Source: Desulfurispirillum indicum S5 (GTDB taxonomy: Bacteria > Chrysiogenota > Chrysiogenetes > Chrysiogenales > Chrysiogenaceae). From it: 64,000 bases of DNA. The position numbers and the translations under genes are program-made. Of the stretch, positions 1 through 64,000 are shown piece by piece. Each line of letters opens with the position of its first letter. The stretch's first letter is position 1. Where the stretch lies: contig NC_014836.1 of NCBI RefSeq assembly GCF_000177635.2, positions 1,097,501 to 1,161,500 on the forward strand. The letters run 5' to 3'. The notes beneath the pieces are model-generated. The model searched no databases, was not told the DNA's origin, and worked only from the letters and a program-made list of their open reading frames with translations.

Positions 1-1
1 G

Positions 2-1096
2 AAGGTTGAGGTGGTCATTGATGAAGCGGACAAGCAGGCTCCACCGCCTGCGGAAGCAGAGGCCGATGTCGCATCGCAGCAGGAGGTAGAGAAGAATGAG
101 GGCCAGAAGAGTGACCTGAAGGTGGTCTTGCCACCCCAGCCGGTGCCTTTGGGCGAAGAGATTCGCATGGCGCGGCGTACCCACCACGAGGCTTCCCAGA
201 CGATCACCAACATGATGAATGATATCCGCATGGGGCGGAGCATTAAAACCGAGACTTCCGCTCCCATAGTCGAGCGCATGACCGACTCCATCTTCCGCAA
301 CCAGAACGCCCTGCTCAGCCTGGGGCGTATTCGCAATCAGGATCAGTACACCTTTCAGCATTCGGTCAGCGTCAGTGTGCTGATGATGATTTTTGCCAAA
401 AGCCAGGGCTATGATATCGATACCATTCACCACATTGGTCAGGGGGCGCTGCTCCATGATATCGGCAAGGTGAAGGTGCCCAATGAGATTCTCAATAAAC
501 CCGGCAAGCTTACCGACGAAGAGTTTGCCATCATGAAGCAGCATGCCACCTACAGCGGCGAGATCCTCAGCGGTACGCCGGAAATTTCTCCCATCTGTGT
601 TGAAGTGGCCGCCCAGCACCATGAGCGCTGGGATGGCTCTGGGTATCCCAAGGGGCTCAAGGGCGATCAGATCAGTCCCTACGCCCAGATGGCGGCAGTG
701 GCCGATGTGTACGATGCCATTACCTCGGATCGCTGCTACCACAAGGGACAGCATCCCACGGTGGTGCTGCGGCGCCTGCTGGAGTGGAGTGAGCAACACT
801 TCTGCCCCAGCATGGTGCAGCGCTTTATCCAATGTGTGGGCATCTATCCGCCGGGAACCCTGGTTCGCCTGAAAAGCGGCAAGCTTGCGGTGGTGATGGA
901 GTCGGCCAGTGAGAAAGATGGCCGGCGTGACCTGCTGCATCCGGTGGTGCGTGCGATATTCTGCACCAAGGAACGCCGGTATATGCGCCCGGAGATCCTC
1001 GACCTCTCCTGCGAGGATGTGTGCGAGATGGTGGTTGGCTCGGAAGACCCTAAAAAATGGGGAATCAACATAGACACCTATATCGGCACGAAATAG
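2..1096 (+). CDS. HD-GYP domain protein, 5' end outside window
   Basis: The reading frame is open to the left edge, so the N-terminus is missing; the GTG at 11 need not be the true start. The protein is a predicted cyclic-di-GMP phosphodiesterase of the HD-GYP class. Visible motifs are LLHDIGKVKVP (metal-binding HD), the helix with FQHSVSVSV before it, and HHERWDGSGYPKG (HHExxDGSGYP signature). A C-terminal segment after GIYPPG resembles the tail of the second HD-GYP protein at 56856-58082, so the two look like paralogues. The missing N-terminus probably held a DUF3391-like segment, as in that paralogue. It ends 24 bases before a convergent histidine kinase gene. HD-GYP function is sure as a family call; activity is inferred. 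Confidence 0.9.
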   Translation, partial: KVEVVIDEADKQAPPPAEAEADVASQQEVEKNEGQKSDLKVVLPPQPVPLGEEIRMARRTHHEASQTITNMMNDIRMGRSIKTETSAPIVERMTDSIFRNQNALLSLGRIRNQDQYTFQHSVSVSVLMMIFAKSQGYDIDTIHHIGQGALLHDIGKVKVPNEILNKPGKLTDEEFAIMKQHATYSGEILSGTPEISPICVEVAAQHHERWDGSGYPKGLKGDQISPYAQMAAVADVYDAITSDRCYHKGQHPTVVLRRLLEWSEQHFCPSMVQRFIQCVGIYPPGTLVRLKSGKLAVVMESASEKDGRRDLLHPVVRAIFCTKERRYMRPEILDLSCEDVCEMVVGSEDPKKWGINIDTYIGTK

Positions 1097-1120
1097 GCGA
1101 GGCGTGAAGCTGCGGAAGAC

Positions 1121-3085
1121 CTATTCGACATGTTTGCTGTCGTTCAATGGCGCACTTCCGCGCAGGGGCAGTGTCACCGTGAAAAGCGCTCCGCGGCCAG
1201 TGTTGCCTGCCTGAATAGTTCCTCCCATACGCTCTTCCACCAGCATCCTGGCAATGCTCAGCCCCATCCCCATTCCCTTGTGAACCTTACTGCTGATGAA
1301 CGATGAAAAGATTTTTTCCACAGGATGGATGCAGATGCCCCCGCCATTATCCTCCACCTGGAGAATCAGCGTGTTTTCGCGCTGCTGCCAGGAAATATGG
1401 AGACTTGGATCGGCGGTGTTGCGTTCGCTGAAGGTGTCCAGTGCGTTTTCCAGCAGGATCATCAGCACGTGGGCAAAGGCACCGGGATATCCGAGCATGC
1501 AGAGCGCTTCGTCCGGGGCGTGGCAGTGTACGCTTGTGCGTTGAAACAGGGGGATCTCTTTAAGCATGAGCAGAACCTGTTTGATGGTGCGATCTGGAAA
1601 AAACTCCTCCCTGGTGCTGCCGGAGCTGTAGAAGTTCCTGAAATCATCAACCGTACTGCCCATAAAGGCAACGCTTTCACGCATGCGGGGTATAATGACT
1701 TCCCTGATGCGCTGCGTGTGATCATCTGCCGTTCGGGCAGGTTCAAGGTAGGTCTGCAGCTCGCTGAGCAAAGCACCAAGACGGGCGAGGGGGGTGCGCC
1801 ACTGGTGGGCGATCATGCCCAGGGAGCGACCGATGACCGCAAAGCGGGACTGATTCAGCATGCTCTGCTTCTGGGATTCCAGCTCGTAGCGTCCGTCGCG
1901 ACCGTCTTTTCCGATGGCCAGCGAGATGGAAGTGATGTGGAGGAAAATGTTCAGGGGAATGGCGAGGGTGACATAGTTCAGGTGTTCGATGATGCCGGAT
2001 TCTCCCACGAAAAAAAGCACAGCAGAAAGCAGAAGAACCAGCCCCTGGCCGCTGAGAAAGATAAGGGCCCCGCTCTGGCGTCTCTTTACGGCGTGCCACG
2101 CGACAGCAAAAAAAGTGAGATAGAGCAACAGGTTGAAGCTGGCCATTTGCGGTGTCAGTGCGTATATGCTGGGCAGCGATGGCGCGGCAAGCCAGAGCAG
2201 AACCAGCAGACTGGTGGCCATGAGCAGTACCTGGAGCCACACATGCATTCCGGGCATGGTGCTGCTGGTTCGGAAAAAATACATGACAAAGAGAATGACG
2301 GCGATATACCCACCATAGCCGAGCACCCACATGCTGTAGAACCAGTATGTATTGGGGATGCCAAAGTCAGCGAAGCGGGTGATTCCACTGTACGCCAGCA
2401 CAAAAAAGAGCGAAACCACACAGAAGCTGAAGTGGGCCAGGAATTTCGGCTGACGCAGGTCAAAGCTGCTGATGGCGCTGTAGAGAATAAACGCGAACAG
2501 CAGGCCCAGGTAAACTCCCCAGAAGAGGTATCGCTTGATAGCTTCGCGGGAGAAGTCAGTAACCGTGCTGACAAGCCACTCCACGTCAACTTCTGCAGCC
2601 GTCTGGGTGCGGGTGTAAATCGTAACCGTCTGATCGGGAGTGAGCTTCAGCAGGAAGCTGTTAAAGGGCGAAGTATTGGACGGTTCGGCTTGATTCATGT
2701 ATCCCAGCCTGTGATGCTCGAGAAGGGTGTCTTCGTCGACGATATAGACATCGACATGCTGCACCAGTGGACGGGTGTTCCAGAGAATCACCGCTCTGTT
2801 CCTGGGAGCAGAATTGCTTATGGTAACGCGAGTCCACACCGGCCGAGAAGAGTAGCCCAAATAGCTGGCGGGCAGAGCCTGCCAGGTGTCGCTTGCCATG
2901 ATGTCACGGTAGTTGTGCTCGGCAAGGGGGTCGTACAGGAACTCCATCCTTTCGACCAGGGAGTGCGTATTGTGCAGATGGGTCACGTCAAAGGGGAGTT
3001 GCGAAGCCGCGAAGGCGGGAGTATGCGCAAGTACAAGAATCAGCAACAGCAGAGTGCGCGCGAATGCCGTGCCCGCGGAGCGCAT
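1121..3085 (-). CDS. 7TM-DISM sensor histidine kinase
   Basis: A 654-residue membrane sensor kinase. A signal peptide (about residues 1-27, ending AFA) is followed by an extracellular all-beta sensor region of the 7TMR-DISMED2 kind (about 30-180), seven membrane helices (about 185-400) and a cytoplasmic kinase core. The core shows the phosphoacceptor in AHQWRTPL (His about 427), an N box (LLENALDTF, Asn about 547), G1 DNGGG (about 579) and G2 GMGMGLS (about 604). The ligand is unknown; DISM sensors often bind carbohydrate-like or small soluble molecules. It was the second gene of an operon with the response regulator now at 4031-4699: the original stop overlapped this start as TGATG. An IS5-family element now separates the two genes, so expression may depend on read-through or an IS-borne promoter. 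Confidence 0.9.
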   Translation of the reverse strand: MRSAGTAFARTLLLLILVLAHTPAFAASQLPFDVTHLHNTHSLVERMEFLYDPLAEHNYRDIMASDTWQALPASYLGYSSRPVWTRVTISNSAPRNRAVILWNTRPLVQHVDVYIVDEDTLLEHHRLGYMNQAEPSNTSPFNSFLLKLTPDQTVTIYTRTQTAAEVDVEWLVSTVTDFSREAIKRYLFWGVYLGLLFAFILYSAISSFDLRQPKFLAHFSFCVVSLFFVLAYSGITRFADFGIPNTYWFYSMWVLGYGGYIAVILFVMYFFRTSSTMPGMHVWLQVLLMATSLLVLLWLAAPSLPSIYALTPQMASFNLLLYLTFFAVAWHAVKRRQSGALIFLSGQGLVLLLSAVLFFVGESGIIEHLNYVTLAIPLNIFLHITSISLAIGKDGRDGRYELESQKQSMLNQSRFAVIGRSLGMIAHQWRTPLARLGALLSELQTYLEPARTADDHTQRIREVIIPRMRESVAFMGSTVDDFRNFYSSGSTREEFFPDRTIKQVLLMLKEIPLFQRTSVHCHAPDEALCMLGYPGAFAHVLMILLENALDTFSERNTADPSLHISWQQRENTLILQVEDNGGGICIHPVEKIFSSFISSKVHKGMGMGLSIARMLVEERMGGTIQAGNTGRGALFTVTLPLRGSAPLNDSKHVE

Positions 3086-3119
3086 CAGGGCACCATGTAG
3101 CCGGAATCTTTATGACTTA

Positions 3120-4044
3120 GAACTTATCCATAAATTACGCCGATTTTCCTGTATGTGATTATGGCTGCCGCAAGACACGTCAACCCGTAGTGAGTGACCT
3201 CAAGCTTCTCAAAGCGCACATGAATCTTCCTGAAACGGTTGAACCAGGAAATAGATGCTTCCACTATCCAGCGCCTCGCCTTCTTTGATGGGTCACGCTT
3301 CTTGTCCTCGATCTCTTCTTTTCGCTGCTTTACATGGGGTATGTATCCGCGCTGAAGAATGCTGCTGAGCGCCTGCTTTCCCTTGTAGCCACAATCTGCG
3401 CAAAGATGCTGCTCCTGCTCTGCAGGCTTCTCGAAGACTACGCCATCAAGAACAGCTTCAAGCTGGCTCACATCATGCCGGTTCGCTCCGGTTACGACGA
3501 TGGACAACGGGACGCCACGACCGTCCACCAGGACATGACGCTTGCTCCCGTTTTTTTCCCCGATCCGTCGGGTTCTTCCCTACGGTTTCAAGAGCCATTG
3601 GTGCTTTGTACATTCCGCCATCTATGCTTTGCCACTCCCAGGCAATTCCCTCCATCTCGTCATACTCAGCCAGCCCTTGACGCCAAATAGCTTCGAATAC
3701 ACCGGCCTTACTCCACTCAATGAAGTACTTGTGCACGGCACTGGCGCAACCAAACTGCTCCTTGGGTATGGCTTTCCACTGGCAACCGGTGCGCAGCACA
3801 TAGACAATGCCGGAAAACGCCATTCTGGGGTCAAGTCGCTTCCGTCCGCCACCAGGCTTGCGTTTGTAGGTCTTGTCAGGATCTCTTTGCTGGATTGGCA
3901 GCAAAGGCTCAACTCTTTGCCAGAAAGCATCTGAGACTTCCCATGATTGCACTTTAGACATAAATCACCGCCATGAATGATCTCTCACTGAATCATTCTA
4001 TAGCAAACTATCATAATGGTCAATAATTATTTATGGACAAGCTC
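3120..4044. mobile_element. IS5-family insertion sequence (925 bp)
   Basis: The ends are imperfect inverted repeats: GAACTTATCCATAAAT at the left and, read inward, GAGCTTGTCCATAAAT at the right (14 of 16 identical). A 3-base duplication TTA flanks the element (3117-3119 and 4045-4047), fitting the TNA targets of some IS5 subgroups. It carries one frameshifted transposase. It sits in the last codons of the response regulator gene; removing it plus one TTA restores that gene in frame. Confidence 0.9.
3124..3961 (-). pseudogene. IS5-family DDE transposase, two overlapping frames
   Basis: The N-terminal part (3473-3961, 162 residues) has the helix-turn-helix region and LRTGCQWKAIP and WQSIDGGMYKAP stretches typical of IS5 transposases. 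The catalytic C-terminal part (from GTG 3528 down to 3124) continues with DGRGVPLSIVVTGANRHD and ends shortly before the left end of the IS. The frames meet at a run of seven A on the coding strand (plus-strand T run 3551-3557). With six A the family-like GKNGSKRHVLVDG would be read through. It is therefore either a single-base expansion that killed the gene, a homopolymer sequencing error, or a slippage site that still yields some full-length protein. I call it a pseudogene with that caveat. Confidence 0.85.
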
Positions 4045-4699
4045 TTACAATGGATTTGTTGCCAATTTTAGATCTGAGACGATACACCAGATTGCGCAGG
4101 CCACTGTTGGTCATATCGTGGTTCGGGTCAATATGAAAGCAGATCCGGTCGGCGTCAACCACCTGGTTGCGGTGGCGCAGCATGAAGTCCAGGAAACTCT
4201 TCTCATTGCGGGTCAGGGAAATCTCTTTGCCATCCCATTCCACGCTTTGCGTGTTGACGTTATAGGTGGCACCACTCTGGAGCTGAACCGCGATTCTGCC
4301 CCGTTGCTGGAGTTCTGTTACACAGTGCAGGAATGTACTGCGCAGTTTATCCAGGCTGACCGGCTTGACCAGATACTCCATCAGCCGCAGGCGAATGGCG
4401 GCAAACAGGTGTTCGGATTCGTTGTGAGCAGTCAGGATAATAATGGGTATATCGGGATCCTGCTGGCGGATGGCGGTGGCCACTTCCATGCCGCTGGCGC
4501 GTGGCATGGCGATATCCAGGAGAATGATGTGCGGGCGCTGCTGGTTAAAAAGCTCCATGGCCTGAGCGCCGTCCTCGGCAACAAGCACGTGGCGGAAATG
4601 GGTGCTGAGGATGCGGGCGATGGAGTCCTGCATGATGGGGTCGTCCTCGGCGAAGAGTATGGTCATTTCCTGAAGAAGCTTGAGCGGATGGTATTTCAT
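4031..4699 (-). CDS. Response regulator, 3' end disrupted by IS5-family element
   Basis: A receiver domain (about residues 12-130; acidic pair ED, phosphoacceptor D62 in LLDIAMP, T90, K112) is joined to a short OmpR-like winged helix (about 140-220, ending LRNLVYRLRSKIG). The last four residues (RACP) and the stop come from the right end of the IS. Removing the IS and one TTA copy lets the frame continue for ten codons, SHKDSGYMVP, to a TGA overlapping the kinase ATG at 3085. The native protein would be about 228 residues. GY near the C-terminus matches the usual end of OmpR-type wings, so the interrupted protein lacks its final hairpin and DNA binding may be impaired. The partner is the 7TM-DISM kinase. 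Confidence 0.85.
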   Translation of the reverse strand: MKYHPLKLLQEMTILFAEDDPIMQDSIARILSTHFRHVLVAEDGAQAMELFNQQRPHIILLDIAMPRASGMEVATAIRQQDPDIPIIILTAHNESEHLFAAIRLRLMEYLVKPVSLDKLRSTFLHCVTELQQRGRIAVQLQSGATYNVNTQSVEWDGKEISLTRNEKSFLDFMLRHRNQVVDADRICFHIDPNHDMTNSGLRNLVYRLRSKIGNKSIVRACP

Positions 4700-4822
4700 G
4701 GAGTGCTACCCGTTGCTTCAATATGTGATTCAATGGTGAAATATACCATCTTCAGCGTCGACTGCAAACCTTTTCCGGCGCTAAGAGCGTTGTGCTAGCA
4801 GGGTGAGGGGATATGCGCAAAG

Positions 4823-4846
4823 CGGAGCAGCTTTTCAGCTGCTCCG
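4823..4846 (-). terminator. Hairpin at the end of ectABC
   Basis: A perfect 9-bp stem (CGGAGCAGC / GCTGCTCCG) with a 6-base loop lies 25 bases past the ectC stop. Only a short T tract follows on the minus strand, so termination is likely but not certain. Confidence 0.6.
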
Positions 4847-4870
4847 CGCGGACAAGTAATACAAAGGGAA

Positions 4871-5263
4871 TCAGTCGGTATCGGCCGGGTAGGAGCCATC
4901 TGGGCCATGGACTTCCCGTCCGGAAACCGGCGGGTTGAAGACACAGGCCATGGTCATATCCTTGAAAGCGCGCAGACGGTGCTTGTCATGCTGATCAAGG
5001 GCATACACCGTGCCTGGTTTGATGGGATAGACAACTCCGGTTGCCAGATCTTCAATCTCCCCTTCACCGGCCATACAATATACCGACTCCAGATGATTCT
5101 TATACTGGAAGAAGTTGTCCTGACCGGCAAAGATGGTGGTGATATGGAAGGAGAAACCCATCCTGTCATCCTTGAGCAGCAGACGCTGACTGACCCAGTT
5201 GCCGTTCTCCGCACGCACTTCCCGCTCGGTTCCCTGAATTTCACTCAGCGCACGTACCAGCAT
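4871..5263 (-). CDS. ectC: L-ectoine synthase
   Basis: A 130-residue cupin-fold protein of normal EctC length. It closes the ring of N-gamma-acetyl-diaminobutyrate to give ectoine, the last step of the pathway, in the cytoplasm. The run [20 protein letters not shown] with the later [17 protein letters not shown] is the conserved cupin core. It is the third gene of ectABC; its ATG overlaps the ectB stop (TGATG), so the two are translationally coupled. A hairpin follows the stop. No hydroxylase (ectD) or aspartokinase gene is next to it. Confidence 0.96.
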
Positions 5264-6537
5264 CAGAATTCCTCCCGCAGGCGATCCTGCTTGGTGGAAA
5301 TGATTTCGCCGATGGTTGCATCAATGATGGCAATACCTTTGCGCAGCGTTTCCTCGTCGATGGTGAGTGGAGGCAGGAACTTGACCACCTGGTCATCCGC
5401 GCCGGAAAGTTCTATGACAAGGCCTTTTTCAAAGGCGATGCGTGACACTTCCTTGGCGAAGCCCAGCTCGGGGATTTCCAGACCGAAAATGAGCCCACGG
5501 CCCCGAACATTGCAGTTCAGGTCAGGGTATTTGGCGGCAATGGCCTGCAGCTCTTCTTTGAGGATCGCAGATTTATAGTGAATGGCATCGCTGAGGTCGT
5601 TGCTGTCCCAGTAGGCCAGAGTTTCTACTGAAGCCACGAAGGCCAGGTTGTTGCCGCGGAAGGTGCCGGTGTGCTCGCCGGGCTTCCACTGATCCAGCTC
5701 CGGGCGCATGAGCAGCAGTGCCAGAGGCAATCCGCCACCAATGGACTTGGAAAGGGTGACCATGTCGGGGGTGATGCCGGCGCGTTCGAAGCTGAAGAAC
5801 TCGCCGCTGCGGCCATTGCCCACCTGGATCTCATCGATGATCAGCAGGATGTCGAATTCACGGCAGATCTGCTCAAGCCCCTGCAGCCATTCATCGCTGG
5901 CCACATTGATGCCACCTTCGGCCTGAATGGTCTCTACAATCACTGCTGCGGGCAGATCCAGGCCACTGCTGCCATCGGCCAGGAATTTGCGGAAGTAGTC
6001 AAGGGTGTTGACATCGGGGCCGAAGTAGCCGTCATAGGGCATAAAGCTCACATTGCTGCGGCTGATATGGGCCTCGTCCCGGTAGAAATTGTTGCCGGTT
6101 ACGGCCAGGGAGCCCATGCTCAGGCCGTGGAAGCCGTTGGTGAATGCCACGATATTGGAGCGATTCTTGATCATGCGGGCCAGCTTCAGGGCCGATTCCA
6201 CCGAGTTGGTGCCCGTGGGGCCGGTAAACTGTACCTTGTACTCCAGATTTCGTGGAGAGAAAACCGTGTCCTGAAGCTTCTGCAGGAAACGTTTTTTTGC
6301 GGAAGTGGCCATGTCAAGGCCGTGAACCACGCCATCTTTCTGAATGTAGTCGATCAGGGCGCTGCTGACGCGGTCGTTGTTGTGTCCATAGTTCAGGGTG
6401 CCCGCCCCGGCGAAAAAGTCAATGTACTCGTTGCCCTGTTCGTCATAGAGGTAAGAGCCTTTGGCCTTTTCAAAAATTGCCGGAAACGAGCGGATGTAGC
6501 CGCGGACCTGTGATTCCATCTGTTCAAATATACGCAT
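5263..6537 (-). CDS. ectB: Diaminobutyrate--2-oxoglutarate transaminase
   Basis: A 424-residue class-III PLP-dependent aminotransferase that makes L-2,4-diaminobutyrate from aspartate semialdehyde using glutamate, the first ectoine-specific step. Visible motifs are [13 protein letters not shown] (phosphate cup, about 106-118), [13 protein letters not shown] (PLP-pairing Asp about 235) and [13 protein letters not shown] (Schiff-base lysine about 264). The length and the N-terminus ([16 protein letters not shown]) are typical of EctB. It is the middle gene of ectABC, 23 bases after ectA. Confidence 0.96.
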
Positions 6538-6560
6538 GGGAATACCTACCTTTGTCTGTG

Positions 6561-7076
6561 TTATTGTGAGTATTGCAGTGGACCGATTTCATAGAGGACT
6601 TCGGCTTCATGACCTTCGGCGAACACCTCGCCAGCAAGAAACTCGCGTTCACGCATAGGTGCCTTGAACGTGCGGGCAATGGCGCTGAAGAGTTTCTGTG
6701 AGGGGATATTGGAAGGGCTGATGGTCGTGTGCAGGAAACGCACGGCTGTGGCGCGCTTGCGGCAGATGATATGTTCGAGCATTCGGGTTGCCAGCTGCCT
6801 GCCGCGGGCCTTTGCGGAAACGGCCACCTGCCAGATGAAGAGGATATCCGGATGCTCGGGCAGGGTGTACCCGCTGATAAACCCTGCGGCATCTCCATCT
6901 ATTCTGGCAATGACACTGGTTTGGCTGAAATGTTCGCAGATAATGTGGTAACAGTACTGAGAATTGACGTCGAGGGGAGGGCACTGGCTGATAAGCCGAT
7001 AGACCTCTGCCCCATCCGCAAGGGTTGGCGTGGTGAGGGTAATGGTAGACGGATCAGTGTCTCCTGTCTGTCTCAT
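6561..7076 (-). CDS. ectA: L-2,4-diaminobutyrate acetyltransferase
   Basis: A GNAT-fold acetyltransferase of 171 residues that transfers acetyl from acetyl-CoA to diaminobutyrate. The acetyl-CoA site is seen in VAVSAKARGRQLATRML. I start at ATG 7076 (MRQTGDTDP) because an AAAGG lies 7 bases upstream and because the longer frame, from a TTG at 7136, would start inside a near-perfect promoter. It is the first gene of ectABC. Confidence 0.95.
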   Translation of the reverse strand: MRQTGDTDPSTITLTTPTLADGAEVYRLISQCPPLDVNSQYCYHIICEHFSQTSVIARIDGDAAGFISGYTLPEHPDILFIWQVAVSAKARGRQLATRMLEHIICRKRATAVRFLHTTISPSNIPSQKLFSAIARTFKAPMREREFLAGEVFAEGHEAEVLYEIGPLQYSQ

Positions 7077-7107
7077 GGTAAACCTTTCAAAATGCTTTTT
7101 GTCGGCA

Positions 7108-7136
7108 ATCATACACAGGCGGGATGAAAATGTCAA
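7108..7136 (-). promoter_or_regulatory. Sigma-70-type promoter of ectABC
   Basis: On the minus strand TTGACA (7136-7131) and TATGAT (7113-7108) are 17 bases apart, a full -35 and a five-of-six -10 at ideal spacing. Transcription should start near 7101, giving a leader of about 25 bases that holds only the ectA ribosome site. I see no clear EctR-type operator. Confidence 0.85.
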
Positions 7137-7307
7137 ATTGACATGGTTTCCTGTAGTTCAAAGCAAGCAATTATAGCGTTATTTTACATGAATTTGCAAT
7201 GCGCGCTATTTTTGCATTGACAATTAACCGCGAAACTTTCCATGTCTTTGTCAGGAGGGAGTTGAGGTTGCGAACTTGTCGCCTGGGGCGCGATCGGAGG
7301 TGTGCTG

Positions 7308-7583
7308 ATGGTTGTTGTGGCTCTGCAGATCCAGATTTTCATAGACGAGCCGGCCGGGCTGAAGGGGAGGCGTCGCGTTCTGCGCTCCCTGCAGCAGAAG
7401 CTGCAGCGCATGAACCTGTCGGTTCTGGATGCTTCAGGTGAATACGCGGCTGAAGGCGTGCTGGAAGCGGTCGCGGCGGTGCGCTCTGAAGAGTCTGCCC
7501 GCGGTCTGGTGGAAAATATCTGGCGTCAGCTGGCTGCCTGGGAGCACGAGTGCGAGTTTGAGGTATACTGGGAAATACTGTGA
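7308..7583 (+). CDS. DUF503 family protein
   Basis: A 91-residue protein of the DUF503 (YlxP-like) family, recognised from the hydrophobic beta strand VVVALQIQIFIDEP followed by LKGRRRVLRSLQQKL and a ferredoxin-like pattern of strands and helices. Its function is not established; in Firmicutes the family sits near ribosome-binding factor genes. Start chosen at ATG 7308 with GGAGG seven bases upstream. It is transcribed away from ectA. None of the usual infB/rbfA neighbours are here. Confidence 0.75.
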   Translation: MVVVALQIQIFIDEPAGLKGRRRVLRSLQQKLQRMNLSVLDASGEYAAEGVLEAVAAVRSEESARGLVENIWRQLAAWEHECEFEVYWEIL

Positions 7584-7586
7584 GGG

Positions 7587-7770
7587 GCTGCTGAAATACC
7601 TCACAATACGCAGGCAATTGAAAAAAGGAACTCTTCACGGTGTAACGTCACTCGCGCCAGCCTTCCTCCCAGAGACGCTCCCTTTCGTCCGAGGACCTAC
7701 GTCTCTGCCGCTCGCCATCCTGGCTCGCTTTCGGAACCCTGGCGCTCCTGCTGAAAAAGCGCTGGGTGGC
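7587..7770. repeat. Dispersed intergenic repeat, copy 1
   Basis: Starts GGCTGCTGAAATACCTCAC and contains CGCAGGCAATTGAAAA, whose reverse complement recurs at about 10212-10252. The right part (about 7635-7765) is, in reverse complement, a diverged copy of about 44690-44820. The apparent ORFs here are by-products of the repeat. Confidence 0.7.
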
Positions 7771-7811
7771 CGTGAGTGGTTACGAAAAAACTCAAGCCGC
7801 CTGGTAAAAGG

Positions 7812-8093
7812 CTATTTTCTGCGCTTCCATCGAGCCGTCATAAAGGGGCCGCTGGTGGTAAAGAGGAAGAGAAAGAGTATTGTCAGGGGTGTCATGAGCC
7901 TGGCGCGGTACTTCTCCTGCAGCAGATCGCCCACCACGGGGTAGTAGTGAAACCACAGCAGGCAGGCGCAGATGATCATGGCCCAGGTGACAAAGCGCTT
8001 GAATTCACGACGGTAGGCCAGGCGATAAAAACCAAAGAGCATCCAGCCCACCACAAAAACCAGATAGAGTATCAGTCCCGTTTGTGCTCCCAT
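7812..8093 (-). CDS. Small membrane protein, unknown function
   Basis: A 93-residue protein with two clear hydrophobic segments near the N-terminus (LILYLVFVVGWMLFGFY and VTWAMIICACLLWFHYY) and a third near the C-terminus (LTILFLFLFTTSGPF), ending in a basic tail RWKRRK. AAAGGAG lies five bases before the ATG, which supports a real gene. I do not recognise a family. It stands alone between a dispersed repeat and a long non-coding stretch. Confidence 0.6.
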   Translation of the reverse strand: MGAQTGLILYLVFVVGWMLFGFYRLAYRREFKRFVTWAMIICACLLWFHYYPVVGDLLQEKYRARLMTPLTILFLFLFTTSGPFMTARWKRRK

Positions 8094-8888
8094 CGCCGCT
8101 CCTTTGATCTCAACTTTCGCACCTTGTTGTCTTAGGTTAAGGTGTTATTATTCTGAAATTTATCGCGCTGAAACTGTATTGATTTTGAATGCTTGACTTA
8201 TCTTGTATTCCACTTTTTGTTTCCGGATATTGTCCTTTTTGACCGCGCAAAAAGGACACAAAAACGCGCCCCCGACGCCCGTTTTTCCGGATCGTTTGCT
8301 TGCCTGTTCTGGAGATCCGGCAGACACTGCATCCCTGCAGTGCTGCCGGACCACTCACTTCCTGTGAGTGTCCCGTTCGGGTCTTGCCAGCCAGGCGTCG
8401 CACTCACCGGACGGGCTCAGGGGGGGGCGGCCTGTTTCTGCCTCTCCCCCGTGTGCTGGCCCAGCCAGAACGAGCAGACTGGAACGCTATGGACCCGCAG
8501 GGTTGCCGCCACGAGGGCGGCAACCGCAAACCAAAAGCCAGGGAAGGCGGTTGTTTGCGGTCCCCAGTTCCAGGCAAGCGGACGGCTGATAAGGACAGCA
8601 CTGGGGGCCGCTTTTGCGCCACTTTTTGCGGGAAAAAAGTGGCAAAAGAAACTCATAAACAGGGTGAGGACAATGTCAAGCGACGCAGTCTGTGCAGAAC
8701 TATTTCCTCCATTTCAGCATGGCATGTGGATCAGCGCCGACAACCTGCCGCTTCGGGGGTGCGAAACTTCAGTTTGATTTTTTTCCATGTTACCACAAGA
8801 ACCGTGGCGGAGAAAGCCGGAGCTGCGCGGCGTGTCTTGACACCTTCGCGTTGCGGGGCGCATAATGCAAAGTTCATCTCACCCGCAC
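8094..8888. other. Long gene-free stretch with two strong hairpins
   Basis: No reading frame here looks like a real gene; overlapping ORFs have low-complexity, repeat-like translations. Two notable hairpins are present: TGTCCTTTTT / AAAAAGGACA at 8231-8258 (perfect 10-bp stem, 8-base loop) and GCCACTTTTT / AAAAAGTGGC at about 8618-8643. The roughly 415 bases between them are GC-rich. The block may be a degenerate mobile or repeat element. Confidence 0.5.
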
Positions 8889-8901
8889 AAGGACAAGTTC
8901 T

Positions 8902-9804
8902 GTGAAAGATGTTTTTTACTCTACCATACTGCGCAGCTTTGGCTTCCTGGTTACTCACCTGCCGTCGGGATTCCGGACTCGACTGCTCAATGCCCTCTCC
9001 AGCGCCATTTTTTTTCTGAATCGTTACCATCGCCGTATTGTGCTGACGAACCTGAAATTCGCCTTTGGTTCAGAGCTGACACCACGGGAGCGTAACGAGA
9101 TCGCCCGGCGTACCTACCGCAACTTTGTCCACTATCTGGCTCATTTTCTGATGCGCTTTGGCAAGCCCATGGAGGTAATTCGCCGTTCAGTGACCATTAA
9201 AAACGAGGAGATTTTCACCACGGCCCTGGCCAGTGGAAAGCCGGTCATTGTCATTACAGCACACTATGGGAACTGGGAGCTGATCGGTCCCATGATAGGT
9301 TCTTTTTACGCTCCCATCACCGCGGTGGGCAAAAAGGTGAAATCGGAAACCATTTCCCGGGAGCTCTTTTCCCACCGGGTCATGGGGGATGTGGAAGTCC
9401 TGGAGAGTAAAGGCGCCATCAAGGGCCTGATGAAAGCCATGAAGGCGGGCAGGGTTCTGGGCCTCGTGGTGGATCAGAATACCCGCAAGAAGGAGAGTGT
9501 GGTGGTAGATTTTTTTGGTCGCCGCGCCCGCCATATCGATTCCGCCGCCCGCCTGGCTCGCCGCACCGGGGCCATCATTGTGCCGGTGTTTGTCCACAGT
9601 GAAGATCATCAGCACTTCATCATGACCTTCCACGAACCCATCCTCACGGCCAGAACCGATGACGAACAGAGCGATATTCTCGCAAGCGTCCAGGCCCAGG
9701 CCAGCATCACCGAACAGGTCATTCGCCAGAAGCCCGATGAGTACTTCTGGTTTCACAAGCGTTTCAAAGCAGAGTATCCACAGCTCTACACAAAGAAGCG
9801 CTGA
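8902..9804 (+). CDS. Lipid A late acyltransferase (LpxL/HtrB family)
   Basis: A 300-residue inner-membrane acyltransferase that adds a secondary acyl chain to Kdo-lipid A. The catalytic HX4E motif is AHYGNWE (His about 121, Glu about 126). The later GLVVDQNTRKK and the terminal YFWFHKRFK block are typical of the family. An N-terminal hydrophobic stretch would anchor it. Start is GTG 8902 with AAGGA upstream. A Kdo kinase gene lies 0.9 kb downstream on the other strand, so this is an LPS region. Which acyl position it serves cannot be told. Confidence 0.9.
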   Translation: MKDVFYSTILRSFGFLVTHLPSGFRTRLLNALSSAIFFLNRYHRRIVLTNLKFAFGSELTPRERNEIARRTYRNFVHYLAHFLMRFGKPMEVIRRSVTIKNEEIFTTALASGKPVIVITAHYGNWELIGPMIGSFYAPITAVGKKVKSETISRELFSHRVMGDVEVLESKGAIKGLMKAMKAGRVLGLVVDQNTRKKESVVVDFFGRRARHIDSAARLARRTGAIIVPVFVHSEDHQHFIMTFHEPILTARTDDEQSDILASVQAQASITEQVIRQKPDEYFWFHKRFKAEYPQLYTKKR

Positions 9805-9831
9805 GCGGCAACAGTGCACAAGGAGGACACG

Positions 9832-10017
9832 GTGTTTGAAAATCTGAAAGGCAAAAAAGTCACCATATTCCTGAACTGCTCAAGCTGGAGCGAATACCGC
9901 GTCACAGGTGAAGTGACGGGCGCTGACGACACCTGGATGTATCTGAAGCGCAAAAATGATGAGGACATTGTGAGGATTTCGGAGATAAAACGAATACTGA
10001 TTCAAAATTCCCGCTAA
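9832..10017 (+). CDS. Small SH3/Sm-like beta-barrel protein
   Basis: A 61-residue protein starting at GTG 9832, chosen because AGGAGG sits five bases upstream (a GTG at 9814 lacks such a site). The sequence is an alternating five-strand pattern (KKVTIFL, YRVTGEVTGADDTWMYLKR, DIVRISEIKRILI) that looks like an LSm/Hfq-like or ribosome-maturation SH3-like fold. It follows the acyltransferase by 27 bases and is probably co-transcribed. Function unknown. Confidence 0.6.
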   Translation: MFENLKGKKVTIFLNCSSWSEYRVTGEVTGADDTWMYLKRKNDEDIVRISEIKRILIQNSR

Positions 10018-10110
10018 AAGCCGGAAGAGTCGATACCACAAAACACGAAAAAGGCGGGGAGAGTCTGCACCGCACATGAACGCCCGTGGGATAATGCGCG
10101 CAACAGGCTG

Positions 10111-10252
10111 CTGAAAAACCCTCATCTGCGGTGTTGCCCGCTGTCGTTCGCTGCTGCAACGTACGGGGAGTACGCTTCTCGCCACGCTCTGCGGGTGCCT
10201 TGCACCTGAGCACTTTTCAATTGCCTGCGTATTTTGAAGTATTTCAGCAAAC
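10111..10252. repeat. Dispersed intergenic repeat, copy 2
   Basis: A segment of about 140 bases bounded by GGCTGCTGAAAAA on the left and, inverted, TATTTCAGCAAAC on the right. The right 40 bases are an inverted copy of about 7587-7626. The ends as inverted repeats suggest a non-autonomous element. The rest of the gap from 10018 to 10295 holds nothing I can call. Confidence 0.6.
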
Positions 10253-10295
10253 TGTTAAGTGCAGAAGAAGCGTTTGCCTCGCTGAGTCGCAGGGA

Positions 10296-10679
10296 TCAGG
10301 CAAGAAACTCCACGTACAGCACCCAGCCCCAGATCACGATGGTCGTCACAAAGGACATGAACACCAGGGCGCTGCCGGCGTCCTTGGCGCGTTTGGCCAT
10401 TTCGTGGAATTCCTGAGTCACCAGATCCACCGCTCTTTCTATGGCGCTGTTGGCCAGTTCGGCCAGCAGGGGAATGAAAAGCGATACACTGAGTACTGCC
10501 TTGGCGACGGTGGTGACGGGCAGGAATATGGCGATTGCCTGAAAAATGACAAAGAGCACCACTTCAATCCGGAACGATGACTCGGTGCGCAGAATGTCCC
10601 GCAAGCCATCCAGGGCGTAAGACGCATTGCGCAACAGGTGGTAGGGTGGATTCTGGCGACGGGACGTTTTGTTTTCCAT
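10296..10679 (-). CDS. dgkA: Diacylglycerol kinase
   Basis: A 127-residue integral membrane lipid kinase of the DgkA (prokaryotic DAGK) family that recycles diacylglycerol to phosphatidic acid. The conserved ELANSAIERAVDLV and AKDAGSALVFMS blocks hold the catalytic glutamate and the Mg-ATP ligands; three membrane helices are seen. The length fits the family. It is the last gene of a minus-strand run with the Kdo kinase-like gene just upstream. Confidence 0.93.
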   Translation of the reverse strand: MENKTSRRQNPPYHLLRNASYALDGLRDILRTESSFRIEVVLFVIFQAIAIFLPVTTVAKAVLSVSLFIPLLAELANSAIERAVDLVTQEFHEMAKRAKDAGSALVFMSFVTTIVIWGWVLYVEFLA

Positions 10680-10688
10680 GGGAAATCC

Positions 10689-11402
10689 TCAGGTACGGTG
10701 GAGAGAAGCTGGCTGGCGATAACCGTGCATCAGCTGCTGCCATTGCCAGGGGGTATAGTGTCCCAGTTTGTACAGGGAACGGCTCAGCCGCTCCAGGTTG
10801 CCGTGCTGCCAGTGGGAATCGGGATCGCGCAGCTGGCATCGGTCAAAGTCAATCAGGTACACCTGTTTATGGCTGTCGATGAGAATATTGCGGATATTCA
10901 GATCCACGTGGTCCAGGCCGGCCCGGTGGAATGTGGCAATGGTTGCGCCGATGCGCTGCCACAGGTCCATGGATATCTGCCTGCTCATGAGCCACTGGTC
11001 GAGGGTCAGAGAGTCGGCGATATATTCGGTCATGATATCGGCGGTGTACCAGAAGCCCCGGCGCAGTACCCGGCCAGCCACCGGATTGGGCACAGAGAGT
11101 CCCATGTCGCGAAGCTTCAGCAATAATGTCAATTCGCGATAGGGTCTGGTGTCCTTCAGGCCCTGCCAGAGGTATTTGTCGCGGTTCAGCCGGGCGATAA
11201 TGCCGCCCCGCAGATAGTGCCGCAGGACGACGGTGGTGTCGCCGATGCGCAGGATCTGACTGTTGCCGCGCCCCAGGGCTTCTCCCTGCTGAACAGCGTG
11301 TTGCTGCCGCCAGCTGGGGTCGAACCACCGGGCTTCCCCGTGACCATCACAGCTGAGCAGAAAGTGTCCGGGAGCCAGGGTGTGTGTATGAAATGCCGTC
11401 AT
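10689..11402 (-). CDS. 3-deoxy-D-manno-octulosonic acid kinase-like protein
   Basis: About 237 residues with a minimal protein-kinase-like fold as in KdkA/WaaP. Conserved features are HVDLNIRNILID (catalytic loop Asp and Asn) and YLIDFDR (metal-binding Asp). The family phosphorylates Kdo of the LPS inner core on the cytoplasmic side. I prefer ATG 11402 (AAAGGA upstream) to the ATG at 11438, which would overlap the upstream gene and has no ribosome site. The neighbouring acyltransferase fits an LPS role. Confidence 0.8.
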   Translation of the reverse strand: MTAFHTHTLAPGHFLLSCDGHGEARWFDPSWRQQHAVQQGEALGRGNSQILRIGDTTVVLRHYLRGGIIARLNRDKYLWQGLKDTRPYRELTLLLKLRDMGLSVPNPVAGRVLRRGFWYTADIMTEYIADSLTLDQWLMSRQISMDLWQRIGATIATFHRAGLDHVDLNIRNILIDSHKQVYLIDFDRCQLRDPDSHWQHGNLERLSRSLYKLGHYTPWQWQQLMHGYRQPASLHRT

Positions 11403-11418
11403 GAAATCTGTTCCTTTA

Positions 11419-12531
11419 TCAGAAAGCTTCGAAAACATTAAAATAGATGCCGCTGCTGTCTTCAGCCCGCGCCAGGTCGAGGCGCAGGTTTACGGCTTCC
11501 GTGCGACTGGCCCGGTAGCGCAGCCCGGCGCCTCCCGACCATTTCAGGTCTTCCGATGCCAGTTCCCCCAGGTTGCGGCCTACTGCGCCGGTGCCGGCAA
11601 AAAAAGCCAGAGCCCAGGGCCCCGGAGGCAGAGGGACGCGGTACTCTGCCTGAAGTACCGCCATGTCCCGGTCACGAAAGCGCCCGGAATAGTATCCGCG
11701 CATCAGGGCGGGGGAAGAATCGCCCAGCATGGAGAGTTCCTGGAAGGGGACGGTTCCCCGGTTGATGCTGGCGTATTGATGCAGGGCCAGCACGTGGCGG
11801 CCCCCAACGGCGATATACTGGCGGCTGTCCAGGGTGGTTCGCGCAAAGGAGTAGTCCGAACCCAGCTGCTGCGTGTAGCGCACCGCGTTGATCTGAATGA
11901 AATGACCTGCAAAAGGAAAGAAGGTGTCGTCCCGGGTATCGTGGCTGACCGCGATTCCCAGGCCGGCAAGGGTTCCTCCGTCAATGCCGTCTGGCAGGTG
12001 GGTTTCCAGTAGTCCGCCCTCTTCTGTATCACGGATACGGTACCTTTTCCAGTCGATGATCGGACCCATCCAGAAATCATTTCCCAGCGAGTGCTGCAGC
12101 TCGATACGTGCCACGGTATTGCGCGAGGCGAAATGCTCGCGATCACCGCGACGGGTGTCGTTGCCAAGGCCGAAGAATTCATCGGGCCAGTCTTCAAAGG
12201 CTACCCTCGCACTGGTGCGCACTGTGCTGCCAAAGGAAATACTTGGATTGAACTCAAGGCTGAGCTGTTCCTTTTCCGAGTAGGCCAGGGCGATCAGGAA
12301 ACTTGACGCCGCAGACTGCTGCGGCCCTCGGAAGGTTCCAATGGCGCAGAGGGTCATGGCGGCACCGGTTTCCGGTGTATAGATGGGGAAGGGAATGAAA
12401 ATCCACTCGGAACTTCCTGTGGAAGCAGCGTTCTCAGCGCAGGCCCCCTGCGCGCTCGCCAGCAGAAAGCAAAGGCAGAGCAACAGGGGCCTGATTGTCC
12501 GGCCGCTTCGCGCGATGTGCGCCATGGGCAT
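11419..12531 (-). CDS. Outer-membrane barrel protein, bacterial surface antigen (D15)-like
   Basis: About 370 residues with a signal peptide (hydrophobic LLLCLCFLLASAQGACA) and a C-terminal barrel domain related to BamA/TamA (Omp85 barrel). Telltale pieces are AVSHDTRDDTFFPFAG, the SPALMRGYYSGRFRD motif (VRGF/Y-type L6 loop) and the final aromatic residue (NVFEAF). It has no POTRA repeats, so it is barrel-only; function unknown. The start at 12531 follows the stop of the upstream nuclease gene by one base, with AGGAG in that gene's end. Confidence 0.75.
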   Translation of the reverse strand: MPMAHIARSGRTIRPLLLCLCFLLASAQGACAENAASTGSSEWIFIPFPIYTPETGAAMTLCAIGTFRGPQQSAASSFLIALAYSEKEQLSLEFNPSISFGSTVRTSARVAFEDWPDEFFGLGNDTRRGDREHFASRNTVARIELQHSLGNDFWMGPIIDWKRYRIRDTEEGGLLETHLPDGIDGGTLAGLGIAVSHDTRDDTFFPFAGHFIQINAVRYTQQLGSDYSFARTTLDSRQYIAVGGRHVLALHQYASINRGTVPFQELSMLGDSSPALMRGYYSGRFRDRDMAVLQAEYRVPLPPGPWALAFFAGTGAVGRNLGELASEDLKWSGGAGLRYRASRTEAVNLRLDLARAEDSSGIYFNVFEAF

Positions 12532-12532
12532 C

Positions 12533-13660
12533 CTACTCCTCTTTTTTGTCTCCCTCAAAGGGCAGAATGCCATCAAGCTGCTGGAATGGCTGCTGGGAAA
12601 AGCTCTTTCTGGTTTCAGCGCGTGCCACCGTCTTCGTTTGCCCACTGTCTGAAGGCTCCGGCTGCACGCTTTTTTTCACTGGCGTGGCTGGCAGCTCTTC
12701 AGGCTGCTCGGCACGGTCGCCATTTCCTTCATCACCACGATAAAAGCGACGATCCAGCAGGCGGTGATAGTCCGTCCAGGGCGAGTTGCTCTTCCCCGCT
12801 GCTTCAAACAAACCGTTGATGGTGTTGATTTTGGCGTCCAGATCGTCCAGGTGGTGAACCACGAGCGCCTCCAGGGTTTTGGGGCGCTTGGGGGAACCAT
12901 ATTCCAGCAGGCCGTGGTGGCTGAGGATGATGTGTTTGATCTCCATGCTCAACTCTGCCGGAAACTGGGGAAACTTGCGCACGAAACGGTCGAAAATTTC
13001 GCAGCCCATGTACAGGTGGCCGAGCAGGATGCCGGGGGTACTGTATTCGAAAGCGGTCTTGTATTCCAGCTCGTAGATTTTGCCAATGTCGTGGAAGAAC
13101 GTGCCCGCCAGCACTTTGTCCTGGTTGATCTCCGGATAGTGGGGGCAGACGCGCAGCGCCAGGCCCATCACCGAAACCAGGTGCTCCAGCAGGCCGCCCA
13201 GGTAGGCGTGATGCATGGATTTCGCAGCCGGAGCTGTCTGCAGCAGGTGCTTCATTTCCGGATCCTGACTGACGGTAACCAGCAGCTTTTTCAGGTGCGG
13301 GTTCTGGATTCTGGCGATCATGCTTTCCAGCTCCTGGTACAGGACATTGACGTCCCTGCTGGTGACGGGAAGAAACTTGTCGCGATCAAAAGCCGCTCCA
13401 GAGGCGGCGATGGAAGAGATGTTGACCTGCAGGTTCCCCTTGAATTCCTGAATGGTGCCCTTGACCGTGACCACCTGGCCCTCTTTGAACTCCGGTGAGC
13501 CTGCCTGGTAGTTCCAGTTGTATCCATCCAGCTGGCCGGTGCGATCCTGGAGCTTGATGAACTGATAATCCTTGCCGTTGCGGGCTTGTTTTATGGCGTG
13601 CTGAACCACCAGCAGATCTTCGTGAATGACCTTCCCGGCCTGAAATTCTCCAATAAACAA
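12533..13660 (-). CDS. YhaM-like HD-domain 3'-5' exonuclease
   Basis: 375 residues: an N-terminal OB fold (about 1-100, with DYQFIKLQDRTGQLDGYNW), a linker helix region and an HD phosphohydrolase domain (FFHDIGKIYELEY; HHAYLGGLLEH; LSHHG). This matches the YhaM 3'-5' exoribonuclease family, which acts on single-stranded RNA/DNA ends. The C-terminal 60 residues are charged and low-complexity and look like a lineage-specific tail. Cotranscribed with the barrel gene downstream. Confidence 0.85.
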   Translation of the reverse strand: MFIGEFQAGKVIHEDLLVVQHAIKQARNGKDYQFIKLQDRTGQLDGYNWNYQAGSPEFKEGQVVTVKGTIQEFKGNLQVNISSIAASGAAFDRDKFLPVTSRDVNVLYQELESMIARIQNPHLKKLLVTVSQDPEMKHLLQTAPAAKSMHHAYLGGLLEHLVSVMGLALRVCPHYPEINQDKVLAGTFFHDIGKIYELEYKTAFEYSTPGILLGHLYMGCEIFDRFVRKFPQFPAELSMEIKHIILSHHGLLEYGSPKRPKTLEALVVHHLDDLDAKINTINGLFEAAGKSNSPWTDYHRLLDRRFYRGDEGNGDRAEQPEELPATPVKKSVQPEPSDSGQTKTVARAETRKSFSQQPFQQLDGILPFEGDKKEE

Positions 13661-13831
13661 CGGTATTTCCCTTTCATATCCACTTTTCCGGATTTTGTGA
13701 AAATATGGTAAATTTTTTGTGGCATATCTGTTAAATACATGTCAAGAATACGATCTTGTGCCCTGAAAAAGATACATGATTCAGGGGTTGAAGAAAAACA
13801 TTTTTTCAGACTGACGGGAGTACATGAAACT

Positions 13832-14503
13832 ATGAGCCTCATCTCAGGACTCTTTGGCCCGGATCCGCTCAAGGCCATTCAGACACACATGGAAGCGGTC
13901 AAGGAATGCATTGATCAGCTTGACCCTGCCATCCAGTACTGGTTGGCCGAAGATTTCGACAACCTGAAACTGGTCGCCAAGAAAATCATGAAGTTCGAGA
14001 ATGAAGCCGATCGCGTCCAGGCTTCTTCGCGCGCCTCTTTTCCCACCAGCATGTTCATGCCCGTCTCCCGCAAAAGCCTTTTCAAGCTCCTGAAAAAGCA
14101 GGACAGCATCGCCAACGATGTTGAAGATATCGCCTTTATTCTCACCGTCCGCAAAACCTACCTCCATCCCCAACTGCGTGAACCCTTCATGGCCTTCTAC
14201 GGCAAGGTGCAGGAGATCCTGGCCGCTACCCTGGAACTGATGACGGAAGTGGAAAACGTCTTTGACAGCGGCTTCGGCGCCCCGCAGAAAAAGGATTTCG
14301 CCAGCAAGGTCGAGCACATCATCTTCCTGGAATGGGAGTGCGACAAGCGCCAGTACAAGCTGGCCCAGCACGTCTATGCCCTGGAGGAAGAGATCTGCCC
14401 CGTCACCATCTTCATGCTCGTCGAGCTCACCAAAAAGCTGGGCGAAATGGCCAATGCCGCAGAGAGACTGGCGGAGTCCACCGCAGAGGTACTCTCCGAG
14501 TGA
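13832..14503 (+). CDS. DUF47 (PhoU-like) phosphate transport regulator
   Basis: A 223-residue all-helical protein of the DUF47/TIGR00153 family, PhoU-like, normally paired with a PiT transporter and thought to control or support it. The start MSLISGLFGPDPL is typical of the family. The pit gene begins 67 bases after its stop. The longer frame from 13739 lacks family similarity in its first 31 residues and I leave it out. Confidence 0.88.
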   Translation: MSLISGLFGPDPLKAIQTHMEAVKECIDQLDPAIQYWLAEDFDNLKLVAKKIMKFENEADRVQASSRASFPTSMFMPVSRKSLFKLLKKQDSIANDVEDIAFILTVRKTYLHPQLREPFMAFYGKVQEILAATLELMTEVENVFDSGFGAPQKKDFASKVEHIIFLEWECDKRQYKLAQHVYALEEEICPVTIFMLVELTKKLGEMANAAERLAESTAEVLSE

Positions 14504-14570
14504 ACTCACAGCAGTCTGTGCCGACAGCAATGCCGCGACCCGTTAATTCCATGTACACTCAGGTGAAATT

Positions 14571-15833
14571 GTGATTGAACACTCCTTGCTTATATTTACC
14601 CTCGTCGTGATATTCGGATTCTATATGGCCTGGAACATCGGGGCCAATGATGTGGCCAATGCCATGGGAACCTCGGTGGGCTCACGGGCCATGACCCTCA
14701 AGCAGGCCGTCATGGTGGCCGCCGTCTTTGAATTTATGGGCGCCTTCCTGGTGGGATCATCGGTAACCCAGACCGTGAAAAGCGGAATCGTTGATATCAA
14801 CCTGTTCTCCGGTACCCCCGAAGTGGTGGTGGTGGGCATGCTCAGCGCCCTGCTGGCAGCCGCCATGTGGCTGCAGGTTGCCACTATCTTTGGCTGGCCC
14901 GTCTCCACCACCCACTCCATCATCGGAGCCGTCGTGGGCTTCGGGCTGGTGGCAGGGGGCATGGGCGTGATTCAGTGGGAGCGCCTCACCCAGGTGGGGA
15001 TGAGCTGGATCGTCTCACCCCTCTCCGGCGCCCTGATCAGTATGCTGATCTTCTCCTTTATCCACCGCAATATCCTGGCAACGGAAACCCCCGTCATCAA
15101 CGCCAAACGCTACACCCCCTATCTGGTCTTTATCCTCGTCTTTACCCTCTCCCTCTCCATGATCTACAAAGGTCTCGCCAACCTCAAGCTCCCCATCAGC
15201 ATTGAGTTTTCCATATTGATGGCCATAGCCATCGGCACCATAGGCGTCATCATCAGCAAGACCCTCATGAATAAAATTCCCGATACCGCCTATAACCGCA
15301 AGGGATTCGGCGCAAAGTTCACCATCGTCGACCGCATCTACCGCTCCATGATGATCCTGACCGCCTGCTATGTCGCCTTTGCCCATGGAGCCAATGACGT
15401 CGCCAACGCCATCGGACCCGTGGCCGCCGTGGTAACCACCCTGCAGACCGGCCAGATACAGGCCCATGTCCCTGTACCCCTGTGGGTGCTGGCCATGGGC
15501 GGAGTGGGCATCGTTGTGGGTATCGCCACCATGGGATACCGTGTCATCGACACCATTGGCAAACGCATCACGGAAATTACCCCCACCAGCGGCTTTTCCG
15601 CCACCTTTGGAACCGCCACCACCGTGCTGGTATGTTCCACCATGGGCCTGCCCATTTCCACCACCCATACCCTGGTGGGAAGTGTCATCGGCGTTGGACT
15701 CGTCAAAGGCGTCGGCAGCATCAACCTGCGCATGCTGTGGGGAATCGTGATCTCCTGGATTGTGACCGTACCCATCTCCGCCATAATTTGCGCATTGCTC
15801 TTCAAAGTGCTATTTTTCATGCTCTACATGTAA
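14571..15833 (+). CDS. Inorganic phosphate transporter, PiT family
   Basis: A 420-residue transporter with about ten membrane helices and the two inverted PiT signatures: IGANDVANAMGTSVGSRAM near the N-terminus (about 22-40) and AHGANDVANAIGPVAA in the second half (about 268-283). It imports phosphate with metal cation and proton or sodium. It follows the DUF47 gene, the classical pairing. Start at GTG 14571 with AGGTGA upstream. Confidence 0.94.
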   Translation: MIEHSLLIFTLVVIFGFYMAWNIGANDVANAMGTSVGSRAMTLKQAVMVAAVFEFMGAFLVGSSVTQTVKSGIVDINLFSGTPEVVVVGMLSALLAAAMWLQVATIFGWPVSTTHSIIGAVVGFGLVAGGMGVIQWERLTQVGMSWIVSPLSGALISMLIFSFIHRNILATETPVINAKRYTPYLVFILVFTLSLSMIYKGLANLKLPISIEFSILMAIAIGTIGVIISKTLMNKIPDTAYNRKGFGAKFTIVDRIYRSMMILTACYVAFAHGANDVANAIGPVAAVVTTLQTGQIQAHVPVPLWVLAMGGVGIVVGIATMGYRVIDTIGKRITEITPTSGFSATFGTATTVLVCSTMGLPISTTHTLVGSVIGVGLVKGVGSINLRMLWGIVISWIVTVPISAIICALLFKVLFFMLYM

Positions 15834-15863
15834 AAGGAAAAGTACCGTTACCAGGAGAATTCC

Positions 15864-16424
<561 letters not shown>

Positions 16425-16451
16425 GCCACACATCAAACGACGACAACACCA

Positions 16452-16477
16452 GGGAGCCCCATCGGCTCCCTTTTTTT
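16452..16477 (+). terminator. Rho-independent terminator after cyclophilin gene
   Basis: GGGAGCC, loop CCATC, GGCTCCC, followed directly by seven T. It separates the phosphate/cyclophilin genes from the CRISPR island. Confidence 0.92.
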
Positions 16478-16569
16478 CTTTCGCCACCTACATGCCTGGA
16501 AAAATTCCTGAAAGACCTATCACCTCGGAATTCTTGTACTCTTTTCCCGGACTTATAAAAACAATACGA

Positions 16570-16598
16570 TTAAACTGTACGCATGTCTGGGGTATGAT
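16570..16598 (+). promoter_or_regulatory. Candidate promoter of the cas6-csm operon
   Basis: TTAAAC (16570-16575) and TATGAT (16593-16598) are 17 bases apart; the -10 is good, the -35 weak. It lies about 65 bases before the cas6 start. Confidence 0.45.
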
Positions 16599-16662
16599 AC
16601 TTCTGTTCAGGGAAGAGTATTGTATGCTAAAAAATCAATACCGTTACGTTGGAGTGATAAAC

Positions 16663-17484
16663 ATGGAAATCGTAACATTGCTTGCGTGTTTAAAGGCAAA
16701 ACAGAACAGCATCCTCCCCCAATACAAATTCTCCACCCTGCGTGGAGCCCTTGGCCACGGTTTGCGCCGGGTTATCTGCATCAAGCGACGCGCACAATGC
16801 CAGGATTGTTCGCTTCTGCAGCATTGTCCCTACACAACGATTTTCGACAACAGTGCCACGCAAACTGAGTTCCTGCCGCTGGTCTGTTACAGTGGTAACG
16901 AGCAGATGGAATTCCACGCAGGCGACACGCTCTCTGTGCATATTACGCTCATGGGTCACGCCGCTGCGCACAGCGCCTATACCCTGCTGGCCCTGCAGGA
17001 AATGGCTTCCCAGGGCCTTGGCAAAGACCGCCAGCCATTTGCTATTGGTCACCCGCCTCCTCTGCCCCAGGTTCAGCATCTATATGACACTCCACTCCCA
17101 GCAGGCTCCTACCGCCTGCGCCTGCAAAGCCCCTTGCGCAGCAAAACCGGCAGCAGGCTTACCACAGACCTTGGCTTGCAAAAAATACTTCACCTTGCCC
17201 AGCGCCGCCTGCAAAGCCTGCACGAACACAGCGGGCAGCCACTTCCCCCATTACTGTCAGATACCCCGCAAGCTCAGGAAATTTCCCGAAATCTCCACTG
17301 GCTGGATATTGGGCGATACTCCAATCGTCAGGCCACCAAAATGAAGCTGGGGGGCTTTGTTGGCACCATGGAATTCAGCGACCCAACAGGCGCAGCCGCC
17401 ACAATGTTCAACGCTGCAGCAAAAATACACATCGGAAAACAGACCACATTTGGATACGGGAAAATTGAACTGGAGGGAATATGA
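16663..17484 (+). CDS. cas6: CRISPR pre-crRNA endoribonuclease Cas6
   Basis: About 274 residues. The N-terminal ferredoxin-like part has FSTLRGALGHGLRRVICIK and a cysteine cluster (CQDCSLLQHC) seen in one Cas6 branch. The C-terminal RAMP domain ends with KQTTFGYGKIELEGI, the glycine-rich loop region. It should cut the repeat RNA at the base of the hairpin described under the array, leaving the tag ATTGAGAC. Start at ATG 16663 chosen for GGAGTG eight bases upstream and for alignment with the first strand; a longer start at 16624 is possible. The stop overlaps the cas10 start by 4 bases. Confidence 0.88.
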   Translation: MEIVTLLACLKAKQNSILPQYKFSTLRGALGHGLRRVICIKRRAQCQDCSLLQHCPYTTIFDNSATQTEFLPLVCYSGNEQMEFHAGDTLSVHITLMGHAAAHSAYTLLALQEMASQGLGKDRQPFAIGHPPPLPQVQHLYDTPLPAGSYRLRLQSPLRSKTGSRLTTDLGLQKILHLAQRRLQSLHEHSGQPLPPLLSDTPQAQEISRNLHWLDIGRYSNRQATKMKLGGFVGTMEFSDPTGAAATMFNAAAKIHIGKQTTFGYGKIELEGI

Positions 17485-20249
17485 GTGACACATCGCCCCT
17501 GAGCCGTGCCTACACCATAGCCACAGCCGGACTACTCCACGACATTGGCAAGTTTCTGCAGCGCAGCGGTAAAAAACTGCTGAAAGCAGATGACTACAAC
17601 TATGCCTACGGCACCAAGCACGGTTACGGCCACGTGCACGCCGCCTTCACCGGGCTTTTCTTTGATGGAAAATTCACTTTTGGCAGTGCTGATAACCAGG
17701 AAATCAAGGCATCTTACGATGGTGTGCTGCAGGCATTCCCGTCGGTTGTGCAGCATGATAAAGAAACATCCATGGCCAATCTCGCCGCCAGCCACCACAA
17801 AGTGGGCGACCAGTCCCACCCCTTGCAGTGGATTATTGCCGAAGCCGACCGCCTGGCCAGTGGTTTTGAGCGGGACAGATCAGAGGAGCAATACAACGCC
17901 TACGCCCAAGCATTGGCCAAGGAAGAGCAAAAGTCAAAACACTCAAACACCCACATGCGCAACATCTTTGCCGACATTAAACTCAGTGCAAAGGAAGACC
18001 AGCAGCCATCAGACGATAATTCAAACAAGCCAACGGAGAAAGCCCTTCACTACCCCTTTGCACCCTTGGAGCCATCGATTCTACCCATAAACAATTCCAC
18101 TGTGGAAGAATCACAAGCAGCCAAGGATTACACCCGCCTGTTGACGGGATTTGCGGAGGGACTGACCGCAATCGCCCGTCGCGTGGGGGCGAATAAAAAT
18201 GACAAAAGTTCCTCCCTCGCTAACGCCTACCTGGCCCTGGCCAGTCTTATGGAGCGATACTGCTGGAGTATCCCTTCGGCAACCGTCAGTTATGAAAATG
18301 GGAAGTTTACCCCGACCCCCACTAATATCTCCCTCTACGACCACAGCCGCGCCACCAGCGCCATAGCCACCGCCCTGTACGCCTGGCACCGGGAAAAGGA
18401 TGACATAGACCACGCCAAAGCGGGCAATCTGACACTGATCAGCAGCGTAAAGGATAGAAGCAAGGAACAGAAATTCTGTTTCATTCAGGGCGACTTCAGC
18501 GGCATCCAGCACTTCATCTTTGATGCCGGTGGAGAATCCAACAAGTTTGCCGCCAAGATACTGCGCGCCAAGTCCTTCTACGTGAGCATGGCCACCGAAG
18601 CCGCCGCCCATGCCATCTGCCACGAACTGAACCTGCCCCTCAGCTCCATTATCATGAACGCCGGTGGCAAGTTCACTATCCTGGCCGCCAACACCAGCGA
18701 CCTGCAAGCAGCCGTGGGAAGGGTTAAAACCACTATCAACGAGCACTTTCACAAACTGACCTTCGGCCAGACCCGCTTTAACATCGCCACCTTGTGCTTT
18801 CAGCCTGAGCGTTTGGTAATGCGCGAATATGCCTTGCTGATGGGGGATCTGGCCCATGCCCTGGAGTGCGAAAAACTGCGGCCACAGATCAGCGAACCCG
18901 TTTTTAAGGAGTACCTTTCCAGCCGCAAAAGCCGCGAGCTGTGCACCATCTGCGGCAAACACTGGGGGGATGAGACCAAATATGGCACTATCTGCCCCCA
19001 CTGCAACCGCTTTCGCCGCCTTGGGGAAGCACTGGTATCAGAAGAGGTCAAAGACGGCGAAGCTCGCCGCAACTACTTCCACATCCAATACTCTGAAGAC
19101 CAGAAAGAGGGCGATTGGACCTATCCTCTCTTTGGTCAGTGGCACCTGGCCTTTGGCAAAAGCCCCGACCTCAGCGCGCCCACATACAATATCGACCGCC
19201 AGAGTACATTCAGCGGCTTTGCCCACAAACACCTGGCCAATTATGTGCCTCGTTGGCGAAATGACGGGGAATGGGATGAACTACGCTACAAGGGAATCAG
19301 CAAGGAACGCTTGGAAGGTATTGAACTAAATGTTAACGCCACTAAAACCTTTGCCCATATTGGCGCTGATGCCCTGCACGAAGAAGAAAACGGCAAACTG
19401 CGGGGAGTAGCCCATCTGGGTGTGCTCAAGGCCGACGTGGATCACCTGGGTCAGATCTTCAGTCGAGGCTTTACGGTGAAGGAAAACGGCAAAGACATCA
19501 GCTACGCCAATATGTCCCGCATGTCCATGCTCTCGCGCATGCTGGACTACTTCTTCACCGGCTGGCTCCCATGGCGACTTGCCAAAAAACCAGCAGAAGG
19601 GGAAGTCGACTACCGCAGCGTTTACACCGTCTTTGCCGGAGGGGACGACCTCTTTCTCATCGGCCCCTGGAACCGCATCGTTGATCTGGCCGGGGAAATA
19701 GACCAGCACCTCCGCCAGTACACCGGAGGCAACCCCGACATTCACCTTAGCGCCGGCATCGTGCTACGCAAAGCCGCCATCCCCGTGCGCGAGATGGCCC
19801 GCGATGCCGAGGAAGCACTGGATGCCGCCAAGCATGGAGAAGGCCCTGAAGCTGGTAAAAATCGCAACCGCATTACCGTTTTTGGTCAGACTGTGACGTG
19901 GGAGGAATACAAGGAACTTATGCGCAGTGGCGATGCATTAAAGCAACGTACCCAAACGATGGAAAGTGAACTCTCCACCCAATATCTCTACGGACTGTTG
20001 AAGTTTAGCCAGGATGCTGCCACTGCGACAACATTCCCTGAAAGTCCAGAAGAAGTGAATGCCTGGATGGAGGCAGCCAAGTGGAGAGCCCGGCTGAAAT
20101 ATCGGCATCAAAGATACTTTGTGGAGAAGAGCAAAAAGGAGGAGACAAAACTCGAAGCGATGGAATTTGTGTTTAAGGATATTCAAGAAAAAACCAGTAA
20201 AATGAGCATCCCCCTTTCGCGGCTGCTCTACGACCGACGCAGGAGGTAG
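17481..20249 (+). CDS. cas10: Type III-A Cas10 (Csm1)
   Basis: 922 residues, the large subunit of the Csm complex. An N-terminal HD nuclease domain has LLHDIGKF (H20 D21) and SHHKVGD plus ADRLASGFER. A first Palm region lies around 330-430, a zinc ribbon at C488, C491, C505 and C508, and the second Palm domain has GGDD at about 720-723. HD implies target-activated single-strand DNA cutting; GGDD implies synthesis of cyclic oligoadenylates from ATP. Both motifs are intact, so the signalling branch should work. Second gene of the csm operon, overlapping cas6. Confidence 0.95.
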   Translation: MSDTSPLSRAYTIATAGLLHDIGKFLQRSGKKLLKADDYNYAYGTKHGYGHVHAAFTGLFFDGKFTFGSADNQEIKASYDGVLQAFPSVVQHDKETSMANLAASHHKVGDQSHPLQWIIAEADRLASGFERDRSEEQYNAYAQALAKEEQKSKHSNTHMRNIFADIKLSAKEDQQPSDDNSNKPTEKALHYPFAPLEPSILPINNSTVEESQAAKDYTRLLTGFAEGLTAIARRVGANKNDKSSSLANAYLALASLMERYCWSIPSATVSYENGKFTPTPTNISLYDHSRATSAIATALYAWHREKDDIDHAKAGNLTLISSVKDRSKEQKFCFIQGDFSGIQHFIFDAGGESNKFAAKILRAKSFYVSMATEAAAHAICHELNLPLSSIIMNAGGKFTILAANTSDLQAAVGRVKTTINEHFHKLTFGQTRFNIATLCFQPERLVMREYALLMGDLAHALECEKLRPQISEPVFKEYLSSRKSRELCTICGKHWGDETKYGTICPHCNRFRRLGEALVSEEVKDGEARRNYFHIQYSEDQKEGDWTYPLFGQWHLAFGKSPDLSAPTYNIDRQSTFSGFAHKHLANYVPRWRNDGEWDELRYKGISKERLEGIELNVNATKTFAHIGADALHEEENGKLRGVAHLGVLKADVDHLGQIFSRGFTVKENGKDISYANMSRMSMLSRMLDYFFTGWLPWRLAKKPAEGEVDYRSVYTVFAGGDDLFLIGPWNRIVDLAGEIDQHLRQYTGGNPDIHLSAGIVLRKAAIPVREMARDAEEALDAAKHGEGPEAGKNRNRITVFGQTVTWEEYKELMRSGDALKQRTQTMESELSTQYLYGLLKFSQDAATATTFPESPEEVNAWMEAAKWRARLKYRHQRYFVEKSKKEETKLEAMEFVFKDIQEKTSKMSIPLSRLLYDRRRR

Positions 20250-20251
20250 AT

Positions 20252-20635
20252 ATGACGATAGCAACTATTCGGGAATACGATGATCCAGAGAAAAGAGTGA
20301 AACTTTTTTCGGACCGTGCAGAGGAAACGTTCAAAGCAATGTCTGGTAGAAATCTTACGTTTACTCAGTTGCGCCGCTTCTACAATCAAATACTGAGCTA
20401 CCGGGAGCAAATTGGTGCCGATAAACCGTATGAAGAGCTATTGCCATATATAGCGATGGTAAAGGCCAAGGCTGAGTACGCATACAAACGTGATAAAATC
20501 AATGATGGCTTTAAGCGATTTATTCAAAGCAATATTGATCAGCTTTGCGATAGCCGCAAGGTAGATGACTTTTTTATCTTCTGCTCCCTTTTTGAGGCAG
20601 TAGTGGCTTACAGCAAAGGAAACCTGAGTAATTGA
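20252..20635 (+). CDS. csm2: Csm2, small subunit of type III-A complex
   Basis: A 127-residue helical protein with the Csm2 pattern LTFTQLRRFYNQILSYRE and PYIAMVKAKAEYAYKRD. It lines the crRNA/target duplex in the complex. AGGAGG sits five bases before the ATG. It is visibly more AT-rich than the flanking chromosomal genes, as are the following csm genes, which suggests acquisition. Confidence 0.92.
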   Translation: MTIATIREYDDPEKRVKLFSDRAEETFKAMSGRNLTFTQLRRFYNQILSYREQIGADKPYEELLPYIAMVKAKAEYAYKRDKINDGFKRFIQSNIDQLCDSRKVDDFFIFCSLFEAVVAYSKGNLSN

Positions 20636-20648
20636 AATGGAGGGAAAT

Positions 20649-21386
20649 ATGCAAATTAAAGAAATACGCAAAATAGAATGCTCATTGAAAGTAATTACGG
20701 GCCTTCACATTGGCGGAGGCAACGATGAAATCAAAATAGGCGGTGTGGATAACGTTGTCATTCGTGATCCCTTGACCAGTATACCCTATATACCCGGTTC
20801 ATCGCTTAAGGGTAAGATTCGTTCGCTGGCAGAGTGGACGACTGGCTGCGTTGATACTGGTGAAGGAAATGCCTTTTATATTAAGGGAAAAGCCAGTGAC
20901 GCTCCATCGAATGCGCTGCAAATCGTAAAAATTTTTGGCAATGGCAAACCAGATGGCCTTGAGGATGACAACCATACCGTGCTGCAGACACGCGTTGCCA
21001 TTTCCGACGCTTTTATGACACCAGAGAGTCAGAAGCTGTTGCTTGAAAAACTCGGCTCCTATACTGAAACCAAGTATGAAGTGAGCATTAATCGCTTGCA
21101 GGGCAAAGTTGGCGGCGGCGGTCCCCGCCAGATTGAGCGTGTACCCGCAGGGGCGGAATTCACCTTTGAAGCCATTTACAAAGTATTCCATAAGTCCGAT
21201 GATGCTGCGTTTAATAGTGCCGAAGAAACAGCATTTCAGAGTTTTCTGGAATACATCGAACTTCTTAACCATGACGGATTGGGCGGTGGTTCTTCCCGTG
21301 GCAATGGCAGGGTTGAAGTACAGTGGGCGGATTCGCAGGCAAGGTATTCTGTCGCATGGCCAAAGACTGACCAGAAAGACGGGTGA
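20649..21386 (+). CDS. csm3: Csm3, backbone RAMP and target-RNA nuclease
   Basis: About 245 residues, single RAMP domain. THe block GLHIGGG, GGVDNVVIRDP, YIPGSSLKGKIRSLAEW is the Csm3 signature, and the aspartate at about position 34 (GGVD) matches the residue that cuts target RNA every six bases. A thumb region holds RLQGKVGGGGPRQIERVPAGAEF. I start at ATG 20649 because GGAGGG is four bases upstream; the ATG at 20637 overlaps that site. Near the end, GLGGGSSRGNGRVE is the glycine-rich RAMP loop. Confidence 0.94.
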   Translation: MQIKEIRKIECSLKVITGLHIGGGNDEIKIGGVDNVVIRDPLTSIPYIPGSSLKGKIRSLAEWTTGCVDTGEGNAFYIKGKASDAPSNALQIVKIFGNGKPDGLEDDNHTVLQTRVAISDAFMTPESQKLLLEKLGSYTETKYEVSINRLQGKVGGGGPRQIERVPAGAEFTFEAIYKVFHKSDDAAFNSAEETAFQSFLEYIELLNHDGLGGGSSRGNGRVEVQWADSQARYSVAWPKTDQKDG

Positions 21387-21389
21387 ACC

Positions 21390-22367
21390 ATGGAATCGCG
21401 ACGCATTCGCATTCTGCCCCAAAGCTCATTTGTTACCCCCCTGCAATCTGATACCCTGTTTGGCCAGTTCTGCTGGTTGTACCGGGATGTGCATGGAAAC
21501 GAGGCACTTGAGGCGCTCTTGAGCGATATGTCCAACCCTCCACTGGTATTTTCTGATGGCTTTCCGGCCGGATTTCTGCCCCGCCCCATCCTGAAGCCAG
21601 TAAAACTGCCAACACAAATGCAGGATGGCATGGGCAAGGAGTATAAGAAATTTGCCTTTTTCCCATTGGAGGTAATCCAGAAGCTTCAGGGTAATCTGAC
21701 CGAAGGTGCCATTGCCACTGAATATCTGCAAAATCGCCAACAATGGCCAAAACCAGCTTCGCCAACAAAAAGTATGATGACAAAAAATGCCCTGAATTCT
21801 TTCAGTCACTCCACAGCTGGCGAATCGGGACAGCTCTATGCCAGCAATGAACTCTTTTATCCCCATGGGTCACAACTGGACTTGTATGTCAGGTTCGACT
21901 CTCAGAAGATTTCTGGAGAGACTCTTCAAGAAATCATTGAACTGATGGGGATGCAGGGATATGGAAAGGATGCTTCCACCGGACGTGGGCGCTATAAAGT
22001 TTCAGACTGGTGCGAAGCTACCATGCTGCAAAGTGCGCCAGCAGAAACCAACGCCTTTGTGGCTCTTTCTTCCTGTGTTGCCTGCTCCAGTGCCGACCCT
22101 GCCTATGGCAAGGTATTCACAAAGTTCGCCAAACATGGAGGGGGGCTGGCCGCGAGAGGCAAACACATGAAAAACCCCGTGGTGCTCTACCAGCCGGGGA
22201 GTACATTCGGAATTATACAGCCCCGTGACGTATACGGCAGGATGCTTGCCAATCTGGTAAGCGATGAAGTAGGTGGTAAACACGTGCACAATGCCTGCAC
22301 CATTGCTCTTCCATGTCACATCCCCTCTTCCGAGCTTCCACCCAAAACAGGAGGCAATAATGCGTAA
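21390..22367 (+). CDS. csm4: Csm4, crRNA-tag-binding RAMP
   Basis: 325 residues. The opening RIRILPQSSFVTPLQSDTLFG followed by FSDGFPAGFLPRPILKP is diagnostic of Csm4, which caps the 5' tag of the crRNA and contacts Cas10. GYGKDASTGRGRY is the glycine-rich RAMP loop. It ends inside the start of csm5 (8-base overlap), which implies coupled translation. Confidence 0.93.
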   Translation: MESRRIRILPQSSFVTPLQSDTLFGQFCWLYRDVHGNEALEALLSDMSNPPLVFSDGFPAGFLPRPILKPVKLPTQMQDGMGKEYKKFAFFPLEVIQKLQGNLTEGAIATEYLQNRQQWPKPASPTKSMMTKNALNSFSHSTAGESGQLYASNELFYPHGSQLDLYVRFDSQKISGETLQEIIELMGMQGYGKDASTGRGRYKVSDWCEATMLQSAPAETNAFVALSSCVACSSADPAYGKVFTKFAKHGGGLAARGKHMKNPVVLYQPGSTFGIIQPRDVYGRMLANLVSDEVGGKHVHNACTIALPCHIPSSELPPKTGGNNA

Positions 22368-23886
22368 AGATACCCAGTTCTGCCTGCTGGAAGTGCTGAC
22401 ACCCATTCACATTGGCAGTGGTGAATACTACGAGCCCATGGACTATTTCCCGAAAGAGAAAGCTCTGCACCTGTTTGACCACAGCTCTTTCCAAAGCTAC
22501 CTGAAGCAGATTGGCAAAAGCGATATTTTTTTCGATCATTGCCGCAAAAGCCGTTATGACGACCTTCTGCGCTTTATTGATGAACACGCTCCCAAGTGTG
22601 AAGCGGTGAATGCGCACATTCCCTTATCAGATGCGACACAAAAAGTTTTTGGACAAAATCGCCCGCTGTTCGGCAAGAATGACGAAATACTCCAGGTGGT
22701 AAAAGCTGGCGCTTACAGTGAACCCATAATCCCTGGCTCTTCCGTGAAAGGAGCCCTCCGCACATTAGTACTTAACTCAATATTGGGTCAAAATGAGTTT
22801 CCCGGAGATGAGCTTCGTTTTCTCGCTGAAAAAAACCTGCGTGATAGTGACAAGCAGGTTGCCTTCGACTTTTTTCGTGACTTTCGTGTAAGCGATTTTT
22901 CACCTATTGACGCACAATCTCAGATTGATATACCCAATCGCCTCTCCGATAAACGAAAATTGGATGGTGAATTCGAAGACGTGGACTGGAGATTGACAAC
23001 ACAAGGCCGCCTTGCCATGACAGAATTCATCACCAGCGGCCAGTTTATCGGCGAAATCAGTTTTGGCCACAACACCCTGTATAAAGCACCATGGAGCAAT
23101 TTCGAAAAACTCTGGGAGGACTTGCTGGCATCATCCAATGCCTATCTTGAAGCCGAAGATGACAGATTTATGCAAGCAATCCAGAATCATTCCAGAATTC
23201 GGTTGAATAGCAGTGGCCAAAAGCCTGCCTCTTCAGTTCCACAAATTCAGCAGTTACTTGAGCACGACCCGCCCGCTGGCAGTGACGAGCTGCTCCTGAA
23301 AATTGGCCGTCATACTGGCGGGAGAACGAAAATGTTGGATCGATATGAGGATAGGAGAAGAGAAAACATCTCCAGTCATTTCCAGTCATCTATCTGGTTA
23401 AGTTCAACCGGAATACCCCTTGGCTGGGTTAAGATTCGTCTGCTGAGCGATGATGAATGGCAGGACTACCAGCGTCAGTGTGCCGAAATGGCTTCGCAGC
23501 GGCAACAGGCATTTTTGCGAAGGCAGAAAATAAGGGATGAACAACAGCAGCAGCAGGAAGCCGCTCAACAAGCTGCCGTGAAACGTCAGCAACAACGCGA
23601 AGCCGAAGCTGCCGCCAAAGCCGCTGAAGCAGAAAAACTGGCCAGCATGGGCGAGGTGGAGCGTACATTGTACGAACTGACGCAGATAACTTTACCCGAC
23701 GCCCGTAACAACAAACTCATGGAACTATGGTTAAAAATCGACGGCTACACTACCGAGGAACAACAGACCATTGCCCTTGCCTGTAAACAGGAGTTTATCG
23801 CCACCAAGAAGTGGTCGGGAAAATTGAAAGAAAAACAGCAGGCGAAAGTCGACAAGGTCAAGCGGATCCTTGGGGAAACAGATTAG
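22360..23886 (+). CDS. csm5: Csm5, 3'-end RAMP with glutamine-rich tail
   Basis: About 508 residues, start at ATG 22360 with AGGAGG six bases upstream. The RAMP core has EVLTPIHIGSGEYYEP and PIIPGSSVKGALRTLVLNS. Csm5 caps the 3' side of the complex and helps crRNA maturation by recruiting cellular nucleases. The last roughly 140 residues are unusual: a long Gln/Ala/Glu-rich segment (about 360-430) predicted to be a coiled coil, then a small helical domain. Many Csm5 proteins lack this. Confidence 0.9.
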   Translation: MRKDTQFCLLEVLTPIHIGSGEYYEPMDYFPKEKALHLFDHSSFQSYLKQIGKSDIFFDHCRKSRYDDLLRFIDEHAPKCEAVNAHIPLSDATQKVFGQNRPLFGKNDEILQVVKAGAYSEPIIPGSSVKGALRTLVLNSILGQNEFPGDELRFLAEKNLRDSDKQVAFDFFRDFRVSDFSPIDAQSQIDIPNRLSDKRKLDGEFEDVDWRLTTQGRLAMTEFITSGQFIGEISFGHNTLYKAPWSNFEKLWEDLLASSNAYLEAEDDRFMQAIQNHSRIRLNSSGQKPASSVPQIQQLLEHDPPAGSDELLLKIGRHTGGRTKMLDRYEDRRRENISSHFQSSIWLSSTGIPLGWVKIRLLSDDEWQDYQRQCAEMASQRQQAFLRRQKIRDEQQQQQEAAQQAAVKRQQQREAEAAAKAAEAEKLASMGEVERTLYELTQITLPDARNNKLMELWLKIDGYTTEEQQTIALACKQEFIATKKWSGKLKEKQQAKVDKVKRILGETD

Positions 23887-23892
23887 GGTAAA

Positions 23893-24291
23893 ATGGAAAC
23901 TTTCCTCTTCATGAACGACCACACCTGGGAAATGGTTGACCGAATTGGTATACTGCTGGGCATCATCATGTTCATACCCGTTGCCTGGGCCAGCATGTTG
24001 TATATCAGACGCAACTATCTGAAAAAACGACTTGTTGAAAGAGCCCTTAAACGGGCCAGTACTCACCTTGTGGCCTGTGTGGAGCTGACCGGAAAAAGTG
24101 AAATTGCCATCAGTGCCAATGACACCATACACAAGCTGAACTTGCAGGGCACGATTCTGCCCCAGCGCGAATTCCGAAGAAGTGGTGTTGAACTTGCGAA
24201 TATGGCAAAAGTGGAAAAGCTGCGCGAAGAACTGGTGCAGTTCAAAAAAGAACTGCAACTGCAAAGCCCCGAGTATATACACCTCTTTTAG
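23893..24291 (+). pseudogene. Membrane-anchored SAVED-domain protein, 5' part (split by ISL3)
   Basis: This fragment reads 132 residues: a short N-terminus, one membrane helix (about residues 17-38, GILLGIIMFIPVAWASMLYI), a basic stretch and the first part of a soluble domain with HLVACVELTGKSEIAISAND. The final G of its TAG stop is the first base of the ISL3 element. Removing the IS and one 8-base target copy lets the frame run on through 25606-25717 to a protein of about 169 residues. The restored join reads YIHLF-YSGPVAIAIMLGDIF, which looks like the C-terminal core of a SAVED domain, a sensor of cyclic oligonucleotides. Last gene of the csm operon, seven bases after csm5. I infer a membrane effector of the type III response; the family call is by eye. 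Confidence 0.7.
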
Positions 24292-25597
24292 GTTCATCCG
24301 GTTAAAGCGTACTTTGAATTATGGAGGGCCTTTATTCTGAGCTCGAAGAATTCCATATCTCTGTATCCATAGGCTTGCCTTTTGAGGGTATCAATTTTGT
24401 TGTTGATCCCCTCAAGTGGTCCTGTTGATATGGGGTGATCATACCAGTTCAGGATTCCCTCTCGGTGCTTCTCCAGCGTTTTGGCCATTTTCTTCAATCC
24501 TTTGATAGCTGATGCTTGAGCCCTGTTGATCCAGTCATCGAGGAATACCGTGGCAGTTACCTTGTCAGTTTGTTGCCATATCTGGCGGAGATCTTCTTTC
24601 ATGTAATAGGCAACCGCCAATGGTCGATTGGCCTGCAGGGCAAGTTCAAGGCGTTCATGATCACTGGTTTGCTCGCCAATGCTCTGCGGATTTTTGAGAA
24701 GCATCCAGCGAGTGCCTTTGAGAATGCTCTTGTCATGCTGACTTGTGAGCTCATGGTACAGCTCGCGGCGAATATCGGTAAGGCGTTCATTCATAAGCTT
24801 GACGACATGGAAACGATCAAACACCAACGCAGCAGATGGAAGGTGTTCGAGCACTGCCGACCGGTAAGCCGGACTCATGTCAGCAGCAACGGCTTTGATA
24901 GATGACTTGCGACGACCAAGGCGTTTCCAGAAACCATCAAGCGCTTCTGCCTGTTTGCCTGCTCCAACGTATACGACCCTGGCTGAACCAAGGTCAATGA
25001 CGAGAGTAATGAAGCCATGTTTGCGTCCTGTGTATTTCTCATCAATGGCGATATACTCAAGCCCAGCAAGTGAAGGGCTACTGTAGTGATGATGCAGATA
25101 CTGCTTGAAAATGGACTTGACCAGGTCCCAGCCTATACCAAGAAGCCGTGCTACATCAATGAGGGTCATAGCTTGGGCAAGGGAGACCACATACCGAGCA
25201 AATGCATGGGTGTAGGAACACCGTGGAGAGGCTATTTTCAGACTCACCCGCCTGACACTACCGCACTGAAGGCACTGGATGCGTGGAACGTGGACGTGCA
25301 ACCAAGTGGACTTGATCCCCAAAGGCAAACCTCGTAACCGACGAATGCTACTGCCGCGTAATATGACAGAACGGCCAAGGCACGCAGGGCAGCGAATCAG
25401 CTTTTTACGGGGCCGGACATGGAAATTGATGGTATTGCCGCAATACTCTGTGCGGATGTAATCGTAGCCAGCAAGGCCGTAGGCATGGTAAAGAACACTG
25501 GTGAGCATGGTGCTTCTCCCGGAATTATTTGGTTGTAATCCCGATAAGTGGCACCATGCTCACTTTTTTGTCAATGTATCCTCAATACGGAAGAGCC
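24291..25597. mobile_element. ISL3-family insertion sequence (1307 bp)
   Basis: Imperfect terminal repeats (GGTTCATCCGGTT at the left; GGCTCTTCCGTAT read inward from the right, 9 of 13 identical) are flanked by a perfect 8-base duplication CTCTTTTA at 24283-24290 and 25598-25605. Eight bases is the usual duplication of ISL3 elements. The perfect duplication shows a simple insertion with no later loss at the borders. Confidence 0.93.
24294..25508 (-). CDS. ISL3-family transposase
   Basis: An intact 404-residue transposase: N-terminal zinc-finger-like region (CPACLGRSVILRG, CLQCGSVRRVSLK), a helix-turn-helix, and a DDE core with IDEKYTGRKHGF (first Asp), FDRFHVVKLMNERL (second Asp) and STGPLEGINNKIDTLKRQAYG (Glu). 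GGGAG is seven bases before the ATG. A 13-base complementary pair (25501-25513 with 25551-25563) could hide the start codon in transcripts that enter from outside. Transcribed against the csm operon. Confidence 0.93.
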   Translation of the reverse strand: MLTSVLYHAYGLAGYDYIRTEYCGNTINFHVRPRKKLIRCPACLGRSVILRGSSIRRLRGLPLGIKSTWLHVHVPRIQCLQCGSVRRVSLKIASPRCSYTHAFARYVVSLAQAMTLIDVARLLGIGWDLVKSIFKQYLHHHYSSPSLAGLEYIAIDEKYTGRKHGFITLVIDLGSARVVYVGAGKQAEALDGFWKRLGRRKSSIKAVAADMSPAYRSAVLEHLPSAALVFDRFHVVKLMNERLTDIRRELYHELTSQHDKSILKGTRWMLLKNPQSIGEQTSDHERLELALQANRPLAVAYYMKEDLRQIWQQTDKVTATVFLDDWINRAQASAIKGLKKMAKTLEKHREGILNWYDHPISTGPLEGINNKIDTLKRQAYGYRDMEFFELRIKALHNSKYALTG

Positions 25598-25605
25598 CTC
25601 TTTTA

Positions 25606-25717
25606 TTCCGGGCCTGTCGCCATCGCCATAATGCTTGGCGACATCTTTGCGAACTGCAAAAATATAATTGTCTACCACCATGATCGGGGCCGATATTATC
25701 GGAGTGCCGTAATTTAG
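25606..25717 (+). pseudogene. 3' remnant of the SAVED-domain gene
   Basis: In the frame restored by excision of the ISL3 element this stretch reads YSGPVAIAIMLGDIF, then FANCKNIIVYHHD and RGRYYRSAVI to a TAG at 25715. The order (hydrophobic GP-x-A helix, then a strand ending in Y, then an aromatic tail) is the pattern of SAVED C-termini. It has no start of its own worth calling. Confidence 0.7.
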
Positions 25718-25943
25718 CCCAGGGGTTACCGTTATTGTGACAATACACTGCCAGTGATTTTCAAAAAACGTCACATAAAGACTTCGTAGGCCGTTTTCCA
25801 GGGGTTTGCGAGTTTGTAACTTGTTCTTTAACAAAAGAATATAACTCACTCGGTTATTTTTATATATATTTTATTGCATTTCTGTCCATGTTTGCGAAAA
25901 CAGCCTCTGGAATGCAGCCTGTAAAGGCATCGATGAAGGGGGT
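25718..25943 (+). promoter_or_regulatory. CRISPR leader
   Basis: A gene-free stretch of 226 bases directly before the first repeat; its right part is rich in A and T (around 25815-25880, including TTCTTTAACAAAAGAATATA). The perfect repeats start here and the degenerate one lies at the far end, so this side is the leader and should hold the array promoter and the integration signals. I cannot fix the exact promoter boxes. Confidence 0.75.
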
Positions 25944-28900
25944 GACCGAAGACCTGTCGGAAACGACGGGGATTGAGACACTTTTCTCCATATTTTGCCG
26001 AACTTTGCCTTTAAGCGACCGAAGACCTGTCGGAAACGACGGGGATTGAGACGCGTGAGCCTGTTATGCTGGGCTCTGCTTTGTTGACCGAAGACCTGTC
26101 GGAAACGACGGGGATTGAGACACATACTATGGAGTTTGAGAACTTCTTTTATTTCTGACCGAAGACCTGTCGGAAACGACGGGGATTGAGACGGCTACCC
26201 AGTCATAGTCATTAGTTGCCAACATTCTAGGACCGAAGACCTGTCGGAAACGACGGGGATTGAGACTTGGCCATAACCGTCACTTCTGAGAACATTTTCA
26301 GCCGTCGACCGAAGACCTGTCGGAAACGACGGGGATTGAGACTAAAATTTTTTGTGTATATCCCTGCACTGTTTTTTGACCGAAGACCTGTCGGAAACGA
26401 CGGGGATTGAGACGAATTTAAGGAAGTGACATATACGTCATCTTCCGGGACCGAAGACCTGTCGGAAACGACGGGGATTGAGACGACATAAACCACCTCT
26501 CAAAAATTATTTACCTGGGACCGAAGACCTGTCGGAAACGACGGGGATTGAGACCGCGACGGTTGTCGCGTTGCTGTGCTGGAGGGGCACGACCGAAGAC
26601 CTGTCGGAAACGACGGGGATTGAGACGAGAATGTCACTTTCTAGTGAATTTAAGGAAGTGACCGAAGACCTGTCGGAAACGACGGGGATTGAGACGACTT
26701 CGCAATTCCTCCTTTTGGCGAAAGGACTTGTGACCGAAGACCTGTCGGAAACGACGGGGATTGAGACACGACGGCAGTGCCGTCAGTAAGTATAACTTCT
26801 ATACGACCGAAGACCTGTCGGAAACGACGGGGATTGAGACTCACAAACTCCACCGTTGTTAATAGCGTTTACTAACTCGACCGAAGACCTGTCGGAAACG
26901 ACGGGGATTGAGACATCCTGCACTATTACCCAGCGACGACCTTGGATACGTGACCGAAGACCTGTCGGAAACGACGGGGATTGAGACTCTGCTCACAAGT
27001 TGAGCAGGCGTTCCTGCAGTACTGTGTGACCGAAGACCTGTCGGAAACGACGGGGATTGAGACTCTTACAGTCAAACTCCTTGAACATATGCTTTAACGA
27101 CCGAAGACCTGTCGGAAACGACGGGGATTGAGACCCCTTCCCTTTCAAGAAGAATGGGGCCTTCCGACGACCGAAGACCTGTCGGAAACGACGGGGATTG
27201 AGACGCAAATTGGCGTCTTGCAAATAGGCATCTTGTAAATTGACCGAAGACCTGTCGGAAACGACGGGGATTGAGACAGAGATCAAAACCTCCGGATGTT
27301 GTTTCGGAAAGTTCTCGCGACCGAAGACCTGTCGGAAACGACGGGGATTGAGACGGCTTCGCAGTTCCTCCTGGCTCCTGAAGAACTTGTGACCGAAGAC
27401 CTGTCGGAAACGACGGGGATTGAGACCAGTTTAGGGAGCTTTATAACCGGGCTGTGCGCGACCGAAGACCTGTCGGAAACGACGGGGATTGAGACTCATA
27501 GTCCTCACCCGGCTGAGGTTCGCCACCGAGACCGAAGACCTGTCGGAAACGACGGGGATTGAGACATTCCCTGCGGCAGCCCGAAAAACCAGAACCTCCT
27601 CAGACCGAAGACCTGTCGGAAACGACGGGGATTGAGACGTTCAACATAAGATTCTTGATAAGACGTTGTTTGGACCGAAGACCTGTCGGAAACGACGGGG
27701 ATTGAGACGCTTCCTCAGCTCTGCTATGATTGATTCTCGCTGACCGAAGACCTGTCGGAAACGACGGGGATTGAGACGGTTGACGGATTTACCATCAACC
27801 ATGACACATATAGGACCGAAGACCTGTCGGAAACGACGGGGATTGAGACGCCCTCGTCAGAATCGGAATTCGGCTAGTCGCCTTCGACCGAAGACCTGTC
27901 GGAAACGACGGGGATTGAGACAGCGGTGTAACCCAACTCAATGAAATGATTACGGATGACCGAAGACCTGTCGGAAACGACGGGGATTGAGACGCTGCGC
28001 GCCTGTTCCAGTCATGCATCACTCCCGACCGAAGACCTGTCGGAAACGACGGGGATTGAGACTTTGTTAACGACGCCATGGTCGCCAATAACTTCTAGAC
28101 CGAAGACCTGTCGGAAACGACGGGGATTGAGACATGAACAGGGTAACTGTATAGGCCACTAACCACGGTGACCGAAGACCTGTCGGAAACGACGGGGATT
28201 GAGACGTCAAGTATAAATCGTTTCATGCTACACCCCTTTAGACCGAAGACCTGTCGGAAACGACGGGGATTGAGACCAACTTCAGCGCAACTGCGCTGAT
28301 ATCGGCCTGGTTGACCGAAGACCTGTCGGAAACGACGGGGATTGAGACAAGCCACTAGCCACGGTGCCATATCACACGCTCCCATTGCGACCGAAGACCT
28401 GTCGGAAACGACGGGGATTGAGACGTAGGCCAGTAGGCCATTTTTAAAGGGCTGTCCTCAGACCGAAGACCTGTCGGAAACGACGGGGATTGAGACCTGC
28501 CAGTTTTTTCGTCGACCTCCTTAGTTTTGGTATCGACCGAAGACCTGTCGGAAACGACGGGGATTGAGACATACCGGACGACATAAACATCTGATATATA
28601 GTCTGGGACCGAAGACCTGTCGGAAACGACGGGGATTGAGACAACATAAATCACCTCTTGAATATATTTAACTGGGACCGAAGACCTGTCGGAAACGACG
28701 GGGATTGAGACTGGGGTTGCCATCTCCGAAGGCCAGCTTCAACGCAGACCGAAGACCTGTCGGAAACGACGGGGATTGAGACTCGGAGCCGTGCCCATAT
28801 GCTCCGAGCCAGCGCAGACCGAAGACCTGTCGGAAACGACGGGGATTGAGACGATATGTAGTCTTGAAACTTGTCTCTAAACATCATGCACGACCGAAGA

Positions 28901-29859
28901 CCTGTCGGAAACGACGGGGATTGAGACGTACCAGCAGCGTGTGATGGTGATCGTGTCGCTGCCGACCGAAGACCTGTCGGAAACGACGGGGATTGAGACC
29001 TGCCGTTGTTAAATCCACAGTAAACAGCGTTGAATGTGACCGAAGACCTGTCGGAAACGACGGGGATTGAGACGCCTCAAAGATTGCGTGTGGGGTCAGG
29101 TTGATAAGACCGAAGACCTGTCGGAAACGACGAGGATTGAGACCAAAACGACTTTACCTCTCCACTAATTCCATAAAGACCGAAGACCTGTCGGAAACGA
29201 CGGGGATTGAGACCCTTCCAGTATATCCTGGGGACGAGTGCTGTAGTGACCGAAGACCTGTCGGAAACGACGGGGATTGAGACATCTGCTGTCTCCGTAC
29301 CATCTTTTGGAGAGCCACGACCGAAGACCTGTCGGAAACGACGGGGATTGAGACACGCGACGGTTGCCACGTTACTTTTTTGAATGGGTACGACCGAAGA
29401 CCTGTCGGAAACGACGGGGATTGAGACTCAGGGTCAATAGTCGGCACGTTCATTTCAGTTACGACCGAAGACCTGTCGGAAACGACGGGGATTGAGACAG
29501 ACTTGTTGATGCCCTTAATACCCTTAATCTCTTTCGACCGAAGACCTGTCGGAAACGACGGGGATTGAGACCCCGAAGGCGATCTTCAGGGCAACCGCCT
29601 TGAGGCCGGGACCGAAGACCTGTCGGAAACGACGGGGATTGAGACGCCTTTCCAAGTTCTATTGAAACGTGGCGTTTAGTGACCGAAGACCTGTCGGAAA
29701 CGACGGGGATTGAGACAAAGCCGTTGATGATAGCAGGATAATTCGCCATTGACGACCGAAGACCTGTCGGAAACGACGGGGATTGAGACATGCTCAAGAT
29801 ATTCTTCGCACGAAACATATTCCGACCGAAGACCTGCTGGAAACAGCGGGGATTAAAAG
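25944..29859 (+). CRISPR. Type III-A CRISPR array, 55 repeats and 54 spacers
   Basis: The repeat is 36 bases, starting GACCGAAGACCTGTCGGAAA and ending CGACGGGGATTGAGAC. I counted 55 copies from 25944 to the last at 29824; spacers are 33-41 bases. Each repeat can fold as CCTGTCG-GAAA-CGACGGG, a 7-bp stem (one G-U pair) with a GAAA loop. Cas6 cleavage after the stem would leave the 8-base tag ATTGAGAC. One internal repeat (29108) has a single G-to-A change in the stem. The last repeat (29824-29859) is altered in the stem by matched changes and has lost the tag. Several spacers are relatives of each other (see findings). The short ORFs across the array are not genes. Confidence 0.99.
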
Positions 29860-29940
29860 TTGTTATTCCCGGCTGGCTTGCAAGTAGTGTAGAATGCTTG
29901 ATTTGATGTGGAATTCCTCAGAACTGTGAATGGAGGTGTC

Positions 29941-31248
29941 ATGGGAAAGTGCTGCATGGTGACCATGCTTGGTACAATTAAAGCTCCAGCTGATCTGAGC
30001 GAGCGAGCGAGTTATGCTTTGTCGGGTGAGCTGGCTAGCTGCTTTTCCCTGCATGGTTCTCAATATTCAAATACATTACCGATTATAGTTAGGCTATCGC
30101 AGGATATAGGATTCTCCTTGGTTCCCATTGCGACCAGGGAAGCTCTGCGAGTGCAAAGGGATGTTCTTGAAGCCGAGGGATTAGATTATTCATGCCTTGA
30201 AGAGGCTGTTATTATTGAAGAAGATGACTTCGAAGCCACTTTCGCGACTATTAATACCATTTTAGGGGCTGCGGATGAGGTCATTCTTGATGTCAGCCAT
30301 GGTTTTCGTCACCTGCCGATTTTGGCAACTGTCAGTATGATTATTCATAATATTACGCACAGTGAGAAAATTCGTCATATCCTGTTTGCCAAAGAGATTG
30401 ATCCGCGCAAACGCTATGAAATTATCGATTTACGAAAGTATCTGGATATTGCCAATGTGACTTATGTGCTTCACACTTTTGATCGCAATTACACGGTTGC
30501 CGCGACTGCCGCTGTTCGCGATGGGCGTTTAACTGAGCTTATTCGACTATTACAGGAGTTCTCTCGGCATATCTTAGCAAATTCTCTGAACTATCTGGTG
30601 CGTGGCAACAACTCTCTGCTGAATCAGATTCGGGAAAGGCTCCAGAGTATTTCCGATTCTGATGATACTCCAAATCAAAGCTTTGGCAGGTTGCTGGAAA
30701 GAGTTGATACTCATATCCAGAAGGTTCAGGATTGCTTGCAGCAAGAAAGAGAGTCTCTTAAATTTTACAGCCTGGCACGGTTATTGGCTGAGCGGGGATA
30801 TCTTCTTAACTCCCTGACTTTACTGCATGAGGCCATTGGGAGCTACACGCTGGAATCCATTAGTGATAAGTCTTTGCGCAGCCATAATCACTATGAGGCA
30901 ACGAAGGCTGCCCGTGATGTGTTTCTACACCCCCAGAAGTGGCACTCCACGCTTAATGACAATCGAAAAAGAAGCCTTCACCCTCTGGTTGAGAATGGTT
31001 ATAAAAACCGAAAGCTCCTTGATGAAAAGTCAGTCAGCGATTTTGCACAACTCGTCAAGGATGTTCAGGCTTTCCGTAATGATTTAGCCCATGGCAATGC
31101 GGAAAACACATATGGCGATACCTATAGTCGGATTGCAAAATTTATCAGGCGATTTGAGGAAGTCTGTATCAAACGCAACATTTTGGCTATACCGTCTGGC
31201 CTGAGTGATGCAGAGAAGCTTCAACGAGGGATGGGGACTCGCCGATGA
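29941..31248 (+). CDS. csx1: Csx1-like CARF-HEPN ribonuclease
   Basis: About 435 residues. The N-terminal CARF domain carries DVSHG (about 117-121), the DxTHG-type signature of this family, next to hydrophobic strands EVILDV and LPILATVSMI. The C-terminal half is helical and ends in a HEPN domain with RNDLAH (R379-x4-H384), the catalytic RNase motif. Such proteins bind cyclic oligoadenylate made by Cas10 and then cut RNA without sequence choice. Start at ATG 29941 with GGAGG four bases upstream. First gene after the array; its stop overlaps the next gene (ATGA). Confidence 0.9.
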   Translation: MGKCCMVTMLGTIKAPADLSERASYALSGELASCFSLHGSQYSNTLPIIVRLSQDIGFSLVPIATREALRVQRDVLEAEGLDYSCLEEAVIIEEDDFEATFATINTILGAADEVILDVSHGFRHLPILATVSMIIHNITHSEKIRHILFAKEIDPRKRYEIIDLRKYLDIANVTYVLHTFDRNYTVAATAAVRDGRLTELIRLLQEFSRHILANSLNYLVRGNNSLLNQIRERLQSISDSDDTPNQSFGRLLERVDTHIQKVQDCLQQERESLKFYSLARLLAERGYLLNSLTLLHEAIGSYTLESISDKSLRSHNHYEATKAARDVFLHPQKWHSTLNDNRKRSLHPLVENGYKNRKLLDEKSVSDFAQLVKDVQAFRNDLAHGNAENTYGDTYSRIAKFIRRFEEVCIKRNILAIPSGLSDAEKLQRGMGTRR

Positions 31249-31628
31249 AAACCCTCTACCTCCTCTTCTCCCACCGCCTCACCGCCGAGCAGGAACGCGA
31301 CGCCCGTGCAAGCCTTGGCGTGGTAAGCTTTGTGCCCCTACCACCTGAGCTGCAGCAGCTGTGGAGCAACCTGCCCCCGGAGCTGGAGGATATCCGCCCA
31401 TTGCTGGAACCCGTGAAGCAGTGGCTGACAGCCAACGCCCGTCCCGGCGACATGGCTCTGGTGACAGGTGATTTCGGTGCTACCTGGGATCTGGTGAACT
31501 TCTGCCACTCCACCGGGATTACCCCCCTCTACTCCACCAGCCGCCGGGTTGTGGCGGAGGAGCGGGATGCCGGTGGTGCCGTTGTCAAGAAGAGCCTGTT
31601 TGCCCACGTGCGTTTTCGCCGTTACTGA
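31245..31628 (+). CDS. csx20: Csx20 family protein, probable ring nuclease
   Basis: 127 residues. The start KTLYLLFSHRLTAEQERDAR and the following PLPPELQQLWSNLPPE are characteristic of the Csx20 family found in type III loci. The middle has GDMALVTGDFGATWDLVNFC, a nucleotide-binding-like turn. The family has been proposed to degrade cyclic oligoadenylates, which would switch off Csx1; this role is taken from the literature by memory. Coupled to csx1 by a 4-base overlap, which fits an effector/off-switch pair. Confidence 0.75.
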   Translation: MKTLYLLFSHRLTAEQERDARASLGVVSFVPLPPELQQLWSNLPPELEDIRPLLEPVKQWLTANARPGDMALVTGDFGATWDLVNFCHSTGITPLYSTSRRVVAEERDAGGAVVKKSLFAHVRFRRY

Positions 31629-31710
31629 GTCTTCTCAATTCAGAAATTTTCCCGAATGACTCTTCATCCACTACGGACTCCATAATCAGTGAAAACACAT
31701 GGAGGCAGCA

Positions 31711-31950
31711 ATGGTACGTCTTGATCTTGATGGCTTCCTTCCCTGGCCTCAGGATAGGGAAGGGATGGATGATTTGTTGCAATCAGTACTCGCAGAGGTG
31801 CAGCACAGCCGTGATTTGACACTTACTGGTAGTCCGCCGTCATGGCTGTCGATGCAGTTGGCCCATCATCTTGGGCAGTACCTGTCAAGTCTCTATTATG
31901 AGTGCCCAATTGCTGGGCTGGTGGAGGTTTTTGATCACAACCCTTTTTAA
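31711..31950 (+). CDS. Small Csx3-like protein
   Basis: 79 residues from ATG 31711 (GGAGG six bases upstream; an in-frame ATG at 31699 precedes that site). The layout, LDLDGFLPW, then TGSPPSWLSMQLAHHL and GLVEVFDHNPF, parallels Csx3 proteins, which have a GRGPIWL...LAH...VAVYDPRLG pattern around their active histidine. Here the GxxPxWL, LAH and VxVFD landmarks are present but the usual strand after them is missing, so it may be a shortened or diverged form. Csx3 is a ring nuclease, so a second off-switch is possible. The resemblance is by eye and weak. Confidence 0.4.
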   Translation: MVRLDLDGFLPWPQDREGMDDLLQSVLAEVQHSRDLTLTGSPPSWLSMQLAHHLGQYLSSLYYECPIAGLVEVFDHNPF

Positions 31951-31973
31951 TATACCCCGATGAGGATGGCAAA

Positions 31974-32975
31974 ATGGCAACAGTCGTTGTTGACGAGCAG
32001 GGTTCCCATATTCAGTACAAGACCAACCAGCTGATTATTACATCGAAAGATGACAATCTGAGCTGGAGTATTCCTAAGATGAATATTGAGCGGTTGCTGA
32101 TTGTTGGGCGCACCACCTTGGCTCAAAGTGCCATGGACTTCTTGCTTGACGCAAGTATTCCCACACATTTTGCTACTACGTCGGGGTGCTATAAAGGGCA
32201 ACTTTGCGGAATGGAAGGAAAAAATGTTTTTGCCCGTATGAAGCAATACGAGCGCTATGCCAATCCAGCGTATCGCAATGGGCTGGCCAGGGTAATTGTG
32301 CGGCAGAAGGTGAATAACCTGCGTTATTTTCTGGCTAAGCATAATCGCTACCATGAGAATCGTGTTATTGAGGATGCGATTGTCCAGATCAAGGCGACAT
32401 TGCAGGGCTTGGACAAAGCCACCAACACAGACGAAATTCGTGGTATTGAGGGAGCCTGTGCTGCCACATACTTTCAGGCGTTTGGGTCGATTTTTGAAGA
32501 CAGAGAATTTCAATTTCGCAAAAGAAGCCGCCGTCCGCCCCTGGATCCCATCAATGCTATGTTGAGTCTTGGATACACAGTGCTCCTCGCGGAGGTCATT
32601 ACAGCATTACAGAGTACTGGGCTTGATGCCTATGTGGGCTATCTGCACAGTGCTGAATATGGGCGTCCTTCACTTGCCTGCGATTTACAGGAAGAGTTTC
32701 GCTTTGTGGTGGATGAGCTTGTGGTCAAACTGGTGAATTTGAAACAGGTGAAAGCTGAGAGCTTTGAATACCAGGAGGATGGTGCAGTTATACTCACAGA
32801 GCCTGCGCGGGAAGTCTTTTACCGGGCTTTCGAACGTAAGATTCGAGGAGGGACGATATACGACGGCAAACGACATTCTTACCGGCGTATTATTCAGCAG
32901 CAGGCGCAAAAGCTCAGCAAGTCTCTGTTTGAAAGCGAACCCTCTTACCAGCCATTTGTGCGGCCTCAGAACTGA
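31974..32975 (+). CDS. cas1: CRISPR integrase Cas1
   Basis: 333 residues. The metal-binding residues are in place: E159 (GIEGACAATYF), H225 (GYLHSAEYGRPSLACDL), D237 and E240 (DLQEEFR). Cas1 with Cas2 inserts new spacers next to the leader. No reverse transcriptase domain is fused. It is the fourth gene of the post-array group, 23 bases after the small Csx3-like gene. Confidence 0.97.
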   Translation: MATVVVDEQGSHIQYKTNQLIITSKDDNLSWSIPKMNIERLLIVGRTTLAQSAMDFLLDASIPTHFATTSGCYKGQLCGMEGKNVFARMKQYERYANPAYRNGLARVIVRQKVNNLRYFLAKHNRYHENRVIEDAIVQIKATLQGLDKATNTDEIRGIEGACAATYFQAFGSIFEDREFQFRKRSRRPPLDPINAMLSLGYTVLLAEVITALQSTGLDAYVGYLHSAEYGRPSLACDLQEEFRFVVDELVVKLVNLKQVKAESFEYQEDGAVILTEPAREVFYRAFERKIRGGTIYDGKRHSYRRIIQQQAQKLSKSLFESEPSYQPFVRPQN

Positions 32976-32978
32976 ATC

Positions 32979-33254
32979 ATGATTGTTATTATCGCTTACG
33001 ATATACCCAGTACGAAAAGGCGCACACGCCTGCACAAGGCATTAAAAGGCTATGGTGTGAATGCTCAGCGCAGTGTTTTCGAGTGTGACGTGCAGCCCGA
33101 GCAGATGAAAGGGTTACTGACGATGCTGGAGTTTATGATTGACCCCAGTGAAGACGACTTGCGGGTGTATCCGTTATGTAAAGGATGCCAGGAAAAGGTG
33201 ATGGGTATGGGTATTGGAGATTTTAATCGCAGTGAGGAGATTATTGTAATTTGA
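32979..33254 (+). CDS. cas2: CRISPR adaptation protein Cas2
   Basis: 91 residues starting MIVIIAYDIPSTKRRTRL with the conserved D8; RSVFECDV and the C-terminal strand EEIIVI complete the ferredoxin-like fold. It bridges two Cas1 dimers. Three bases after cas1. Confidence 0.97.
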   Translation: MIVIIAYDIPSTKRRTRLHKALKGYGVNAQRSVFECDVQPEQMKGLLTMLEFMIDPSEDDLRVYPLCKGCQEKVMGMGIGDFNRSEEIIVI

Positions 33255-33352
33255 ACTATTTTGTTTGATCGATATTTCAGGAATATTCCCGAAACCTTCC
33301 ATGGTGATGTGCTCTGGTACAGTTTCCTTATACTACTTTTAAGGAGCTGTGT

Positions 33353-33949
33353 ATGGGAAGATGTTTCCTCAGGAAATTTATCAGGGCATTTTTGGTAATC
33401 GGGAGTGTGGCGATGGCTGCCAATGCATCACACCTTAGCGAGGGTACGAAATACGGTGGCCTGAGTTATACCATGATGGACTATGACTTGGATGGTGTGT
33501 CCGAGAGCTATTCGCCCGCTGCCTTGACAGGTCGGTTGGGGATTTTTGTGAAGGAGGGCATTGCAGTTGAAGGGCGGCTGGCTCTTGAGATATCAGATGA
33601 CAGCCATTCCTATGATGCAAGTTGGGGTGAAGCCAAGGTGACTCTTGGATTGAAAAGTCTGATAGGTGCTTATGTCATTGGACATGTCCCCCTTGAAAAT
33701 GTTGGTAGTATCTATGGAGTGCTAGGATTTACGAAACTTGAGACCAGCGTGAGGTATCAGGAATATGATAATTCATGGGGATATTACAGTGAAAGTGCGT
33801 CAGAGTCTGACAGCGGGCTTTCCTATGGTTTTGGTTTTGACTGGAAAGTGAGGAGTGATGTTGCGCTGAATATTGAATATATGCTGTATGTTAATGAGTC
33901 AGATTATTCTATGTCCGCGCTGAATATGGGGATTAAGTTTTACTTTTGA
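33353..33949 (+). CDS. Outer-membrane beta-barrel protein
   Basis: 198 residues with a signal peptide (FLVIGSVAMAANA), then alternating amphipathic strands rich in Tyr, Gly and Ser, and a C-terminal Phe (MGIKFYF), the hallmarks of a small eight-strand OmpA/OmpW-like barrel. AAGGAG is six bases before the ATG. It lies between cas2 and a Cas2-like gene and may simply be a passenger; it is terminated by a 12-bp hairpin. A role in phage adsorption cannot be excluded. Confidence 0.7.
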   Translation: MGRCFLRKFIRAFLVIGSVAMAANASHLSEGTKYGGLSYTMMDYDLDGVSESYSPAALTGRLGIFVKEGIAVEGRLALEISDDSHSYDASWGEAKVTLGLKSLIGAYVIGHVPLENVGSIYGVLGFTKLETSVRYQEYDNSWGYYSESASESDSGLSYGFGFDWKVRSDVALNIEYMLYVNESDYSMSALNMGIKFYF

Positions 33950-33998
33950 TGGTATATTAGTGGAGTTGTTGAGGGGTTTGTGGGTAGTGTCGTTTATA

Positions 33999-34026
33999 GC
34001 ACCGTGAAGAGTCATCTTCACGGTGC
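33999..34026. terminator. 12-bp hairpin between barrel gene and Cas2-like gene
   Basis: A perfect stem GCACCGTGAAGA / TCTTCACGGTGC with loop GTCA. It includes the stop codon of the minus-strand Cas2-like gene and probably ends transcripts from the plus-strand gene (TTGAGTTTTT follows). Confidence 0.75.
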
Positions 34027-34290
34027 TTGAGTTTTTGCCATTCTACTGAGTCCTGTCCCGATGGTAATAACTTGCTGTTCACAATAAGGGCATGGGGTGT
34101 AGATGCGTATTTCATCGAGGTCTGGCTCTATCACAAGCTCCAGTGCAGAACGTAATTGTTTTGCCTGCAGGGTGGTTAAATTGCAGGTAACTATATTGTG
34201 ATCTGTTGGAATATGGAAACTTTGCAGTATTCTGATTAGTCGTTCACGGCGTTTTTTTTCAGGAACAAAGCAGGTAATGATGTAATCCAT
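34018..34290 (-). CDS. Divergent Cas2-like protein without the catalytic aspartate
   Basis: 90 residues. The layout MDYIITCFVPEKKRRERLIRIL and IEPDLDEIRIYTPCPYCEQQV matches Cas2, and the Cas2 at 32979 has the parallel AYDIPSTKRRTRLHKAL and DDLRVYPLCKGCQEKV. At position 8, where Cas2 has Asp, this protein has Phe. The C-terminal strand after IGTG is also replaced. AGGAGG precedes the ATG. It is alone on the minus strand, back to back with the CARF-type gene. It may be a second adaptation factor, a Cas1-Cas2 modulator, or a decaying copy. Confidence 0.75.
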   Translation of the reverse strand: MDYIITCFVPEKKRRERLIRILQSFHIPTDHNIVTCNLTTLQAKQLRSALELVIEPDLDEIRIYTPCPYCEQQVITIGTGLSRMAKTQAP

Positions 34291-34311
34291 GGGTTTCCTC
34301 CTATGATAAGG

Positions 34312-34322
34312 TATACTGTATA
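34312..34322. promoter_or_regulatory. Palindrome TATACTGTATA in divergent promoter region
   Basis: The 98-base gap between the Cas2-like gene and the CARF-type regulator gene holds TATACTGTATA inside an AT-rich stretch (GGTATACTGTATATATAAC). It is a natural operator candidate for the regulator next to it. No experiment or second site supports this. Confidence 0.35.
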
Positions 34323-34388
34323 TATAACGTTGTCATGCCAGCTCAGGGGTCACAGGATTTTTCCTGAGTGTTTTCACAAGGAGCCTCC

Positions 34389-35270
34389 ATGTCTTCACGT
34401 AATCTCATTATTCAGTCGGGCAATATCTATCAGCCTATGACCATGGGGATTTCCATGGTGCGTGAACGCTGTGAAATCGGCGAGGTATTTGTGTTGACCA
34501 CTTTCTCGCTGGTTCCCGAGATTGACAAACTGCTGAATCGCTTTTTTCCGGATATTCCGCGCCGGATATTTGGCATGTACGTCAGCGCCAAGGGCAGTGC
34601 TTCCGATCAGCGGGAGTACCGCAAGAATGTGGAAAAGGTGTTGCGTCTGGCGGGCGAGAACCCCATCGCCATGATTGCCAGCGGCACCAACTGGATGACC
34701 TGGCACTTTGCCCGGTACCTGGGAGATATGGAGGCGTATACGGTGCGCACCCGCAAGGAGTTTCAGGAGAAATCCTTCCTGCCGGAGAGGGATGCGGTGA
34801 CCGTTGACCCGGCGGGCAATGTGATTCACCACGAGGGGCAGATCTGCGAACTGGTTCCGCTGAACGCCGACTGCCCCAGGCCGCGGCTGGATATTCAGGG
34901 GCGTACCATCCATTTCCTGGATCATCATATAGAGCTGCCTATGCAGCAGGCGGCCATGTATGCCTTCATGGTGGAAAACGGTTGCTATCTGGATATGCGC
35001 GAAGACTACACTCAGGCTTTCAATGATTTCTGCGAGCGCTCATCCCAGTTTGATACGTACCGGGCCATGCTTGATGATGGGAAATCCTTCTATGAGCGTT
35101 TCAAGCAGAATGTTTCCAAAATCAACAGCCATCTGCGCCAGTGCGAAGAGATTGTGCGGCTGCACCTGAGTATAGAAAAGGATGAAGATTCGCCGGTGGA
35201 TGTGTACCGTCTCGGCGTGCTTTCAGACCGCGTGGTGGAGGGCTGGGAGCTGGAGGAGCCGGAAGCGTGA
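34389..35270 (+). CDS. Putative CARF-winged helix regulator
   Basis: About 293 residues from ATG 34389 (GGAG five bases upstream). The N-terminal half reads like a Rossmann-type CARF domain: first strand NLIIQSGNIYQPM, then EVFVLTT, and NPIAMIASGTNWMTWHFARYL where CARF proteins have their second ligand loop. After about residue 165 a winged-helix-like segment follows (GRTIHFLDHHIELPMQQAAMYAFMVEN recalls the wing of CARF-wHTH proteins), then a helical tail. I infer a regulator that senses cyclic oligoadenylate. Alternative: a CARF ring nuclease of the NE0113 group with an extension. Not certain by eye. Confidence 0.55.
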   Translation: MSSRNLIIQSGNIYQPMTMGISMVRERCEIGEVFVLTTFSLVPEIDKLLNRFFPDIPRRIFGMYVSAKGSASDQREYRKNVEKVLRLAGENPIAMIASGTNWMTWHFARYLGDMEAYTVRTRKEFQEKSFLPERDAVTVDPAGNVIHHEGQICELVPLNADCPRPRLDIQGRTIHFLDHHIELPMQQAAMYAFMVENGCYLDMREDYTQAFNDFCERSSQFDTYRAMLDDGKSFYERFKQNVSKINSHLRQCEEIVRLHLSIEKDEDSPVDVYRLGVLSDRVVEGWELEEPEA

Positions 35271-35372
35271 ACCCGATTAAAATAAGTTTATCCGCAGATA
35301 AAGGCGAAAGACTGTGGGGAGCACCGCAGATGAACGCCATGAAACGCCACTAGGATAACGTCGATTTTTTAT

Positions 35373-35396
35373 GCAGAAGGTTCTGTTGTCTTCTGC
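35373..35396. terminator. Candidate hairpin between convergent genes
   Basis: GCAGAAG / CTTCTGC with a 10-base loop, between the CARF-type gene (ends 35270) and the amidohydrolase gene on the opposite strand. A T run is present only upstream (GATTTTTTATGCAG), which on the minus strand would be an A run preceding; moderate support. Confidence 0.4.
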
Positions 35397-35403
35397 TGTT
35401 CAA

Positions 35404-36156
35404 TTATACCTGGCCTCGGTGGTACCACTCCTGGGCGTTGCGCCAGAGGATGCGCTCGGCAGCGTCTTCATCCATGGTGCGCGCCACCAGCATGGCGTCT
35501 TCGTCGGTGTAGGGGCGGGGGGCTCTGGTTGAGGGCAGGTCGGTTCCGAAGAGCAGAGCGGCGGGGTTGATGCGGTGGATGCGCTGCAGGGCGTCGGGTA
35601 TGTCGAAGTCCACTCGGCCGAATCCGGTGGCTTTCACCCGGACGCCTTTTTCCACCAGCTGGCACAGCAGATGGAAGCCGTCGCGGCTGAGCCCCAGGTG
35701 ATCGATACTGACGGCGGGCAGGGTGCTGAGGGTACGGTAGAGTTCGCCCAGTTCGCGGCTGTCCACGTAGAGTTCCACATGCCATTTCACCAGCTCGTGG
35801 ATGCGATCGGCCATGGTCTGGAGCTGTTCCAGACTTTCAGAGCCACCCCGGCGCAGATTAAAGCGCACGGCCCGCACGCCGGCGGTGTCCAGGTGCAGGA
35901 TTTCTTCGTCGCTGGTAGTGACGGGGAGCTGAGTAACGCCGACAAAGGCCGGACCAAGCTGTTTCAGGGCGTCCAGCAGGTACTGCTGGTCGAAGGCCTG
36001 GAATGAGCCGGATACGATGGCTCCACCTGCCAGTTCGTAGTTCTGTATGCGTTCCAGGTAGTCGTGACAGGTGAAGGTCGGGGGCAGATACCCCTGGTTG
36101 GGGACGATGGGGAAGCGGGGGTCGATGATGTGCAGGTGGGCGTCGAAGATCTTCAT
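35404..36156 (-). CDS. Amidohydrolase family metal-dependent hydrolase
   Basis: 250 residues, TIM-barrel fold of the Amidohydrolase_2 group. FDAHLHI gives the first metal-binding His pair, SIDHLGLS a later His, and LFGTDLPSTRAP the metal-binding Asp near the end. Substrate unknown; family members act on carboxylated or lactone-like compounds. It starts two bases after the DJ-1-type gene, so the two form an operon. Confidence 0.85.
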   Translation of the reverse strand: MKIFDAHLHIIDPRFPIVPNQGYLPPTFTCHDYLERIQNYELAGGAIVSGSFQAFDQQYLLDALKQLGPAFVGVTQLPVTTSDEEILHLDTAGVRAVRFNLRRGGSESLEQLQTMADRIHELVKWHVELYVDSRELGELYRTLSTLPAVSIDHLGLSRDGFHLLCQLVEKGVRVKATGFGRVDFDIPDALQRIHRINPAALLFGTDLPSTRAPRPYTDEDAMLVARTMDEDAAERILWRNAQEWYHRGQV

Positions 36157-36158
36157 GG

Positions 36159-36779
36159 CTACACCCTGCGGATGTTTTCCTGGTTGGGCAGGTACTCCAT
36201 GTGCCGTGCCGTGGCGGTGGCGACGTCTTCGCCCCAGCAGCGGGCGACGATGCGCAGGGCCATGTCGATGCCCGCTGAAATGCCGGCGCTGGTGATGATA
36301 TGGCCATCTTCCACCACGTGGTGTTGGGCGTCCACCTGTATGCCGGGGAAGGTCTGGCGCATCCAGTCAAGGCTCTTCCAGTGGGTGGTGGCGTGATGTC
36401 CATCCAGCAGTCCGGCCTGGCCCAGGAGCATGGAACCGGTGCAGACGGCGGTGAGCAGTGTGACCTGCTGTGCCTGCTGGCGCAGCCATGGGGCCATGGC
36501 GGGGTTTTCCAGCTCCCGGCGTACTCCCCAGCCCCCGGGAACCACAAGGATATCCAGGGGGGGAGTGTCGGCAAAGGTATGCTGTGCCAGCACCTGCATG
36601 CCGCCGGCGGTGGTGACATTTTTGCCTTGGGGGGCAATCAGGCGCACATCAAAGGGGGAAGGCTCTTCGCGACGGCGGGCTTCGTTCAGGCGTGTTACCG
36701 ACAGCACTTCGAAGGGGCCGCAGAAGTCCAGAACTTCAATGTCGTCAAAGATTACAATTCCGGTCATCAGGCGTTTCAT
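36159..36779 (-). CDS. DJ-1/PfpI family protein
   Basis: 206 residues, glutamine-amidotransferase-like fold. The nucleophile elbow is TAVCTGSMLLGQAGLLDG, followed by ATTHW, and PGGWGVRRELEN is the glycine-rich turn. This arrangement resembles the isonitrile hydratase and GATase1-AraC-sensor branch of the superfamily; chemistry cannot be fixed. Start at ATG 36779 with GGAGG five bases upstream. First gene of a two-gene operon with the amidohydrolase. Confidence 0.85.
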   Translation of the reverse strand: MKRLMTGIVIFDDIEVLDFCGPFEVLSVTRLNEARRREEPSPFDVRLIAPQGKNVTTAGGMQVLAQHTFADTPPLDILVVPGGWGVRRELENPAMAPWLRQQAQQVTLLTAVCTGSMLLGQAGLLDGHHATTHWKSLDWMRQTFPGIQVDAQHHVVEDGHIITSAGISAGIDMALRIVARCWGEDVATATARHMEYLPNQENIRRV

Positions 36780-36883
36780 GGTGGCCTCCGGGGGGATTTT
36801 CGTGTTCAAAGTATACCTGGCGGGCTTGAAAAATTGAAGCTGAACCCGCACCTTTGAGTCAACACGTGCTGAAAGGAGATTCC

Positions 36884-37345
36884 ATGAACACTCCCCATTT
36901 CCAGATGTCCAAGGTGATCATTCTCGTTGCCGATGCCTCCCGTGCTCGTCTGCTGGCGGTGGAAAGTCCCACGGGGCCACTGATGGAGCTGGAGTCCCTG
37001 GTCAATCCCGCTGCGCGGCTGCGCCAGCAGGATCTGAGCAGTGACCGCCAGGGGCGCAGCTTCCAGAGTGCCGGTACCGGGCGCAGTGCCATGGCGGAAA
37101 CCACAACTCCCAAAGAGCAGGAAACGGCGGTATTCGCCCGTGAACTGACGCAGAATCTGCAGGAGCGGCGTAAGCAGGGGGAACTGGAGAAGCTGTATGT
37201 GGTTGCTCCACCCGCCTTTCTGGGAGAGCTGCGCAAGCACCTTGGCGCAGAGGTGGCGTCTGTGGTTGTCGCCGAGATTGATAAAGATTATACTCGACTG
37301 GATGCGCGGGAGCTGCGCGAAAAGCTGCCCCAGTATCTGAAGTGA
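36884..37345 (+). CDS. Host attachment (Host_attach) family protein
   Basis: 153 residues of the family named from a protein needed for attachment to host cells; it belongs to the bacterial eRF1-like group. Typical pieces are KVIILVADASRARLLAV, RSAMAETTTPKEQE and LYVVAPPAFLGELRKHL, ending DKDYTRLDARELREKLP. Its biochemical role is unknown and the name should not be taken as evidence of pathogenicity. AAAGGAG six bases before the ATG. Confidence 0.85.
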   Translation: MNTPHFQMSKVIILVADASRARLLAVESPTGPLMELESLVNPAARLRQQDLSSDRQGRSFQSAGTGRSAMAETTTPKEQETAVFARELTQNLQERRKQGELEKLYVVAPPAFLGELRKHLGAEVASVVVAEIDKDYTRLDARELREKLPQYLK

Positions 37346-37508
37346 GGAGTTTTTCAGGCGGCTGCGTCACCATCGGTGATGGTGATGTCTTGCGGGTTGC
37401 TTGGGTGTACGGAAAATGTATTTTTTGCTCCAGCAAGCCGCTCACGAATGCTTGTTTTGATTCAGGGAGGGACACCGTGAGAATGTACGGTATTTGTTTT
37501 TGTCGTAT

Positions 37509-37541
37509 CCGCTTCGCCTGACGCGGCGAATGCGGAATTTT
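37509..37541 (+). terminator. Candidate terminator
   Basis: CCGCTTCGCC, loop TGACGC, GGCGAATGCGG (one bulge) and then AATTTTTC. It lies between the Host_attach gene and the methyltransferase gene; the rest of that 265-base gap shows no gene. Confidence 0.5.
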
Positions 37542-37610
37542 TCAGTAGTCTGTTGATCCGCTTTTCGCCGCGTCGCTCTTTTTTCTCTCTCAGAAAGGAA
37601 AGGCGAGCAC

Positions 37611-38384
37611 ATGGCGAAAATTCAGAAAAAGCATGTATCCAGCGAGGGCTGGGAGGGCGTTGCGCACTGGTATACCGGGTGGGCCGGTGCCGGCGGCAGC
37701 GTCTATCATCGTAAGCTGGCGATTCCAGCTGTGATGGGGCTGATGAACCCCCGTGAAGGTCAGCATATCCTTGATATGGGCTGTGGGCCAGGTGCCCTGG
37801 CACAGCATATCTGCAGGCGTGGGGCCTGGTACACGGGAATTGACTGTAGTCGCAAGCTCCTGCACTTTGCCAGGCGGCATAACGGCGGTGACAGAACGCG
37901 GTTTCTGTCGGGTGATGCCACCGCGCTGCAGGGACATCCGGAGCTTGACGAGGGGAGTTTTGATGGTGTCGTGTTTCTGCTGAGTCTCCAGGATATCCAC
38001 CCTCTGGAGGGAGCCATTGACAGCGCTGCCTGGGCCTTGCGGCCAGGTGGGCAGCTGGTGATATTCATGACCCATCCCTGTTTTCGTGTTCCACGCCAGA
38101 GTGGCTGGGGCTGGGACGCGCAGCGCAAGCTGCATTATCGGCGTATAGATCGCTATCTCAGCGCGCTTGAAGTGCCTATGCAGCCCCATGAACGGGGCCG
38201 GGGCACAACCCGCAGCTACCACCGGCCCTTGAGTCAGTACTTCAGGGAAATAGTCCAGAGGCGGCTTGTGGTCGATGCTTTCGAGGAATATGCGATTCCT
38301 GGGGAGATTTCCAGAAAATTTTCTGGAAATGCGGATAACCGCGATATTCCCCTGTTCCTGGCAGTGCGGGCCAGGAAGTATTAA
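37611..38384 (+). CDS. Class I SAM-dependent methyltransferase
   Basis: 257 residues. The SAM-binding motif is ILDMGCGPGALAQHI, followed by YTGIDCSRKLL (acidic loop), FLSGDATAL and SFDGVVFLLSLQDI, the order of a Methyltransf_11/25 domain. The C-terminal part with YHRPLSQYFREIV looks like a small-molecule methyltransferase. Substrate unknown. AAAGGAAAGG upstream of the ATG; transcribed towards the desulfurase gene and ended by a strong hairpin. Confidence 0.88.
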   Translation: MAKIQKKHVSSEGWEGVAHWYTGWAGAGGSVYHRKLAIPAVMGLMNPREGQHILDMGCGPGALAQHICRRGAWYTGIDCSRKLLHFARRHNGGDRTRFLSGDATALQGHPELDEGSFDGVVFLLSLQDIHPLEGAIDSAAWALRPGGQLVIFMTHPCFRVPRQSGWGWDAQRKLHYRRIDRYLSALEVPMQPHERGRGTTRSYHRPLSQYFREIVQRRLVVDAFEEYAIPGEISRKFSGNADNRDIPLFLAVRARKY

Positions 38385-38389
38385 GAATT

Positions 38390-38420
38390 ACCGCCCGCCG
38401 GGTATTCCGGCGGGCGGTTT
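38390..38420. terminator. Strong bidirectional terminator
   Basis: A perfect 12-bp GC-rich stem (ACCGCCCGCCGG / CCGGCGGGCGGT), loop GTATT, between two convergent genes. Short T runs on both sides. Confidence 0.85.
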
Positions 38421-38447
38421 GCGTTGAACTGGCTGCGGGCGAAGAGC

Positions 38448-39617
38448 TCAGGCTCCCACGCCTGTCAGCAGGCTCATCATTTCGTATCCTTCGGCTATGG
38501 CTTCGGCGGCGCTGCGGATATCTTCCTCGGTGGTAAATCGTCCAAGGCTCAGACGCAGGCTGCGGCTGGCTTCGTCTGTATCCAGTCCCATGGCCAGGAG
38601 CACGTGCGAGGGTTCGCTGCTGCCCGATGAGCAGGCTGCTCCGGCGCTCATGGCCACATGGGGCACCTGCAGCATCAGGCCTGCGGCGTCGGTGTGGGCA
38701 AAGCGAATGCTGGTGCAGCAGGGCAGGCGTCTGGCGCGGTCTCCATTCGTGATGAGTTCCGGAATTTTCTCCATCAGCAGGTTTTCCAGCAGGTTGCGCA
38801 GCGTTCCGATGCGCTTCCCCTCGTTTTGCATGTCGGCGAGGGCAAGTTCGCAGGCCCGTGCCATGCCGATGATTCCCGGCACGTTCAGGGTTCCCGGACG
38901 CAGTCGGCGCTCCTGGGTGCCGCCGCCCATGATGGGGCCGAGGTGCGCTGCGGCTTCCCGACGCACAAAGAGGGCGCCAATCCCCTTGGGTCCGTAGAAT
39001 TTATGGGCGCTCAAGCTGAGGTAGTCCACATCAAGCGCCTGCAGGTTTATGGGGATTTTACCTGCGGTCTGGGCGGCGTCAACATGCACCAGGGCGCCAG
39101 CTGCTTTTGCCAGGCGGCTGATGGTGGCAATGTCCTGCAGAACGCCGGTTTCGTTATTGGCCATCTGAATGCTTGTCAGGAGTACATCGTCTCCCAGTGC
39201 CTGTTGCAGTTCATCGTGTTTGAGCCTGCCCTGGTTGTCGACACCGATGGTTTTCAGGGTGTACCCCTGGGATACCAGCATCTGGCAGGGCTCCAGTACG
39301 GAGCGGTGTTCCACGGCGCTGGTGAGGATGGTGCGTCTGCTGCCGGTATTGGCACGGGCCGCTCCCAGGATGGCCATATTGTTGCTTTCGGTAGCGCCAC
39401 TGGTGAAGAGGATTTCCTCGGCCTGTGCGCCCAGGCATGACGCGATGGTTCTTCTGGCTGAGGCCACGGCGTCATAGGCGCACTGTCCGGGGGCATGCAC
39501 GGTGCTGGAGGCATTGGCGAACTGCTCGTGGAAGTAGGGGAGCATGGCTTCCACCACCCGTGGATCGCAGGGCGTGGTGGCCATGGCATCGAGATATATG
39601 GCGGGGGCGGTGTTCAT
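38448..39617 (-). CDS. Cysteine desulfurase (NifS/IscS family)
   Basis: 389 residues, class-V PLP enzyme that takes sulfur from cysteine for Fe-S clusters or tRNA thiolation. The PLP lysine is in SLSAHKFYGPKGIGALF and the catalytic cysteine loop in SAGAACSSGSSEPSHVL, the short-loop IscS-like form. The start MNTAPAIYLDAMATTP at 39617 has AAAGGAG upstream. It stands alone, with no iscU or iscA nearby, so which pathway it feeds is open. Confidence 0.92.
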   Translation of the reverse strand: MNTAPAIYLDAMATTPCDPRVVEAMLPYFHEQFANASSTVHAPGQCAYDAVASARRTIASCLGAQAEEILFTSGATESNNMAILGAARANTGSRRTILTSAVEHRSVLEPCQMLVSQGYTLKTIGVDNQGRLKHDELQQALGDDVLLTSIQMANNETGVLQDIATISRLAKAAGALVHVDAAQTAGKIPINLQALDVDYLSLSAHKFYGPKGIGALFVRREAAAHLGPIMGGGTQERRLRPGTLNVPGIIGMARACELALADMQNEGKRIGTLRNLLENLLMEKIPELITNGDRARRLPCCTSIRFAHTDAAGLMLQVPHVAMSAGAACSSGSSEPSHVLLAMGLDTDEASRSLRLSLGRFTTEEDIRSAAEAIAEGYEMMSLLTGVGA

Positions 39618-39949
39618 GGTAATACTCCTTTGCAGGCTGCTGAGAAGCCTTGTCTGCCAGTTAATATGAGGAACCGTTGCCGATGGCACTGCAAGGCTCC
39701 CGCCAAACTCTCCAGGCGCGTAACTATAAGTAATGGCAGCGTCTGGTTATGGTGTCCTCGCCATATTGCGCGTGTGTCGGAAAGGTGACAGGGGAATTGT
39801 CAGGTTTGCGCCTGGGTTGTCCACCATGATGGCGAATGTGCGGGAAGGTATTCTCCTGCCGCCAGGTTCGTGGTATTGTGTCATTCGGCGACGGGTCAAC
39901 TCTGCGTTGCGTGGTGTTTCAAAATGTAAAGGATATTGGTATTGAAGTC
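39618..39949. other. Gene-free gap before hybrid kinase gene
   Basis: No credible gene. A GGCTGCTGAGAAGCC stretch near 39633 resembles the end of the dispersed repeats at 7587, 10111 and 44518. The rest should carry divergent promoters, which I cannot place. Confidence 0.4.
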
Positions 39950-42838
39950 ATGGGCGTGAAGTGGATATGTCGTTTATTGATTGGTTGTCTGCTACTGCCT
40001 ATGCTGTGTGGTGCATGGGCCGGTGCTGTTATGCTGACGGCTGCCGAACGGATGTATCTTGAGGCTCTTGGTCCCATAACGGTTGCTCCAGACCCCGACT
40101 GGGTTCCCTTTGAACATGTGGATGAACGGGGAAACTTTACGGGTATTGCGGCGGACTTGCTGGATCTGGTGGCTTCGCGTCTGGGAATCGAATTCTCCTA
40201 TGTGTTTCCCCGCGACTGGGACGAGGCCCTGGAGCTTTCCCGTTCCGGTCAGGTGTTGATTCTGCCCTTCCTGAACCAGACCCCGGCGCGGCAGGAGTGG
40301 CTGCTTTTCACGGAGCCTCTGCTGGTGGATCCCAATGTCTTTATCACCCGGGAGGAACATCCCTATATAGTTGACGCGACGCAGCTGACGGGCAAGGTCA
40401 TGGTGCTGCCCAGCGGCACTTCCATGGAGGAGCGGGTACGCCGCGATTTTCCCAACCTGGAGATCATGCATGTGGCTACGGAGAATGACGTCTTCAGTGC
40501 CGTATCCCGGCGAGATGCCGACCTGACGCTGCGCTCGCTGACTATCTCCGCCTATACCATTCGCAAGGAAGGGCTCTTCAATCTGAAAATAGCTGGTCAG
40601 GCGCCCGAACACTACACCAACCGCCTGCGCATGGGCGTACTGAAAAGCGAGCCCATGCTGCGGGATATTCTCGACAGGGCTATCGCCACCATTACCCATG
40701 CCGACCGTGAAGAGATTGTGAACCGGCATGTGAATATCACCATTGTCCAGCCCGTTGACTATGGCTTTGTGTTGCGCGTCGCCGCTGGGCTGATCCTTCT
40801 GATTGCGCTTGCCATGTACTGGAACATGCGCCTGCGGCGACTGAACCACTCGCTGCAGGAGAGCGAACGCAGCAAGTCCCTGCTCATTTCCAACCTGCCT
40901 GGCATGGTCTATCGCTGCCGCTATGATCGCACCTGGACCATGGAGTTTGTCTCGGAAGGCTGTTTTGAGCTGACGGGTTACCGGCCTGAGGATCTGGTGG
41001 AGAATCGGGTGGTCTCCTTTGATCAGCTGATCGATCCTGCTGATCACGAATGGATCTGGCAGACCTGGCAGCGCGCCCGCGCTCTGGGGCAGCCTGCGCG
41101 GCTGGAGTATTCCATTACCACGGCCAGTGGGCAGACGAAGTGGCTTTTCGAGCAGGGGGATTTTGTCCTGAATGACAGCGGTGATGTGGTGGCTCTTGAA
41201 GGGCTGATCATCGATGTGACGGAGCGCAAGCTTCTGGAGCAGGAGATGCTGGCCGCCAGGCAGCAGGCAGAGGCGGCCAATGCCGTGAAATCGGAGTTTC
41301 TTGCCAATATGAGCCATGAAATCCGCACTCCCATGAACGCTGTGCTTGGCCTGATCTACCTGTGCCTGCAGACGCAGCTCTCGGCGGAGCAGCGCGACAT
41401 GCTCAGCAGGTCCTATGCCGCGGCCGAGTCACTGCTGGATATTCTGAATGATATTCTTGATATCTCCAAAATCGAAGCAGGCAAGCTGGAAGTGGAGCAG
41501 GTTGAGTTTCCACTGGCGGAAGTGCTTGACAAGGTGTTTAATCTGCTCAAGTTCCGAGTGGAAGAGAAAGGCCTGAAGCATTCGGTCACTGTGGATGAAG
41601 AAGTGCCGTCAACGGTGATTGGTGATCCCATGCGCCTTGGACAGGTGCTGCTGAACATCGCGGGGAATGCCGTCAAGTTCACCGAGCAGGGCTCGGTGAG
41701 CCTGGAGCTTTTCTGCGAAGCCGGTGTTGATGGCGACCTGGTTCTGCGTTTTGTGTTCCGGGATACGGGAATTGGCATGAGTCACGAGCAGATGGAGAAC
41801 CTCTTCGAATCCTTTAATCAGACCGATACCACCATCACCCGCAAATATGGGGGAACCGGACTGGGTCTGGCTATCTCTCGCCGCCTGGTGCACCTGATGG
41901 GGGGTGATATTCAGGTGGAAAGTGAACCTGGAAAGGGTTCCACCTTTACCTTCAGCGTCCGCTTCCGTTCCGTGGAGCGGCACGTTCCAGCCCTGAAAGA
42001 TGTGTGGGATTATGATACCCGCATGACATCGCCGCTTCTGGATAGCGCCGGAATGGAAGGGTCTCTGGAAGGCGTCCGGGTGCTGCTGGTGGAGGATAAT
42101 GCCCTGAACCGCGAAGTTGCCAGTGGCATGCTGCGCGGCATGGGAGTGGAGATCACCTTGGTCTGCAATGGCCAGGAGGCGTTGGCGATTCTTGACCAGC
42201 AGGATTATGACGTGGTGCTGATGGATATGCGCATGCCTGTTATGGATGGCTTGAGCGCCACCAGGCAGATTCGGCGCAACCCCCGCTGGAATGCCATGCC
42301 CATTATCGCCATGACGGCCAATGCCATGCACAGCGATGTGGAAGCCTGCAAAGCTGCCGGTATGAACGACCACATTGCCAAACCGGTGTCCAGGAAGCTC
42401 CTGGAGAGCGCGCTGCGCAAATGGACGGGCCGCGAAAGTGCACTCGATGCGACTCTCGGCAGGCCTGATGGTGGGGTGATGGACGGCGCCGTCGCCCTGC
42501 CGGGAGTAGATGTGGCCGATATTCTGGACAAGCTTGAGATCGATATGGATACCTACCGCGAATTCCTCGCCTTCTTCGCAGACAGCCAGGGAAGTATGGT
42601 GGTGAATATCCGCCAGGCCATGGAGCAGGGCGATGTCGCCGAGGCCGGACACCTGGCGCACGCCCTGAAAGGCTCATCGGCCTATCTTGGCTTCAGGGCG
42701 CTTTCCGCAGCCGCTGGAGCTTTGGAGAATGCTCTGGCGGACACCACTTCCAGTGACGCGCACCGGGCGCTCAGTGAAGTGGTGTCGGTTTTCGGGGAGA
42801 TGATGCGGGCGATTGAGAGCTGCCTGGCGTCTCGGTAA
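39950..42838 (+). CDS. Hybrid sensor histidine kinase (SBP-PAS-HK-REC-HPt)
   Basis: About 962 residues from ATG 39950. A signal peptide is followed by a periplasmic amino-acid-binding-like domain (SBP_bac_3, about 30-265: PITVAPDPDWVPFEHVDERG), one membrane helix (about 270-290), a PAS domain (about 310-430), HisKA (NMSHEIRTPMN, H456), an ATPase domain (NIAGNAVKFTEQG, DTGIGM, GGTGLGLAISRR), a receiver (LMDMRMPVMDG, D759) and a C-terminal HPt (LAHALKGSS, H904). This is an EvgS/BvgS-type phosphorelay sensor; the ligand is unknown. No response regulator gene is adjacent, so the relay ends at a partner elsewhere. Confidence 0.94.
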   Translation: MGVKWICRLLIGCLLLPMLCGAWAGAVMLTAAERMYLEALGPITVAPDPDWVPFEHVDERGNFTGIAADLLDLVASRLGIEFSYVFPRDWDEALELSRSGQVLILPFLNQTPARQEWLLFTEPLLVDPNVFITREEHPYIVDATQLTGKVMVLPSGTSMEERVRRDFPNLEIMHVATENDVFSAVSRRDADLTLRSLTISAYTIRKEGLFNLKIAGQAPEHYTNRLRMGVLKSEPMLRDILDRAIATITHADREEIVNRHVNITIVQPVDYGFVLRVAAGLILLIALAMYWNMRLRRLNHSLQESERSKSLLISNLPGMVYRCRYDRTWTMEFVSEGCFELTGYRPEDLVENRVVSFDQLIDPADHEWIWQTWQRARALGQPARLEYSITTASGQTKWLFEQGDFVLNDSGDVVALEGLIIDVTERKLLEQEMLAARQQAEAANAVKSEFLANMSHEIRTPMNAVLGLIYLCLQTQLSAEQRDMLSRSYAAAESLLDILNDILDISKIEAGKLEVEQVEFPLAEVLDKVFNLLKFRVEEKGLKHSVTVDEEVPSTVIGDPMRLGQVLLNIAGNAVKFTEQGSVSLELFCEAGVDGDLVLRFVFRDTGIGMSHEQMENLFESFNQTDTTITRKYGGTGLGLAISRRLVHLMGGDIQVESEPGKGSTFTFSVRFRSVERHVPALKDVWDYDTRMTSPLLDSAGMEGSLEGVRVLLVEDNALNREVASGMLRGMGVEITLVCNGQEALAILDQQDYDVVLMDMRMPVMDGLSATRQIRRNPRWNAMPIIAMTANAMHSDVEACKAAGMNDHIAKPVSRKLLESALRKWTGRESALDATLGRPDGGVMDGAVALPGVDVADILDKLEIDMDTYREFLAFFADSQGSMVVNIRQAMEQGDVAEAGHLAHALKGSSAYLGFRALSAAAGALENALADTTSSDAHRALSEVVSVFGEMMRAIESCLASR

Positions 42839-42877
42839 GTTTTATTCTGCACAATTTTCCGTACATCTGCATTGACT

Positions 42878-44458
42878 TTAATCGCTTCGGGGGATGACGC
42901 GCAGGGACTGGAAAATGTCCATCAGGGTGGGTATGAACTGGCGCTCAAGTTCGGTCAGCGTGGCCCCGTTGATGATGTACATATGTGAGTTCGCCATGAG
43001 CAGTACCTGAAACTGGGAGAAGCCCAGCCCGCTCTCTTCATCAACCCACTGGTAGCGGCGCAGGTGGGCGGGGTCGAGATCTTCTGTCAGAAAGCGATTT
43101 TCCAGCACCAGGGTGTACTGGTTGTACTCCTCCTCCATGTCACGGCCAAGGGTGGCAATCACCTCTTCCAGCCAGTCGTAACCAAATCCCTCTACCGGAA
43201 TGGCCTGAAAACTGATAGTGGGCCGATAGTCGTCAAAATCCGGCTGGGGCGGTCCGTAAAAGCGCAGGAGTTTTTCCCCGTCCCACTGGCCGGTCCACGG
43301 GGTAGGGATGATCAGGGAAAGCATGAGGCGCTCGTCGAAAATGGTCTGAAAGGGGCCTCCCTTCGAATGAGCTATCATACTGTCGTCAAAGGGGATGACG
43401 CGCAGTGACTGCAGGGCGCGGGTCATTTCGGGCAGCAGCTCGTCCTTGCGCGCTTCTTCCGCTACCATGGTCAGAGAGTAGAGCATTGATCCGGCCAGAA
43501 AGGCGATTTGATGCAGGAAGAGGTCGAGATCGTGCTCAGTGTCGCGGTAGCGCAGGGTGATGGTGGTCGCGTCGCGTCCGTCAACGGTGGTACGGGATTC
43601 GCTGAGCACTGCCTGTTCGGCACGGGAAATCCGGCGAGTCTGTTCCAGCAGCTTTTGCGGCTCACTGCCGTCGGCCTGCGCCAGGCGGGTCAGGTGCACG
43701 GCCAGTACACCGGGGCGCTGGATTTCCTCTTCGCGGTCTTCGATGTCTTCGCGGTAGATGGCGTGGGAGCCTGACTCTTCCTGGGGGTCCCATTCCACCG
43801 GAAGGGCCAGGGAGGCGTGGGTGTGGTAGCTGAAGTGGGTACGATATCCAGGGGGAGGGAAATCGCGCTGTTCGTTGCCCCCCAGTCCTTCAATGGAGTT
43901 GACGATATCCGCGAAGAGAGGCATGTACTCTTGGGCCAGGGGAGCTATGGTTGATCCGTCCACCTGGACGACGGAGCCGTGATCAAGGTTTGTGACAATG
44001 AGGGCCGTAACCTGTTCAAAGGAGTGGGGGACGGAATCATGGCTCCACTGGTAGCGGATGAACCACGCGGGCATGTTGTCCTGCATGAACTTCTGCTGCC
44101 GTAGGATTTTCAGGTCCGGATGGCGTGAGGCCAAAGCGTCGGGGACGCCCGTGATGAGCTTTTCAAAGGCTTCTGGTGTGGGTGATTCCAGGCGTTCAAG
44201 GCTCAGAGCGATACTGGAGCGATAGCCCATCTGAGGGGAGGCCATGTAGATTCTGTCGGCGTGGGTGGCTTCTTCGGCGAACCAGTCGGCGGGTATTGCC
44301 AGGCGTATTCCAAGATCACGGGCGATAATACTCATGGTGTCCTCTTCGGTAAGTTGGTTCAGGGCGTGGGCCATCGCTGGAAGGAACAGGCAGACGAGCA
44401 GGCAGGCGCCGGTCAACCTGTGCAGGACTGCTCTTTGCCGCGCCGGTCGAAATTTCAT
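42878..44458 (-). CDS. Exported protein with three tandem repeats, unknown function
   Basis: About 526 residues with a signal peptide (CLLVCLFLPAMAHA) and three tandem modules of roughly 150-165 residues. Each begins with a strand pair like GIRLAIPADWF, SLALPVEWDP or LSLIIPTPWTG and ends in a helix such as LFADIVNSIEGL, EMTRALQSLRVIP or TLMDIFQSLRVIP. The module resembles DcrB/PsbP-like folds. I start at ATG 44458, since the GTG at 44467 overlaps the GAGGAG ribosome site. Periplasmic, perhaps lipid- or envelope-related; no confident function. Confidence 0.7.
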   Translation of the reverse strand: MKFRPARQRAVLHRLTGACLLVCLFLPAMAHALNQLTEEDTMSIIARDLGIRLAIPADWFAEEATHADRIYMASPQMGYRSSIALSLERLESPTPEAFEKLITGVPDALASRHPDLKILRQQKFMQDNMPAWFIRYQWSHDSVPHSFEQVTALIVTNLDHGSVVQVDGSTIAPLAQEYMPLFADIVNSIEGLGGNEQRDFPPPGYRTHFSYHTHASLALPVEWDPQEESGSHAIYREDIEDREEEIQRPGVLAVHLTRLAQADGSEPQKLLEQTRRISRAEQAVLSESRTTVDGRDATTITLRYRDTEHDLDLFLHQIAFLAGSMLYSLTMVAEEARKDELLPEMTRALQSLRVIPFDDSMIAHSKGGPFQTIFDERLMLSLIIPTPWTGQWDGEKLLRFYGPPQPDFDDYRPTISFQAIPVEGFGYDWLEEVIATLGRDMEEEYNQYTLVLENRFLTEDLDPAHLRRYQWVDEESGLGFSQFQVLLMANSHMYIINGATLTELERQFIPTLMDIFQSLRVIPRSD

Positions 44459-44517
44459 GGGGTACACTCCTCATGGTTTACGGCGAATATAGCACATGCG
44501 GGCCGGTGGTTCACTGA

Positions 44518-44822
44518 CAGGCTGCTGAAAAATCCTCATTTGCGTCAGGATGCTTTGCGCTTGGCTTTGGATGATGCCTGCTGCTGGTTCGCGAATTGTT
44601 CTTTTGTGCCACTCATCCCGTGAAGTTGTGCAATGATTTGGGAGTATGCTATGTTACAAAAAAGGTAACCATTCACGGTCTCGCAGCTGTATTTCAGCAG
44701 GAGCGCCTGTGTTCCGAGAGCGAGCCCGGATGGCGAGCGGCGGAGACTCGAGCCATGGACGAAAGCGAGTGTCTCCGTGAGGAATGCGGGCGCGTGTGCT
44801 GCTACAACGTGAAGAGTTACCA
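44518..44822. repeat. Dispersed intergenic repeat, copy 3
   Basis: Begins CAGGCTGCTGAAAAATCCTC and holds an inverted TATTTCAGCAG at about 44691-44701. The block from 44690 to 44820 is in reverse complement a diverged copy of about 7635-7765. The gap 44459-44858 between the triple-repeat gene and pta contains nothing else I can call; ORFs in it come from the repeat. Confidence 0.65.
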
Positions 44823-44858
44823 AAAAAGCAAAAAACGTCCTAACTCAGGAGGGTACAG

Positions 44859-45854
44859 ATGAGCGTATTGGAAAGCTTTATTGCCAAGGCCAAGGCCAAT
44901 CCCAAGACAATTGTTCTGCCGGAAGGGGAAGATCCCCGCACCGTAGAAGCGGCTGCCATTCTCACCAGGGAAAAGATCACCAAAGTGAAGCTTCTGGGCA
45001 ATTATGACACAATTGTGGCGGAGTTTTCCAAACAAGGATTCAGCACCGACGGTATTGATATCATTGATCCCGAGAAGAGCCCCCTCTACGAAACCTACGT
45101 GGAAGCATATCTGGAAAAGCGCAAGTCCAAGGGCATGACTCTGGACGAGGCCCAGGAATCCATGAAGCATGTTCTCTTCTATGGCGCCATGGCCGTTGAG
45201 CGTGGCGATGCTGATGGATGCGTTACCGGCGCCTGTCACACGACGGCGGATGTGCTGCGTTCCGCTTTGCGGGTTATTGGCCTTCAGCCCGGTATCAAAA
45301 CCGTATCCAGCTGCTTCATCATGTGTACCCCCCAGGCCCCCGAGTTTGGCGAAAATGGGTCGACCATTTTTGCCGACTGCGCGGTCAACCCCAATCCCAA
45401 CGCGGAACAGCTGGCGGAAATCGCCCTTTCCACTGCCCAGAGCTGTCGCTCCTTCCTGGGTGTCGAGCCCCGCGTCGCCATGCTCAGCTTCTCCACCAAG
45501 GGTTCGGCCAAACACGAGGATGTGGACAAAGTGCTTACCGCCCTCAAAATAGTGCAGGAGAAGGATCCGAAACTCATGGTTGACGGCGAACTGCAGCTTG
45601 ACGCGGCTATCATCCCCTCTGTCGGCGAGCGTAAGGCGGCGGGCAGCCCCGTGGCGGGCAAGGCCAACGTGCTCATCTTCCCCACCCTGGACGCCGGCAA
45701 TATAGGCTACAAACTGACTGAACGCTACGCCAGAGCTGAAGCCATCGGCCCCATCATTCAGGGTCTGGCCAAGCCGGTCAACGACCTTTCCCGTGGATGC
45801 AAGGCCATGGATATCGTCAACCTTGCCGCCATCACCGCCGTCCAGGCGCAATAA
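44859..45854 (+). CDS. pta: Phosphate acetyltransferase (short form)
   Basis: 331 residues. It converts acetyl-CoA and phosphate to acetyl phosphate and CoA. The opening [25 protein letters not shown] and the later [19 protein letters not shown] and [22 protein letters not shown] are family signatures. It lacks the long regulatory N-terminal region of the E. coli enzyme. AGGAGG precedes the ATG. Operon with ackA 27 bases downstream, for acetate production or activation. Confidence 0.96.
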
Positions 45855-45881
45855 TACAATTACGAGAAGGAGAAGAGATTC

Positions 45882-47168
45882 ATGGATATTCTTGCACTGA
45901 ACTGCGGCAGCTCTTCGGTCAAATACCAGCTTTATAACTGGAGCGACCGCAAGGTTATCGCCAAAGGTATGGTAGAACGCATCGGCATTGGCGACTCTTT
46001 TATCATTCATGAAGTCCCCGGTCGCGATACCTATAAAGATGAATACGAGTGCAGCGACCACGAAAGCGCCATCAACCTGATTGTCAAAACCCTCACCTCC
46101 AGTGAAGTCGGGGTTATCGCCGACCTGAAGAGTATCTCCGCTGTGGGCCACCGCGTGGTTCACGGTGGCGAGAAGTTCGTCTGCTCTGTTCTCATTGACG
46201 ATGCCGTGATCCGTGGCATTGAAGATGTCCAGGATCTGGCGCCTCTGCACAATCCGCCAAACCTTGCCGGTATCCGCGCCGCCGAGCGTCTGATGCCCGG
46301 AGTGCCTCAGGTGGCCATCTTCGACACGGCCTTCCATCAGACCATGCCGCGCAGCTCGTTTATGTATGCCATCCCCTATCACCTTTACGAAGATCACGGC
46401 ATCCGTCGCTATGGTTTCCACGGCACCAGCCATCTGTACGTCAGCAAGCGCGCTGCCGCGCTGCTGGGCAAGCCGGCTACCCAGTGCAACATTATCACCA
46501 TGCATGTGGGCAATGGGGTTTCCAGCTGCGCCATCAAGAACGGTATCAGCGTGGACACCAGTATGGGCCTGACGCCTCTGGAAGGTCTGATGATGGGAAC
46601 CCGCAGCGGTGACGTTGATCCGGCACTGCCCATGTACCTGATCAACCGCATGGGGATGTCGGTCAACGAAGCCGACTCCCTGCTCAACAAGCAAAGCGGA
46701 ATTCTGGGTATCACCGGTCGCTTCACCGACCGCCGCGATGTCATCGAAAACGCCCAGGCCAACCCCAGTGATCCCTCCAAGGGCGCCGATGAGCGCTGTA
46801 TCCTGGCTCTGGACATGGAGGCCTACCGCATCCGCAAGTACATTGGCGCCTATGCCGCTGCCCTTGGCCGTACCGACGCCATCGTGTTTACCGCCGGTGT
46901 TGGCGAAAACGCGGGGCTGATTCGCGAAAAGGCCCTGGAAAACCTGGAATTCATGGGGGTAAAGCTGGATCGCGAGAAGAACCTCAAGACCTTCAGTAAG
47001 TCCGGTGAGACCATGATTTCCACTCCCGACTCCCCCATTAAGGTCTATGTGATCCCCACCAACGAAGAACTGGTCTTTGTTGAGGATGTTGTCGGCGTTA
47101 CCAGCGGCACCTACAGCGATCACCTTTCCTACGCCTATACGTTTGCCCGTCCTGACTATCAGGCCTGA
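45882..47168 (+). CDS. ackA: Acetate kinase
   Basis: 428 residues, ASKHA fold. LALNCGSSSVKYQLY is the adenosine/phosphate motif, GHRVVHGGEKF and HNPPNLAGI line the acetate site, FDTAFHQTMP and RRYGFHGTSHLYVS hold catalytic Asp and His, and FTAGVGENAGLIRE closes the nucleotide site. Interconverts acetate and acetyl phosphate with ATP. A strong terminator follows. Confidence 0.97.
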   Translation: MDILALNCGSSSVKYQLYNWSDRKVIAKGMVERIGIGDSFIIHEVPGRDTYKDEYECSDHESAINLIVKTLTSSEVGVIADLKSISAVGHRVVHGGEKFVCSVLIDDAVIRGIEDVQDLAPLHNPPNLAGIRAAERLMPGVPQVAIFDTAFHQTMPRSSFMYAIPYHLYEDHGIRRYGFHGTSHLYVSKRAAALLGKPATQCNIITMHVGNGVSSCAIKNGISVDTSMGLTPLEGLMMGTRSGDVDPALPMYLINRMGMSVNEADSLLNKQSGILGITGRFTDRRDVIENAQANPSDPSKGADERCILALDMEAYRIRKYIGAYAAALGRTDAIVFTAGVGENAGLIREKALENLEFMGVKLDREKNLKTFSKSGETMISTPDSPIKVYVIPTNEELVFVEDVVGVTSGTYSDHLSYAYTFARPDYQA

Positions 47169-47184
47169 GCAGGCTCTTTTCCCG

Positions 47185-47220
47185 GCCCCCCGCAACAGCT
47201 GTTGCGGGGGGCTTTTTTTT
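47185..47220 (+). terminator. Rho-independent terminator of pta-ackA
   Basis: A near-perfect palindromic stem, GCCCCCCGCAACA / TGTTGCGGGGGGC, followed by eight T. Confidence 0.95.
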
Positions 47221-47261
47221 GGGGTACAAAAAGGCTGCTCGCCCAGGGCGGTACGCTTTGA

Positions 47262-47300
47262 CGGCTGCTGAAAAACATCCGCGTCAGGGTGCGGCGACAG
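47262..47300. repeat. Fragment of the dispersed repeat
   Basis: GGCTGCTGAAAAACATCCGC followed by GTCAGGGTGCGG; the same left end as the copies at 10111 and 44518, without an inverted partner. Confidence 0.45.
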
Positions 47301-47331
47301 GTTGCCAGTAAATCGACCACAAGGGAATTCC

Positions 47332-48537
47332 ATGTACGAACTCACCATCGCCTGGCGAAATCTGCGGGGCAAAAAACGGGAGAAATTCATATCCTTCATC
47401 GGCCTGATCAGTGTGCTGGGAATCGCCATCGGCGTGGCTGCCCTGATTATTGTTCTCGGCGTTATGAAGGGCTTTGAGACAGAGCTGCGTTCAAAGATAC
47501 TGGGTGCCACCTCACATATTGTGGTCAGCAGCTATGACGGCGTGATGACGGAGTATCCAGACCTGGAGCGGCGTATCCGTGCCATTGACGGGGTCGAATC
47601 GGCATCGGGGGTGCTGCACGCCAGCCTGATGCTCATGGGGCAGCGCAATGTCAGTGGGGTGGTGGCCCGGGGTATTGATCCCGAGTCCCACGCCCATATC
47701 GCATCCTATATAGTTGAAGGTTCACTGCAGAACCTGCATCAGCCGGATTCCATCATTATAGGACGTCAGCTGGCCAGCAAATACCATCTGGATGTGGGCA
47801 GCGTGGTGACTTTTCTGGCGCCTTCGGGGCGCATCGGGCCTTTTGGCAGTGTGCCCAAACGCAAGCAGATGCGGGTGGCCGGTATCCTGCAGACGGGCAT
47901 GTATGAATATGATACCTCCCTGGCCTTCGCTTCCATTGAGACGGTCAGCGATATTGCGGGACACCGCGATCTCTCCGTTAATACCATTGAAGTGCGCATC
48001 AGGAATATCTTCAATACCGAAGATGCCATGGCGGCTATCCGCGAGGAAATCGGTCCCATGTACTTCACCCGTGACTGGACCACCATGAACGCCAACCTCT
48101 TCAGTGCCCTGAAACTGGAGCGGGTCAGCATGTTTCTGATCCTGTGCGTGATTATTATTGTGGCTTCTTTCAATATCATCAGTACGTTGGTGATGATGGT
48201 CATGGAGAAGACCCGCGAGATTGGCATTCTGATGTCCATGGGGGCCACCAGACGCAGTATTTCGCGTATCTTTTTCCTGCAGGGAATTCTGCTGGGGATT
48301 GCCGGAACCATCCTGGGAACCATCAGTGGCATTGTCCTGAGCCTGCTGCTCAAGCGCTATCAGTTTGTCAAGCTCCCCCCTGATGTCTATATGCTGGACA
48401 CGGTGCCGGTGCAGCTGGAGCCTGTTATCATCCTCACGATTATCGCGTTGTCGATACTGATCAGTATCCTCTCCACCCTCTACCCGGCTCGCCAGGCGGG
48501 CAAGCTCAGCCCTGTGGAGGCACTGCGCAATGACTGA
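47332..48537 (+). CDS. Lipoprotein-releasing ABC transporter permease (LolC/LolE family)
   Basis: About 401 residues with one N-terminal and three C-terminal membrane helices and a large periplasmic domain (MacB/FtsX type). The N-terminal AWRNLRGKKREKFISFIGLISVLGIAIGV is typical of LolC/LolE. It extracts lipoproteins from the inner membrane for delivery to LolA. Only one permease gene is present, so it probably forms a homodimer (LolF-like arrangement). Start ATG 47332, AAGGGAA upstream; it overlaps lolD. Confidence 0.9.
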   Translation: MYELTIAWRNLRGKKREKFISFIGLISVLGIAIGVAALIIVLGVMKGFETELRSKILGATSHIVVSSYDGVMTEYPDLERRIRAIDGVESASGVLHASLMLMGQRNVSGVVARGIDPESHAHIASYIVEGSLQNLHQPDSIIIGRQLASKYHLDVGSVVTFLAPSGRIGPFGSVPKRKQMRVAGILQTGMYEYDTSLAFASIETVSDIAGHRDLSVNTIEVRIRNIFNTEDAMAAIREEIGPMYFTRDWTTMNANLFSALKLERVSMFLILCVIIIVASFNIISTLVMMVMEKTREIGILMSMGATRRSISRIFFLQGILLGIAGTILGTISGIVLSLLLKRYQFVKLPPDVYMLDTVPVQLEPVIILTIIALSILISILSTLYPARQAGKLSPVEALRND

Positions 48538-49210
48538 CCCCATGACCCCGAATCAACAGCCAATTCTGCAGGGCCGCCAGCTGGCGCGCCTCTACCATAT
48601 GGCCGGCCAGCACTCCGTCAGGGTACTTGGCGGTCTGGATATCGACATTCTGCCCGGTGAACTGGTGGCCATCACGGGGAAGAGCGGCACCGGTAAATCG
48701 ACGCTGCTGCACCTGCTGGGGGGGCTGGATCGCCCCGATGAAGGCGAGGTGTTTTTCCGCGGCGAATCCCTGAAGGGTGCCAGTGAGAATTTTCTGGCCC
48801 GTTACCGGGCGGAGCATATTGGTTTCGTCTTTCAGTTTCACCATCTGCTCAGTGATTTCAACGCCCTGGAAAATGTGCTGATGCCCATGACCATTGCCGG
48901 ACAGCGGGACAGTCAGCGGGGGCGTCAGCTTCTTGAACAGGTGGGCCTCGGGCATCGCTGGAATCATTACTCTTCAGAACTCTCCGGTGGCGAGCAGCAG
49001 CGGGTGGCCATTGCCCGTGCCCTGGCCAACCGGCCCAGTGTGCTGCTGATGGATGAGCCGACGGGGAATCTTGACGAGGAGAATTCGGCCCATATTCTGG
49101 ATATCCTCCAGACCATCAGGCGTGAAGAGGGCACCACCATTGTCATCGTCACTCACAGTCTGCAGCTGGCGAGTCAGTGCGAGCGCAACCTGGTGATCGG
49201 AGCCCTCTGA
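48530..49210 (+). CDS. lolD: Lipoprotein-releasing ABC transporter ATPase
   Basis: 226 residues. Walker [10 protein letters not shown], signature [15 protein letters not shown], Walker [13 protein letters not shown] and an H-loop VIVTHSLQL. It belongs to the MacB/LolD branch that powers FtsX-like permeases. The start overlaps the permease stop by 8 bases, so the pair is coupled. Confidence 0.92.
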
Positions 49211-49287
49211 CAGGAGTTCAAGTTCCCTTCTTGTCAACAGCCAAGCCATCATCTATACTGCTGCGACTTCATTTACAAGGGGAAACC

Positions 49288-51938
<2,651 letters not shown>

Positions 51939-51942
<4 letters not shown>

Positions 51943-52769
51943 ACCACTTTGTTGATACCCTGCTGGACCTGGCACTCACCGAAGATATCGGCACCGGCGA
52001 TCTCACTTCCGAAGCCATTTTCCCCACTGACACTGAAGGCCTGGCCTATGCCGTTGCCAAGGAAGATCTCATCTTCAGCGGACAGTTTATGATCAACAAA
52101 CTCCTGCTGCGTCTTGATGGGAAAACCGTCTATATTCCCTATATGCGCAGCGGGACCATGGCTAGAAAGGGCGACAAGCTCTTTGAGGTGCGGGGCTGTA
52201 TCCGCAAGATCCTCACCGTGGAACGTACCCTGCTCAATTTTATTCAGCACTTCTCGGGCATTGCCACGCTGACCCGTAAGTTTGTGGACATCGCTGAGCC
52301 CTATGGCGTGAAAATCTGCGATACCCGTAAGACCATGCCCGGCTATCGAGTTTTCGAAAAAAAAGCAGTGCGCGATGGCGGCGGCGCCAACCACCGCATG
52401 GGTCTCTTTGACGGCGTGATGATCAAGGATAACCATATCGATTTCTGTGGCAGCATTACCGCCGCCGTTGAAAAGGTGCGTGCAGTCATTCCCCACACGA
52501 TTCGCGTGGAAGTGGAAGCCCGCACCATGGATGAGGTGAAGGAAGCCCTGGATGCCGGCGCCGATATCATCCTGCTGGACAACATGACCCTGGACGAGTA
52601 TGGCCGTGCCATTGAGTATATTGACAAACAGGTACTGACCGAGATCTCCGGTGGTGTCAACCTCACCAACCTGGAGAGTTACTGCAAACTCAAACCCGAT
52701 ATCATCTCAACCGGATATATCACCCATTCATCGCGCTCCATGGACATCTCCCTGAAGGTGATGAAGTAA
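51939..52769 (+). CDS. nadC: Quinolinate phosphoribosyltransferase
   Basis: 276 residues. Makes nicotinate mononucleotide from quinolinate and PRPP in NAD synthesis. Conserved pieces are LTEDIGTGDLTSEAIF near the start, ERTLLNFIQHFSGIAT, CDTRKTMPGYR, GGGANHRMGLFDGVMIKDNH and VEVEARTMDEVKEAL. GTG start overlaps valS by 4 bases. Confidence 0.96.
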
Positions 52770-52775
52770 AAACCC

Positions 52776-52804
52776 TTGACCGGCGACGGGATTTCCTTTA
52801 TAAA
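52776..52804 (+). promoter_or_regulatory. Promoter of tRNA-Trp
   Basis: TTGACC and TATAAA are 17 bases apart; expected start near 52811, about 14 bases before the tRNA. Each box differs from consensus at one base. Confidence 0.85.
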
Positions 52805-52824
52805 CTCCCACTGTTGCCCACTAC

Positions 52825-52900
52825 AGGACACTAGCTCAATTGGTAGAGCACCGGTCTCCAAAACCGGGGGCTGGGGGTTCGAGTCCCTCGTGTCCTGCCA
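52825..52900 (+). tRNA. tRNA-Trp (anticodon CCA)
   Basis: A full cloverleaf: acceptor AGGACAC / GTGTCCT, D arm GCTC...GAGC, anticodon arm CCGGT-CTCCAAA-ACCGG with CCA at 52858-52860, T arm GGGGG-TTCGAGT-CCCTC, and an encoded CCA end. CCA reads UGG. Confidence 0.97.
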
Positions 52901-52912
52901 TTCGTTTCTCAT

Positions 52913-52950
52913 CACCCCTGGCTTCCGGGTCAGGGGTGTTTCTGTATTTT
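52913..52950 (+). terminator. Terminator after tRNA-Trp
   Basis: CACCCCTG / CAGGGGTG with a 10-base loop, then TTTCTGTATTTT. Confidence 0.75.
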
Positions 52951-53057
52951 CCCTTCAGCGCTTCACATTTCTTCACACTGGCGAAAAACGTGCGCAAACT
53001 TTGTATGGCAGAGTACTCCGTATTCCCGGGCATTGTCCCGTTGAAAGGAGTATTGCC

Positions 53058-53522
53058 ATGAAATGGTACACGTTATTATTGGTGTTTCTTGCCTTTGTGT
53101 TTCTTGTTCTTTTTGTGAATGCCTGTACTCACTACCATAAGGGTGGTCACGCAGCCATGCTTTCCGGTCAGAATCAGGAGAAACTGGTGCGACATCTCGA
53201 CAAGCGTATGGAGAGAATGCTGCGGATGATAGACGCCAGCGAGGAACAGCAGGTGGCGATTCGCGCCATCGCGCATGCGATTATTGAAGACGGGATCGAA
53301 GTGCGTCAACAAGGTTCCGCAGATCGCGTTATGCGTATCTTCACCGATTCCCCGGATCAGGAGCTGCTCCACGCTCAACTGAGCGAGCGCTCACGTGACC
53401 TGGCGGAATTTGGTCATCGGACCCTGGATCGCGTTCTGGAAATCAATGCGTTGCTGACTTCAGAGCAGCGGCAAAAGGTAGTTGAACATCTGGAAAAGAA
53501 ACACGCTCGGAGGGGAGTATGA
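53058..53522 (+). CDS. CpxP/Spy-like LTxxQ periplasmic protein
   Basis: 154 residues with an N-terminal membrane segment (LLLVFLAFVFLVLFVNAC, possible lipobox at the Cys) and a helical domain that ends LLTSEQRQKVVEHL, an LTxxQ motif as in CpxP/Spy. A short His-rich stretch (CTHYHKGGH) after the membrane segment may bind metal. It starts at ATG 53058 with AAAGGAG upstream and overlaps the next gene (GTATGA). First gene of a four-gene Cpx-like operon; probably a periplasmic brake or sensor for the kinase. Confidence 0.78.
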   Translation: MKWYTLLLVFLAFVFLVLFVNACTHYHKGGHAAMLSGQNQEKLVRHLDKRMERMLRMIDASEEQQVAIRAIAHAIIEDGIEVRQQGSADRVMRIFTDSPDQELLHAQLSERSRDLAEFGHRTLDRVLEINALLTSEQRQKVVEHLEKKHARRGV

Positions 53523-53914
53523 GTGAAGGCAGAACCAAGGGAGACCAGGCGCCAGAGTTAAGTCAGGAAATGAAACAGTATTTTCGCACCTATTGGGGGA
53601 ACTTCCCCTTTCCTGTCATGCTGGTGCACCGCACGAGAATAATTATGGAGCGTAATGCCCTGGCAGAAGCGCTTGGGTGTGTGCCGGGTGCCCGCTGTTC
53701 GGACCAGGGAACGAAAGAGAGTCACAAGGGGTGCCTGGCAAATCTTGCCCTGCGTGAACAGAGTGCGCAACGGCGGGTCGGATACTTGAAGGAATTTGGC
53801 ATGATCCTGGATGCTTACTGGATACCACTGGTGGACTTTCCCGACTATTTCCTGCATTTCTCTATTGACATCACCGAGTACGCCGCAGAGCATATGAAAT
53901 TGGTCGAACTGTAG
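53519..53914 (+). CDS. Small PAS-like protein in a Cpx-like operon
   Basis: 131 residues, soluble. FPVMLVHRTRIIMERNALAEALG, a middle cysteine pair (GARCSDQ, HKGCLANL) and GMILDAYWIPLVDF...SIDITEYA follow the strand-helix order of a PAS domain that ends in the usual DITE. No output domain. It may sense a ligand or redox state and pass this to the kinase or regulator encoded after it. Unusual for Cpx operons. I cannot name a family. Confidence 0.65.
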   Translation: MSEGRTKGDQAPELSQEMKQYFRTYWGNFPFPVMLVHRTRIIMERNALAEALGCVPGARCSDQGTKESHKGCLANLALREQSAQRRVGYLKEFGMILDAYWIPLVDFPDYFLHFSIDITEYAAEHMKLVEL

Positions 53915-53943
53915 CCCTGTTGGAGTGTATCGGAAAGGCGCCT

Positions 53944-54651
53944 GTGGAAAATCAACCGCTTATCCATATCCTGATTATAGAAGACGATCGACGTTTGGCT
54001 CAACTGATCAGCGAGTACCTGCAGAGTCATGGGTTGGTGGTGAGGGTGGAGACTGACGGAGAACGCGGTCTGCGGGAGGCATTGCGCCACCGTTATGATG
54101 TCATCCTTCTTGATCTCGGCCTGCCTGGGCGTGATGGGATATCGGTCTGCCAGCAACTTCGCGGTCATTCCGATATTCCCATACTCATTACCACAGCGCG
54201 GGGCGAAGAAGCGGACAAAGTTCTTGGCCTGGAGGTGGGAGCCGATGACTATATCGCGAAACCCTATTCGCCTCGTGAACTGCTGGCCCGCATCCGTGCT
54301 TTTACTCGCCGGATGCGGGGGCAGGTGGGTCCGCGTCATGCCGTGTTGCAGGTTGGGAGTCTGTGCCTTGAGCCTGAGGCTTTGCAGGCAACCCTGGACA
54401 GTTCGAGGCTTGATCTGACCAGTTATGAGTTTGCCCTTCTGTACGCCCTGGCCAGTAATGCGGGCCAGGTGCTGTCCCGTGAACGTCTTATGGAGCTTGC
54501 CCGTGGAAGTTCTGATGATGCCTTTGACCGATCCGTCGATGTGCATATTTCGCGATTGCGCCAGAAGCTGGGTGATAACTCACGTCCTGTGAAGATGATT
54601 CGAACCGTACGCGGTGCAGGCTACCAGTTCGTAGCAGGGGGCAGGCAATGA
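53944..54651 (+). CDS. OmpR-family response regulator (CpxR-like)
   Basis: About 235 residues. Receiver domain with IIEDDRRLA, phosphoacceptor D57 (LLDLGLPGRDG), ITTARGEEAD and K in IAKPYSPRELLARI; then an OmpR wing (LTSYEFALLYAL...RSVDVHISRLRQKLGD...IRTVRGAGYQFV). GTG 53944 chosen because AAAGG lies before it; a TTG upstream is not credible. Overlaps the kinase start (ATGA). Confidence 0.93.
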   Translation: MENQPLIHILIIEDDRRLAQLISEYLQSHGLVVRVETDGERGLREALRHRYDVILLDLGLPGRDGISVCQQLRGHSDIPILITTARGEEADKVLGLEVGADDYIAKPYSPRELLARIRAFTRRMRGQVGPRHAVLQVGSLCLEPEALQATLDSSRLDLTSYEFALLYALASNAGQVLSRERLMELARGSSDDAFDRSVDVHISRLRQKLGDNSRPVKMIRTVRGAGYQFVAGGRQ

Positions 54652-56018
54652 ATATTTCCCGTCGTCTTTTCTGGCGCATCTATCTCAATGGATTGTTGCT
54701 GCTTATTGTCGTTGCTGCTGCGGGCACCCTGCTGGCTATCTTCGTGCCGGTGGAATCCCGATATGCAGGCCGCGCTGAACAGCTCTCCCGATTTCTTACG
54801 CTGGAGCTCTCACGTCACGCCCCGGATCTGGAGGTACTGCAGCCTACACTGGATCTGCTGGCGCAGGAAGGCATTAACAGTGCGATTTATCGTCTGGATG
54901 GGCAGCCCATCGCGCTAGCCGGGGATATCATCCCCCGACCCCTTGGGGAGAAGGAGAGAGAAAAAATCGGCCGTTGGCATCCTCTTCGCCAGAAGCAGTG
55001 GGTACATGCCATAGCACTGGAGACCACACCACCTGCCTACCTGTTGTTATCCAGTAACACGCCAGCTCATGGCAGCCGCTTTCTACTGACCCTGGCCACG
55101 GTTTTCATCACCATTGCGGTGGTATCTTTTCCCCTGGCCAGAGCGCTCACTCGCCCGCTGGAACAGTTGACGCAAAATGCCCGTCAGTTGGCTATGGGGA
55201 ATTTGCGGTCGCGCAGCGGCATCGTACGTAACGACGAAGTAGGTGAACTGGCTCGGGCCCTGGATGATATGGCGAGTCAACTTGAAGAGCGCATTCAGCG
55301 TGAGCGCGAGCTGTTTGCCAATATTTCCCATGAAATCAGAACACCTCTGGCGCGCCTGCGTGTTGCCTTGGAACTCTGCGAAGAAGTCCCAGGAAATGTG
55401 CCGCAGACCATGGCGCGATTGAAGGAAATGGAAGCGGATATTCGCGAGCTGGATCATCTGGTGAGCAGCGTGCTTGGCCATACCCGCCGGGGTGAAGCTC
55501 CTGTTACCATTGACAGCTTTCCCCTGCGAAGGCATTTCACTGATCTGAGTGGTTTTCTGGCTGACGTTGTTCAGCGCTTTCAGCGCCACCATCCCCACGA
55601 TTCTCTGCATTTTCTGCAGCCACAATTTCTGCCTGCAGCAAGCATTGATCCGGAAATGATGCATCGTGTCTGTCAGAACTTGCTGGACAACGCAGTGAAA
55701 TATCGTGCCAGTGGTACGCCGATCAGGTTACACGCGGAAGTTCAGGAAGGTTATTTTTTCCTGAGCGTCTGCAGCACGGGTAACCCTGTACCTGAGGCGG
55801 ACCTGCCCCACCTCTTTCGACCTTTTTTCCGTAGCCACAAAGAACACCCTGTTACCATACCAGGCACCGGGCTTGGGCTGGCCTTGTGTCGTCGCATTGT
55901 GGAGGCCCATGGCGGGGTGATTGAGGCCAGGCGAAATGCTGGTGGAATGGAGTTTCTGGTGAAGCTGCCTTTGACAGGACGTTCGCCGTGGCATGCAACC
56001 GAAGCTCAGGGAAATTGA
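54648..56018 (+). CDS. Sensor histidine kinase (CpxA-like)
   Basis: 456 residues: an N-terminal membrane helix, a periplasmic region of about 130 residues, a second helix (about 145-165), a HAMP domain (PLEQLTQNARQLAMGNLRSRSG), HisKA (NISHEIRTPLARLRVALEL, H228) and an ATPase domain (NLLDNAVKYRASG; PGTGLGLALCRRIVEAHGG). With the LTxxQ protein and the CpxR-like regulator in one operon, an envelope or metal stress sensor is likely. Signal unknown. Confidence 0.93.
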   Translation: MNISRRLFWRIYLNGLLLLIVVAAAGTLLAIFVPVESRYAGRAEQLSRFLTLELSRHAPDLEVLQPTLDLLAQEGINSAIYRLDGQPIALAGDIIPRPLGEKEREKIGRWHPLRQKQWVHAIALETTPPAYLLLSSNTPAHGSRFLLTLATVFITIAVVSFPLARALTRPLEQLTQNARQLAMGNLRSRSGIVRNDEVGELARALDDMASQLEERIQRERELFANISHEIRTPLARLRVALELCEEVPGNVPQTMARLKEMEADIRELDHLVSSVLGHTRRGEAPVTIDSFPLRRHFTDLSGFLADVVQRFQRHHPHDSLHFLQPQFLPAASIDPEMMHRVCQNLLDNAVKYRASGTPIRLHAEVQEGYFFLSVCSTGNPVPEADLPHLFRPFFRSHKEHPVTIPGTGLGLALCRRIVEAHGGVIEARRNAGGMEFLVKLPLTGRSPWHATEAQGN

Positions 56019-56173
56019 AACGGCTGCCCCTGACAAAAAGGGAATCTCTGCTCTGGACGCTTAAGTGTTCATGTTCCAGGCGTACGTCCAGGTTTGGTCG
56101 GTGGGGTAGGTCTTTGCGTCCAGGATACAGCGCAGCAAAGTGATCCGCAATGGTATCGTGAACAACGCAAATA

Positions 56174-56207
56174 AAAAGGCAGACAGTCTGTGAACTGTCT
56201 GCCTTTT
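56174..56207. terminator. Bidirectional terminator
   Basis: A perfect 14-bp stem (AAAAGGCAGACAGT / ACTGTCTGCCTTTT) with loop CTGTGA between the convergent kinase and marR genes. T runs on both strands. Confidence 0.9.
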
Positions 56208-56225
56208 CTTCAAGAAACTTCCGGG

Positions 56226-56666
56226 TTAGAGGGAGTTCGCCTCTACAATGGCCTGCAGGGCGTTCAGGTTATTGATGTGTGTCTTGAGTCGATCTTCGGT
56301 TTCACTGCTGAAAATACCACTGACGATTTTCTTGTAGTCCTGGTTCAGCTTCTCGTAGCGAGCGACACCTTTTTCTGTCAGGGAGACAATTTGGGCTCGT
56401 GAGTCTTTTTTGTCACGTTTTCTGACCACGAGACCGGCTCCTTCGAGGCGGTTGACCACGCCGGTCAGGGTGCCCTTGGTTATCAGGGTGATGTCAGTGA
56501 GATCCTTGTGTTTCATTTCGCCCTGTTCACTGAGTGCTTTGAGCACCTTGAACTGCGAAGGGGTGATGCCAAGCTTCTTGGTGCGACTGTCGATAGCGCT
56601 CTTGTAGGCTTTCTCGAATGCGTTAATTTTCTTGATCAGCTTATCTATGGTGTCCTTTTTGGCCAT
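56226..56666 (-). CDS. MarR family transcriptional regulator
   Basis: 146 residues. Winged helix with GITPSQFKVLKALSEQGEMKHKDLTDITLITKGTLTGVVNRL and the wing VVRKRDKKDSRAQIVSLTEKG, as in MarR proteins. Effector and targets unknown. Upstream of it (56690-56720) the sequence is AT-rich with TAATTTAATATAAT, a possible operator. The gene is alone on its strand. Confidence 0.88.
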   Translation of the reverse strand: MAKKDTIDKLIKKINAFEKAYKSAIDSRTKKLGITPSQFKVLKALSEQGEMKHKDLTDITLITKGTLTGVVNRLEGAGLVVRKRDKKDSRAQIVSLTEKGVARYEKLNQDYKKIVSGIFSSETEDRLKTHINNLNALQAIVEANSL

Positions 56667-56855
56667 ATCATGCCTCCTTGTTTTGATAATTTAATATAAT
56701 GCGTACTGGTAATATTCGCATCGGTAACTTTATGAGCAGTAAAAAAAAGACAATGATTTACCTGATATCATCCTTGATACGATAGTGTTGGTCTGTGACA
56801 CAAGGAAAGGTTTTAAGGGGAATGCTGTCATTATGTCCCAGAAGAAGCCCATGAA

Positions 56856-58082
56856 TCAGAGGAGATGAATTTCCATGCTTTTCAGTTCTTCCACTGAGCG
56901 CCTTTTCAGCTGAATACTATCATTGGTTGAGAGGTCTATGTTAATGGGTTCTGCCAGTTTTTCCCGGTTTGCGTCAAAAAAGAGGCGAATTACCGGACTG
57001 AAGCGATCCTCGGAGTTGCTTTTTACCACTGTTCCCAGGTAGCCCTGGTACTCCCCATGGGGTATCTGGATATTGGCTCCTGGGGGAAATATATTGAGGA
57101 TGCGCAGGAAAGCGTCCAGGTACGCTGGGTGAAAACGGTTGTAGAAACGGTTGGTCATGATATAGGCGGCATCAATATAACTCAGAGCAGGCCGGTGCTG
57201 ACTGTCGCTGGTGAGATTGTCAAAAGTGTTGACGATATTGGTTATTTCCGCAAGGTGTGAGATGCCGCTGAGGTGCTTGGTGTCATTGACACTCCAGGGC
57301 TCCTGACTTCCCTTCAGGCCATAGGGAAATCCACTGCCATCGTGATATTCATGGTGCTGGGTGACGACGGTGACCGAGCGTATGCGCTGGGATATGCGAG
57401 AATTATTCAGCAGCATGCGCCTTCCCAGCAGTGAGTGGGTTTTCAGAAGGGCAATCTCCTGCCTTGACAGGCTGCTGAGAGGACTATCCAGTATTTTGCG
57501 GGGTATCATGATCTTGCCGATGTCGTGAAGGATGGTACCAAAGGCCAGATCTTCCAGGTGGCGATCGGGCAGTTTCAGTTCGCGCCCGAGGGTAAGGGCC
57601 ATGGCGGTGACGTCTATGGAGTGCTGAAAGGTCTGGGCATCATGTTGCTTGATGCTGTTGAGGGCGATGCCTCCCGATGAATTGATAATCTTCTCCAGCA
57701 GCTCGCGGGTATAGTCAATGACGGCGTTGAAGGCTGGAGAGTTCTTGATGAAACTGGTGAACTTGCTGTTGTCCAGCGCGGCTTCTGCCTCCCCCTGAAC
57801 TTCCTCGCGGATGGATTCAAGAACCTCCTGGGTGTCCTGAAAGGCCTGGCGCACCACTTTTGTTCCCTTGCGGTGGGTCTCCTGGTCGATGGTGGACTCC
57901 ATCTCAATATCCTGGCTGAGGCTGTCGTCTATGGTGACGTTGCTCAGACCCATATGCCGGAGCTTATCTATATAAGGTTGTGTCAGGACAGCGCCACGGG
58001 CCAGCATGATCTGCCCGGCAACTTCTATCTGCTCTCCCATGACCATGCCAACTTCAAGTTTGTCAGCAGGGATTATCCTCAT
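56856..58082 (-). CDS. HD-GYP domain protein with DUF3391 N-terminus
   Basis: 408 residues. An N-terminal domain (about 1-120, beginning RIIPADKLEVGMVMGEQIEV; DUF3391-like) precedes the HD-GYP domain with TILHDIGKIMIPRKILDS, and HHEYHDGSGFPYGLKG (FP in place of YP). Predicted c-di-GMP phosphodiesterase. Similar in layout to the gene at 2-1096; the tail after NIFPPGANIQIPHGEY matches that gene's GIYPPG segment. Ordinary ribosome site near the ATG (GAGGAGCATGC region). Confidence 0.9.
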   Translation of the reverse strand: MRIIPADKLEVGMVMGEQIEVAGQIMLARGAVLTQPYIDKLRHMGLSNVTIDDSLSQDIEMESTIDQETHRKGTKVVRQAFQDTQEVLESIREEVQGEAEAALDNSKFTSFIKNSPAFNAVIDYTRELLEKIINSSGGIALNSIKQHDAQTFQHSIDVTAMALTLGRELKLPDRHLEDLAFGTILHDIGKIMIPRKILDSPLSSLSRQEIALLKTHSLLGRRMLLNNSRISQRIRSVTVVTQHHEYHDGSGFPYGLKGSQEPWSVNDTKHLSGISHLAEITNIVNTFDNLTSDSQHRPALSYIDAAYIMTNRFYNRFHPAYLDAFLRILNIFPPGANIQIPHGEYQGYLGTVVKSNSEDRFSPVIRLFFDANREKLAEPINIDLSTNDSIQLKRRSVEELKSMEIHLL

Positions 58083-58279
58083 CGTGCATGCTCCTCAGGT
58101 AATTTGTGCGTATGGTAGCAAATACCCCTGTGCGAGAAAAGAATTATCTGAGAAGCCATCGCCTTCAAGATGGCATCTCAGAAGGTGTTCGGGGGTGAGT
58201 TCCGTTGAAGTCTGTGTTAGTCTTGTGGTGATCGGCTGGGGAAAACGAGTGTCTGAGTATGCAAAGAGCGGAGGATATC

Positions 58280-59176
58280 ATGTTCGTGAAGGGGCTTTGG
58301 GGGGCGGTCTTTGCGTTGTGGCTGTGCTCGCAGGGGTTCGCCGAGGAGTGTCTGCCTGCGCACGCTTTCTCCCTGGGGGTCACCGCCGTGGTGCTGGGGG
58401 TCGATGGGAGCGTACTGAGCGCGCCCTCTGTTCTGTATGACAAGGGGGAGTACTTTCTGATGCCCGCGGCTGTGGCGCGCCTTGGGGACGGGAGCGTGAA
58501 AACGGACTATCATGGCGAGTGTGACAACTACCATGGACATGCCGGCAACATCCTGGTGAATGGCAATCCGTTTACGGATAGCGCGGGATATTTTGATCAT
58601 GGGCAGTATGTTGCGGCCCATGTGGGGGAAATGCCCACTCTGCCGTTGTGGCAGGCAGGAGTCGAATCGGCAGTGCCGCTGGCGTTTGCCGTTCGCGACC
58701 GGGATGCCGTAAGTGCCACAGCGCTCTTTGTGCCGCCACTGGTTGCTCCTGCAAGGCTGCGCCTGCGGAATGCCATTGCACAGTACGATACGCAGAATCA
58801 GCGGTTTCTTGCGGAGGTGCCGGTCCAGGTGGAGTATTGGGCAGACGGTACCTGGTGGCCCTCCTCTGGTGACGAATTCACTTTCGCGGAAAATTCCCGC
58901 CATATGGTGAGAGAAGAGGATTTCGCCGTGATCCCCCTTGCTCACGTGCTTGAGGAAGATATGGCCCATGTGAAATTAACTGTTGACAGAAGTGGTTATG
59001 AGCAAGGACAATTGCTCCTGATAATTGAGTACACGGGCCCCGGACAACGGGGAGTCTTTCGTGTAGACGCACTGCTGCCTGATTTGCCATGGTACTCTCC
59101 GGCAGCGTCAGCGTACGTGTATTTCGGAAGTATGCCGTCTGATGCTGCCACGGTGCGATCACAGCCTGTTTTCTGA
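58280..59176 (+). CDS. Exported protein with MshQ-like (DUF6701) C-terminal region
   Basis: About 298 residues from ATG 58280 (GGAGG five bases upstream), with a signal peptide (LWGAVFALWLCSQGFA). The middle LVAPARLRLRNAIAQYD...VPVQVEYWADGTWWPSSGDEF and the end PDLPWYSPAASAYVYFG match the C-terminal domain of MshQ-type proteins, which is usually at the end of much longer pilus-related proteins. Here the domain stands almost alone and no msh genes are near. Function unknown. Confidence 0.6.
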   Translation: MFVKGLWGAVFALWLCSQGFAEECLPAHAFSLGVTAVVLGVDGSVLSAPSVLYDKGEYFLMPAAVARLGDGSVKTDYHGECDNYHGHAGNILVNGNPFTDSAGYFDHGQYVAAHVGEMPTLPLWQAGVESAVPLAFAVRDRDAVSATALFVPPLVAPARLRLRNAIAQYDTQNQRFLAEVPVQVEYWADGTWWPSSGDEFTFAENSRHMVREEDFAVIPLAHVLEEDMAHVKLTVDRSGYEQGQLLLIIEYTGPGQRGVFRVDALLPDLPWYSPAASAYVYFGSMPSDAATVRSQPVF

Positions 59177-59230
59177 GGGTGCGCCCTTTTCCATAGAGTT
59201 CGCTTATGATCATAAAGAAGGTGGTGCGTT

Positions 59231-59586
59231 ATGGATACGAAGGTTGTTAACGCGATATACGACAATCCCAGGTTCCAGGAGATGGTCAAACGCCGCAATG
59301 CATTTGTGTGGCGGTTGACTGGCACGATGCTGGGGGTCTACGGTTTCTTTCTGCTCGGTCTGGCTTTTTTCCCGGCCATCTACGCCTATCCTGTTCCTTT
59401 CCTGCGCTACCAGGTCATTCCATGGGCATTCCCATTGCTATCGGGGTCATTGTGGTCGCCTTTGTGCTCACCGGTGTCTATGTGCGCCGGGCCAATGCGG
59501 TGTACGACACCTTGAATGAAGAGGTGCGCAAGGCCGTCATGGAGGCGGAAGCCCAACGCAAAGAGCACAGTGGAGAGTCTCTATGA
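59231..59586 (+). pseudogene. DUF485 membrane protein, frameshifted
   Basis: Frame one (59231 to about 59420) gives the N-terminal half (NPRFQEMVKRRNAFVWRLTG and a membrane helix GVYGFFLLGLAFFPA). Frame two (from about 59420) gives IPIAIGVIVVAFVLTGVYVRRAN and the C-terminus, exactly the second DUF485 helix. The join needs a -1 shift somewhere in 59390-59425. So this is a broken DUF485 gene, a sequencing error, or a programmed shift. DUF485 proteins usually precede ActP-type symporters, as here (ATGA overlap). Confidence 0.8.
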
Positions 59587-61244
59587 AAATTGCGCTGATA
59601 TGCCTGTTTACCCTGCTGGTCTGTTTGTTTGCCGTTTCTTCTGCCATTGCGCAGCCAATCGTAGAGCTGTCGCGCACCGGTGGGAGCTGGGAGGCGGCGG
59701 TGATTTTCTTGGTTTTTGTGTTCATTACCCTGGTGATCGTCTATATGTCAGCCAAGCGTACGCGCACGGCCAAGGATTTTTACGCTTCCGGTGGCGGTAT
59801 TTCTGCCATGCAGAATGGTCTGGCCATTGCGGGCGACTATATGTCAGCCGCGTCTTTCCTGGGAATCACGGGGCTTATCTATCTCTACGGATATGACGGG
59901 TTTATCTTTTCCGTCGGTTTTCTGGTGGGATGGCCCATCATCCTTTTTCTGATTGCAGAACAACTGCGCAACCTCGGGAAATACACTTTTGCCGATGTGG
60001 CATCGTACCGGTTGCGTCAGAAGCCCATACGTACTCTGGCGGCCTGTGGTTCCCTTTCCGTGGTGCTGTTCTACCTGATTGCCCAGATGGTGGGTGGAGG
60101 GAAGCTGATTCAGATACTCTTCGGTGTGCCCTACAGTGCCGCAGTGATTATCATTGGCATTCTGATGATTGTCTACGTTTCCTTCGGTGGCATGCTGGCT
60201 ACCACCTGGGTGCAGATTATCAAGGCCATCATGCTGCTGTTCGGCGCAACCTTCCTGGCAGTGGCATCTCTTTACGTGGTTGGTTTCAGCTATGAATTCC
60301 TTTCCATGCGCGCTGTGGAAATTCACCGCTTCAGGTGGGGGATCATGGTGCCCGGTAAAATGCTCGCTGATCCGATATCCGCCATTTCGCTGGGGCTGGC
60401 GCTGATTTTTGGTGCGGCGGGCCTGCCCCATATCCTCATGCGCTTCTTTACGGTCTCCAATGCCAAGGAGGCGCGGAAATCGGTTTTCTATGCCACGGGC
60501 TTTATCGGGTATTTCTATATTCTTACCTTCACCATTGGCTTTGGCGCGATCATACTGGTTTCCACCAATCCCAATTATCTTGATGCGATGGGACGTCTGC
60601 TGGGCGGCGAAAATATCGTGGCGCTGCACCTTGCCCATGCGGTGGGGGGAGATTTCTTCCTGGGCTTCATTTCCGCTGTTGCCTTTGCCACTATCCTTGC
60701 CGTCGTTTCGGCTCTGACCCTGGCAGGTGCCTCGGCGGTCTCCCATGACCTCTACGGAAGTATCCTGCGCAAAGGAAAGGTCTCCGACAGCGAGCTGATG
60801 AAGATCTCACGCCGTGCGGCACTGGGCATTGGCATCCTGGCCATTTTGCTGGGTATCGCCTTTGAACATCAGAATATTGCCATTATGGTGGGGGTGGCCT
60901 TCTCCATTGCCGCCAGCGCCAATTTCCCTGTCCTGTTCCTTTCCATGTTCTGGTCAAAGCTCACCACGCGGGGTGCTGTCATCGGCGGTGGCCTCGGACT
61001 CGTCAGTGTATTGCTGCTGATTCTGACTGGTCCCATCGTCTGGAGAGATACCTTCGGCTTCGCCGAAGCCCTGTTCCCGTACGCTTTCCCAGCCATCTTC
61101 ACCATTCCCCTTGCTTTTATCGGTATCTGGTTTTTCTCGATAACCGATAAGAGTGAGGAGGGGCAGAAGGAGCGAGAAGCGTACAAGGCTCAGTTCGTAC
61201 GGTCACAGACCGGCATTGAGTCAGAGGGAATAAAATACATATGA
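59583..61244 (+). CDS. Sodium:solute symporter, ActP-like
   Basis: 553 residues with a signal-like first segment and about 13 membrane helices. [34 protein letters not shown] is the conserved start of the acetate/pyruvate branch, and [22 protein letters not shown] is typical of it. With DUF485 before and the CBS/DUF294 protein after, acetate uptake is the likely role, which fits pta-ackA elsewhere in the window. Confidence 0.88.
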
Positions 61245-61269
61245 AAGCGGTTGCAGTGGAGGTTCCGGC

Positions 61270-63105
61270 ATGTCTTTGAATACCCTCGACCATCGGGTCT
61301 TTTTTTCAAGTGTAGAGCCCTTCTGTTCCCTTGAGGAAGAGCGTTTCGGGAGTGTGCTCGCCAATATAGATGTGGCGTATTATCGCAATCGCGACATTAT
61401 CATGCAGCGTGGCCAGGAACCGGAATACTACTATATCATCGCCAAGGGCATGGTTGAGGAGATTGACGAGGAGGAGAATTCCTCGTTTTACGCGGTGAAA
61501 GACAGTTTTGACGCCGCGTCCCTTCTGCAGAACCGCGTTCGGCATCAGTATATAGCTGCCGAGGAGACACTTTGTTTTGTCCTGAAGAAAGAGATCTTTC
61601 TGCAGCTGATCAAGAGTGATGCCGCATTTGAAAGCTACTTTCTCCATAACCTTTCGGAAAAGATGAACGCGCTGCTGGAGCGGGACATCAATAAGGAAAT
61701 GGCGTCGTTCATGGCCACCAGGGTCAGGGACTGCGTGGTGCATCCTCCGGTGGTTGTCAGCCATGACGCCAGTATCCGCGATGCGGTCGCCTGCATGAGT
61801 CAGAACAAATCGGACTCGCTTATCGTGCAGTTTCCCGATGGTGGCGAGGGCCTCGTCACCAACACGGATCTGCGGGAAAAAGTGATTCTGCCCGATCTCT
61901 CCTACGATACCGCTATCGGCACCATTGTGGTCAAAAAACTGATCACCATCGAGGAGTCGGACTTCCTCTTTAATGCTTTGCTGCTGCTGATCGAGCACTC
62001 AATCAAGAGAATAATTGTTCAGCGTGACGGGAAGACCGTCGGCGTTCTGGAGCAGATTGACCTGCTCAGCTCCATCTCTTCCAAGGCGCACCTGACCAAC
62101 ATGCAGATTCAGCAGGCCAGGACGGTGGACGAACTCAAGGCGGCCAGCAGTGATGTGGTTTATCTTATTAAATCCCTTCAGCAGCAGGGCGTGAAAGTGC
62201 GCCATATCACCAAGCTCCTGGGTGATCTGAACACGAAAATCTATAAAAAACTCTATGAACTGGTGGCCCCACCGGAGCTCATCGAGAACTCCGCGCTGAT
62301 CATTCTGGGCAGTGAAGGACGCAAGGAGCAGACGCTGCGCACTGATCAGGATAACGCGCTGATACTGCGCGATGGCTTTGAGCACCCCGAACTGCGCCAG
62401 ATAACAAAAGACTTTACCGATGCTTTGATATCCTTTGGTTTCCCCGAATGCCCCGGTGGTGTGATGGTGGTGAACCCCTACTGGTGCAAGAGTCTCGCGG
62501 CCTTTGACAGTGAGTTGCGGCGCTGGGTCAGCGAACCCGCAGGCGACAATGCCATGAATTTCGCAATTCTCATAGACGCCAGCTTTGTGGCCGGTGATGT
62601 CGCCCTGTATGAAGGATTGCGCGAAGCCATGCATCGCTATATCCGCCAGGATAACCTGTTCTTTGCGAATTTTGCGAAAAACGCCCTGATTTTTGAGACA
62701 CCCCTGTCGCTGTTTGCCAATTTCGTGACGGAGAAACGTGGACGCAGTGAAGAGCTGGATATCAAGAAAGGCGCCATTTTTCCGATTGTGCATGGCGTGC
62801 GCAGTCTGGCCCTGGAGCACTACTGTCAGCACACCAATACCATCGAGCGCATCAAGGAGCTCAACGACAAGGGTGTGCTGGATACGGCATTTGCCACGGA
62901 GCTGATCGAATCGCTGAGCTTCCTGCTGAGCCTGCGACTGAATATTCACCTGCAGAAGTATGAGCGCGGGAAGGTTGTGGACAACTATCTCAACCCCAAG
63001 GACCTCAGTAATTTTGAGCGCGACCTGCTGCGCGATGTTTTCAAGATCGTTGACCGTTTCAAGAAGTACATCACCCATCACTTCAGAATCAATATGGTGC
63101 GCTGA
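61270..63105 (+). CDS. CBS/DUF294 nucleotidyltransferase-like regulatory protein
   Basis: 611 residues: an N-terminal cyclic-nucleotide-binding-like domain (about 15-135), two CBS repeats (about 155-275, with VSHDASIRDAVACMSQNKSDSLIV), a DUF294 nucleotidyltransferase fold (ALIILGSEGRKEQTLRTDQDNALI) and a DUF294 C-terminal substrate-binding domain. Common next to ActP-type symporters, where it may act as a GlnD-like sensor or modifier. Its true activity is not known. Confidence 0.88.
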   Translation: MSLNTLDHRVFFSSVEPFCSLEEERFGSVLANIDVAYYRNRDIIMQRGQEPEYYYIIAKGMVEEIDEEENSSFYAVKDSFDAASLLQNRVRHQYIAAEETLCFVLKKEIFLQLIKSDAAFESYFLHNLSEKMNALLERDINKEMASFMATRVRDCVVHPPVVVSHDASIRDAVACMSQNKSDSLIVQFPDGGEGLVTNTDLREKVILPDLSYDTAIGTIVVKKLITIEESDFLFNALLLLIEHSIKRIIVQRDGKTVGVLEQIDLLSSISSKAHLTNMQIQQARTVDELKAASSDVVYLIKSLQQQGVKVRHITKLLGDLNTKIYKKLYELVAPPELIENSALIILGSEGRKEQTLRTDQDNALILRDGFEHPELRQITKDFTDALISFGFPECPGGVMVVNPYWCKSLAAFDSELRRWVSEPAGDNAMNFAILIDASFVAGDVALYEGLREAMHRYIRQDNLFFANFAKNALIFETPLSLFANFVTEKRGRSEELDIKKGAIFPIVHGVRSLALEHYCQHTNTIERIKELNDKGVLDTAFATELIESLSFLLSLRLNIHLQKYERGKVVDNYLNPKDLSNFERDLLRDVFKIVDRFKKYITHHFRINMVR

Positions 63106-63725
63106 TGCTCCACACAATAAAGCAGTATTTCAACCGTAAGGGGTTACGTGACCCTGAGTATGAGTTTCTCTTTGAGCCCTACACCGGTGAGGAGGCGGTT
63201 TCGTTTGACTGCGAAACCACTGGACTGGATGTTCACCATGATGAAATCATCTCCATCGGCGCGGTGAGAATTCGCGGCAATCAGATCCTCACCAGCGAAA
63301 AGCTGGAGCTCTTTTTCAACCCCCAGCAGGAAATGCGCGTGGAGAGTATCAAGATTCACCATCTGCTGACCTGCGATCTGGTGGACGGCGTTCCCCTTGA
63401 AGAAGGGATCAGGCAATTCCTGAACTTTATCGGCAACAGACCGCTGGTGGGATACTACCTGGAATTTGATGTGGCCATGGTCAATCGGGTTCTGAAGCCC
63501 ATGCTGGGGATTACGCTGCCCAATCGGCAGATTGAAGTATCGGGACTTTACTACGACAAGAAAATTGCCGCTATTCCCCAGGGAAACGTTGACCTGCGGT
63601 TCGATTCCATAATGCATGATCTTGACCTTCCCCCCTTTGCCAAACACGATGCGCTGGGCGATGCCATCATGACCGCCATGATGTACGTGAAACTGCAGCA
63701 CATCAAGTATCTTGAGAAGTTCTGA
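63105..63725 (+). CDS. DnaQ-like DEDDh 3'-5' exonuclease
   Basis: 206 residues. Exo I FDCETTGLDVHHDEIISIGAV (Asp-Glu), Exo II VGYYLEFDVAMVNRVL (Asp) and Exo III KHDALGDAIMTAMMYVKL (His-x4-Asp) make the full DEDDh set. It starts inside the previous stop (TGATG). Family members of this kind ride with CBS/DUF294 genes; whether it trims DNA or RNA is not known. Confidence 0.88.
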   Translation: MLHTIKQYFNRKGLRDPEYEFLFEPYTGEEAVSFDCETTGLDVHHDEIISIGAVRIRGNQILTSEKLELFFNPQQEMRVESIKIHHLLTCDLVDGVPLEEGIRQFLNFIGNRPLVGYYLEFDVAMVNRVLKPMLGITLPNRQIEVSGLYYDKKIAAIPQGNVDLRFDSIMHDLDLPPFAKHDALGDAIMTAMMYVKLQHIKYLEKF

Positions 63726-64000
63726 CCATCTCCTCTTCCTCCGGATTTCCTTCGCCGACTCTCTGTTTGCATCCTCCTCTGCCTTGGGGCGCGGGCTCCA
63801 CATGGTTTTGGTCACTCTTGGGGCAGGATGCCGGCAGATAAGTGGCGATGTATTTAATGGCGAATTTGCGCACTTCGTGGCAGCATGGTGGAGTTCACGG
63901 TAGTTTTTCTGCGATTTATCGTTTGACAAACGTTGTTATTTTCTCTAATTGTATTGGTGTATGGGGAAAACTGGCACTCCGCCCTGATGGTCGGGGTGCC
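63726..64000. other. Gene-free window end with a terminator-like hairpin
   Basis: No convincing gene. TTGACA near 63924 with AT-rich sequence after it could be part of a promoter, but the -10 is poor. At the very end GGCACTCCG / CGGGGTGCC (63972-64000) forms a stem with one G-U pair; it may be the terminator of the exonuclease operon or of a gene beyond the window. Confidence 0.4.

Follow-up and report, generated by a model that had tools for sequence, protein, structure and literature searches.

Terminal repeats that differ from the rest of their array have been described in Escherichia and Salmonella (PMC2886076), in S. agalactiae (PMC4466440) and in a review (PMC8047081), where they appear as stable and lineage-specific. 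Degeneration at the 3′ end is the published norm for such repeats (PMC2886076, PMC8047081), and previous work has shown them to be retained and ancestral (PMC8047081, PMC4466440). Compensatory covariation between the active repeats of different arrays is also well known, with two-sided pair changes that preserve the repeat hairpin (Kunin et al. 2007, PMC1896005).

Here, we describe the last repeat of a CRISPR array in Desulfurispirillum indicum S5, located in a stretch of 64,000 nucleotides that was analysed as a whole and is called the window in the following. Like the degenerate terminal repeats known from elsewhere, this repeat differs from the other copies and is decayed at its 3′ end, but it adds a complete alternative stem, which is the standard one in a sister genus. 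The change is two-sided and preserves the hairpin, as in the stems compared by Kunin et al.; however, their versions occur in arrays of different organisms, whereas here both are found within one array. A last repeat that bears a sister genus's stem combines two known phenomena, compensatory stem changes and terminal decay, and a brief literature search found no published description of it.

The type III-A locus and its repeat array

The window contains a type III-A CRISPR-Cas locus with cas6, cas1 and cas2 beside the repeat array. The effector genes cas10/csm1 and csm2-csm5 match TIGR02578, TIGR01870, TIGR02582, TIGR01903 and TIGR01899 above the cut-offs. A Cas6 search revealed orthologues in the sister genus (genome G002, 67% identity) and in the more distant genome G021 (46%). 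The features of the locus are as follows.

16492-17484, + strand: cas6, processing endonuclease
17481-23886, + strand: cas10/csm1, csm2, csm3, csm4 and csm5, the type III-A effector genes
24294-25508, - strand: ISL3 transposase
25715-25943, + strand: leader region, its end alignable to the leader of the G002 array
25944-29789, + strand: the other 54 repeats and 53 spacers; 53 repeats identical, one with G26A
29108-29143, + strand: internal repeat 45, with G26A
29790-29823, + strand: last spacer, presumably the oldest; its crRNA 3′ side adjoins the terminal repeat
29824-29859, + strand: terminal, leader-distal repeat with a CTG-GAAA-CAG stem tip and the decayed tag ATTAAAAG
29860-29931, + strand: trailer, from the array to the CARF gene; no terminator found in a terminator scan
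29908-31248, + strand: gene of a CARF-type protein (TIGR02221 below its cut-off, DxTHG motif above); G002 orthologue 69% identical
31245-33254, + strand: csx20, csx3-like, cas1 and cas2

The array (25944-29859, + strand) comprises 55 repeats of GACCGAAGACCTGTCGGAAACGACGGGGATTGAGAC, each 36 nt long, and is the sole one of its type in the genome of 2,928,377 bases. Identical copies account for 53/55 repeats, while repeat 45 shows one change and the last repeat seven; there are no intermediates, just two sharply different types. Transcription of the array from the + strand presupposes that the tag end is the 3′ side. According to the orientation of the tag, and to the leader similarity found at the opposite side, the last repeat occupies the leader-distal position. 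In repeat 45, the change G26A breaks the stem pair C11-G26 (C11-A26) and is uncompensated. As this copy shows, one uncompensated stem break is tolerated within the array.

Some spacers resemble each other, namely those at 26696-26731 and 27355-27390, at 26414-26448 and 26627-26659, and at 26485-26518 and 28643-28675 (for example, GACTTCGCAATTCCTCC and GGCTTCGCAGTTCCTCC, with the common stretch GAATTTAAGGAAGT). Identical regions of related invaders may have been sampled more than once. Besides that, a small SAVED-domain protein gene (23893-24303 and 25580-25714) is split by the ISL3 insertion, its second half extending up to the CRISPR leader. Downstream of cas2, a 300-aa ORF (34368-35270) has a weak CARF-type match (PADLOC CARF5, E 1.9e-4).

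Hairpin and tag of the last repeat

The last repeat reads GACCGAAGACCTGCTGGAAACAGCGGGGATTAAAAG and differs from the usual one by seven changes (T14C, C15T, G22A, A23G, G32A, G34A and C36G). The four changes T14C, C15T, G22A and A23G amount to two double-sided swaps at adjacent stem pairs, from T-A to C-G and from C-G to T-A, and all seven stem pairs remain standard, the T12-G25 wobble included. The predicted hairpin energy is -13.4 kcal/mol for the usual repeat compared to -13.9 for the last one. In the 8-nt tag, three positions are altered. The original prediction had described both the hairpin kept intact by paired changes and the altered tag, and its letters and coordinates proved correct. 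With four random stem changes, only about 1-8% of cases would retain every pair, the figure varying with transition bias; the stem pattern is therefore not one of random decay. The decay of the tag needs no special explanation, since 3′ degeneration is the norm for terminal repeats (PMC2886076, PMC8047081).

Related arrays

The array of G002 holds 23 repeats of GACCAAAGACCTGCTGGAATCAGCGGGGATTGAGAC, with the last copy ending in G instead of C. All 23 carry CCTGCTG...CAGCGGG, exactly the stem of the last repeat in the window, which hence matches the active repeat of a relative. The two loci share their order (cas6-csm1-5, array, CARF gene, then genes in the csx20, cas1 and cas2 positions), the repeat family and an alignable leader (alignment score 46, shuffle maximum 30), and orthology is demonstrated for Cas6 and the CARF protein, with coding homology of the latter beginning at 29932, 73 bases past the last repeat. 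In contrast, the active repeat of G002 differs from that of the window at 6/36 sites. Because the trailers following the last repeat could not be aligned between the two genera, orthology of the terminal repeats is judged by locus order and leader only.

The G002 locus (L071) additionally carries a CARF-type (Cas_NE0113)-adenosine deaminase fusion gene (Cad1-like, L071:7226-9409) between csm5 and the SAVED gene, an intact copy of the latter (170 aa, L071 9423-9935) and a ccdAB toxin-antitoxin pair between array and CARF gene (L071:12090-12634). For the Cad1-like fusion gene, no matching stretch was found in the window.

The repeat of G021, ATGTTAAGACCTGTCGTAATGGACGGGGATTGAGAC, shares the letters TC...GA with the active repeat of the window. 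Its terminal repeat also shows TC...GA, with G21A and G34A in the last copy, and the penultimate copy has A23G; the G021 leader gave no alignment to the window leader. The last repeats of the window and G021 have G34A in common, those of the window and G002 have C36G. The latter was considered as a shared derived trait and downgraded, as it is also present in an unrelated array (in G098).

Sites 5 and 20 distinguish the two genera, and here the last repeat has the letters of its own lineage (G5 and A20). An import of this repeat from a G002-like genome is ruled out by these two letters. With both sites left aside, the changes of the last repeat relative to the sister-type stem are clustered at the 3′ end: all three differences from a G002-like ancestor fall within the last 5 bases (chance 0.0014, post hoc). 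Among the eight aligned repeats of the three genomes, two-sided changes are confined to pairs 14-23 and 15-22, and T12-G25 is kept in 8/8.

A search with the repeat pattern, covering 51 genomes of the phylum and a broader set of 290, recovered this family in the window genome, G002 and G021 only. Two more single hits in other genomes were rejected as arrays of the same type. A stem-type pattern scan of 84,980 species genomes returned a single chance hit, with no array present. Viral contigs yielded nothing, and plasmids a single weak match attributable to chance. In more distant Cas6 relatives, the repeats were unrelated or weakly paired. The nearest described family is Rfam CRISPR-DR8 (RF01321), with a match of 24 bits that lies below the gathering score of 39. 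Turned to the crRNA strand, it reads AAGACCCGcT...AgAGGGGATTGAGAC and resembles the window repeat in tag, GAAGACC block and hairpin position; at the two swapped pairs it has cT...Ag, in weakly conserved letters. Its loop and its lower stem are different. In other genomes, DR8 hits yielded no alignable stems outside the three known arrays.

As a check, the original prediction had proposed to compare the terminal repeats of related arrays, and the outcome is divided. The stems are kept in G002 and G021; across 11 altered terminal-repeat candidates with known orientation, stems are fully paired in 6/11 and show at least one broken pair in 5/11 (G233, G097, G179, G062 and G251). This survey is descriptive, as it covers a range of CRISPR types and includes weakly matching ends, some of which may be false array ends, and it gives no support for a general rule of terminal stem retention.

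Origin of the last repeat

Based on these comparisons, we consider it likely, with a probability of about two in three, that the last repeat preserves, as a fossil, an earlier repeat version of the same array and is not an independently re-evolved hairpin. The polarity assumed earlier, with the common repeat as the start and the last repeat as the derived form, is probably backwards. As G002 has the same stem in 23/23 repeats, the covariation most likely took place in the active repeat, and the last repeat was left behind. The original prediction had proposed selection for Cas6 recognition of the last repeat, which agrees with the intact stem and the decayed tag, but a last repeat that changed and was then repaired is not the best reading of a stem found throughout the sister array.

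According to the fossil model, the common ancestor with G002 would have possessed repeats with the CCTGCTG...CAGCGGG stem. In the lineage of the window, the leader-end repeat, which is the template for each new repeat, would have switched two adjacent stem pairs to TCG...CGA, presumably retaining pairing via G-U wobbles under selection for Cas6 recognition. The gain of new spacers and the loss of old ones would then have filled the array with the TCG...CGA repeat. Located at the far end and preserved when spacers are deleted, the terminal repeat would never have been recopied and would thus have kept the old stem. Its last bases would have drifted, with a tag that was never part of a useful crRNA.

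An alternative explanation could be that the last repeat began as TCG...CGA and changed at both pairs, with selection for Cas6 cutting keeping the compensated versions while the useless tag drifted; the benefit would be either release of the last crRNA or separation of the array from a downstream transcript. As expected under such selection, every one of the four stem changes is compensated and the tag has decayed. Given that a terminator scan of the stretch up to the CARF gene was negative, a cut at the last repeat could be of importance. Stems are also kept in the terminal repeats of G002, G021, G195 and G283, and the TC...GA of G021 allows this state as ancestral. Nevertheless, we regard this explanation as unlikely, since it needs convergence on the exact stem of the whole array of the sister genus. 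If every one of the seven pairs could change, independent compensation would arrive at this stem in 0.1-0.5% of cases, although convergence is likelier than this figure implies because only pairs 14-23 and 15-22 vary two-sidedly in the family. Further points against it are the stem break tolerated in repeat 45, the five broken stems of the survey and the finding that in 0/10 other arrays a changed terminal stem is kept fully paired by two-sided changes; the terminal stem of G002 would need change or replacement, too. An independent change within the last repeat may nevertheless have occurred, as the outgroup states differ, with TC...GA in G021 and cT...Ag in DR8, of which the latter points to the fossil polarity (a weak match, below the gathering score); given G021, the active stem of the window could be the older state, and the fossil model would then need a return to TC...GA.

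Array replacement or gene conversion, by which a leader-end part with TCG...CGA was acquired from a different array or strain and became attached to the last repeat already present, would fit the lack of intermediates between the two repeat types, and G021 does have TC...GA. However, there is one array of this type in the genome, leader and neighbouring genes resemble G002 and not G021, and G5 and A20, common to the active and last repeats, argue for one lineage, which makes such an event very improbable. Quasi-palindrome mutagenesis can yield compact block changes in both arms of a hairpin. It might thus have produced the compact block changed in both arms here, if a strand switch in the hairpin copied the two-base change from arm to arm in one step, and pairing would then reflect DNA mechanics and not selection. 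Templating would tend to mend the T12-G25 mismatch in the palindromic DNA, yet this is kept in all aligned repeats, and the identity with the sister stem would be left unexplained; we consider this origin extremely unlikely.

If the last repeat is indeed a fossil, last repeats would record former repeat versions and could be used to polarise the joint evolution of repeat and Cas6, and both stem versions would be preserved side by side in one array. Covariation within an array should consequently be taken with caution and not be read as selection on the odd copy. The two hairpins also represent a natural substrate pair for the question of whether Cas6 reads the two stem pairs by sequence or by shape only.

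The last hairpin and Cas6 cutting

Compared with the presumed ancestral state, the stem of the last repeat appears to be unaltered, with changes in the final 5 bases. Judged from the letters, this is consistent with, though no proof of, a requirement for cutting by Cas6, which may cleave the last repeat at present. A pattern scan from the array to the CARF gene found no terminator. The last hairpin might serve as a processing boundary, with the array and CARF-csx20-csx3-cas1-cas2 forming one transcript in which a Cas6 cut separates crRNA from mRNA; we consider this role distinctly unlikely. In that case, the hairpin would be under selection even though the tag is not, and the present Cas6 would still have to read both stem versions.

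A different pattern was seen in the type I-C array of G179 (L190), where the apparent last repeat has an unchanged 3′ half and has lost the 5′ arm, opposite to the usual decay at the 3′ end.
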